From Clytia hemisphaerica (Eukaryota; Cnidaria; Hydrozoa; Leptothecata; Clytiidae), in NCBI GenBank assembly GCA_902728285.1, contig CACVBU010001358.1, positions 1,807,419 through 1,871,418 of the forward strand: a stretch of DNA of 64,000 nt, read 5' to 3'. Shown piece by piece: positions 1 through 64,000 of the stretch. Positions within the stretch are counted from its first letter, which is position 1; the number at the start of each line of letters is the position of its first letter. Below the pieces are notes generated by a model that saw only the letters and a program-made list of their open reading frames with translations, had not been told where the DNA came from and did no database searches. Made by a program: the position numbers and the translations under genes.

Positions 1-86
1 TACATTAAGATTAAGACCATTAAGACCATGCGCAAACGACCGCGTTAAATCATTAATTCACGGAGTATTATTTTCATTTCATTCAG

Positions 87-3000
87 AGTGGTTTGAGCTT
101 TCTTATAAATGATGGAAAACTTGTCCATGGCAATGTCAATGTCTTTTCCATTTTTGTGACTATTGATGGAGAATGGAAACTTGGGGGTGTTGAATATGTC
201 CATCCTGTTGCCAATGATCCCGTTGCTAAGATATCTGCATTGACCAGATATGATCCACCAGAGGGGATCGCATCAAAAAAGCAAGAACCTTGGTATGTTT
301 AGTAAGAAGGAACTAGTTTTGGGAATCAACAGAACCAGAGTTTTAAACCTCGTGTATTTTTTGAAAAAAAGTCGACTGGACAGTGATTTGAGGTTTTAAG
401 TTGGATTAAAACTGTTTTCATGCTTGTCAATTAAAAAAATCAATACACGCTAAATCAACACAAAGGATTTATATTGAGGAAGTTTATTGTGGCTTGGATC
501 ACGAGATTTACGTTTGGCTACGTTTCGAGAGATTCTCCTATTAATGTGGAGGATGTTTTCCCCACTATTTCTACTAATAGATCTTCTGGGAAAAAGGATT
601 TAAACTAAGTTTGATAAATACATAGCAATTTTTAAGCATTTAGCATCATTCTTTTTATCTTTATGACTGTTTTATAGGTCAATAGATGCTTGGGGTCTTG
701 GCTGCTTGTTATGGGAAATTTTCAATGGTCCACTTGAAAACGCCTCAAATATGAAGAAAGTTTCCAACGTAAATATAACATAAATATTAGAACTGCTTTA
801 AACAAAGTCAAGTTGAAGGAAAGATTCAAGCTAATTTCTTGATATTGAGGTGAAAAGATATTTTTGCTTGATTGTTGAATAAAGGGTACCGTTAGAAGGA
901 TTGCATTAGTCTTTTTTGCTATGTTTTATTGCAACTTTAAATAAAGAGTAATTCATTTTCTTAGATTCCAAAGTCTCTGGTTATTCACTATGGAAATCTT
1001 GTGTGTGCCAACCCACGACAAAGAACCAATCCACGAGATTTCTTAAACAATGCAAAGAAGCCTGGTCAATACCTCAATAATTCATTCATCACGGCAAATA
1101 TATTTCTTCAAGAAATTCAGGTACAAAAAATCTAACGTTGGATCACTTCAAGAAGCACATCTTCAAGTTTTAGCTTATTATTATGATTCAAAGATAACAA
1201 AAGATAAAAGCATGAATGAAAATATCGAACCCAACAGTTTTAATTGACTAACATGTCAGATATGTTTCATATCTTTTACGGATAATGATCTGATAGAAAA
1301 TTTCATTTTTCATTATTTCAGCTGAAGGATATTGAAGCTCAAAAACAGTTCTTTGGAACACTTGACAAAACAATAGATGATTTTCCAAAGGACTTTTGTA
1401 TACATAAAGTGTTACCACAGCTTTTGAATGCATATGAGTTCAGTACCGCAGGATCTTCTGTTCTCTCCCCTCTTTTCAAGGTGAATTGATTTGACTTTTC
1501 TAACTATACTTTGGCCCATTTTTTTCTAACTGTAATTTGGCCCAATGTTACAATGGCTGTAATGTGGAGATTATTTTAGATACAAAATTGAAAATCAAGG
1601 TTCCATTGTGTTTGGATCGTGGAATTATCATTTACCTAACTCATTGCTACACTATAACTATACTTCTTTCTCTCTTTCGGCAGATTGGCTTGTTACTGGA
1701 CGACGAAGCTTATGAAAAAAAGATTTTACCATGCATCATCAAGCTGTTTTCTTCGAATGATCGGTCCACAAGAATCCACTTGCTGCAGCAGGTTTATCCA
1801 TCATTCTCATTTTGATAGATTTCTTAGCTTTATGTTAGACCAAGAATTTTTCCCTTTTCATTGATAATGCTTCTGCTAATTAAAAACTATGTTTTTTTTC
1901 TATCTATTGGTTGGTGACTCGAGCGTCTTTGGCACCGTGGAATATGGGAGGGCCCTCATATTTTGCAGGTTAAATTTTTTAAAACCTTAAAAACTCTTTA
2001 TACGACTAGGTGACGTTTTTGCAAAAACAGGAAAATTTTCTTCATCGACCAACCAAGGCGGGCAGCGTTTTTTGGCAAAATTTTAACCCCCAACCTCGTT
2101 GTATTTCTCTAACCTATAAACCAATCTAACCTGTGTACACAAAAAACACTAGCTTCTTCTTAATTTTCTTTAGATGGAGAAATTTGTCAAGCATCTGCAG
2201 AAGAGTGTGGTCAATAATCAAATCTTTCCGTGTGTAGCAACAGGTTTCGGGGATACACTCCCTGCCATGAGAGAACAGACTGTCAAAGTAATCCATCGGT
2301 TGTATATTATATTTTAAGTTTATGTATTTCGTCTTTTCTATCCTGTTTCTGGTTGAATTTTGGAGCTCGAAAAACCTTTCATGAAATTTCAGTCTTGTCT
2401 AGATTGCACTTAGGTAAAGATGAGGGTAATTGTTCGTATCCACATTTTTTCGAAAAAATATCTTCATCTGACATCATCATGTACAGGCTATGCTGCATTA
2501 TAGCTCTCTTCATTCATGAAATTTTGGTTTTGTCTAGATTGCACTTGGGTAAAGATAGTAGAGTATAGTCTTAGACTGAATGCGATGAGGGTAATATTGT
2601 TCGTATCCACATTTCTAGAAAAAACATTTTCATCTGACATCAATCATAATGTACATATGCTACATTATAGCTACTTTTCATTCATGAATTACTCATCCCT
2701 TACAGGCGATGTTGTTATTAGCACCAAAACTATCTGACAAAGCATTAGATCAACTGTTACGTTACTTTGCTAAACTACAAATGGATGAACAAGCAGGAAT
2801 CAGGACTAACACAACTATATGTCTTGGTAAAATTGCAGAACATCTGTCTGATCAAGTAAGCAAAGCTGTTTTGTTTTCACCGAGTTTATTTTTACCATTT
2901 TTGAGTCTTTGAACATCCATTGCTAACCTTTGCAATATTTTTACAAAGCTAACTGTGATTCGCCTTTAAATCCTCTTCTGTCCAATATGTAACTTAAGGG

Positions 3001-6000
3001 ATTTAATTTTCGCGAGACAGCTTGCCTCGCGAAATAATTTGATGTTCGCGGGACTGTAAATTTTCACGAAGATTTAATTTCGTAAATTGGCGAATTTTTT
3101 CAGATTTTCACATTTTTCGTTAGTTTGATTACGAGATTTTGTGTGTACAGTAGAGTCTCCATAACTCAAACGGCTACGAGGAATGAAAATTTGTACTAGT
3201 AATCGTATGGTTTGGAGTGCAATTAACGATTAATCACGAGTAACAAAGGAGAAAATAGTAATTTGCACGAGTCCGAAGGACAAGTGCAAATTACGGTATT
3301 TTCTCCTTTGTTACGAGTGATTAATCGTTAATTGCACGACAAAACATACGATTCCGAGGTAATCGTCAGTAAATAATCATTAGTAAATCAATTTCTAACT
3401 TTTATATTTTTGTAAACATTCGAAAACCTCCTTTTTTTCTTTTGTTTAAAAAGAAAACATTGCAGTGTAATTTTTCTTTGTTTTCAATTAAAAAAAGCTA
3501 TTGTAACGTAAAATTTCTTTGTTCTTTTTTATATTGAAGAAAAAAAATGTCTTTGTTTTTTATTATATAGTAAAAAAAGTCTCTGACACAGGATTTGGGA
3601 GCTAGAAAAGAATAAGGGGACAAAAGTGTCCCCCGCCGAAGAGTGCAAAAAGTGGTAATAGTGCAATTAACGATTAATTGCACTCCTCTAAACCAATCAG
3701 ATTCGAGTAATTTTGCACGGCTGACGATTAATTCGAATAATAGAGACATTCGAGTAATAGAGACTCGTTTAAGAGAGTTCCTTAGCTGAAAGAATTTTTA
3801 GCGTAAAAAAATTAAATTTCGCGAATTTAGCGAGAGATGAGAGTTTGAAAATTTTCGCGAAGGATTATATTTTGCGAAAAAGGCGAAATTCGCGAAAATT
3901 CGCGAAGTATAATCCCCGCAAAAATTTACTCCCTTAAGATTATTCTATTTTTTCGAAGTAATAAATAACCGTATAGTTTTATGTGGCCCATTGATTGAAT
4001 GATTGTACTTCAACATGATAGCCATTTACATTGCTGTGATGTTGTTTTTCAGACCAGAAAGAAGGTTTTAATTCCGGCGTTCGTCCGTTCATTCCGGGAT
4101 CCTTTTCCACCGGCACGATCGGCCGGCGTTATGGCGCTGCTGGCGACGCAACAATATCACGACATCAGAGAAGTGGCGGGCCGTGTGTTACCGGCCCTTT
4201 GTCCGCTGACCACAGATCCTGAAAAGATGGTCCGAGATAATGTAAGCTAAGTTTTAAGCAGGTTCTTCTTTTTACTCATTGTTTGCGTTGATATTTTTTA
4301 CAAAATAATAAAGTTAGTACCGCCAATCTGGATTCATATTATAAATGAGACAGGTTGTAACTTTCATCACCTTCAAACAGGAGATTTTTTTTCTATCTAC
4401 TTCAAGTAAATTAATGATAATTTTTATTTTTTCTACGATTTTTTTTTACAATTTTCTAAGGTGTTCAAAGCCATCAAAACGTTCCTGGAAAAACTTGAAG
4501 ATTTTTCGACAAACCCTCAAAGTCCGCTGAATAATGAAGGTACGTTTAGCGATTTCAAGGATAGACAGCTGCAGTTTTTCCACACTTATAAGTTACTGTT
4601 GCAAGATTTTAAGAACCGATTCAGGGAACAGAATTTGCTTTGCAATTAAAATAGCAAACCCTAAACGATGTGGTTCCAGTTTTACTTGTTTTACATCCTT
4701 TTGCAATTCGCCTGAATGATGGCTTTGTTCTGCAGTTCACCCAAGGGCCAAGTGACGAACACTGAATTATTGGATGATGATAGGATGTCCACTACACTAG
4801 AGTCCAAAAGTCTATCAAGGGTGTGCGAAAGCTTTAGGAAGGTTACCTAGTCTAGATGTAGACTACTAATTTAAAACTTTATACTAAAATGCTACTAAAA
4901 TTATTTCAAACTAAAAAGAGAGACGCGCCCCAGAGAGAGAGAGAGCAAGAATTAGTATAATTATAATTATGAAAACTCTCTCTCGTGCGATTTTTTATAG
5001 CAGACTTACTCTTTTTCGGCTTTGTGGCAGAGTTACCCTTATATAATGGTCTGGAAATCGAGACAAGAAGGTTACGCGATTTTTTTTAAAACCTTGATAA
5101 CCCAGCGTACTTTGACGGAGATAAAATGAATATTTTTACTTATTATTCCTCTACAGAAGCTGCGGTAGAAGAGGCAAACGGTCAGGGTGGTTCCACGTGG
5201 ACAGGGTGGGCGGTTTCTTCATTCGCATCGAGGTTTTATCAGCAAGGTGCTGGCGCACAAGGTGGAACGCAGAAACCAGGCCCTCCGAATCAACAGCAAA
5301 GTAAAGGTATATTCGCTATGTGCTATTCCACCCACCGAAAAGAACATCAATATCAATTAATTCATTTTTGCTTAGAAATTAGCTCTAGCCATTGCGTTTT
5401 TGTTTGCAACTTGTTCCGTGTTCCTAGTTGTCTTAGAGAATGAAAATTGTTCAAGCTATAAAAGCAACACCCATTATTGATATATCGGGAGGTGTATTTC
5501 TGAAGAGTGGCTTAGTTTACCCAGTCATGGATGGATTTCTCTTCGTTTGAATCGCATTTGTTCCCCTTTTTCAGGACTTTAAACTATTGAGGTTTTTCAA
5601 GTAACGTAAGTTCCTCAATTATGGAAGCAAACGTTCGAATCTGTAGAGACGATCCCTTACGTAATTCGAACGTTAGCTTCTATAATGGTGGAAGTTACGC
5701 AACTTAGAAAACATGAAAAACCTCCCATGCTTGATTTATTGTTAAACCTCTTTTAACGTTCTTCATACGTTCGAAAAAGATACGAACAGTGGTAACAAAC
5801 CAACAGGAATGACATTGAAAGGGAAAGAGGAGGAGAAGAAGAAGACAATGAAGAACGAAAAACATTTGGATAGTGGTGATGATAGTGATACGTTTAAGGT
5901 TTGTGGATTTTTTGTCATAGCAACTACACCAGTTCAAACGTCCGTTAGATTCTGTTATTTTACCCATGTAGCAATCCACCTTTACCGGAATGTATTAGCT

Positions 6001-7879
6001 CTTTTCATCCCACTTTTCGTATACATGTAACACGGTATGCCAGTCTTCCCTTTCTCATTATGTTTTGAGCACTTCACTATTCTTCCTTTTTTGTTAGAGT
6101 TTGGATTCCATAAAAGATGCCCTTATGGACGTCCGCGAAGAGGTTAGTCAATATAAGGTAAGACCTATCCCTTTTATACAAAAAACATTAGATTTCACTC
6201 AGTGATTTCTTACGAAGAGGTTAGTCAATATAAGGTAAGACCTATCCCTTTTATACAAAAAACATTAGATTTAACTCAGTGATTTCTTACGAAGAGGTTA
6301 GTCAATATAAGGTAAGACCTATCCCTTTTATACAAAAAACATTAGATTTAACTCAGTGATTTCTTACGAAGAGGTTAGTCAATATAAGGTAAGACCTATC
6401 CCTTTTATACAAAAAACATTAGATTTAACTCAGTGATTTCCTACGAAGAAGTTAGTCAATATAAGGTAAGACCTATCCCTTTATACATAAAAAAACATTA
6501 GATTTAACTCAGTGATTTCTTACGAAGAAGTTAGTCAATATAAGGTAAGACCTATCCCTTTTATACAAAAAACATTAGATTTAACTCAGTGATTTCTTAC
6601 GAAGAGGTTAGTCAATATAAGTAAGACCTATCCCTTTTATACAAAAAACATTAGATTTAACTCAGTGATTTCCTACGAAGAAGTTAGTCAATATAAGGTA
6701 AGACCTATCCCTTTTATACAAAAAACATTAGATTTAACTCAGTGATTTCTTACGAAGAAGTTAGTCAATATAAGGTAAGACCTATCCCTTTTATACAAAA
6801 AACATTAGATTTAACTCAGTGATTTCTTACGAAGAGGTTAGTCAATATAAGGTAAGACCAATCCCTTTTATACAAAAAACATTAGATTTAACTCCAGTGA
6901 TTTCTTACGATTATCGAAAGACTTGAAGCCAGGATGGCTTACAGCCCGCTCTAATGTCAATTATAATTTTTATGTAAAGAGTATGGTGTATAAAAATACG
7001 GATAACTTTGTCTTTTCCTTTTCAGTCGAGTAAAACGAAGGACGGAAACAAAAGTGATTCAGACCAAAGTGATTACGGAGATTGGAAAGATGATGGATGG
7101 GGCGTGCAACAAGATGACGCCAAAGATAAACATGGTGGAGGTGGTTGGGATGATACGGTTGCAGATGGTTGGAATGATCCTAGCCCAGGTGGTTGGGATG
7201 ATACGGGTACAGATGATTGGGGTGTAAGTGAAGCACCAAAGAAGACCAATACAACAACAGCAACGAAAAAGGTTTGGAATTTATTTGCCCCTACTTTTAC
7301 GGGAGGAAAGGAATGATTTTCTTCAGGAATGGCACGAATTATGTGGTTTTACTGCTAGAGTCTTTCTCGGTTCCTGTTAAGTCGAATTTGAACTAAAAAC
7401 TAAGTCTCTACAAAGTTTAAATTTGCTATCCTATTTTTCATTCATAGAAGAATGTCGACAAACTAAAGTCGTTCAGTACGGCTAATAATGAAAAGACTGT
7501 CAATGCCGCAGAAGGCTGGGGTGGTTGGGATGAAAGTAATAATACGATGACAGGTGGTTGGGATGATGCAACAAACGACGAAGGTGGAGCTGGTTGGGAT
7601 GTAGACAATTTTGTTGCAACAGATAATTTGGGTGTAGAAAGCTCAGACGGTTGGGGTGATAGTTTTGGACTGGAAGAAAATACGAACAGTGGAGACTTCT
7701 GGGATGATAAATTTAAAGAGAAGGATAAACAGGAACTTAAGAAAAAGCGTGAAGAAGATTTAAGGAGAAAACGCGAAGAACGAAAAGCTCAACGTGAATT
7801 AAAAAATAAAAATCGCCGTGAAAAAACTGTAACCTCTGGAGGAGGTATGAAACTTGGGGCCGTCAAAAAGAAGGATTAA
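87..7879 (+). CDS. SCYL1: SCYL1 / N-terminal kinase-like protein, 3' part (partial at the left edge)
   Basis: Exons: 87-292, 678-768, 965-1120, 1322-1480, 1684-1791, 2174-2287, 2706-2855, 4053-4241, 4461-4539, 5157-5306, 5807-5898, 6098-6157, 7026-7271, 7448-7879 (stop TAA 7877-7879). All junctions are GT-AG and phases chain without a break. The first visible exon holds the degenerate catalytic region: LVHGNV replaces the HRD loop and WKLGGVEY replaces DFG, so this is a pseudokinase as in SCYL1. HEAT-repeat sequence follows ([26 protein letters not shown]). Next is a Trp/Gly/Asp-rich linker with repeated GGWDD and DGWG, then a Lys/Arg/Glu coiled tail (about 7725-7840) and a C-terminus ending [10 protein letters not shown]. 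In the family the last four residues (RKLD in human, as remembered) bind COPI; KKKD keeps the basic pair. Known role: Golgi-ER retrograde traffic. The kinase N-terminus lies upstream of the window. Exons 5807-5898 and 6098-6157 encode a poorly conserved linker and are the least certain. Confidence 0.95.
2993..3938. repeat. about 946-bp terminal-inverted-repeat element in a SCYL1 intron
   Basis: The ends CTTAAGGGATTTAATTTTCG (from 2993) and the reverse complement of the segment ending at 3938 (CTTAAGGGAGTAAATTTTTG) match at most positions, so the stretch looks like one inserted non-autonomous element. The interior is rich in TTCGCGAA-type motifs next to both ends. A second fold-back sits inside it (3201-3353). 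No protein-coding capacity of its own is seen. It makes up most of the 1.2-kb intron between the exons ending at 2855 and starting at 4053. Confidence 0.7.
3201..3353. repeat. near-perfect 68-70 bp inverted repeat nested in the intron element
   Basis: Left arm 3201-3268 and right arm 3284-3353 pair with only a few mismatches around a 15-bp loop. Both arms contain AACGATTAATCAC and CAAAGGAGAAAATA or the complement. A shorter related motif, GTGCAATTAACGATTAATTG, recurs at about 3660. The arrangement suggests a young fold-back insertion inside an older element. Confidence 0.8.
4835..5075 (+). repeat. dispersed intronic repeat (copy 1; inverted copy at 36020-36255)
   Basis: Shared blocks include ACCTAGTCTAGA, TAGACTACTAATT and TGGTCTGGAAATCGAGAC. 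The second copy lies in inverse orientation in an intron of the CPES-like gene. No coding capacity is visible. Nature unknown; a decayed transposon is the simplest reading. Confidence 0.55.
5590..5728. repeat. imperfect fold-back element in a SCYL1 intron
   Basis: The left arm starts at GAGGTTTTTCAAGTAACG and the right arm ends CATGAAAAACCTC. The centre pairs through AAACGTTCGAAT and ATTCGAACGTT. It is about 140 bp with no coding potential, consistent with a short MITE. Confidence 0.6.
6136..6912 (+). repeat. ten-copy 77-bp tandem repeat that duplicates a SCYL1 exon end and its 5' splice site
   Basis: The core GTTAGTCAATATAAG recurs at 6143, 6220, 6297, 6374, 6451, 6530, 6607, 6683, 6760 and 6837 (intervals 77,77,77,77,79,77,76,77,77). 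The copy at 6607 lacks one G at the junction. The first copy is the last 15 coding bases of exon 6098-6157 followed by its donor GTAAGACC; every later copy carries the donor again. Each unit also has a possible acceptor (TTAACTCAG) before a 32-nt mini-exon whose first codon in the arriving phase is TGA. Base variants show that copies 5-7 and 8-10 are a duplicated triplet. The array fills most of the 6158-7025 intron. Confidence 0.95.
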
Positions 7880-9511
7880 TGTTGTGTGTTGGGATTTTAT
7901 TAGTGAAATATATTCTATTATATTTTTATATCAATTATTACATGCCTTGCCTAGACTTGCATGGGGGTCGGGCGTTCGGCATTTCCGTAACCTATAAAAT
8001 CTTTTCGGTATTTGGAAATCCTTAAATTTTGGTTCAGTACATTTTCATGCTAAATTTCGGAAATGACGACAAATTTCTTCGGGTTTTCGGAAATCAAAAA
8101 TAGTACGCTCCCACCTCCTTACATCTCCAAAAAAAACTGTTAGTCACAGATGTGACCTCGGAAAAAAAATTGAAAAATTTCTAGTTGAGTTAGATGACGT
8201 TCTCCAAAAGCTACTTGGAGAACCGCAAGTTATTCGTGTTAAACCAATTAGTTACAATCGCTTAGTCAAGAGTTCGCTGAATGTGCCTATTAGCTCCACA
8301 TTAAACTTAATGTGCAGAAAGTTACATTTATTAGGCACAATCGATAAGCACATTCATTTACACATAACTGAAAAACAACTATTTAAAAAGAGTTAATCAC
8401 CTGCTGACAGATGAACCAGTAGCGCGTCATACCAAAAACTCTTTCGTAGTTCAAGTTTCGGAAAAGTCATTTAAATTTCTGCTTTCACAATTTACCCTAC
8501 AATCACCCTTAATATATTGTTACAATATGAAATTTATTTCCTCGAATAATATCAATTTTCTACCTACATATTTATAATTTTGAGTTGGTTTTTTAAAATT
8601 TAAGCTCTGTTTTGGACCCAAATTCCTACATACCCATTCCTTCGGAAACTAAAAAATTAACCATAACTAAATATGGAAAACAACAGAGAACGTCAAAATT
8701 TAAAGCGTTGTCTTTGTCTCCCTCACTTCGTTATTGGAATTTAGTCATAGCTTTAGATTATTTTTTAATTAATTATTTAATTATTAAATGCTTTTATCCT
8801 TTATATATAAATTACAGCAGTTAATTACATACAAAATTGACACCTAGAATATTTATCTCTACTAAGGGGTAAGGGGCGGCTCATATGGAGGCGAGCTGAC
8901 CTGGTTAGCCGGGCTGGCTCACTCAGTTGAGATCTCACTTTCGCTTGCATTTTCTGAACTGGCTCACCTCCCATATAAACACAAGGAAATTCCATCTCAC
9001 CTACTGAGTGGGTTAGCCCGGGTAACCGTTGAAAGCAATGACCGACGCTTTCTTTGACCAACTCGTTGATCAACCTGACAACTCCAAACTTCGTCATCAA
9101 CATTCGAAGAGGTTGAAAAGTCACCAAACCTCATTGAAGCATTACCACCAAGATATTTAAACCTACCATTAACTTTACCAGGTTCAACATTATTAATAAC
9201 TATTTCGTTTGATCGATGATCTCTAGTCCTTTCTTCAGTGAGTTTATTTATGAGGTAGACGCTATAGAACTTCAAAAATAGAAGAATTCTAAGAAACCAA
9301 ATTTTTTTTGGGGAAAATCCCCTAAACTTTTGACAAAAATTTCTCAAAGGGTCTCAAAAATGTCAAAATTTCGATTTTTGGTTTTTGGCTCAGACATACC
9401 CGTCCCCTCGCCGACCTAGTACCCCCCCCCTCGGCCCTATGTAGGTTCTTTTTCTACTTTTACTTTTTTAGATAAAACAAAAAATAAGAAATAAAAATTA
9501 AGAGAGAAGTA
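7880..9511. other. intergenic, no gene seen
   Basis: Lies downstream of the SCYL1 stop; no clear AATAAA is seen close to it. About 8870-9020 is GC-rich with direct and inverted GCTCATATGGAGG / CCTCCCATAT and TTAGCCCGGGT-type motifs, looking like a decayed fold-back repeat. Minus-strand open frames at 8825-9347 read through this repeat and look incidental. About 9370-9440 resembles the C-run end of the element at 20249-20614. Confidence 0.6.
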
Positions 9512-9595
9512 ATGGGTCTCACTCAAGGCGAGTACGAAGAGATGATAAAGAAAATCGTGGAAGGAGAGGTTTTGGATGTTCATCTTACATTTTCC
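9512..9595 (+). CDS. possible first coding exon of an unidentified gene (weak)
   Basis: An ATG at 9512 opens a 28-codon frame beginning MGLTQGEYEEMIKKIVEGE and reaching a good donor, TCC|GTATGT, at 9596; another possible donor follows the first 19 codons. Composition (Glu, Lys, Ile) looks protein-like, but the length is within chance and no acceptor partner can be assigned firmly. Not recognised. Confidence 0.2.
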
Positions 9596-9964
9596 GTATG
9601 TTAAAATTGGGTTTTTTAAGAAGACATTGTATGGGAGATGTTAAATTTTTTACATTTGTGCAATTTTAAAGGTTGGGCATTGAATCTCTAGTCGTTTTTG
9701 TAAATAATTAATTTATTATATTTTTTTATAATAATTTAATTGACCCATAAGCATAAACAAGGACGTTCAAGCCTTTAAAATGTTGATATTTAACATACCC
9801 AAACCTATTTCAACCCTCCTAAATTCAATATACAGAGAGTCTTTATCTATGAGTTGCTACAGTAGACGCTTTTTGAAATGGATTTGTAGGCTTTTGGTCT
9901 TGTTTGACTTTTATTGGGCTCTACCAGAAAATGTCCGTACATGGGGGGTGGAGGATATATTGTC

Positions 9965-10140
9965 GGGGGGGGGGGGGGTTAGGGAATCATCAAAAGTTAC
10001 CTTGTCCGGGGGATAGATTTGCTCTGTCCGGGGTAATTTGGGTTGTAACGGGGGTCAACTGATGCTTGTCGGGGGGGGGGGGGGGGGGGGGTAAAAGCCT
10101 TTGTCTGTGGGGGGCCAAAAGTCACTTTGTCCGGGGGGTA
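9965..10140 (+). repeat. G-run cluster with TTGTCCGGGGG motif repeats
   Basis: Uninterrupted G runs of 14 (9965-9978) and 21 (10071-10091) lie among shorter G5-G7 runs and several copies of TTGTCCGGGG or close variants. The + strand could form G-quadruplexes. The open frames that cross it (9780-10016, 10101-10439) are low complexity and not counted as genes. Confidence 0.8.
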
Positions 10141-11314
10141 AATCACTGAAAATTGTTATATCTTCCACCCCCCATATTCAATTTTTTTCTGGAAAAGCCC
10201 ATTATGACTTTGATCTTTTGACCCTAAATTCGTACAATTTCAGTGAATTATATCTTGAAAATATAATCTTTAACTTCAATTTCAGATGCCATAGAAGATG
10301 TCGAATGGGTAGAAATATATATTCCTCAATGATGGTGGTGGTGGTTATCTCAAATCTAGGTATTAAATTTATCTTATTTCTAAAGGTTTCTATTGTCCAT
10401 CTTTGTCTTGGTTGTCAGGAATCTCAAGAGTTCACGTAGTCCACCCGCTGTCCACCTTTTAGTGAACGTCGTCTGTCATCCTACGTTTTAGATGGACCAC
10501 TTTCCTTTATATCTAAGATATCTTTTTATATTTTACTTGGCTCTGGTTTCATTGAGCACTCTGCAAGATCAATCACAAACAATACTTTATCTAAGATATA
10601 ATAGAGATCATTCGCACAACAAAAAAACTAGGGGATGAAATATCTTACTGTTATTAGAATTCCAAAGTTTGCTATCATTATGATTGGCAAAGAATGAGTT
10701 AGTAAGAGGTTTGTCTTGAAATGTTTTCCTTTGATAATGCTAGTTGTAATTACTTTAAGACTCCATTTATTATCTTTGTATGGGGTAAAATATTGCAATC
10801 AGCTTGAAAGATTAATATTTACTATTTTTAAAATCATCATTAGTCATTTAGTTTTCTAAAGCAGGTTGGTCAAAAAAATTGTCAAAGGTAATGTCTGTTA
10901 AAAAGATACTTGCTTGGGTTTATGCATTATGGTGCAAAAGATTGACTTAGTGCGCTTGTTAGGGTTTTTGGAAGTCTCGTAATTAGTTGATTATTGTGCA
11001 TTTTCTTTCTCATAGTGTATATATGCTGTAGAAATGAAATCATATGATTGATTAGTACTAAGTTGAACACTTATTAGTTCTCAGGATATTAAAATTCCAT
11101 TTAAGAGTATAGCGCTGTTAATACGCTGAACTATATTTGTCATATTTCACATTCATAACTACTTCTTATTTTTAGTACTAAGAAGATTATCATAAGTTTT
11201 TCGTCATTGTTAAACTTGTACTTAAGTTGTAGATTTCTCGTTCAAAGTTATTTATATTAGGTTGACGTACTTTCTGTCCCCTGTACAATTTCGATCTCCT
11301 TTACCTTATTTTAG

Positions 11315-12944
11315 CAACATCATCAAAAGTGTATAATTCCAAATCGACCAAGCAAAGAACGCAGAAGTTCAGGATTTTTGCAAAGATTCAGAAAAGGTAA
11401 TTCCATAAATTTCTACTTTCTCTTTGAAAATTGTGCAGTTGGATTTATATTAATGGGTCAATGTCCTTTCATACATTATGTTTTTGCGTTGAAAGCTCAA
11501 TGAATATTTGACATTATTTTTTTTAGCTTAGGGCCTGGGTCATCAAGGGATAGAATATGCTTTAAAAGGTGAAACTCATAAGACGAGATTTCGTCTCCAG
11601 GTTCCTTCTAATCTTGTAACAGATCATCCATTCTGCGCATACCACGCTCTTCTCTAATGGGATGTGACGAATATGAAGATCTGCATTCAAAACTGCGTTG
11701 TCTTTTACTTGAAATTGAAAGTGAAAGCGATTTGTTTCTGACTTATATGTTTATGAATGACGTTTGTTTTGGTGTGATTGTATTACTTTAGCAAGACCAC
11801 GCTTAAAAGGCTCATTTAATATTCATCCCAAATCTGGACGAAAAAGATCAAAGCGGTGTGCCAACCTGGGTAGATTTACTTATGGCCCATGAGCCATGGC
11901 CTTTAGAGTGAATACGTTAGCGCGGAGTTATCAGAATCTGCTCGTAGATTCGATACCTTCTGTCAAACTTTATCGGCCATTTCACTCTATCTTTCTTATG
12001 CCTTGAGATGGATTCTCAAAACCGCGTTGAGGTAGCTATTTAATATTTAGCATAAATTGTACATCCTCTAACATTTTATCTTGAGATCTAGAAACTCTTA
12101 ATTGTGGAATCATATTAACCCTTCTATCTTCTCTACATTTTTTTTTAAATAAAGCATGTGAGAGGTTCGACGAACGAAGGCAGATAAAAGGTGTGCGAAG
12201 CTCTGGAATTTTACGCAGAAAAAAAAAACAGCATCGGGAAAGGTATTTAATTGTTGCTTTACTTCTTTTGATTCTTTTGAAATTATATTACGTATATGGC
12301 ATACTAATTATCGATTTATAGCCTTCGAGAACTCCATTACTTTGTCTCTTCTAGTGATTTATTTTTCATAAGAAACTGTAATAATCCTCAGTGATTTTTT
12401 ACTGTAAGATTTTACCAGGAATATTATTGTTGAAAGAATCGTTTGTTTTGGAGACCTAGCCAGTTTCAAAAATAAATATTTGTAACCTTCTCTCAACTTG
12501 GTTAAGCGTGTGATTTAGATTTTCTTACAACAAAAAATGTTCTTGTGAAAAGCGTTGTGAATTAGCGAACCTTCACTCCATTGTCAGTTGTCACTCAAAA
12601 GAAAACCTATTAAATGTCGTGGTCAGATTTACTAAGAAATTTCTTTACGAATGAATAAATGGCTTAGCCTTGTGAGTGAAGCCGTCTATTGGTTCTGATA
12701 ATTAATTTCTCTTGATTTGAAATGCAGTTATTAAAAATGTGCAAAGGAAAGAAATATTTTTTTGTCCACGAGAAATTTGGTTATAGAGCACAGGTTGTGG
12801 TTTTTCGTTGTCACACGCGTCTTGAGCTTTCAGTTGATTTTGTTCTTTTTGCCTCCTTGTCGCTTTTTGATTGGTAGTTCTGAAGGGAAAATGAAGATTG
12901 AAGATTTATGTGTCAATGATTATCTTTACCTCGATGTCAGATGA
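11315..12944 (+). CDS. candidate chain of four short exons encoding a basic protein (weak)
   Basis: Candidate exons 11315-11396, 11792-11869, 12155-12242 and 12878-12944 have AG acceptors and GT donors, and compatible phases (0 to 1, 1 to 1, 1 to 2, 2 to stop at 12942). The joined frame is rich in Arg, Lys and Ser, with blocks such as RSSGFLQRFRK and RSSGILRRKKK. I do not recognise the product. With short exons and a free choice of sites, an open chain can arise by chance, and other frames nearby are also open (11627-11791). No promoter or upstream exon is firmly tied to it. Confidence 0.2.
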
Positions 12945-14372
12945 AAACTGGTAAGGTTTCTTTGTTGTTAGGTCGTGGCCCCTAACAAAAACGTTGGTTT
13001 TCAAAAAGTTGGTCACGTACATTTTGAATTTTTTTACTTTATTTTTGAAACTTTAGCAATCCGCTGGCCATGGTCTATATTGACTGCTGATCTCTCTTTG
13101 TGTTCGAAACGCCCCTGTCTCGCATTCACGTTAAATACCTATTTACTTAACCAATGGGGAAGTAGTCGCCTCTGTATACATTTTATTTTCCCTCCGGTCG
13201 CTACCCAACCGGAGCTATTCTACTGTTTTGGAGTTTGAATTATAGGCCTGTGCAAAAACTATGCAGCATTTCTCAATAAAGATAAATGTATTGGTTAGAG
13301 AATACCCACTGCTCAGGCACTTCGTTCTTTTTTCGATTGTAGCAAGCCTTTTTCACCAAGAAACGAAGGAATTTTATTTGACCCATTGGATGCAGTTTTT
13401 CTTTCTTTCTCACTTTGTCAATCCGTTACACTTGTTAAGAATGTGATAGAGATCTGTAGGGTCATTCAAAAATTACATATTTCTGCCTATCTTATCTCAA
13501 GCTTGTTCCTCCTTTTTCTACTTTCTGATAAAATCTTTGTCTGATGTTTAACCCGATATCATTGAAAAGTTTTTCCGGGTTTTAGAATGAGATTTCCGGT
13601 GCAATTAGACAGTAGTTCGGGACGTTCGATAACGGGTCGACAACTCACTCAATTAGAGTCCTATGAAAGGCTAATAGCATCTAAATGCTTTGAAATCAAG
13701 TTAATGAAAATACCTCATGCTATCCATTATTTTTGTTAAACATTGAATTGATATCTATTCAAACTGACTAGAATTTTGATCCTTAATTGCATCGCGTGAA
13801 ACTGTTTTATGACACCCTACTTACTATACAGTAAGTTAATCTTGGCAACTCCTCTTAATGGAGCTGTTACCCTTAGTAACATATTATACCTATTAGAAAT
13901 AGCTTTTTTGAGATTTTGCAACCTGTTTGTTGTCGTTACCAATCCAATACCTTGAACAGGTTGTTTTAATCCCTAATCTTTGTGTAAACGAGTCCTCAAA
14001 ATCGTTTTCGAAATCTTTGCTTCTCCCATCATAAAGAATTTAATTAGTCTGGATTTTGGTGTTGACAACCTTTTTAAAATTGTTTATCATTTGATGTCGA
14101 TACATTTACTAGCTACACTCGCCTCTTACACACCTTTTTCATTAAGAGTTGGAGAAGCTTTTGTAAGTTCGTTGCTAATTGGTTTATTTTGCTTTGGTGT
14201 AACTGAAACAGGCCGTTTAACATGATCATTTAGTAGTTTATTTTGGATAATTGATGCATTTATAACTGAATGCGGATGTTCCAAAAATGTTATTGCTGGC
14301 TTTTGATTGATATTGGAAATCTTTGTTGCTGGGCGTGTCACTTTCATTTTGTTCGGTTGTTTTCTGTTTTAG

Positions 14373-14491
14373 AGGGTAGAGAAGTGTCATATTTGCGCAA
14401 GAAATCAGAGAGAGATTTTCAAAGGGTTTTCAAAGATCTTTCAGAGATACCACGTGGAGTAGCCCTGTCTACTGTGGACCCTCGTATATAA
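14373..14491 (+). CDS. possible terminal exon, unidentified (weak)
   Basis: After a good acceptor (TTCTGTTTTAG, ending 14372) a frame stays open for about 39 codons to TAA at 14489. It reads REVSYLRKKSERDFQRVF and then a segment ending STVDPRI. Composition looks coding. No domain is recognised, and a link to the 11315-12944 chain cannot be shown. Confidence 0.2.
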
Positions 14492-15193
14492 AAGACAGAT
14501 CTTCAACCAAAAAGGCTTAATCTTAGAAGATCGGAATGCAAGACTGCTCTGCTCTCGCTCTCCTTCAACTAAATTGAAATCATTTTGTACTTAGTATACT
14601 ATTTCTAAACTTGTTCGTTGAAAAAAGCATAAGAATTTCAGTGATGGGTCTGTGAAAGTATACAATCAACTCTACGTATGTAACAACAGTAAAAGTCACG
14701 TTTTAGACTTCAACTGAATGTGGCGTTAAAAAATCAATGTGGAGCATGAAAGCGAGGTTTTCGGAAAAAGATAATAAAGAAATAAATTATTTACAGCTCC
14801 TTCTCATGCCAATAGAATCATCCGAAAAATATTTCGTTGAGGGGGAACCTAGTTTTACTAGTGAAAATTCAAAAGGCTTTTAATTGATTTTCCATCAGTT
14901 TCTTTTTTATGACGAACGCATACATACCGCAGTCTTATTCTGTTTTTTATCAATATTCCAAGATTTTACTGTCGATTTACATAACAGAGTATTGAACTTT
15001 ATATCTACTCATGAAAAATAATATTTCGGGTAAAGATTCATCTTAAATCTGATTAAAATGGTAAACTCTAAGAATTAAAAACCTTCTTAAAGAAAAGAAT
15101 GGTATTTTTCTATATCTTTGTATGTTACGTAACAGGACCTCTGTATGGTCAGCATAGTCATTTGTTAAAACAAGGGGCAGCGGAACAATACTA

Positions 15194-15347
15194 GGGACAA
15201 GCTGGAGTTTTTACAAGCTCTTATTTGATTTAGTTGGTCGTTAACCAGTAATAAAACAATTTTGTTACTTTTTCTAAAGAACGCGTCATCTCTATCACTT
15301 CAAATGAACAATTAGTGAAGTATCTTGTAAAAACTCCAGCTCATCCC
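15194..15347. repeat. 24-bp inverted repeat bounding a 154-bp segment
   Basis: GGGACAAGCTGGAGTTTTTA (from 15194) pairs with TAAAAACTCCAGCTCATCCC (ending 15347); 22 of 24 bases match over the full arms, and the outer flanks CAATACTAG and CCAATACTAG are direct. Probably a small non-autonomous element. Confidence 0.65.
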
Positions 15348-15557
15348 CAATACTAGAGGAACCAACTTCGCCAAGGGAAATTTGTCATTCATTTTGTTTA
15401 AAAGTAGGGTGACAATCACTAGCTAAAGCATTGTGTGGTAGCTTTTTAGAAGTTTTTTGAAACACTCCTCTAAGGGAATAGTTTTATTCTCGAACGGAAG
15501 CAAGGGCAACTTAACATCAAACGATCATCTTATCGTCAGTCTTAGTGAAAAATCATA

Positions 15558-15697
15558 GGCCATTTAGCAGTTGCAAAGCGTAACGGGTAATCAGGACCAC
15601 TGCGCGCTAATGACAACTTACTATTAGTCCGAAATTTTGAAGATTTTTGAGCAACCGGTCCTGATTACCCATGATTCATTTCGACTGTGAAATGGCC
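15558..15697. repeat. 140-bp MITE (family B, copy 1)
   Basis: The ends pair: GGCCATTT near 15558 with AAATGGCC ending 15697, and GGGTAATCAGGACC with GGTCCTGATTACCC. A diverged relative at 54361-54500 shares GGNAATCAGGACCAC, an ACTTACTATT segment and the distal CCTGATTA end. No coding sequence. Confidence 0.75.
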
Positions 15698-16950
15698 TTT
15701 TTGAAATCGTACAGGTAAACCATTTTGAATTTTACTTAAAGACAGTATTTCGCATGTTGTTCAGGCATTACTTATTGCCGAAACTTTTCCTATAGAAACT
15801 GTCAAGCTAGAGAGCTTTTTTGAAGGGGTGTGAATGGGGTGCGACGTCACGTGACGTTGATGAATTTTTTTTGGAAGTTTGACGCTGTAAACAATTAGAC
15901 TTTGTTGAAGATTCTGTAAGAATATCGTCCTTCAATGCATGAGGAATCAAGGTTCAGTCAATGTCAAAGGAGAAGATAAATGTTTTCTGAAAGAAAGATT
16001 TGTTGAATTCTTAATTTTTAACAATGAAGTGAAAGATTTTCATGTTATCGGTATGAATGAATATTTGACTGGAACATTTCTCAACAAATAAGTTGAATGT
16101 CATAACGTTTACCATGTGACTAACCATTGTTGGCGACAAGAAAATACTCATTCAATCTTTCATCAATACTGATTGAGGAGGCACCATAGTGAAGGATCTT
16201 CACCTCATCAATAATTGAAGAAAACTTTCTAATTTTACCTTCCAATTCTCAACTACCCTTTCACCCTTTTCATGAAAATTTAATGAAGAAATACTTTCAT
16301 CCTTTCTTTGTGTGTTTGGAATATATTCATTTATTTTTGAATTTTTCATACTTTTCCTTTCTCTCAAATTTGGACAACTTCAGGATTACTTTACATCGCG
16401 ATGAGGAGAGACAGATACGCCTTGCTGATATACTTTCATTCTTTTGTGATAGACCAGTTGAGGCTTGAAGTTTTCGAACAAATCATCTTCTTTTTGACTA
16501 CAGTATAAGCCTTTTTGGGATCAAAAACACACATTTTTCCGTGAGGCTTCCAGAGCCCTATTTAGTACGCTGAGCGTGACACAAATCATAAAGAGTGTGC
16601 TTTTTTGAAAATCTTTGTTTTTTCAGCGTGACGAGATGAATTGCGTGATGGGAGGGGTTCTCCCCTTGTTCTATCCATCTTTAATTGGTTATAATTGATT
16701 TTAATCGACCAATTCGACGCCAAGTTGAATCCCTAATTGGATTGCTTCTTTTTTCCTTGAAAGCAGGCTTGTTTACATCGTTGCACTACCGGGAGTAAAC
16801 TTGATTATAAATCATTAAATATCAGAAATCCTCAGCAAATCCTACGACAGTATCAATTATCTCAGGACATTTTTTACTTAAATTTTCATTTTTTCTTTTT
16901 ATGTTGATAAAATCTAGAGATCGTATTGAGACGCGGAACGAAGACAGAAG

Positions 16951-19086
16951 ATGGCTCTTGATTTCGGCGCCGGTTGCCTAGGAGGTAAGTCTTTTTTCAA
17001 ATTTCTTTTATCTAAGGGCATTTTGCCAATACCAATACTAAGAATCTCTTAATATCAAGGTGAAACGATAAACGATGACGGCGATAAACGTTGCCCTCAC
17101 AAGCATATCTGCCCTCACAAGCATATCTGGGCCCAGATATTGCAAAGGTTTATGCTAAGCATTACCTTGAGCCTACTTTTTCCGTTTTTTGATGGAATTT
17201 TACTGATTTTAAGAATTTCCCAGAACTTTGGCTTATGATATAAGCATTTTCAGCCTTGTCAATCTCTCGATCTAAGCATCTCCGAGAAAGTTTTTTAAAA
17301 TGTACCTTAATTTAATCTAATTTAAATTAACCTATTAATAGGTAAGCCTGAAAAATTTCGCTCGAGCCCTGATGATATTCCAGCAACTGTTGAGTAAAAT
17401 TTATATTGCCAAAAAATAGTCGATATTGAGAGAAAGATCGTAAAACCAATGGCTAACGAGAAAGCGCGACAAAGGAACTTTAAACTGAATATTTTCGTTT
17501 TTTCTTTACAGGGGCTGCCGGTGTGGTAGTAGGACAACCTTTTGACACAGTAAAAGTAAGTTTCGTTAAGGTGTTAGTCAAATTTTTAGCTTTTTAATGA
17601 CATTTGCACGTATTGCCCAGGCCCAAGAGAGAAACAGTCAGGGAATTGCACCTAAATGCTCCCCTTCCCATAGGCACATGCTGATTGGGCTGTTCCATAA
17701 AATTTCCGAGCCTTTTCAAGTGAAAACAAATTTCTTGGAAAAGTGTAGATACCCCCCTGGAAAATGGCAAAATTTGCAAAAGAACCCTTGGAAAAAATTC
17801 TTTTCTTGTATCTCAAAGTGAGGGTGGACGAATTAAAATCAGTTGTTCACCCCCTGGAAATTCAAGAATAACTTTTTACCCCCTAGAAAAATGAAAAAAG
17901 TGTGTAAGAGAACGGTTTTACAACATTTAAACATTACGGATGAGGAAAGAAAGATACGATTATTTAATATTGACTTTCTATATTTTGTTTTTCTTCAGGT
18001 TCGTTTACAAGTACCTAAAGCTTCGTACCGTGGCGTGTTTCATTGTTTCACCACCATGGTCAAAGAAGAAAGCGTATGTCTCCTTACATCTTCATCATTC
18101 ATAGAGATCTTCATAGTTTTCTTTGCAATTCTGTCTATCATTAAGCAAGCTCGAACATTAATTTGCAGATGCTGGAACACAGGCCTACCATACTCAACCC
18201 TGTTATTGACACTCTTCTGAGAAACTTTGTTTCATTTCCTTCACTCTAGTTTTCAGGCTTAATTACTCTCTTCTTATCGCACTTGAAAAATTCGGAAACA
18301 CCAATTCTTTGACTGATTTGTTATATGTGTAATAATAATTTAGTAATTTTTTTTCTTTTCTTCACTTTTCAGATATTCAGTTTATACAAGGGAATGACAC
18401 CCCCACTACTCGGAGTGGCTTTTCAAAATGCTATTTTATTTGGATTGCAAGGATATTTCCGACGTTTCGTTGATGACAGTGTGTCCGGTGAAATGATCGC
18501 CGGAGCACTAACGGGAGCGTCGCAAGCTATTGTTACAGCGCCTATCGAACATGCTAAAATTAAACTACAAATTCAAGGCACAGGATGTCCCACACAGAAC
18601 ACACGGAGATATAAAGGACCTATTCAAACGATTTTACAAATCAGACGTGAGAGTGGTACTAAAAGTTGTTTTCGTGGACTTCTTGGTGTTGTGTTGAGAG
18701 ATATGCCAGGAACGGCTATTTACTTCGGATCTTTTTCTTTTTTGAACCAATTTTTCATCCCCGAAGGTGGCGATATAAATTCTTTACGGCCCGCCACGTT
18801 ACTTTTTACAGGAGGACTTGCAGGCATGCTTTCATGGGCGGCTTTTTATCCGATAGATGTGATCAAAACACGTATACAAGCGGAAGGATTGCAACCGCAC
18901 GGGCGGTATGCTTCATATACGGACTGCGCTGTTGTCAGTTTTAAAGAGGAAGGGTATACATGGATGACAAGAGGTTTTGGTGCAACCATGTTACGAGCTT
19001 TCCCTGTAAATGCGGCTATTTTCGCTACTGTAACTTTGATCTATCGATATATGAGATCACAATCGAGTGATGAATATGATGATTGA
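16951..19086 (+). CDS. SLC25A29: mitochondrial carrier, SLC25A29-like (basic amino acid / carnitine-acylcarnitine branch)
   Basis: Exons 16951-16984, 17512-17555, 17999-18073 and 18373-19086 (stop 19084-19086) give 288 aa, a normal length for the family. The start MALDFGAGCLGG matches the remembered SLC25A29 N-terminus. Three carrier signature repeats are visible: PFDTVK (residues 21-26), PIEHAK (108-113) and PIDVIK (211-216), implying six membrane helices in the inner mitochondrial membrane. The near-C-terminal LRAFPVNAAIFATVT also matches the SLC25A29 branch more closely than SLC25A45/47/48. In that branch the substrates are basic amino acids exchanged or imported into the matrix; the substrate here is inferred only. 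The second signature has Glu in place of Asp and HAK rather than x-[KR] spacing seen in the others, as family members vary here. Confidence 0.92.
17095..17310 (+). repeat. dispersed AAGCAT-rich intronic repeat (relative of 62958-63241)
   Basis: Shares CAAGCATATCT, a TAAGCATTACNTGAGC block, TGGAATTTTACNGATTTT, CAGCCTTNT and CGANCTAAGCATCTC-like blocks in the same order with the element in B4GAT1. It lies in intron 1 of the SLC25 gene. The outer inverted ends are less clear here than in the other copy. Confidence 0.65.
17680..17885 (+). repeat. GGTGGACGAA-type dispersed repeat, copy 1 of 3
   Basis: Contains CTGGAAAATGGCAAAATTTG, GAGGGTGGACGAA and CCCCCTGGAAATTC. Related copies are at 37520-37795 (inverted) and 39205-39410 (direct). 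The open frames 17594-17821 on both strands run through this repeat and are not genes. It lies in intron 2 of the SLC25 gene. Confidence 0.75.
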
Positions 19087-22000
19087 TTGGTGATTTGTGT
19101 TTTTTTCTATGTTTTTTTTTGGCTTTCAATGTATCAAATTATTTTGTTATATTTCTGGTTAGTGATAACTAAGGCTTAGTGCGATTGTTGGTATTTTTTT
19201 TACTTTTTTTTTCTCTGATAAAAACGAAATTTATTACATACTTCATTACGGCATTTTTTGATACCTTTTGTAACTTTTATACATTATCATTAATTTTATA
19301 TCCGATTTATTTTTTTGCAATACAATGATACAATTTTCTTCGAGCTAAAATCTAGGTTTTTTCAGTATCGTCGTTTAATTCAAAATTCAGACTATCACAA
19401 TTAACCGCGTCTGCAATGGAAAAGTATCATTAAATTATTTAAATACGAAACGTGAAAGATTTCTGGGATATTTACATTTCATATATTGATATTTTTTATA
19501 TCTATCATGTTTAGATGATCTTCCAATTGAAATGGACGAGAACAATCTCATTTCAGTTGGAATCTATGATCTAAGTTCATGCGATATCACAAGACATGTC
19601 CGATTTTCGACATGTTTTCGTGTGTAGCTTTCAACGTGGTGGCAGAGTGTCAGGTTACAACCTAGTGTAACATTATGTAAACATCAACGAAAAATATTGA
19701 AATCATATGTTTGATTTATTTTATAATATTTGTATCGGCTTGTTGGGAGGTAGTGAAGAATAAGTTTCATTTTGAACAGAGGTATGTATTGTATATGGAT
19801 TGCATGGATAAGGCAAACGCATTGGCTATTAAGAAGAACCATCTTCACTGCCCTGTCTCTCTAATTCCTTACTAACCTTTCGAATCAGTTGTTGTTTTCG
19901 TAACACTAGGAGCACTAAGACATGGGTGTTCTTTGTAAGTGTTTATGACAATTTGTTTAGATAAAGAGACTTCGGCACTTGTTGCGAACTCTACTTGTTT
20001 AGATTTTTACTTTATAGTCTGTATTACAGCTCTCGAAGTTCGCACATACTTACTAGTAGTAGAGACTGAAGTTTGATGCAGGTCACTGTTTCAGAGCAAA
20101 AAAAAAACAATTCACAAATTGTGAAAATTAACTTTCCCTGAGACTAGAAAGAGGGAAACAGGTTTAAATTGAGAAAACTAAAGACAGTCATGCAAAGATT
20201 TTATATTGTGGATGAGGACAGGACGGTAGAGTCGAAAGATGGTATTGAATGTACTCACCCCGGGGGGGGGCAGCTGGGCAAAAGGACCGACGGGTATGTG
20301 CGGGTCCTAAAGGTACCTTTTCCAATATGTTTAAAATGCACTGTAAGGGTCGGAAAAACTAGAGATGCACTGTAAGGGTAGAAATTTAAGAAAATTCTTG
20401 AAAAATCTAGATATTTTGACCAAAAATGCTAGAATTTTGACCATTTTTTGCACGAAAGGGATCGAAAATTTGGGGGAAAATGCACTCTAAGGGTATGATT
20501 TTCACTGATTTTTGCTGCACTGCAAGGGTGCAATTTTAAAAGCCAATTTTTGGCCCGCACATACCGTCAGTCCGCAAACCCAGTGCCCCCTCCCCCCCCC
20601 CCCCGGGTACTCACTAATTGGCTTATTTTGGGCCAGAGGTTTGACAGTATATTTTATTACGAATAAATGTTATCCATATATTTGACGACTACTAACGAGT
20701 TTGTTTACAAGTCAGAGAGCGAGATGGAGTCATCCCTGCAGGATAAAGAAAAAGAGATTCAATTAAAGCGCTGTGCGTTTTGAATCAGAGATTATAGTAT
20801 TTCCACACAGTACAAAAATGTGATAAATAGATTGATCAAATCGTAATGATTAATTGACCATTCAATGGCTCAGTTAGTTAATACAAGATATAATGAGAAA
20901 AGGGTCTCGAATCGAAAATGGTACGATAACTGCAAATAAAAGATATACAGTATATCGACCAGCTCGTATTCCGTACGGCCATATATCTTTAATTCATTTG
21001 AATTGTTCATTGGCCTCATGGTTCCTTGACAATGATTGCTGTGAGGACAACCAACAAATATCGCCTGACATAATAAACCGTTTTGCTTTCTTTAATTAAC
21101 AACACAAACATCACGTGAACAAAGCATGATTCTTGTCGAATTCCTGTAATTGCGCCGTGTTACACACTCTATTTTAATTATCCTGAGATCAGATTGATTG
21201 TTTTCTGCCCACCATGCTGAAGCTCTGTAAAAGGGATGGGTGAAAACTTCATTCTGACGAGTATGCTATCTCGAATTCCGGAAGGACTGCTCGTCTTGGG
21301 AATTTATTCCGAGATTTATTCCGTGATTGTGTTTAAAAATAGGGCTACGTATCAGGAAAACTTAGTTTTTGACTTTCTGGTAAACAACAAGATTCAAGGT
21401 TCTTGTTGAAGAATTTTCCACGGGAGAACTAAGGTTTAACTTTAAGCCAACAAGCAAATTTATTTTAATAACGAAAACCAAGCGAAGCGTGGTCTGAAAG
21501 GGGTGCGACACTGGGAAGGGGGAGGGGTACTGGAGTTTAAGGCAATTGTATCCCTTTGTTGGTTTGTTTTGTAAAGTCAAGTTTTTGATCGATGATGAAT
21601 CCTCGTTACGTATGAATCTCGCTGCTTGTGTTGGCTTATCATACCACCCTTACCTCGCTCAGTACCTCTAGCTATAATGCTGCTTCATCGGTTACCAATT
21701 TCGCCTCCAGAGAGAAGAAGAAAAAAATACAATTGCTTTTAAGCAAATTGCCGCAATTCTTAGTCTGGGTCGTTAAATTTTTTCGCCTGTTTCCTTTTGC
21801 CTGTCATTAGGGTAATTACCTTTGTCAGAAAGTCCCCCTTTGTATTATTTAAGCCCTATCTACACCTCATTTCTATCTTGACTTTTCAAGTACAACAGTA
21901 CAACTTTAATTTGTTTCAAAATGCACAATCAGGGTGTAAATTATTCATATTATTGAAAAAGGTTGAAAAAGAATTGCTTTTATCTCTTATAACCAGATTT

Positions 22001-22702
22001 TAAAGGGACATATAAATAAAGTGCTTCTATATACGTAAAATTTTGTTGAAAAATAATCATTGGAGATGTATAACGGCTTTAAGGTTATGACATCATTATT
22101 TATTTTTAAACCTACAGCAGATGGTAGTTTTCACAAGTGAGTCGTTGAGCGGAAGGTTTAGAAAAGATTTTGGTCAGTAAGTTCAATCATCACTACGAGG
22201 TTAGTTTCGAAGTATTCTCTCAGGTAAGCGGGGCTGTTGTTATTCTTTTCTAAAAATTATCGACTGATTTTTTTGTGGGGTCATTTTCTATAATGTCTGC
22301 TGTTATTGGTTCTGTCATCCTGTAAGTAGAACAAAGCTTCCAAAGGTCATTTATTACCTTGTTTTATTTTGTTTTTCTCTTTAACTGTTCAGCTTCAATA
22401 TTTCCACTTTTTGTGAATGACATTTTTTGACGTTCTTCACACTTTTGATATTTTGTTGTTGTTGTTTTTTTCACGTAAAACTTTAATATTAAAAACACGA
22501 CAAATGATACAACAGAATCATGTATGGTGTTTGTTATGAGTGATTGATGATACATTAACTTGTATTGATATGAAGAGCATTGGAACACCCTGGTATATTC
22601 TTTAATTTTCTATTCTTGCCTCCTCGGCAATATAATGGTCAATTAATAATTGGTGGTTAGATATAGTTTAGACTACTTAAACTCCCATATATCTATCAGT
22701 AT
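19087..22702. other. long intergenic stretch, no gene seen
   Basis: 3' flank of the SLC25 gene followed by AT-rich DNA. A short hairpin pairs TTCCAATTGAAATG (about 19522) with CATTTCAGTTGGAA. A G-run/C-run element occupies 20249-20614. Open frames of 60-72 codons here lack splice or family support. Confidence 0.6.
20249..20614. repeat. element bounded by G-run and C-run ends
   Basis: Starts GTACTCACCCCGGGGGGGGG and ends in a C run followed by GGGTACTCAC. Inside, TGCACTGTAAGGGT recurs three to four times with small changes, between TTTTGACC and AATTTT segments. Part of it resembles 9370-9440. Probably non-autonomous. Confidence 0.7.
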
Positions 22703-22766
22703 GGCCCTGCTGACGCACCGGACAGTCCGGTGTGTTTGTCTGGTGCCATAAAGTATCCCTCAGCCA
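22703..22766 (+). repeat. CACCGGACAGTCC repeat, copy 1 of 3
   Basis: GGCCCTGCTGACGCACCGGA onward repeats almost exactly at 57108-57170, and the CACCGGACAGTCCNGTGTGT core again at 57180-57233; all end in AGTATCCCTCAGCC. The core is itself palindromic (GGACAGTCC; CACCGGAC and GTCCGGTG), as expected of a transposon end. A related GACTGTTTGTCCGGTG lies at about 23905 and may be the far end of a 1.2-kb element. Confidence 0.75.
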
Positions 22767-23984
22767 CACTGGAAACCTTTTGTCAGTGCGCCACAAACCG
22801 CGATATTTCGAGAACACGGAAGCGCGTCAAAACACCAGCTTTTTTAGAGTTTTGTCTCGTTTATCCAAACGCTGCAATCCCGCGTAGGCTTAGGGTTCAA
22901 GACTAGAACCCCCAATACGAGACATTTGCCTGACCGAAAAAAAATCATCATCATCAATTTTGTTAATTTTCAGAATTGTTTACTCACTGGAAATACGCAA
23001 CTTTCTGAAGTTTTGTTTTTTTTCGGTTGTGCTTCATTTTAAAAATAACGAAGATGAAAAGTTACCATCAATCCCGCGAGTAAAAAAAAGTATTCCGACT
23101 AGTCTACGAAAAGTGCGCTCACGCGGCGAATAGAATATCTCGCAAAATTAATATATGCATAAAACTGACGAAATCCTTTCTTTTTTATGCTTAGGTGACG
23201 TCACCATCGATCCTGACTTGACAATGGAGAACCAAATTTGGCAATGCATAATTATTACGAGCGGCCGAGAGAAATTTTTGTGTGACGCAGAAGCAGAAAT
23301 TGCGCGATAAACGAAGCCCTAGAAAAACGCCCACTGAAAATTGAAACTAGGAATTTTATGAAAATTTCACTGATGAAGTATCAAACTTTTTGTTTTTTGT
23401 AATTATTATAAATTCATAATTTTAAATACTATTTTTTGAAAGTCAATGGACAATAAAGTGAATTTAAGTGATTGGGTGGATATGGGGCGGACGGGCGTTT
23501 TGCACGTTCCGAGATCGGAAATTAAACGAGAGTAAAAAACGGGGGCGTCTTAGTAATAGTAATTCATTATTTTATTTTTTTTTCGCGAATGAAAAATGAA
23601 TTTTTGATTTTTGAATTAAGGAAATAATAATATAATATATTGTATTTGATTGTCAATGCGAAAAGATATTTCTTTACTTTGCGAATAATCTGTTGTGTTG
23701 CTTCGCCACTTTCCCCCGGATTGTTTTAGTAGACACTTCGGTCACGTAAATAAAAACACGTGTATATGTTGAAGACGACTGTGGACTGACCGAAATTGCA
23801 ATTTACATAAATTATTGTGGAAGTGAACGCTTTAGAGGAATGTTTGGGAAATCAAAAAGACCACTTTTGTGAGAATGTTGAATTTTGTTTATATGGCGGT
23901 TTGTGACGGACTGTTTGTCCGGTGTTAATTCCAGTGTTAATTTTTTTAACTTCTGCGCACTGGACACGTCACTTTGGACAAAGT

Positions 23985-25095
23985 TTGTTTAAAAAATAAT
24001 GCACATGTTGAGATGCTTCCCATACTCTGGCTTGAGAAGTTGATTGACAGATTAAATTTTCACTCGCGCAGAAGCTCGAGCGAGCGTTCTGCATGCTTTC
24101 TGCTATTGTTCTGTGAGTGTTCTCGGCTCAATTCTCGGACTGTGTTAAAAATGGTAGACTCAGCTGTGACAGATCATTTCAATGGAAGTTGTTGGAATGT
24201 TTACAAGACTCTTGACAGTGTAGACCTAAAGCTCTAAAACAGCATCTAATAACATGAAAACCAGAATATGATTCTTCAATTGGAATCAAAACTATAAAGT
24301 GCACTTACAAACATCAATTTGTCAGATCTAACAAAATTAATAACCGCACTGTCATCATTGACAATAAAACAAACGATTTTCTGTCAAGAGCCTTGTAAAC
24401 ATTCCAACAACTTCCATCGAAATGATCGATCACAGCTCAGTCTACCATTTTTAGCGCAGCCCGAGGATTGAGCCGAGAACGCTCCCCAAGCTCCTGCGCG
24501 GGTGAAAAACTTCAATCTGTCAATCATTTTCTCAAGCGAAGAGTACGCGAAGCGATTCTAGCTTTAAGATAGTGCCGCGGATCATCAATGGATAGTATTC
24601 AATTATCATTATCCCTTTATTTTCATTCCTAGAACTTTTGCAAAAAAAAGGAAAAATAGAAAAGTTGTATTTTTTACTGCTCTATTCACATACTGAATTT
24701 GAAAGATCTTCTATGTGGCGTTTTTTTGCAAACTTCAAAAAACTGATTTTTGTCCCGCCTTTGCGGGACTTTCGCTTAAGTGCTTGAGTGCAGCATAGGG
24801 TACAAAGTCCTAACATGCGTTTCCCGTAATTTTTGTGTGAAGAGTTAGGTCTATACTGCTTGACAGAAAATCCGTTGTTTTTTTGTCAATGATGACAGTG
24901 CCGTTTTTAATTTTGTTAGATCTGACATATTGATGTTTGTAAGTGCACTTTATAGTTTTGATTCCCATCAAAGAATCATTTTCTGGTTTTCATGTTATTA
25001 AATGCTGTTTTAGAGCTTTAGAGCTAGCCTGTCTGGTACATTGGCAGGGTGTCGTCTATCAGCAGGATAGCTCTAAAGCTCTAAAACAGCATCTA
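23985..25095. repeat. composite fold-back repeat, left part
   Basis: Two modules recur in both orientations. Module A (start of 24226-24390, with AACAGCATCTAATAACATGA) is inverted at about 24858-25020 and direct again from 25070. Module B (from about 24390, with CATTCCAACAACTTCCATCG) is present inverted at about 23985-24225 and direct again from about 25470. A perfect 25-bp hairpin (25002-25026 with 25068-25092, core TTTTAGAGCTTTAGAGC) sits at a junction. No transposase frame is seen. Confidence 0.8.
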
Positions 25096-25322
25096 CCGTA
25101 AGTTGGTCTAATGTCGACATCCGTCTTCTAATTTCGACATCCTTCTTTATAGATAGGAATAATAAGAAGGTCAAAATCACAGATAGACTAAAGATTTTGC
25201 CTCTCATCGCGCTAGTCAAAGTCAATCAGCGATTCCGACCTTCCTCAGTTTCTATTGTTCCTATCTCTAAAGAAGGGTGTCGAAATTAGAAGACGGATGT
25301 CGACATTCTGACCAACTTACGG
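25096..25322. repeat. 227-bp TA-flanked MITE (family A, copy 1)
   Basis: Inverted ends CCGTAAGTTGGTCTAATGTC and its near complement finish at 25322, flanked by TA at 25094-25095 and TA at 25323-25324. The sister repeat at about 24240 reads GCATCTAATAACATG without the insertion, so this is a clean insertion with TA duplication, typical of Tc1/mariner-type MITEs. A second copy is 30713-30941, a decayed one about 42820-42996. No coding sequence. Confidence 0.92.
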
Positions 25323-25324
25323 TA

Positions 25325-25741
25325 ATAACATGAAAACCAGAATATGATTCTTCAATGGGAATCAAAACTATAAAGTGCATTTACAAACATCAATATATCA
25401 AATTTTTAACAAAATTAATAAAATGGCACTGTCATCATTAACAATAAAACAAAAGATTTTCTATCAAGAATGTTGTAAACATTCCAACAACTTCCATCGA
25501 AATGATCTGTCACAGCAAGTCTACCATTTTTAACACGGTCCAAGGATTGAGCTGGAAACGCTCGCAGAACGCCCGCGCGGGTGAAAAATTTAATCTGTCA
25601 ATCATTTTCTCAAGCAAAGAGTATGCGAAGCGATTCTTGCTTTACCATGGTGCCGCAGATCATCAGTGGATAGTATTCAATTATCATTATACCTTTATTA
25701 TCATTCCTAGAGCTTTTGCAAAAAAAAAGAAAAAATAGAAA
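25325..25741 (+). repeat. composite repeat, second direct copy (left of the 2.5-kb insertion)
   Basis: Parallels 24241-24655 base for base with modest divergence (GAAAACCAGAATATGATTCT, CATTCCAACAACTTCCATCG, GGTGAAAAANTTNAATCTGT). It is interrupted at 25742 by the hAT-like insertion and resumes at 28247. Confidence 0.85.
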
Positions 25742-28246
25742 TAGGGTAGATCGTCAACTACCATTTTTAGCAGGATGTCGAAAAATTCAAAGACAAAGTT
25801 TAGTATTTTTTTGTGAAAATTTAAGAGCCATTTTCTGTAAGAGTGGGGCAAAATTTGAGCATCCAGATAGTAAGGAATTTTAAATGATCTCATTTTTGGA
25901 TATTTTGTTCTTCAAGGTGAAAAAATGAGAAATCCAAAAGGACAAGTCTCAAAAATCAATAATGGTGGATTTATGGGGTTTTAAAGGTTTTGCGAAAATT
26001 CAAAAAAGCCAAAAATTAGCTGAGATAGCAATTTCTAGCCCTAATAACTTTTTGCACCCTAAAGATCACGTGGATTTTTTTTCATATATTGAAACTCTAC
26101 CAAAAATACTACCAAAATTTGAAAAAAAAAATTTGTGACCATTAGGGCGCGCGCAGCTATGGTGGCCCAAAAATACAAACTTTTCAATTTTCGGTGTACT
26201 TTGAGCTCATTTTGCAGTCCATCTAGAAGAAATTTTCACAGAAAATTGAATAAGAATGAAAGAACACCATTTGGACTGCCTAAAAATCAAATTTTCAAAG
26301 TCTGAAATTTTCTCAATATGGCGCCATTATGGTTCAAATGCGGTAATAATTTTAAAAAGTAGCATCTTTGAGCTGCGCCAGCCGCCTGCGCCCCAAAATC
26401 TGGAAAATTTCACCTAACATTAACCCTAACTTTGTGATCTCTAACCATCATGGAAAAAAATTACATTGAAAAAATTTTTTTGCTTGTCCGAAAACGTCAC
26501 TTTTTTGCTTTTTTTACAAGCTTTGCAGCCTTTCAACAGCAGTTTGCAAACATGAAATTTGACAATCTATTCATAATTTACTTGAAATATTATCTAAAAG
26601 ACCCAAAAAATGATTTAAAACTCTTTTTTATCATATAAAAAGGCTAAAATATCTGTAAATAAGTAAATTTTAGGTAAATTTGGTGAATTTGGGTAATATT
26701 AAGAGCCTTTTTTTTAATCTTCAGAATAAAGAAAGTATGATACCTCATCCTCTTAGAATTTGATCTAATGATCTATCACACAAGAAAATAAGACTCTGAA
26801 AATTTCACTTTGATATCTCAAGTAGTTTTGCAGATACAGTGTCTCAAAGATAGGCTACTAAGCGATAATTGACCCCTAAAAATGATGAACTCTGGTGGGG
26901 AGCAGAATTTGAAAGCCAATGAAATTTTATTCAAGTACATTGAAAAGCTGATTTACAGTGGATTGCAAGAACTTTTTCAGTGTTAAAAGTTCTTCCGTCT
27001 CAGAGAAGTATATAGAGAGACTTTTCCGTCTCAAAATCCTGCATAATTCACCAAAAGTTCAAGAATATGTGCTAATTTGCTGTGTAAAATCCATTTTCCG
27101 TCTCAGACGAAAATCTTGCTTTGACAACTGCTTTTTGTAAGGAATCAGAAAAAATCAAATCAAGAGTCTCCAAAATTTCCCCCGAAAATCTCTAGCACCT
27201 CCTGTAGAGGGCTTCAAACTTTGCGTAATCTAGGTTTGGAAGCACTTTTAGCTGTCTGCTGATGGTCCTTGTGACCTTTTTGAAGCAAAATTTTGACCTG
27301 GAGTGGTTTACTGGTGGGTTTTGGCCACAAAAATAACATTTTCAGGATTTCCATCTTTGCGTAACTGTCAAAAATGGCCGAAAAAATTGCTATTTTTGCA
27401 GATCTGAAGCAAAATTCAAGATGGCGTATCTTTTTGCGGCAACAACAAATTTTTTTGAAACTTTCAGCAAGGCTTCCTTAGTAGGTCTAGTTTATAGCCT
27501 CAAAAAATCTCAGTGGATTTTTGAAGTCTCTTAATCTTATATATAATCGATTGAACAATTTTTTCCCTCGTAAAATGCAGACTTTGGCAAATTTCTAACC
27601 CAAACCATTTTGGTTCTCCGAGAGTATTTACAGAATACTTTCAACACCAAAAATTTTCAGGACACTATTTGAAACCATTTTTGAGATTTTAGCCTGAGAA
27701 AACCAAATTTTAGCTTGAAATATTGGCATTTAGCATGAAAACTAAATTTCTAGGGTGCCATTATGGATTTATAGGAAATTTTTGAAAACTCAAGTTTGAT
27801 TTTTCCTGCAGCTTTCTCTGAAGTGTTTCATTGCTGAAAATTTCAAGTGTGTACCTTAAACAGTGTAAAAGTTGTGGGTTCTCAAAAATGCTGCATTATG
27901 CATTTTGCTACCCAGAATCAGAGAAAATCAGCTTATTTAGCTTGAAATTGAAACAATGAGCAATCTTGCTGGGGTTATTTTTTTATTTTATGTTGAATAT
28001 TAGTATAAGACACCATTTAGAAAGCATTTTGACCCTTTCCTGGCCTTTTATAGTCTTAAAATGGGCAAAAAATGCCATTTTTACTCATTTTTCGCTTTAG
28101 TGCGAATCAAAGACCCCTCTGGGGAATGCTGGATTTTTTACCTAGGAGGTTAAAAATTGCGCAAAATGTCTTACAATAGATTAAATTTTCACAAAAAAAT
28201 ACTACACTTTGAATTTTTTGACTTTGCCATTTGACGATCTACCCTA
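25742..28246. mobile_element. 2.5-kb non-autonomous hAT-like DNA transposon
   Basis: Ends are inverted: TAGGGTAGATCGTCAA at 25742 and TTGACGATCTACCCTA ending 28246. ATAGAAA flanks both sides (25735-25741 and 28247-28253), and the uninterrupted sister copy near 24648 has a single ATAGAAA, so the target duplication is 7 bp, or 8 bp if one end base is assigned differently. The interior is AT-rich with no frame over about 70 codons, hence no transposase. The end sequence TAGGGT and the duplication size suggest hAT, but class is inferred. A diverged inverted relative of 26700-26885 lies at 57245-57450. Confidence 0.85.
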
Positions 28247-28253
28247 ATAGAAA

Positions 28254-28540
28254 AGTTGTTTTTTTTACTGCTCTATATTCACATACTGAATTTGAATAAT
28301 CTTCTATGTGGCATTTTTTCGCAAACTTTAAAAAACTGACTTTTGTCCCGCTTTTGCGGGACTTTAGCTTCAGTGCTTGCGTGCAGCATAGGATACAAAG
28401 TTCAAATATGCGTTTCCCGTAATTTTTGTATGAAGAGTTGGGTCTATACTATCAGTATAACCCTGACTTCTTCATATAAAATTTACTGGAAACACATATT
28501 TGGACTTTGTACCATAACTTTGTGTAATGCTGACATACCT
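28254..28540 (+). repeat. composite repeat, resumed copy ending in an inverted repeat
   Basis: 28254-28455 continues the repeat interrupted by the insertion and parallels about 24655-24862, including TTTTGTCCCGC and GCGTTTCCCGTAATTTTTGT. From about 28385 to 28525 it folds back on itself around AGTAT, with GGGAAACGCATATTTG-like complement on the right arm. The frame 28343-28558 lies wholly within this repeat. Confidence 0.8.
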
Positions 28541-30540
28541 TGTCTTGTTCTGTCATAGCAACTATCTGTTTATAAATAAATAAATAAAACCTTCTGAATA
28601 AGCTGTTTAAAAAATCACTCTAACAAGTCTTTTTTATTTGGGATCGCCAGCTGTCGAATATTTTGACGTTGTAATGTCTTCATTTTGAATATGGTGTTTG
28701 GATCATTAACGGACTGGACCCTTTTTTATATCAACTACTGGTGATATGTTTCTATTGATTTTGAATTAATGAACTAACATGTTTCAATGAAATTTTGTGT
28801 GATGGAAGATAACAGGTTTTTAAAAGAGGAAAGTCATTTTCAGAACTCTTCTTGCACAAGTTTTCTTATAAAAAATATTTCCTCGATCGCGATCAGCCAT
28901 GTTTACAAAAATCCCGAATTTCGTGATTTTTTTACTTGGCCTCGTTCAAAATAGTTTGGTGTTGTTCTAGTGCTCCGCTATTTTAACTTTTGGACAGATT
29001 GCAAGGGATAGTTTGAGGAATCTGTGGCTCAAAGGAAGTTCTATAGAAGTTTGTTTTTGGTTGTTTTTTTCAAGTTCAAGTTTGTTCGTGCACTGGGACA
29101 TGTTCATTAAAAAAGCAAGCGCTGTGATATACAAAAAATATGAAAAAAAAATATGAAAAATCGTTTTTTGTTAATAAAATCTTCAAAATAGCTTCTAGAT
29201 CAATAAAATTTCTGGGCTGAAAAGGTAACACAGGTCCTAAGGCACTAGAGTTGAAAAAATATGGTTTTTTAGGTTACTTTGCCGAAAATGGCTAAAAATG
29301 TAACATTTTCATTAAAAATGACCTAGATTTTTATTTCAGGTGGAAATAATTAAAGCAAGGCTTGGAAATGAAACTTTAGTGTGTCAACTACCAGCTGTTG
29401 TTATTTGCGGAAGTTGCACATCGTTAAACTAAAGATATTGGCTAAAGAAGTAACATGTTACAATATTACCCAGTTTGTCCAATTATTTGTCAGTAAAGTC
29501 ATAATATTGTCTCAAACATAGCATGAAGTAAACAATATATTGTCTTTTTATAAAAGATTCATTGATAAATCAACAAAATCTGGCTTAAAAGGAACAGAAT
29601 ATTACAACCTTTAAGCCTTGTTACACCATTAGCCAATCCAATTTTTAACCCAAATGAATTGCCAATAACATCCCCTACAACCACCTAATGATGCCAATGT
29701 ACCATTTTTTATGTGAATATTACCTAACAGATGTTTTAGAAATCATTAGCCAATTTTTTTTTAAATTGCAATATTACATCATTAGCCAGCTTCTGGCAAG
29801 GTTCAAATTATCATAATTTGAGATTTACTTAAACATAGAAACTGTTGTTACAAAATTTGCCAACAGAAATCTAATGAGCTAACCATCAAGTAATTCCTTA
29901 AGAAGGATCAATCCCTGTTAAAAAGATATAGGCTAATTTTGTAACATTGCATGGGAACTTGACTCTATCGTCAACTGCTGTAACTTGGACGGTTGGGCAA
30001 AACATGGGACTGTCAATGTCTGGACTTTATTTTTACTTACTGTCAAATCACTTTGACAAAAAGTTTGTTTCGATACTTCCACCAAGTTTATCAACCACAC
30101 TTCTTCTGTCATTCATATATCACAAAAATAGAGCTGCATCTGACAAAAGTAATTAACCATTCACATCATCTTTTAATGTCTTGCTCTCTCAAGAGCTTTT
30201 TATCTAACAGCCCGTGCGAATAGATGAATATAATATATTATATTATATCATATAATATATGTCAGCAATATCCTGGTTTCTATGATTTAGTTGATGTAAA
30301 TGGAGAAAAGAGCTATGAGTGCATAGAAACCACCCCTGTGTAAAGTTAACAGATTTGAAAATACAACGCTAGAGGTTTGATGAAATGGTGGCCGTGTTTT
30401 GTCAGATAGTCCCACGTTAGAGCAGTTGACGGTACACTTGTAACTACTTTGCAGACCAGACAGTTGATATGGCAGAATAAGACAAGGTTTGTAGACAACA
30501 CAAAGCTACAATACCCATTGTTACATGCAGGCACTAAAGC
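28541..30540. other. non-coding, AT-rich, no gene seen
   Basis: Around 29290-29960 phrases like ATTAGCCAA and GTAACATT recur loosely, suggesting an old degenerate repeat. 30225-30260 is a TATA-rich palindromic tract. Open frames of 60-77 codons have no support. Confidence 0.55.
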
Positions 30541-30544
30541 TAAA

Positions 30545-31030
30545 GTCTGGCTGAAGCAGGATAAAAATCAGTTTTTTGAAGTTTGCAAAAAAAAAAAAAA
30601 GCACAGAAAATCTATGTATAGAGTAGTAAAAAAATACAACTTTTGTATTTTTCCTTTTTTTTTGCAAAAGTTCCAGGAATGAAAATGAAGGGATAATGAT
30701 AATTGAATACTACCGTAAGTTGGTCTAATGTTGACATCTCTCTTCTAATTTCGACACCCTTCTCTGGAGATAAGAATAATAGGAGAGTCGGAATCCCTGA
30801 TTGAAACTAATTGTCTAGGCTTCACGTTCATAGAGGGAAAAATCTTTTATCTACCAGTGATTCCAACCTTCCTATTTTTCCTATCTCTAAGGAAGGGTGT
30901 TGAAATTAGAAGACGGATATCAACATTAGACCAACTTACGGTATTCACTGATGATCTGCAACACTATTGTAAAGCTAGAAACGCTTTGCATACCCTGCGC
31001 TTGAGAAAATGCACATTATTTAACGCATTT
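30545..31030 (-). repeat. inverted copy of composite-repeat module B, split by a MITE
   Basis: Reverse complement matches about 24530-24770: TGCAAAAGTTCNAGGAATGA, ATAATGATAATTGAATAC, then after the MITE TTCACTGATGATCTGC and GCTTGAGAAAATG. The MITE at 30713-30941 interrupts it at GAATACTA. Confidence 0.8.
30713..30941. repeat. 229-bp TA-flanked MITE (family A, copy 2)
   Basis: Same ends as copy 1 (CCGTAAGTTGGTCTAATG and complement) with TA at 30711-30712 and 30942-30943. The uninterrupted host sequence, on the other strand at about 24590 and 25670, reads GAATACTATCCANTGATGAT, which fits a TA target. Confidence 0.92.
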
Positions 31031-31229
31031 CCCATTGCACTTGAGAAAATGCACATTTACGCGTTTCTCGATGCAAAGATTTGTTCCTTTTGTGGTGTGA
31101 AAGCCTGAGTAGGATATTCACATCATTTGTCATATATGATTTGCGGTTATGTTAATTAAATGACTTTGGAGGATTAAAAACAAAGTTAAATCAAATCAAA
31201 CCTGATTACAAATTGTACATATCTCCTAA

Positions 31230-31490
31230 AAACTTGTTGAATAAAAGAAGAAATTTAAGAATCTTTAAAAAACATCTTCAATTTGAAGAATTGGTTTGAA
31301 AAAGTGAAACATGGAAAAGCTTCATTTTTTAAAATTTTCTATGTTTAGTTTTTTGCATAAACACCCCTGTAACTATGGGCGGGCACCTCGTTGAAATTGG
31401 CTTGATTGAAATAAAAAATCAAACCACTGCAAAGGTAGATAAAATTGGTCCCCACTTAAAATCCTGTAGACGGATATATAAGAGTTGTAG
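31230..31490 (+). repeat. dispersed repeat, copy 1 (direct copy at 58290-58570)
   Basis: Shares TTGAATAAAAGAAGAANTTT, AAAGTGAAACAT, TTCTATGTTTAGTTTTTTGC, CTATGGGCG and GCACC segments in the same order and orientation. No coding capacity; class unknown. Confidence 0.7.
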
Positions 31491-33052
31491 TCTAATCTGA
31501 TTGGGTACTTCTTTTTTGCCAAAATATATTGAGTCAATTCTGGTCTAGGAAGCCATTGATAATTATGTTGCATTCGGATGCTTGACCAACCCTCTATTTT
31601 TCAAAAATCTTGTTGTTTTTTTTGGGCTGCTTTTCCTAAGCAAGGTGGGTTTTGCCTTTTCAACTAAGGTGTCTGGTTCCTTTGGAAATAGAAAATACAA
31701 ATGTCTAAATTTCTCAAGGTATATCTCAAGAACTAACAAAAATTTCAAAATTCTGTAAAAGGTTCAGGCTTCTAAAAAGTTTAATGGTGTTCCATGGAAA
31801 AATTATAAAGTGAAATACTTGTTCACAAAAAACAAAAAATTATATTTTAAACTCTTTTTCAAACGAAAAATGAATGAATTTTATAGACTCACCTTTCCCA
31901 ACATTAAAGAAGCCTCCATTAGTTGAAGCAAATGAGGGGAGATAAGAAAAAACTTTAAAATGAAATCAACCAGAATTTAAAACCTTTCATCCAAAGCAAA
32001 AAGACATGTTTTCTTACTGTCATTTTGTTTCTTTGACGAAAAGTATTTTCTGTTCCAGTTTGCATGGTACACTATGGTGTTTCTTTCATCCAATCAGATT
32101 GTACAATTTCATTTTCACTTTCTTTCGTCCAATAAGGCACAAGCTTTGAGTCACGGGTTATCTCTATTGAAAATTGTGCGAAAATACGATGGAAATAAGC
32201 TGTCTAACTGGGGTTATACTGCTGGCTTCAGGAATTTCCAGTAACTGCCGGGTATTAATAAGAAAGTGCAAAAAAGAGGATGTTCTGTCAAATACATTTA
32301 GTATTTTTGGGTACCAACTGCTGAGGGGTGGTGGGTGATGTCTGGTACCAACTGCATAATTCTCCCATACTGTTCCGTTGTTCCCCTTAATCAATGGGGG
32401 TCAACGTCCTTGGCCAAACCACATTTTTCCAAAGCAAAAAGAAAACTTATTAATTAAATTAGTATAACCTTTAAAAAAATCTAAAAATTTTTAAGGCTGA
32501 AATGCTGTATTAATTCGAATAAATGCATGGGGCCCCCTTTGAATATACAGCCCCCTTGCTTTTTAGAATAAGAATCATATGAGGGAACACCTTGATCATA
32601 TGTTTTGTTAAGTACGTTTGATTCATTCAACTTTTTAACACCCCTTAGATTTAACACCCCTCCTAAAAACCAAAAAGTTCAATAAATGATTGAAGTAATG
32701 CATTGTGTGAAAAGACCCTATTATTACCATTAGAAACTGCCTCGAAATGAGACTGTCACAGTATCATAACACCTTGCTTTTTTGTTTTCAGAAAGGAAAG
32801 ATGGTATTTTTCATTGCCAAAATAGCTATTCTTAAGAAGTCAGTTGAGTAATGATAAAAAAGGTATTATATTGAAAATGAATGAAAATGAAGGATTTTTC
32901 AAGTTTGATGTATGATGATAACAAATAATTGTTAATTCGAATGGTTTTCCACCTGTTATATAAAGGAGCAAAAACGAAAACTTTCACCCTTTCCCCCCTT
33001 CCACCTTCATTCATATTTAAGCGGTTTTATTTGCTTTGTGTCCTTTTATGTA

Positions 33053-33648
33053 AAGGCCCCATTACACCTAAGAATAAGGGGGAAGAATATATCTCTGCAG
33101 CTGTTACGATTCGTAAATTCTTGTTCTAGATACACGTAAAAATATTCAAAAATGGAAAATCTCAAAGTTTTTCCAAATTTGCCATCTGTTAATTTTTGTA
33201 AATTCTGCCGTAAAATTACACGAAAGAATGTAAAAATTTTATCAGATTAATTTTATTGCAAAAGGCAAAACGGAAGTTCTTTAATTCGATATTTTTCCCT
33301 TTTTTCGAAACCCCCCCAACTTTCGAGAGGGAAAATCCTTTGTAAAGTTTGTTTGCACAGTCTACACAATAGCCAAAATTCCACACTAATCCCCACTTTC
33401 AATAGGCTGCTATTGTTGAATATTCTTCATAATTTTCCATTCCTTTGGACACCTCCAAAGGAATAGAAAATTATGAAATTAATTAAACAATAGAAACTGA
33501 GATTAGGGAGATAATTTTTCAGCGAATTCTTTTTACTATTCTTTCAACTGATTACACAGGAGAATTTAATAAAATTGCTCACAAGTGTCAGGTGTGCAGT
33601 AAATTTCACATTATTCTTCCTTTATATTCTTAGGTGTAATGGGGCCTT
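33053..33648. repeat. 596-bp TIR element upstream of the CPES-like gene
   Basis: AAGGCCCCATTACACCTAAG at 33053 is matched by its complement CTTAGGTGTAATGGGGCCTT ending 33648; the arms extend to about 37 bp with small gaps. A hairpin inside (about 33431-33477, ATTTTCCATTCCTTTGG and complement) gives a second fold. It ends 319 bp before the CPES start codon, so it may lie in or near that promoter. Confidence 0.85.
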
Positions 33649-33966
33649 AAATGGAATTTCTTTTTGAGGAGGAATATTTTGTGTTTTCCTCGTGTTATCA
33701 ATTTCTTCATGTGTCGAGACTGATGTTGTTTGAAGAGTTGATTATTTCTACATTCTACTTATTCATCTCATTCTTGTGTAGCAGTTTTTATAAGCAGACT
33801 TTTTAGATCATTTTATTTGTACATTTGAACAAGTGCAGAAACACAAAACTTTAAGTAAGCTATGTACTTTAGTTAAATTCAATTTTTACCTATAAAAATT
33901 CTACGAACAATTTTCAAATTTTTTTTTGCCATAGGATTTCCATCAAAACAGGAGAAAAATAGAAAA

Positions 33967-36900
33967 ATGAAAGGTAAAATAGATACACCACCAGTGAAGC
34001 GCTCCAATTGGGGTTTCTATGGCTTCTTTGCTCTCATGACATATTTCATTTGGAGTGATTTGGCATTTTTTGGTGAGATGAGTTCAGAACAGAATCACTT
34101 GAGCATGCATTTACGAAATGGGAGTGCTCTTGAAAAAAAGACAATCAAGTTACGTATGCAAGACCATTTTGCACATCATTTATATTTACCTTTTTGTGAG
34201 TGGATGGAGCGAAATTTCCACCTGTCACAAATCCCTGGAGTCACACCAAACGCCATCACTGCTCTACATTTCAGTTTGGCTATAATTGCTGGTCGTCTCA
34301 TTGCCAGTTCGTCTTTCTCACACCGTCGTGCAGGAGCTGTTATTTATTTCATCAGAAACATGCTTGATACATTAGATGGAGTTATTTACAGAGCAAAGTC
34401 TAAAAGCACTGACTACTTGTCTGGATGGGGGACCTATGGATATATGATTGATGGAATGGCTGATACTATCGGTGGATTATTCATTATGATTGGAACAATT
34501 TATAGACTCAACAAACATCTCCCTATCAAAAACCCAGAAATTTTACCAAAATTGAAGAACAAATACCGAAATTATGATGCAGAAAGTGGAGAACGCTTAC
34601 TTTCAGCTGACGAGTCTTGCAGTGAAAATGAAAAATTGGAGGAAGGTTATGGATTAAAACGTTACTCTAGACAGACTGTAAATTTGACAATTTTCTTTTT
34701 CACGCTGACAGTTATTGTTCGCAGTGCATTATGGGATCATTTCAATCATGGTTATCATGAATTGCTCGCTCAAAAACGACCGGATATTTCACCAGTAAGC
34801 ATTCCCACGTGAACCTTTATATTGACTTTTTTAGTTGGCACTTATAGTAATTCGGTGCTATTCTAGTTAAACAAATTCGATTCACATGTTTTAATTTTTG
34901 AGCTATTTTCACCTCAGGTTGCTGATGAAGTGAACAAATTATTAAATGTTTCTTCTTTTTTCACTTGTAGATGAAACAAGAAGAAGTATTGGGGTATGGA
35001 AGCACGTGGTTTTCACTTTGGTTGTGGAAGATCATGAGTGCTGATGCCTTCATGCACTACACATTGATCGCACTCTTCTTTGGCAAAATCTGGGTAAGGT
35101 TCCTATTTTGAAGTGCTCTTGCCGAAAAGGTTTTAAAGGGTATAGATATAATTGTATTGGAGTAGTAGAAGAGGGGTTCGATTCCCACTTGGTGCTGTGA
35201 TTCACTTGGCAAGTGAATAAACCTTCGCCCAGGTCAACCAATGCCATATGAGGGGAATTGGGTACCATGTTCTTATACAAGAGTATGGGAAGATATGCCT
35301 GACTCTGTGGTGTGGTTGCTAATACTTGTCAGGTTCGACCATGCGAGGACGCACTGTCCTCTCGAGTCGTTCGAGTATAGTAACTATACACCATCGGCTC
35401 TGTGTGTGTCGCGAGCAGGAGTTGGCAAAGCCGGTTAAGCGCAGTGATTTCCCTATCCTAGGATAGTAGGAAATTACTTTCTTTTTCTCATAGGATGTAA
35501 TTGTGATCAGATTTTGATACCTTTAGCACAGATATCTGTAAAGCCCGAAGGGCTAGATAGGCAACTTTAAGCTTTCTCCAGCAAAAAAAAGTGAAGCAAA
35601 AATTTGACTTTTTAAATTTCGTGCCGATGGATAGGATCTAGTATTTTAATTGTTTTCGGAGCGCGAGATCAAAAAAAGTAGGCGGCAAACGCTATTTCAC
35701 ATCTCTCAAACCGGTGAAATTGCATATTTTAGTCACGTGACTTTGGTAGGAAATCCTTCCAAACCTAGGCTTCACTTTTTGATAAAAGCCGCAAATCTAT
35801 TCCTTCGGGCTTTACAGATCTGTGACCTTTAGACCTTAAATAGCCAACCTTGACGCTTAATTTTGAGAATGTTTCATGACAACACATGTCATTTTTTAAA
35901 TCCAAACAGATCTGTCATACTGTCATCGCCTTTATATCCTGGGAATTTAACATTACATAAAGCTTATCTCCTTCCTTTCAAAATGTTCCCAAATTTTGCG
36001 AACAAAATCACGTTCAGGTAAAGGTTCTTAGTCTCGATTTCCAGACCACTATTCTTTTAACACAAAACGTAGGAGCAATCCTGCCTCAAAGTAAAAAAGA
36101 AGAAAAAAAGCCGTGCGGGAAGTTGGAATAGTTAATTCAAACACTCGAAAAGTAGACAAACTTCTAGGTAGGTTTTTTCTACTACTGTAAAAGAAGCTTT
36201 TGAGTAAAACTGATGTTAATTAGTAGTCTAGCTCTAGACTAGGTATAGGTTGGTTTTTCAAATATCGTCTGATAAAACAATTTTAGACAAATTAACTAGA
36301 CGGTTCCCCTCGTCGCAAACGCCGGTTTAGCTTTAAATGAAATTTTAAACATAAAATAAAAACCAAAACGTATCATCGGCTACTTTTTCGAAAGGCAATA
36401 AGATTTTTTGTCTTAAAACTGCACGAAATCCTTCTTTCATACTCGAATCAACCCCTGGCAAAATTTGAGAAGTAGCAGCTCAGCTACCATCTTGCGTTAC
36501 ACATAGTAAGATTTAAAAAAACATAGTACATAAAGGCATAAAGTTTTCTTGAAAACATTAAAGATTTATATCAGTAAGAAATCATCTCGTTGCTCGATAT
36601 AATTTTCGAAAGTTAAATTTGTGAAGGTCAAATAGATTAACGTTTCCATGCCAACTGGAAATATTTTTTTTCTTGTTCAAAAATGAAAGGCGCTTATTTG
36701 AAAATATTCGCCCTCGTCAGTGTAGGCCTTCCTTAACCTAAAAAGCAGTCAGTTTGTCATTGTTTTTCTTCCAGGTTCGACTATTCTTTCCCAACATTTA
36801 TGAATCTTAATCATCATTTTTCATATGTTTTTGATGAAAATTATTTCACAATGTCTTATTCTGTATATTCCAAAGGAAATATTTCTCTGGAACCTTCGAG

Positions 36901-39783
36901 CAATCCTCTGATGACGTCCAAATCTTGACCCGTTAATCAAGTTAATTTATGATGTCCCATTGCTTTGCTCTTAGTTTGACGATCTCTGATACTATTATTC
37001 AGTGCACCTTCAGTTTGGCTATGTACTGATATATTATAGAGATTTCTAGCATAAAATTTTCATAAAGTTTTTATTTTAAGGTGTGACTATATCCATTCTC
37101 AAACTCTGGCTTTGTTTGGCTTATTCATAAAAGAGTTTTCTTTCCGGTATCTTGGAAAACAGAGCAGGTTGGAGGGTCCACGTCATGAAATTGAAAGATG
37201 TCAATGAAAATAGAGTCTAAGGAGGTGCAACCAAAAATTTTCACTTTGCAAAAAAGTTGGGGGTCATGGCCCCCTGGTCCCCCCCCCCGGTGGCGTGGGC
37301 CCTGGGCTGATAATTCGTAGACAATAACACCTCCAGCGTTTATGATAATGTTAGCAGCAAGTGTAGACTTTTATACTTGAGTTTTTATCTTTTTATTCAG
37401 GCCTGGTTGAGGTTCAATCTGTACTTTACCATTCCTAACGTCATTATTGTGTCCATGATTTGTCAAATCCACCTCATGCAGGTAAGAAAACTATCTATTG
37501 GGCCATTCTATGTTATGTTCATACAGAGAGGTGGACGAACATTTCCAGGGGGTAATCGGAAAAGAATTTTTCAGGGTGTCTAAATGAGTATTTTTTAATT
37601 CTTCCAGGAGGTAAAACTTTATTCTAAAATTTCTAGGGGTAAAAGACTCATTTTAGTTCGTCCACCCTTACTTTTAAGGTATGAAAATAATTTTTCCAAG
37701 GCTTCTTTTGCAAATTTTGCCATTTTCCAGGGGGTATCCACATATTTCTAAGAATCTTTTTTTAATGGAACAGCACATTTATTCATATGGTTTACAATGG
37801 GTGAAACAGGGTAAGGTGTTCTAAGTAAGGTGTTTTAATTCGTCTTACTGATAAATCCTCATCAAGTGAATAAGGAGGTACATACGAAAGACGGACGTTT
37901 TTTCGAATTCCGAGTCCTGTATATATACAGGCAGCCCTTGTTGACGCAACTTTTTAAAATCTGAAAGATGACCAAAACCTACTTTTCTCGTCAAAGTCCC
38001 CCTATAAAAACCCTGCTTTTTAAGGCGTTTGGTGTTACTTATCGTTAAAAAAGTGTGGCAGCGAAACCGCTCCTGTGAATTTTGAGTAGTTTCAGATGTG
38101 AATCAGTGATAATGTGAGTCTATTTCGAGGTAAATAAATGGTTTTCCGCACTTATCTATAAAATAGTACGAAAATCTGTTTTGTTTGTTTTACGTCAGCG
38201 TCGTTACCGAGTGCGTTAAGACACACTTTTCAATGAAGGTCTGCACGCCATACTCGAGATGCTTTATAAGCGGATGTCTACGAACGAAGCCCGAATGGCT
38301 AGAAGCGAATCTTTCTCCTTTCTCCTTTTAGAATATACGTCGTATTTTTTACGACGGATTGAATTTAGCAGAATTTAGCGGTTTCTTTGTTTTCGAGTGG
38401 TATATTTTTTTAATCTAGCAATAAAATTTACTTTTAATCTTGAATTTGTATAAAAACGACGCGGGCTGCTCAAGACCGCGCAACTTAGAGATTCGCCTCC
38501 AGCCCTACGGGCTTTTACTTGTTGTTGTCTACTACCACAGACTTGTAGACCTCGTCTGTTGTTTTATTGATTTGTCTTTTCTATCCTTTCATTTCACTTA
38601 TAATATAACATAGCATAAAATAAAAAAAAGGGAGACACTGTCCTAATATGAAATATGTGTCTGATATGAAACGGGAACATTTATGTAAAAATAAAACCTT
38701 TAAGTGAAAAAACCTCAGAACACTGTTCACTTCATAGCTTGGTTTACACTTAGAGAAAGCATTTTTCATCCCTCCTCTTTGGGAAAGAATAAATGATAAA
38801 AGGTGATTAAAGTCGCTCAAACATTTCTATTCTCAAACTGTTTATCTTTCGTTATTATTGTGCGGTTCAGAAAAAATAAACTTTCATTTCTTTTCTAAAC
38901 AGTGGACGGGGTAAAACTTCCCTTTGAGACGTTAATCCACGGAACTTTAAGTGGTCATACAGAAAGATTAAACCATTCATGATCGGCTTATTATTTGATG
39001 AGATCCAATCTCTTAAAAAGACCTCTTTATATATACAATGTATTTTATCATGTTTTGACTTCTAACTTTGCATTTATTTATCTGAAGCCCTTTAGCTCTA
39101 TTGTGTTTTACAGTTCTACAGGGTTTTATGATATTGCTTTAAGCCAAGATAAAAATAGGTGTACTTTATCCATTATTTGGCTTGATCGATCAGGGACGAA
39201 CCTTTTCAATTCAAGCCAAGAGAAAATTCTTGAAGACCTGTGGATAGCCCCTGGAAACTAGGCAAGATTTCCGAAATCCTAGGAAAATGCTTCCTCATTT
39301 CCTTTCTCATACCTTGAAATGAGGGTGGACAAACTTAAATCAGTCCTTCATCCCCTGGAAGTTTTAGAATAACTCTTAACCCGCTGGCAATTCTTATCTG
39401 ATTACCCTCGGAGTTGAGTAATGGTCATAAAATTCCTTGTTTTAAATGGGCTAGCATTTACAATTTTGTTGACATTCTTAGTGGGAATGAGAGCTCAGAA
39501 TAATTTTCCAATGGGTTTTAAGAGTATTTTTCTGACTGATTATTGGGCGTTCTGACGGACTATTTGGGCGTTTTTTTCAGTGGATTAGGGTCTCACCGGG
39601 TCAGTGACATAAGATGTTCAGTAGGAATGTCTGAAGACCAAGAGCTGCTTTTTTGGTCTCTTTTTATTCCAGAGGGTACATTGGTGTGTTAATTCATTTC
39701 TGATTTTTTATGTAGGACATCAATGACGATATTAATTCGTTTTTTATTTTCAGATGCGTTATCTACTTGGTGTATCTCACTAA
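33967..39783 (+). CDS. CPES: CDP-alcohol phosphotransferase, ceramide phosphoethanolamine synthase type
   Basis: Exons 33967-34794, 34971-35093, 37401-37481 and 39754-39783 (stop TAA) give 353 aa in continuous phase. An acceptor at 33934 precedes the start, so a 5' UTR exon probably lies upstream. The CDP-alcohol phosphotransferase signature is present: D134-xx-D137-G138-xx-Y141-R142, then G158-xxx-D162-xxx-D166, with PGVTPNAIT (90-98) ahead of it. These Asp residues bind metal and the CDP group in the family. The usual Ala before Arg is Tyr and the spacing before G158 is longer, which I associate with insect CPES rather than the EPT1/CEPT1 enzymes; that assignment is from memory. Hydrophobic segments (about 16-36, 98-112, 168-180 and several later) imply a multi-pass membrane protein. 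Expected reaction: CDP-ethanolamine plus ceramide to ceramide phosphoethanolamine in the Golgi lumen. Confidence 0.8.
35527..35825. repeat. about 300-bp TIR element in a CPES intron
   Basis: CACAGATATCTGTAAAGCCC at 35527 pairs with GGGCTTTACAGATCTGTG ending about 35825, with CGAAGGG / CCTTCGG just inside. A nearby stretch (35160-35460) contains GGGGTTCGATTCCC, which resembles a polymerase III B box, so a decayed SINE may adjoin it; that part is weak. Confidence 0.65.
36020..36255 (-). repeat. dispersed intronic repeat (copy 2; partner at 4835-5075)
   Basis: Reverse complement shares CCTAGTCTAGA, TAGACTACTAATTAA and TGGTCTGGAAATCGAGAC with the SCYL1 intron copy. Confidence 0.55.
37520..37795 (-). 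repeat. GGTGGACGAA-type dispersed repeat, copy 2 of 3 (inverted)
   Basis: Reverse complement carries GGGTGGACGAA, CCCCCTGGAAAATGGCAAAA and TTGCAAAAGAAGCCTTGGAA, matching the SLC25-intron copy. It lies in the last intron of the CPES-like gene, facing copy 3. Confidence 0.75.
39205..39410 (+). repeat. GGTGGACGAA-type dispersed repeat, copy 3 of 3
   Basis: Contains GAGGGTGGACAAACTTAAAT, CATCCCCTGGAAGTTTTAGA and ATAGCCCCTGGAAA. More diverged than the other two. It shares an intron with copy 2 in opposite orientation. Confidence 0.7.
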
Positions 39784-42459
39784 AAAATCAATGATGCAAA
39801 ATCCTTTCACCACATCTCATCGTCCACGAATCAAATCATGACGTCATCATTTCCAGAACCTCATCGTGATGTCATATTTGTATTCGAGGCAAGATGCAAA
39901 AGAATTCCGTGTACATATACCGAAATGATGTTTGGTGTTGATTAACGACAATTAATAATTGGATGCTGCTAAAAATAATAAAGAACAGATAAGCAAATAT
40001 CTACATTGTTGCTGTCCTGTGTCGCCATAGCTGTCTATAACGACCATTATCCATACACTATTATATTATCTTCGTTAGCCTGAATACGATTCTAATTACA
40101 ATGCCGGACAAAAGGTTGTAGACAAATGAAATTTCAGTGAAAAATGATGAGAAATAGAGCAAAATGACTCTTCAATGTGTCTGAAAGGGGATGGAAGTTA
40201 AGAAAAACACTTTTGAAGTCGTTGCATTGCTTTTGAATTGCTTTTGAGGGAACCACAAGCAAAAAATCAGCGTTTTGATACTGGTGTAAGCCAGTTAATC
40301 AAGCCCTTGTGGTTTGCCCTTGCGGTTAGACTGCAGTGGGTGACTTTCAAAGACTTTGAACAGCTTTGAATGGGTTTGGAAAGCACCCAGAGCCTCTTGG
40401 GAACTTGTTTTTGATCGATATTGAAGTATTTTGCAAATATTGCAGAAGTCTACAAACCTTTTGTCCAGCATTGTAAATGATTACTCATCTAGCCTACGTA
40501 ATCTTACGACAAACTTGTCATTTATTGTCATTTCAAATTCTATCTATGCGTTTCTACTAAAATTGATGTGATTCTATCTTTCTTTTGTTCTCTCTTAGGG
40601 TTTTGAATTTTCTCCACAAACCATAAGGTCTAATGAGTAATTAATCTTATAAAAACTCCATCCCTTGCTCTCCTTCATCACGATTTGAAATATTACGTCA
40701 TGTCTGTGGGATTGGTTTAGAATTTATTTTAATGTTTTGATTTTTTATCTTTCTCTTTTTATCTTTCGTGATAAATTGAAGGTGATTTATCAAGCCAAAA
40801 TCTGAAATAACTCTAGATAATGTGTTACGAAACAGTCCCAACTTAACACTCCCTTCTCATTTATACCAACATTTTTCATGAAAATTCGGATTCAATGAGG
40901 GTACATAATTGGAGGGTTAATATGAGCGTTGTGTTCACTCTAACTTACACATTTTCGTCCACAATAATTTTTATCAATTTTTCTCGATTATATTTTTTCT
41001 CTCACTTGTATGTGTTTTGTAGTATTAAACATATTTTTAATTGTATTAAACTTGAAGTATATTAGTAAGAGAAAATGCTTTAAATTCCAAGAGCAAAACT
41101 TAATATAACAAAAACAGAATCACTTGGCAATTATCGTCTTTTATACCTGATCCTATTGGGCACAAGGAACTATTGTGAGAAAGGTATCAGAAAAATCCAG
41201 TTTTAAACATTTTTAAATCCGCTACACTGCTTTTTACACACCTTAATTAAAATGTTTTGAAATCTTTCTGACCGATCTTCGCCTCCTGTTCTCACTCCCA
41301 ATATTCCATACTCAGAAAGAGGTTCCTTGTTTTGAATGATGCAAAGGGTCTCAAACTTTTCATTCTTACAAGCCCCTAGCCAAAGCACTTCAATTGAAGT
41401 TTGAGTTTTGTCACTTTACATACACATATACAGTACATCAAAACAATTTGGCATTACGTATTAGAATTAATGTCTTGTAACAAGTGGGAGGAGTAAATGA
41501 GTTTCGGAAATTCTATTTCTTTCCTCTTTGGTGATCTTTTCGAAAACCATATTCGGGAAATTATACTTTTGACGTCGGCTTGACGAGATTGACCAAATAA
41601 GGAAATTTCCGAAGCTTGCGTTGTGCCACGCACATCGAAATTGTTTTTATACGGATGTCGCTTCTTTTGAATAAAGAAGAAAAAAGTGGAAACTTTTAAT
41701 TAAATCTTTAAATTATCTTCAAAATAATATGCATTTTTTGAGTTATTATTTCGAACTTGCTTGTGCGCTCATTTTGGCTATTTGCAACATTCACAGCATT
41801 CAAAGAAAACAGCAAGACAGTGTCTGTGGTAGATGAATAATTAGTGGCTTGATTTATTTTCATCCAATAATGCGTGATTTTTAGTTATGTTTGAAATATG
41901 TAAAGTAATTAAGCTTAGAGTTTTTGAGAGTATGTTAAAACTCTTGTTTCTCAAAATCGCATTAAGACGCGTAATAAATTGTGTAAAGATTTTTTGTTCC
42001 ATTTTACATGCTGTCGATCGACAGCAGGTGCTAATTTTTTTTGATTTGACAAATTAATTTGCAATAGAGTTTTACATCATGATTTGGCGTATTCAATGTA
42101 TTACGTGATTATTTTTACGTAAATAATTCTTTTTTAGCTGGCATGATATCTACTTGACGAGAAGTGACGTTGTTGCAGCGAACGCCCAGCGAACGGCACG
42201 CGAAGAAAGGAGATTTTATCGGGGTTTTTTTCCGTCACGATTTCCGTAATTGTTTTTGTACCCACATTGAATCGTTCTGCCATCTTGTTTTTTGTCAATA
42301 TCACGTGATTATCTTTGTGGGCTGCGCCGTCGCTGTTGTTGGCGTAGTAGAAATCACCTCGCCTCTTCTAGTCACTGGACTTTTGATTGTCGTTGATAAG
42401 TAGATTTGATTTTCATTTAGAAAAAAACACTTGGCCAGTAAAGTAAAACATCATCAGTC
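39784..42459. other. intergenic stretch between CPES-like gene and alpha-actinin
   Basis: A polyadenylation signal for the CPES-like gene is visible (39977-39982). No gene is seen beyond it. The last few hundred bases before 42460 should hold the alpha-actinin promoter and 5' UTR; 42160-42410 is locally richer in CG dinucleotides, but no TATA box can be assigned. Confidence 0.6.
39977..39982 (+). promoter_or_regulatory. AATAAA polyadenylation signal of the CPES-like gene
   Basis: Exact AATAAA about 194 bases after the stop codon, the first one downstream. Confidence 0.6.
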
Positions 42460-53019
<10,560 letters not shown>

Positions 53020-54360
53020 GAAGACGTTCCTAAACATAATTTATACGTTCCATGGTTTCACACACCCGCATACACCATTGATTCGATGTTTGTCCATGGT
53101 CAGCTTGACCACGTTTGCGTCCGAAATTGTTTAACATTTAAACAATAACAAACACTATATGATACGGACAACAGAAATTTCTTACACATGGGGGCATAAT
53201 AATAATATCGATATAAACATACTACCATACGTAACGTTACACAACATACGACTGATCTATCGTACTTTTTGTTCAAAATTGAAAATCCTTTTCTAAATGT
53301 GTTTTATATAAAAATTTAGATTGGGAATTTTTTTAAATAGATTATTATAAAATTTGTAATATTTGATTGGCCTTTATTTTGTATCTTCAGTTATCGTTTT
53401 ATTTTTCGTTTCTTCAAATGTTTTTAAAATCTTGTTGGTATTTTTCTGTTACAATCCTCAACTGAAAAGCCCAGCTTTCTTCTAAAGAAACAATCCTATC
53501 TTTCGTAATCCCAGGGTATTCTGAAAGCGAAATTGTTCTTTTCATATTTTCATTTTATATTTATTTTTGTTCGAAGGGGAAATGAAAATATTGAAAAAGG
53601 GTGTTCCTGTTCGCTTGTTACACTGTGATTTGTGTATAGAAAGAAAAAAATTTAGAAAAACTTGCTCGAAAAAAAGAATAAATTTAATAAATTTATTGTT
53701 GAATCTTATGCATATTTTAACTAAAAGAAAATTATTTTAATCCGTCAATCACTTGTTTTTCGTTGCTGTGTTTTTTTGCTTATTTGTACCGGGCTGATAA
53801 ATACTCTGTTTTGTGTTTTTTGCTTACGGACCAAGCTGAAATATCCTGGGGGTACCCGAGTTTTTTTTGGGACGGGATGAAGTTTCTTTGTGTACTAGGA
53901 TTAAAATAGGATTAAATAATAAAATTAAAATAATTGGATTAAAACTTCTTTTTGAATCCAGTCAAATGTGAAAGCAACCAACTAGTCATTAGTTCTTCCC
54001 GAAGTTCTTTTGATCAACTAATTTATAGAAGTTACTCATAATTGGAACTGATGCAGTGTTAGTTTCGAAGGTTTGCTCTCTTTTCTTATGCGGGTATTCT
54101 TTATCGATTTTTAATCGCGAACCAAAATTTGAAAATAGTTGTTTTCACTCGGAAGATAAAGACAAAACTCACATTTTGCGGGTTGATGGTGTCGGGATGA
54201 AATAAATACCATCGGAAAAGAGTAGTGTCATTTTGAAATAAGTTAATTAAATACCAAGCTGTCACATTGACACACAGTAGTGTGTAACAAATATTGATTA
54301 TTTCACGCATTCCATGCATGCCTCAATAGTAAAGGGATTAGGTCATTCACATAGTCTAAA
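53020..54360. other. alpha-actinin 3' UTR and intergenic DNA
   Basis: Two AATAAA signals lie about 660 bases after the stop (53678-53692). No gene is seen in the rest. Confidence 0.6.
53678..53692 (+). promoter_or_regulatory. paired AATAAA polyadenylation signals of alpha-actinin
   Basis: AATAAA at 53678 and 53687, implying a 3' UTR of about 0.68 kb, followed by a T-rich stretch. Confidence 0.55.
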
Positions 54361-54500
54361 AACGTAATCGTAATGGGCAATCAGGACCACCAATATGTGC
54401 GCCAAAGACGACTTACTATTGGTCCAAAGTTTTGAACATTTTGAACCGGCGGAAGTCGTAACTAGAGCGCAATCAGTCCTGATTATACAGCTAGATGCTA
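54361..54500. repeat. MITE, family B (copy 2, diverged)
   Basis: GGGCAATCAGGACCACC, ACTTACTATTGGTCC and TCAGTCCTGATTA align with 15558-15697 in the same order. Upstream of the unidentified gene at 54838. Confidence 0.7.
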
Positions 54501-54837
54501 TGCTTTTTAAGCTCTTTCATAGCATAAATCTGTGATGTTTTTCTGAAAAAGCGCGAGATTATGAGATTAGTACACCCCCGCCTCTGCTCCTCCGCCCATA
54601 TCGATCGTTGGCGGAAGGCGGATTATGACAGATAGTGGGCGGGAGAATTTCGCCTTTCTTCAACATTCGATTTCCAGTCTCATTCGACTTTTCATGCACG
54701 AGGTGTCAGTCTGTCAGTCGAAGCTGGTCGAAGGGACGAATGACATCCATAAATTTCTTCAATTTTCAGGTACCTTTCAGATTTTCTTACATTAATCTAA
54801 CTTTTATGGAATACATCAGGACCTGGAAAGTTATTCA

Positions 54838-55212
54838 ATGATGAGTCTACCTAGATATGCTATTATTTTGAATCAAAATGCCAATGAGGAGGACGGTGGT
54901 GGAGCAGGACTAGCAAATAGTGCAAATTCTGTTGCTGCTGGTAGCAGCAGGAAGACAAATGTTGATGATGTTACTTTCTTTCAAGCTCTGTCACAACTTG
55001 ATGCACGTGACCCCACTATTTTACAAGAGTTCATGGACGTTTACAGATATGTAAAAGTGAAAATCTCTGGAATTAGTGATTGCATAAGTTTCCATGAAAA
55101 AACTGAGGATTCTCCAGATTTTGAGGAATTTTCCGTTGATTTATGGAAAGAATTTTATATTCAAGAGGGTATCATACAAATTGGCGTTTTAGAAGATAAA
55201 GAACCAACAGAG
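54838..55212 (+). CDS. first coding exon of an unidentified gene
   Basis: From ATG 54838 (a second ATG follows at once at 54841) a 125-codon frame runs to a donor GAG|GTATTT in phase 0. It is preceded by an acceptor (CAATTTTCAG, about 54769), so a non-coding 5' exon is likely. The protein starts MMSLPRYAIILNQN, passes a Gly/Ala/Ser stretch (about residues 20-40), then an acidic, hydrophobically patterned segment with FFQALSQLDARDPTILQEF and SVDLWKEFYIQEG. I do not recognise a family. It shows no signal peptide or membrane segment. The next exon may be as far as 59142, with an intron full of inverted-repeat elements, unless exons in between were missed. Confidence 0.6.
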
Positions 55213-55305
55213 GTATTTGTTATATATATCAAGTGGATCTGGCTGGGGGAGTCTATGGGGGTTCAGTTCAGTTACAGTAGTTACTGTAGTAAGAGGGTTA
55301 GGGCC

Positions 55306-55826
55306 AGATGATCTCAATCGAACAGAATCGACGATCGAACCAGTCAAACCAAATCGAACGGATTCGACCAATTGAAATTCGATTGTCGAATGCAATCGAA
55401 TCTCAATTGAATGTCAAAATTATGGGTAATATTCGATTGGTTCGATTGTTGTTCGACTGGTTCGATTGTCGATTCAGTTTGATTGAGATCGTCTGGTAGT
55501 CAGCTTAGTGATCTGGTGATGGTGGCTCGAAATTTGATTACCCGTAATGCTTCCGGTCTTTTGAATTCGCCAGAAAGCATCGCGAGCACTGATCTGTAAC
55601 CACTGTGCTCTGAAAATCATATGATGTCTGTACCCGGAATCAAACGCAATCGAATCCTAATTGAACATCAATCGAACGCAATCGAATATCAATTGAGAAT
55701 CTGAATATTGGGGTAGTATTCGATTGAGATTCGATTGCGTTCGACAATCGAATTTCAATCAGTCGATTGCGTTTGATTTGGTTCGACTGGTTCGATCGTC
55801 GATTCCGTTCGATTGAGATTGTCTGG
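55306..55826. repeat. ATTCGATTG-rich fold-back element(s)
   Basis: CAGATGATCTCAATCGAAC at the left and GTTCGATTGAGATTGTCTG at the right are inverted, and each half (about 55306-55496 and 55655-55826) is itself made of ATTCGATTG / CAATCGAAT blocks in both orientations. It looks like two related palindromic units around a 150-bp core, or one element with duplicated ends. The 63-79 codon frames here are repeat translations. Confidence 0.8.
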
Positions 55827-55834
55827 TTAGGGTA

Positions 55835-56568
55835 ATAGACCTTTTCGCCTTTGCGTCCGCCATATTGAATTGTATGCAAAAATACAGGAACGAAAATGCC
55901 GTGGTTGGATTTAGTTGGAATGTATGCAAAACATATGCAAGTTTACACAAAGATTAAAAAGACAACAAAGCATCTTATAAATAAATATTATAATCATTAG
56001 AACAATAAAAGATGGAATTTCTTAATCCAAAAGGAAATATTTACAGAACAACAAAAGCCTTTTAGGAATTTGTTCTTAAAGACATTGCATATTCTGTTTT
56101 CATGCCATTAAGAAATTCCACGAAGACGGAGTACACACATCAAACTTTCAAAACACGCAAACTGAAAGCAGTAATTATCACGTCACGCTTTATCAATGTT
56201 TTGATTTGATCATTTGGCGGCTCTATTCCCAGGAGAATAATTTGCCGTCAGCCGAATAAGGATTGTTTTTTACCTGCGCGGGTGATTTTTCAGTTTGAGA
56301 TTCTGTCTAATGTTATGGTCTTTTGAAGTGCTTGTTCTAAGAGATGAGTGAATATAATTGTTTTTAGTTTTCAAGAGAAGCAAATTTAATCTTTCTTCTA
56401 CAAGATTACACTTTAATATAATGCCAATTATGCATGTAAGTTTTTATTTAATACTTTCTTTTTGCATATGTTTTGCATACTTTCTAAGGGAATTTCACCA
56501 CGGCAATTCGGCAACCATAATTTTTGCATACAATTCAATATGGCGGACGCAAAGGCGAAAAGGTCTAT
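55835..56568. repeat. 734-bp TIR element with 49-bp perfect ends
   Basis: 55835-55883 and 56520-56568 are exact inverse complements over 49 bases (starting ATAGACCTTTTCGCCTTTGC). Pairing continues inward for about another 60 bases with many differences (CCGTGGTTGG / CCACGGCAA; GCATATGTTTTGCAT). TA-like flanks (GGTA, ATAA) are compatible with a TA target but not decisive. No transposase frame. Confidence 0.9.
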
Positions 56569-56697
56569 ATAAGGCTGAAGAAGGCCTTCTTAGGGGCCCC
56601 ATACCCTGAGAGTTAATCCTAGATGAATAGATTATATATTTATATACCAATATCTTATCCTATAAATAAAATCTACAAACTACAAGTTGATATGGAA

Positions 56698-57095
56698 TCA
56701 TAGCGTCAGCCTGGGGTTAGGTCCCAGGCAAAAATTAACTCCCCCCTGAGTTTTACGCCACCCCCCCCCTTTTTGACTTTTGACCCTTAGACACTTTTAA
56801 AAGATAGATCCAGTAAAAAAGGGTTTTCCAATGTAATGTAATTTGCACACTTTCTATAAAAATATTGCGCTGCAGGCAAAAATCTTTCAGATTCACGAGC
56901 TTCAATTTGAGTAATTGAAGCCAACTATTAATCTGAATTATTTTAGCCCCCACGTTGTTAAATGATGAGATTTTAGCTCCCCCCAAATACATAGGTCCCC
57001 CCAAAAAAGTGGTGTACTTCCAGCCCCCTCCTTTTTTGGGGAAAATTTAGGGTGTAAACCCCCCCCCCCAACCAGCAGGGGGGCTGACGCTATGG
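56698..57095. repeat. about 400-bp element with CATAGCGTCAGCC ends
   Basis: CATAGCGTCAGCCTGGGG at the left and GGGGGGCTGACGCTATG at the right are inverted. C runs (C9 at about 56761 and C10 at about 57060) lie inside both ends. Minus-strand frames 56753-57123 are low-complexity by-products. Confidence 0.8.
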
Positions 57096-57107
57096 GAGTA
57101 TGAACAC

Positions 57108-57233
57108 GACCCTGCTGGCGCACCGGACAGTCCAGTGTGTTTGTCCGGTGCCAGAAAAGTATCCCTCAGCCTCACTGCACCCACCGGACAGTCCAGTGTG
57201 TTTGTCCGGTGCCAAAAAAGTATCCCTCAGCCA
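57108..57233 (+). repeat. CACCGGACAGTCC repeat, copies 2 and 3 in tandem
   Basis: Two units (57108-57170 and 57180-57233) of CACCGGACAGTCCAGTGTGT ... AGTATCCCTCAGCC, matching 22703-22766. The second begins after CTGCACC rather than the full left flank. Confidence 0.8.
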
Positions 57234-57244
57234 AAAGTAGGATT

Positions 57245-57450
57245 TCTGAAATAGTCTAAAGGGGTCAATTTTTGCTTAGTAGCCTATATTTATATCTAGC
57301 CTATCACTATATCTGCAAAACTACTTGAGATATCAAGGTGAAATTTTCAGGGTCTTATTTTCTTGTGTGATAGATCATTTGGTCTAAATTTCAGCAAAAT
57401 CCAAGAGGGTGAGGTATCACACCCTAAAGACTCTGAAAAAAATGGCTCTT
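57245..57450 (-). repeat. diverged inverted relative of part of the 2.5-kb hAT-like element
   Basis: Reverse complement matches about 26700-26885: GATACCTCANCCTCTT, ATGATCTATCACACAAGAAA, TTTCANNTTGATATCTCAAG. Flanking DNA adds TGTCCCGTCCGCAACA direct and inverted copies (about 57595-57775), so more of a related element may lie here. Confidence 0.7.
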
Positions 57451-58289
57451 GATTTCTCATTTTTGAGACATCTTTAATGTTCTAACTGTATCATCAAGTC
57501 AATAAACTATAGGGAACTACAAGCTTTTTGCAGCAGTATTCTTCCTCTTGACTTTACATGTATATACTGGCTATGAGTGAAAAACTTTTTGTCCTGTCCG
57601 CAACAAAGTGTCCCGTCCGCAACATTTTTCTCAAGATTGGGGCTGTAACAAATAAATTCTATAACACTCCAAGGAAGGCTATTTAGTAAACTTCACAAAA
57701 ATGTAGAGTTCTTAGAAATTGTATTTGCCAAATTTGAGTCATGGGTCCTCAAAAAGTGCCTGTTGCGGACGGGACATTGTATGATTTTTCTTCAACTCAC
57801 CCATTTACAACTGAACTTTTTCAAGTTTCTAATGCACTTTGGCACTGCATTGACAGTCTAAACTTAAACTCCTATACCAGGATTAGAAACTAGGCTAGTT
57901 TTACCTCTTTTATTATTTCCTTTACAACAATACAATGCTCACAAGTTGACACAACACATGTGTACATGTACAAGTAATCCCTAAGAGAAGTGTTTATAGA
58001 AATCTGCAACAAAAACGAAAGTGGTCTGTCTCTTCTACTGATTGCTTCCCAGTGCTCCTTTGCAGCTGTTTATCAAATTTCCACCAATGAGGTTGCCCCA
58101 TTTCAAACGGCCCTTCTTTTTGGCACCCGTGGCCTTTCAGTGCCTTGCACAACGGGCGAACTGTAAAATCCCACCCTTCATATATTTTTTTCAATCCGTG
58201 ATCCTAAGGCTTAGGTTTTTCCTCATCTTCAATTCACTGAAGAAAGCGGGAATTTGATGCAAGAGTTAGATTGTCAACAAAGTGCCGTA

Positions 58290-58570
58290 AAAAATCATTG
58301 AATAAAAGAAGAACTTTAAATCTTAAATATTTTTATTTTGAAGAATAGTTGCAAAAAAGTGAAACATAGTTTCATTTTTTATTGCATTATTCGAAATTGG
58401 GGATTTGGAAAGTATTCTATGTTTAGTTTTTTGCACAAACCTCTGTAACTATGGGCGAGCACCCCGTTGCTAAGATGTTGGCTTGAAATCGAAAATGAAA
58501 TCACTCAAAACAAAAGTAAAATCGGCCTGTAATCTTGATATACCAGTTTAAGTCTACACTGACTGAACAG
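58290..58570 (+). repeat. dispersed repeat, copy 2 (partner at 31230-31490)
   Basis: Same block order as the partner: TTGAATAAAAGAAGAACTTT, AAAAAGTGAAACAT, TTCTATGTTTAGTTTTTTGC, CTATGGGCGAGCACC. Confidence 0.7.
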
Positions 58571-59141
58571 CTTTGCACCCTGTTTTGCTAAGGTGCTGTC
58601 ATGTAATTTCGAATTAGCAGATCTCAATTTAGGAGGCTGAAGTTTGCTATTTGAAAGAAATTATAAAAACTAACAAATATTTTCATAGAGAGCAAGCCCA
58701 ATAGCTTGTATCCTAAATTTAATCAAAAGGTAAAGGTGCGCCTTACAGTTAATGCGACTCTCAAACTCCATCCCTGACCCTTACTGGTAATAAACTAATA
58801 TCCTCTATAGCTCAAAATGACAGGTAAGGAAAAAATAGAAAAACTTCATTTTTAGAGGTTCTGTTTTTTACATTTAATTTTCAGTCTGTTGGATGTAAAG
58901 ACAAAAAGGGTATGGCTGAGATAAAAAAATCTGACTATCATGTGACCCTAGAATGGCTAGATCATAGCTTGCTTATTTGAATTTGATACGTTTGCCATAT
59001 TAAGTTGTTGAAAAAAGATTACAACATTTGTTTTATAAATTCAAGATGATGGCAAAATATCGAAAAGCTTTTGCTTGAATTTTTAAAACAAATGTTGTTA
59101 TCTTTTTTCATCAACTTGCTTATATCTTCAATTTATTTTAG

Positions 59142-59363
59142 GGTCTTTTTGTTGGTGCCAACTCAGGAAGGGTTTACATTTGTGGGCAAGCAGATGATTT
59201 TTCACAACAAAAATGCGTTTGTGTTGCACCTAGCCTTTATCAGTTGATCTGGAAAGGTCCTGAGCAACCTGTTCAATACAAACCAGCTTGTATGTCCAAT
59301 GGATGCTATGGGTGCTTTGATCCTGTCATGAGACATCGCTTGTTTAGATTCAAACAATTTTAA
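59142..59363 (+). CDS. probable terminal exon of the unidentified gene
   Basis: After the acceptor ATTTATTTTAG (ending 59141) a phase-0 frame runs 73 codons to TAA 59361-59363. It reads GLFVGANSGRVYICGQADDF at first, then a Cys-rich part with KCVCVAP and NGCYGCFDP, ending LFRFKQF. Seven Cys residues and ordinary codon use suggest real coding, and the phase fits the 55212 donor. Not recognised. It could belong to a different transcript. Confidence 0.45.
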   Translation, partial: GLFVGANSGRVYICGQADDFSQQKCVCVAPSLYQLIWKGPEQPVQYKPACMSNGCYGCFDPVMRHRLFRFKQF

Positions 59364-60691
59364 ACCCTTTATCAACTCTTTACTAGAGTTACTAAGATTT
59401 GAGCGCAATTTTTTGATCAATTTTTGATTCACCAGATTGGATTTTTAAGTTTTAGCATTGTTTGGTGAGTTATCATACCATCATAAACTGATTTTTAGAG
59501 ATTATTTATTAATTATATAAATTCTTTTTGGAATTTTATCCTATAATTTTAAAATCCCATTACCAATTTATGTGTTTTGTTAAAATTTTGTCAGTTCTTT
59601 TGCATTCATTTTTACATTTTCATATGTAATTTTTCATTTTGGCAATCTGAAAACATTTGTATATTTAAAGGTTGTACAATAATTTATCTTGTGAAGTAAT
59701 TTAATTTAACAATGGAGAAAAAGAATTACCTTAAATTTTCTGCCTCAATTGCTGCAGCTTCATTGAGGCTTTTTCGTGAATGCTACAATCATGGTCGAAA
59801 TAAATTTAGATTTTTTGTTTTAAGGTTTTTCAGAATTTAGAGCTCTGACGAGAATTGCTATTTTAGTACTTCCACTTTCTTTCATTGGATATTTCGATTT
59901 TAGAGGCGTTCAATAGCTTCTAGGTTATATTCCAAGCCTTATTGGAACAATTCTGATATTTTTAATCCAGAGATCCTAAGGTCGTAAGTCGAGTCTCTCA
60001 TGTTAAAGCTCAGAGTTAAAACTCTACTTTCCAACTGTAGTTTATACACACTTAAAAATTATTTATGGTGTTCACAATTTTTTTTAATATTTTGTCCATG
60101 ATTGTAGGTTTTTATGGGGAAATACAGGTTATGTGACTTTTAAATCAATTAGATCATGCTTTTTTCAACTAGCAGCAGTGTTATCAATGTATATACAGGT
60201 CAGAGGATTTCCTCTATTAGTACCATTCTTTAATCTATTGGGTCTGATTGAGCTGTACTCAAAAGAGTTTAACTCTTTGTTGGGCCTAAGAAGGATCGTT
60301 GTTATCCTGTTGAATGGTGTCTGACATGGATAGCCCCTCAAATTTTGTTATGAATGGCAAAATATATTTGAGAGAAAATATATTGTGATGCCCAAATGGT
60401 ATAAGAGCATTACATGACAAAACTCTCAAAAAGCCTTTTCCTCTAAAAGTAAGAGCAATGTGATTTAAAAATTAGTTCTCAGGAAATAAACAACTTTTCA
60501 TTAATCTCTCAATTTTCAGGAATAGATGTTGCATCCTCATTTTCCATCATTCCAGTTCAATTTGAGGATTTACGGCACAATGAAACTTGAGTTTCATAAA
60601 CATTTCCCCTGCAAACATCCATGCTTTTATTTTTTTTACTGGTATTTATTTCCATTTTAGTTAAAAAAAATGTACACAGATAAAAACAACT
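59364..60691. other. short intergenic stretch before B4GAT1
   Basis: AT-rich, no supported gene. An acceptor-like TTTTAG at about 60660 precedes the B4GAT1 start, so part of this may be intron or 5' UTR of that gene. Confidence 0.5.
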
Positions 60692-63691
60692 ATGAAAAAA
60701 TTATGGAGATTCAAACTGAAATATTTGCTTTTAATTTCAACATTGATTACTTTAGTGTTGCTGTATAACTGGGCAAAGGCTTCTAACAAGGTATACAATA
60801 CTTAGTATTTTGTTTATCCCAAAAGTATTTGTAATATAGTTGGGCTAGAGCCTTTTGTATTTCTTTCTGTATGTCCCAAATATTTTAGGGCAGCTTTGAG
60901 AACGGTCTCATAAATACCTGGGGTGTTGTTTTTACTTTTTATAAACTTTGATTTTTAGGGTCTGGGGAGCTTGGGTTTTTTCACTATTACTATGTCTGCA
61001 CCTTTGAATAGAAAAATATTAAAGTTGGGACTGTGTTGTGCACTTTCTACTATTTTTAAAGAGTTTTTTGTTTCTGTTTTTTGTTTTGTTGGCAAAACCG
61101 TCCATGTTTTGCTTTCTTATCACAGAGGCCAATTTGCTTAAACAGAGGCTGTCAGTTTATTTAACAATGTCTTAAATTTCATTTACACAAAAGTTGCTTA
61201 TAATCAATCAATTTGTATACCAAAGTCTGCCTCAATATAATTTGCAGCGGAGACAAAAAGGCTGTAACTCTTGATAGAATAATTCGAAATAGATAGCAGT
61301 TCTGTGCTTGTTAAAAAGATAATTTGGTGTAGAATTATTATCATAAAAGAAAAAATTCAAAAAATGGAAAAACGAAGGATGAAAAACGAAGAAGAAGAAA
61401 ATCAACTTCTTGTAGAATAACGCTATGATCTTCATGTTTATATCAGAAATTCTTTAATCTTAGAACATCATAAAATGCGAAAAAAAATCAAAAAAATATT
61501 CATTCAGTCAAATAATACAGTTTAAAACTCTACCCTGATTGACTTAAGAAAGGGCTCTTTTTGATATTTTTTGATTGTTTTTGAAGTCAATCAGTGATAA
61601 AATTTGGACTATCTTTCGATGGAATAAATTTCTTTGAAAATTTTTTTCATATTAATGATGTTCTAAGATAATTATAACACAATTATTAGTTGATTTTCTT
61701 CTTCTTCATTTTTATAATCTTCACTTTCCGATCTTTTTTGAGATTTTTCTTTATGATAATATTCCACTCCTTTTTATCTTTTCAACAAGCACAAAACTGC
61801 TAACTAATTCGAATTTTGTCAAAAGTGATAGCCTTTTATGTCTCTTCAAATTATATTGAGACAGACTTTATTTTGATGGGAATGAACTTACAAATTGAAA
61901 ATTTACGTAGCTCTAGAAATAATTTATCTTTAGATAATCGTCAATGTGGACCTTCGTCTGAATTTTATGGATCTTCCTGAAACAAGGGATAGACATTACA
62001 AGATTTGGAATAGTCTATACTCAGTTTTTGATGGAAAAGAGGAATCTGGTTCAACCAATATCAATGCTGGAATTGCTACACAAACATCTTTGAATCATCT
62101 CCACAATTTAATCACACTTGTTGATGCATGGAATGGCCCGATCTCAGTAGGTATTGTTTATCAATCTTTTTCTCTGTTTCTCAAGTTATATAAGAAGAGG
62201 CATCTTTGATTTGAAACTTTCTCTAATAATTGTTTTTCTATTTCATTGCAGGAGTGTTCACGCCCGGTCGTTTGTTACCTGATACTTTACAACACATCAA
62301 ACAGCTGATTTTATGTCACCCAAAGATCTCACAATATGTAACATTTAACCTGCTGCTTCCCTTGTCTCACCCTCCTGAGGACCCAATATTGATGTTTTCT
62401 ATCACTGCAGTTGATAAATGTAATAATTTACATTTGGATGCAAGACCTTTGAAACAAACTGAAGATAATTATGATAATTCTAAGGTAGTTTTTGAAAACA
62501 TTCAAACATTATTTATATAGAGAGAAAGCATTTGAAATATTTTCCTTGATAAATCTTACAAGTGATAACCATTAAGAATAATATTGTCTATATTTAAAAA
62601 TTTTCAAAAAGTTTCAAATACTTTGTAGTCTACAAACTGCTGGCTCGATTTTTAGTAAGAATGAATCAAACGAACTAAATTGCACAAATCAAATAAGTTC
62701 CTTTTTCCATGCTTGCAGATTGTATATCCTGTCAATGCTTTGCGTAACATTGCTGTGAAAAACCTTCAAACATCTCATGTTTTCATGATTGATATTGATA
62801 TGCTGCCAAGTAAAGGATTACGTCATTATTTGAAAACAACAAACCTTTTATACCATGATGAAATGCAAGGTACAGGCCATTAATCAAGTTGACCAAGTAG
62901 ATGATGCCTATCCTGTGTTTGTCTATTTTGAAAGCCCATAACATACCATGTTATTGAGTTACATGTTTTTTTTTTATAAGCATTGCACTTATAAGCATAT
63001 CTAGGCTTGGATATGGGAAAAATTAAGCATATGGCAAGCATTACTTGAGCTTACGAAAAATGTTTTTTCCCTGATTTTGGCTCTTTTTTGGCTGGAATTT
63101 TACGGATTTTCAGTATTTCCCTAAATTTATGCTTTGGATTTAAGCATCCCCAAGCATTTTTCAGCCTTATTAAGCTTTCGACCTAAGCATCTCTGAGCCT
63201 GTTTTCGGATTTTTGTATGCTTATAAAAAAGAACATGTAACCAACTGAAAAAGTAAACCCAATTATAATTTTGGATTGTAAGTAATTTTCCTGCAAATTA
63301 AAATATTTATTAGATTGAAAAACAAATAGAAACCTGAGATCTCTGATTTATACTCCCTAACATCAACAGAAGTAATACACAAAATGAGCTCTTTTTGAAT
63401 CTGTAGTTCCAATTAGTAAATTTCATCCATTTAGAGCATTCATATCATTGAAACGCTGTGTTTATGAATTTTGACCTTGAATTCTATTTACGATAAGTTT
63501 ACCTCAAATTTTTACTGTCTCCCTTTTTATTCAGCGTTTGTGATTCCAGCTTTTGAAGTGAAAACAGAATCGAATATTCCAGACAATAAAGAGCAACTTC
63601 TTCAAAAATGGGAGAAAGAAGATGCAAGACCATTCTATTACACGGTCTGTTGGAAATGCCAGAAGAATACGAACTATAAACGATGGAGATT
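60692..63691 (+). CDS. B4GAT1: B4GAT1-type beta-1,4-glucuronyltransferase, 5' part (runs off the right edge)
   Basis: Exons 60692-60790, 61934-62150, 62252-62484, 62719-62869 and 63535-63691 chain in phase; the last ends in phase 2 and the gene continues. The start codon is the one followed by a short basic stretch and a hydrophobic signal anchor (KKLWRFKLKYLLLISTLITL, residues 2-21 and on to about 25), giving a type II Golgi protein. The GT49 domain has WNGPISVGVF, YPVNALRNIA, a DxD motif in FMIDIDMLPSKGL (D208, D210; metal and UDP-sugar binding in the family), VIPAFEV, and RPFYYTVCWKCQKNTNYKRW, which parallels human B4GAT1 ([20 protein letters not shown], as remembered) more than LARGE. Known role: adds glucuronate to the xylose primer on alpha-dystroglycan so that LARGE can extend it. 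I could not place the next exon: the acceptor at 63779 is in phase but reaches a stop after about 20 codons. Confidence 0.88.
60892..60985 (+). repeat. single decayed unit of the alpha-actinin 156-bp repeat
   Basis: TTTTAGGGCAGC, AATACCTGGGGTGTTGTTTT, AACTTTGATTTTTAGGGTCT and GGGGAGC follow the order of the unit at 48800-49512, in the same orientation. A CTTTCTGTATGT stretch just upstream recalls the microsatellite ahead of the array. It lies in B4GAT1 intron 1. Confidence 0.7.
62958..63241. repeat. 284-bp AAGCAT-rich MITE in a B4GAT1 intron
   Basis: Ends GTTACATG ... TTTATAAGCAT and ATGCTTATAAA ... CATGTAAC are inverted over about 27 bp with one or two indels. The interior is rich in AAGCAT. 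A relative lies in the SLC25 intron at 17095-17310. Confidence 0.8.
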
Positions 63692-64000
63692 GTAAGCTCA
63701 AATTTTACTTTCACGCTTTTTTAGTTTTAACTTCTCATTATAAAGGTATAGAGTGATCAAATTCCAAGTTTTGTTTCAGCTCAGCTTTCTGTCTGCCAAG
63801 AGAAGCTGTTATTTTAGGTCGTTTAGACTTTTCTGGTCCCAGTCATCGAGCTTGAATGGCCAGACAAGAATCTTTATAATCTTTCTCGAGCAGGAAAAAT
63901 TGAAGCTTTAAGGCCGGACTCCACTTTCGCGCAAAACGGGCGACAGTTTTTTTTTAACCTTTTTTGCCTGAAGAAAAATTTAAAAAAAAGTTGAAGGAAG

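Follow-up and report, generated by a model that had tools for sequence, protein, structure and literature searches.

A ten-copy minisatellite carrying the predicted exon 12 splice donor of a SCYL1-like gene in Clytia hemisphaerica

The minisatellite of human IFI6 (6-16, G1P3), reportedly described by Turri, Cuin and Porter in 1995, has a unit of 12 bp. Two downstream repeat units of IFI6 are used as splice donors (PMC4526556). In human ABCA7, a VNTR in intron 18 includes the donor of exon 18, and its 25-bp unit opens with the two bases of that donor; splicing from a further donor keeps one unit in the transcript and leads to a premature stop, an event unaffected by VNTR size, whereas longer VNTRs go with more skipping of exon 19 and with lower expression (PMC5954066). 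Introns are also known to be gained when segments that bear AGGT are tandemly duplicated (PMC3443670, PMC4974935). Repeats in an earthworm metallothionein intron were considered as a parallel and set aside, since the passages concerned do not place donors within the repeats (PMC12783039).

We identified a tandem array in a SCYL1-like gene within a 64,000-nucleotide stretch of C. hemisphaerica DNA (the window). Judged from its letters, the array is a further example of the donor-bearing minisatellites of ABCA7 and IFI6, with a unit longer than 10 bp that includes the predicted donor of an exon. As in ABCA7, the tandem repeat contains the exon's own donor, and choice of a further donor is predicted to give a premature stop. 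Unlike the 25-bp ABCA7 unit, however, the units found here also carry 22 exon bases, and they belong to another gene. The ABCA7 VNTR is polymorphic, with 12 to about 427 copies, transcript data and a disease association, whereas the present array is known from one sequence. As in IFI6, a minisatellite supplies several splice donors; the alternative donors of IFI6 give three mRNA species that encode isoforms (PMC4526556), whereas the downstream donors of this array would all lead to one stop. The original prediction had called minisatellites grown from an exon-intron boundary unusual, which is fair, but the ABCA7 VNTR (PMC5954066) and IFI6 (PMC4526556) precede this one. A SCYL1 gene with repeats was not among the literature matches listed; these cover the literature in part, and absence from print is not claimed.

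Tandem Repeats Finder places the array at 6136-6910 with a period of 77, 10.0 copies and 97% matches, the top score among 17 rows for the window. The features of this region, all on the plus strand, are the following.

6098-6157, plus strand: exon 12, predicted from a GT-AG model, 60 nt, phase 0 at either end; copy 1 opens with its final 22 bases
6136-6910, plus strand: ten-copy tandem array; the 77-bp unit consists of 22 exon bases and 55 intron bases
6143-6144, plus strand: second donor-like site, GAG followed by GTTAGT, score 7.9, in frame and 15 nt upstream of donor 1
6158-6159, plus strand: donor 1, AAG followed by GTAAGA, predicted main donor of intron 12, score 10.7
6158-7025, plus strand: predicted intron 12, 868 nt, which would shrink to 174 nt if the nine extra copies were removed
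6203-6205, plus strand: TGA, in frame for any of donors 2-10 (nine of nine)
6235-6853, plus strand: donors 2-10, with GT at 6235, 6312, 6389, 6466, 6545, 6621, 6698, 6775 and 6852; eight of the nine share an identical core
7026-7271, plus strand: exon 13 as predicted, 246 nt, phase 0 at both ends, acceptor score 9.0

The units start at 6136, 6213, 6290, 6367, 6444, 6523, 6600, 6676, 6753 and 6830. Copies 1-9 measure 77, 77, 77, 77, 79, 77, 76, 77 and 77 bp, and copy 10 measures 78 bp and is followed by CGA. The tandem repeat analysis thus bears out the ten-fold duplication over a 5' splice site that had been proposed. The unit had been described as the last 15 coding bases of the exon with about 54 bases of intron; the intron part holds (55 bases), but the exon part has 22 bases, or 19 if the unit is slid over a CGA match. 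Donors had been expected at 6158 and then roughly every 77 bases, and ten are present, although the exact spacings are 77, 77, 77, 77, 79, 76, 77, 77 and 77. Few sites vary within the array; changes confined to one copy are seen in copies 1 and 10, and indels of this kind in copies 5 and 7. A search that allowed up to three mismatches gives nine matches to a 22-base core of the unit in the window against 0.00 expected from 100 shuffles, while copy 7, with its deletion, escapes it. The exact 22-mer of the unit is absent from contig collections of prokaryotes and viruses, which by their content say little about relatives. On the minus strand, GTATAAAAGGG, which we take to resemble a TATA box, recurs in nine of the ten units (6169-6873) against 0.07 expected in the window; this recurrence is probably a by-product of repetition. 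A predicted alpha-actinin intron (48692-49840) holds a second large array at 48795-49508 (156 bp, 4.6 copies, 91% matches) and, shortly before it, a run of TGTC (48744-48791).

The hand-built model of the SCYL1-like gene comprises 14 exons (87-7879), all 13 introns being GT-AG, and its frame stays open for 752 residues up to a stop. The gene starts upstream of the window, and its N-terminal part is outside the model. In a phmmer search with the first 447 residues, the best match of solved structure is 3vwa, 'Cytoplasmic export protein 1' (E 5.5e-24, residues 12-407), which we take to be yeast Cex1, a SCYL1 relative, an identification consistent with PMC8015235; the match supports the gene family named in the original prediction. 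Pfam recognizes HEAT repeats in the 752-residue model (5.6e-13) and gives no kinase match at 0.001 for it, the N-terminal part preceding the window. Exon lengths range from 60 to 432 nt, exon 12 being the shortest of the 14, and most exons have equal start and end phases. Within the acidic tail of the protein, GGWDD-like residues are encoded by a 24-bp repeat (3.3 copies, 7142-7221). The model ends in KKKD, similar to the RKLD with which mammalian Scyl1 ends and which has been compared with the COPI-binding KKXX motif (PMC2832016); a COPI-binding, dilysine-like C-terminus is accordingly a prediction from resemblance.

Six proteins of the window were submitted to Pfam. Matches elsewhere comprise a mitochondrial carrier (18313-19086), a CDP-alcohol phosphatidyltransferase (33877-34812), spectrin repeats (50104-50760) and a glycosyltransferase of family 49 (61934-62209), and the protein at 54796-55311 has no Pfam match. 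The gene with the spectrin repeats is presumably alpha-actinin-like, a name given by eye.

Splice-site matrices were trained on 26 introns of two genes in the window, the SCYL1-like gene (other sites) and the alpha-actinin-like gene (pieces in 44278-53016). The alpha-actinin exon pieces were chosen by eye with the known protein as a guide and with GT-AG and frame checks, and where a junction was ambiguous the fitting one was taken. This is a small local set in which the acceptor at 5779 scores -7.9 and is possibly misplaced. The acceptor (TTCGAAAAAG, 5770-5780) of predicted exon 11 (5780-5898) is apparently this very poor site, and that exon may begin elsewhere.

These matrices give the exon 12 acceptor 8.4, more than 14 of the 26 mapped acceptors receive, and the exon 12 donor 10.7. 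Comparable in-frame decoy exons of 20-300 nt number zero in 10,656 bases of 25 introns, whether counted strictly at these two scores or loosely (4.0 and 6.0), the two introns that flank exon 12 being left out of this control. The fit of the model, the scores and the decoy control together support 6098-6157 as an exon; the frame-consistent 14-exon model and the same control uphold the exon and its donor as first proposed. Without the extra copies, intron 12 (174 nt) would be close in length to its neighbours (199 and 176 nt); the 27 mapped introns measure 131-1197 nt, with a median of 366. Among acceptors between 6160 and 7030, that at 7025 is clearly the best (9.0), and the next two, at 6920 (4.0) and 6979 (3.8), both lie past the array.

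The core AAG + GTAAGA is found in nine of the ten array donors, each scoring 10.7, and nine of the ten are identical in the bases from -6 to +8. Under the same matrix 23 of the 26 other mapped donors score lower, a number that rises to 25 when each of them is omitted in turn, and no decoy GT out of 490 comes as high. In copy 7 (6621) the loss of one G gives TAA + GTAAGA, with a score of 5.9 rather than 10.7. The further units are predicted to keep donors of usable strength, eight of nine at 10.7 and one at 5.9. The GAG + GTTAGT site is present in six of the ten copies and scores above 17 of the 26 real donors, and at 6143 it offers a possible form of exon 12 that is five codons shorter.

The repeat, its donors, the reading frames and the stop can be read from the DNA itself, at the level of prediction that the gene model allows. 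From donor 1, the frame continues for 225 residues to the KKKD end. Use of any downstream donor was said to retain an in-frame TGA, and this is correct for all of donors 2-10, which would meet the same one at 6203; that stop would remove the last 225 of 752 residues together with KKKD. In model coordinates the junction of exons 13 and 14 lies at least 275 nt past the TGA, a position for which the usual rule would predict nonsense-mediated decay. In poison exons coupled to nonsense-mediated decay, extra sequence brings a premature stop. Inclusion of extra array sequence would do likewise; however, it would enter through alternative donors and not as a cassette exon, and the acceptors that a cassette would need score poorly.

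We also considered whether RNA structure hides or exposes particular donors and rejected this, the predicted accessibility of the ten array donors (0.008-0.054) falling inside the range of 26 others (0.000-0.299). Folding of the array is weaker than the average over 20 mononucleotide shuffles (-0.139 versus -0.166 per nt), and Rfam at the gathering threshold has no match in the window. Inverted repeats between 5900 and 7300 amount to one 15-nt pair at 87%, one arm of which lies at the private insertion of copy 5, so that the pair is not a property of the unit.

Our preferred reading, to which we assign a probability of about 0.57, is that a minisatellite was founded over the boundary of exon 12 and intron 12, and that donor 1 dominates, the array leaving with the intron at the cost of modest, decay-prone leakage. 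CGA opens copy 1 and also stands directly after copy 10, which fits ordinary tandem duplication at a three-base match. The founding duplication would have joined these CGA sites across the boundary, and additional slippage or unequal exchange would then have lengthened the array. When 77 consecutive bases are taken at random from the SCYL1-like gene, they contain a donor junction with a probability of 12.6% (any junction, 0.254), so the presence of a donor in the founding unit needs no special cause. Copies 4-6 match copies 7-9 at two shared variant sites, suggestive only of a three-unit block duplication, since 9.9% of 20,000 shuffles equal the pattern (13.4% when blocks of 3-5 are counted). 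The private changes and indels of copies 1, 5, 7 and 10 are as in drifting minisatellites. Tandem copying leaves the whole of exon 12 and the first donor intact, so that nine extra copies can join the intron, and this preservation may be why the array could grow.

We infer the dominance of donor 1 mainly because the downstream frame of the gene is still open, intact and presumably needed. Most transcripts would use donor 1 and lose the whole array within intron 12. Some would use downstream donors, donor 2 above all, and would carry the stop at 6203 and be open to nonsense-mediated decay; the leaked transcripts would be a modest loss, with a small net effect. Several points stand against donor 1. 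With donors 2-5, exon 12 would measure 137-368 nt, lengths not out of the ordinary for a gene whose exons span 60-432 nt, and donor 10 would restore an intron of 174 nt. In addition, Eperon is said to have found in 1993 that, where several donors are equal, splicing can favour whichever lies closest to the acceptor; if that were the case here, normal mRNA would be scarce. A precedent for dominance of donor 1 with leakage is the one-unit retention in ABCA7, which carries a premature stop and is indifferent to repeat size (PMC5954066).

Other readings of the array change what is spliced, or whether exon 12 is spliced at all. The unit could be a 32-nt exon, or could serve stepwise splicing as a zero-length ratchet point at AAG + GTAAG, and the letters for this are present, with CTCAG in nine of ten copies and AG + GT in nine of ten. 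An acceptor-like CTCAG had been attributed to every unit, which is accurate for copies 1-9, whereas copy 10 has CTCCAG; since an acceptor would be matched by the donor one copy further on, the array could yield no more than nine mini-exons, and CTCCAG (-0.8) lacks an array donor after it. The proposed block of poison mini-exons is not supported by the scores: CTCAG reaches -3.7 or -3.8 in copies 1-9, 25 of the 26 mapped acceptors exceed both it and CTCCAG, and 273 of 480 decoy AGs equal or exceed -3.8. A further candidate in the unit, ATTAG, scores 0.3 or -1.5; at 0.3 it beats 346 of 480 decoys, but 134 reach that value and it too is below 25 of 26 mapped acceptors. The ratchet point AAG scores -5.0, again below 25 of 26. 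Mini-exons would need introns of 45 nt and stepwise splicing introns of 77 nt, both shorter than all 27 mapped introns (131 nt at the least), and we rejected both candidates. Intron gain from AGGT-bearing tandem duplications lends the idea a precedent (PMC3443670). The array shares with it a copied AG + GT junction (AAG + GT in nine of ten copies), but the acceptor half falls short by score, and here an existing intron was enlarged and none created. Taken with these scores and lengths, mini-exons or stepwise splicing are barely credible. If exon 12 were unused, the array would be an ordinary minisatellite wholly within a 1,127-nt intron (5899-7025), and an exon of 60 nt does leave the frame the same with or without it; the acceptor of 8.4 (above 14 of 26), the donor of 10.7, the open phase-0 frame and the zero decoys in 10,656 intron bases make this very improbable. 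An artefact of assembly in the copy number, conceivable over 775 bp of near-identical copies, appears a shade less credible still, given the private changes in copies 1, 5, 7 and 10 and, as a weak sign that about 10% of 20,000 shuffles equal, the order of the shared variants in copies 4-6 and 7-9.

Exon skipping would take a different course, in which the array upsets exon pairing and some transcripts lose exon 12 or 13 in frame, as happens with exon 19 of ABCA7. Both exons (60 and 246 nt) have phase 0 at either end, so the frame would survive their loss, and in ABCA7 exon 19 skipping rose strongly with VNTR size (PMC5954066). However, the exon 13 acceptor is good (9.0), and most exons of this gene have equal start and end phases, so in-frame skipping is no special sign; we regard this course as quite unlikely. 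The array could instead tune expression, with competing donors sending a sizeable, perhaps tissue-dependent share of transcripts to decay and copy number setting SCYL1 output. The original prediction had likewise allowed for decoy U1 sites, which may tune that output. The near-best core is identical in nine of the ten donors, every downstream choice stops at 6203, and donor 1 gains no advantage from the lengths of exon and intron. The tail that would be lost (225 of 752 residues) includes the KKKD end, like the RKLD of mammalian Scyl1 (PMC2832016), and VNTR length in ABCA7 accompanies lower expression. Against this, variation inside the array is too sparse for selection on the donors to be gauged, and the ABCA7 authors do not ascribe the fall in expression to unit-retention transcripts (PMC5954066). 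Tuning on this scale is unlikely, though the likeliest of the rivals to donor 1 dominance. In its furthest form, which is a speculative and rather improbable one, the array would be a natural competition assay of ten donors for one acceptor, in which copy number sets the amount of mRNA escaping decay and SCYL1 dosage is heritable and quickly adjustable.

The array stands out for the near-identity of so many donors and for the one stop common to all downstream choices. How a donor is chosen among equals is an old question that has been studied with artificially duplicated donors. Ten near-identical natural donors would make a useful test of it, as the choice could be read from cDNA length (+77 to +694 nt). 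The array also indicates how a gene can tolerate a repeat that spans an exon boundary, provided that the first donor stays in charge. If downstream donors are used, the length of the repeat would be a control of dosage, in keeping with the link between repeat length and expression reported for ABCA7 (PMC5954066).
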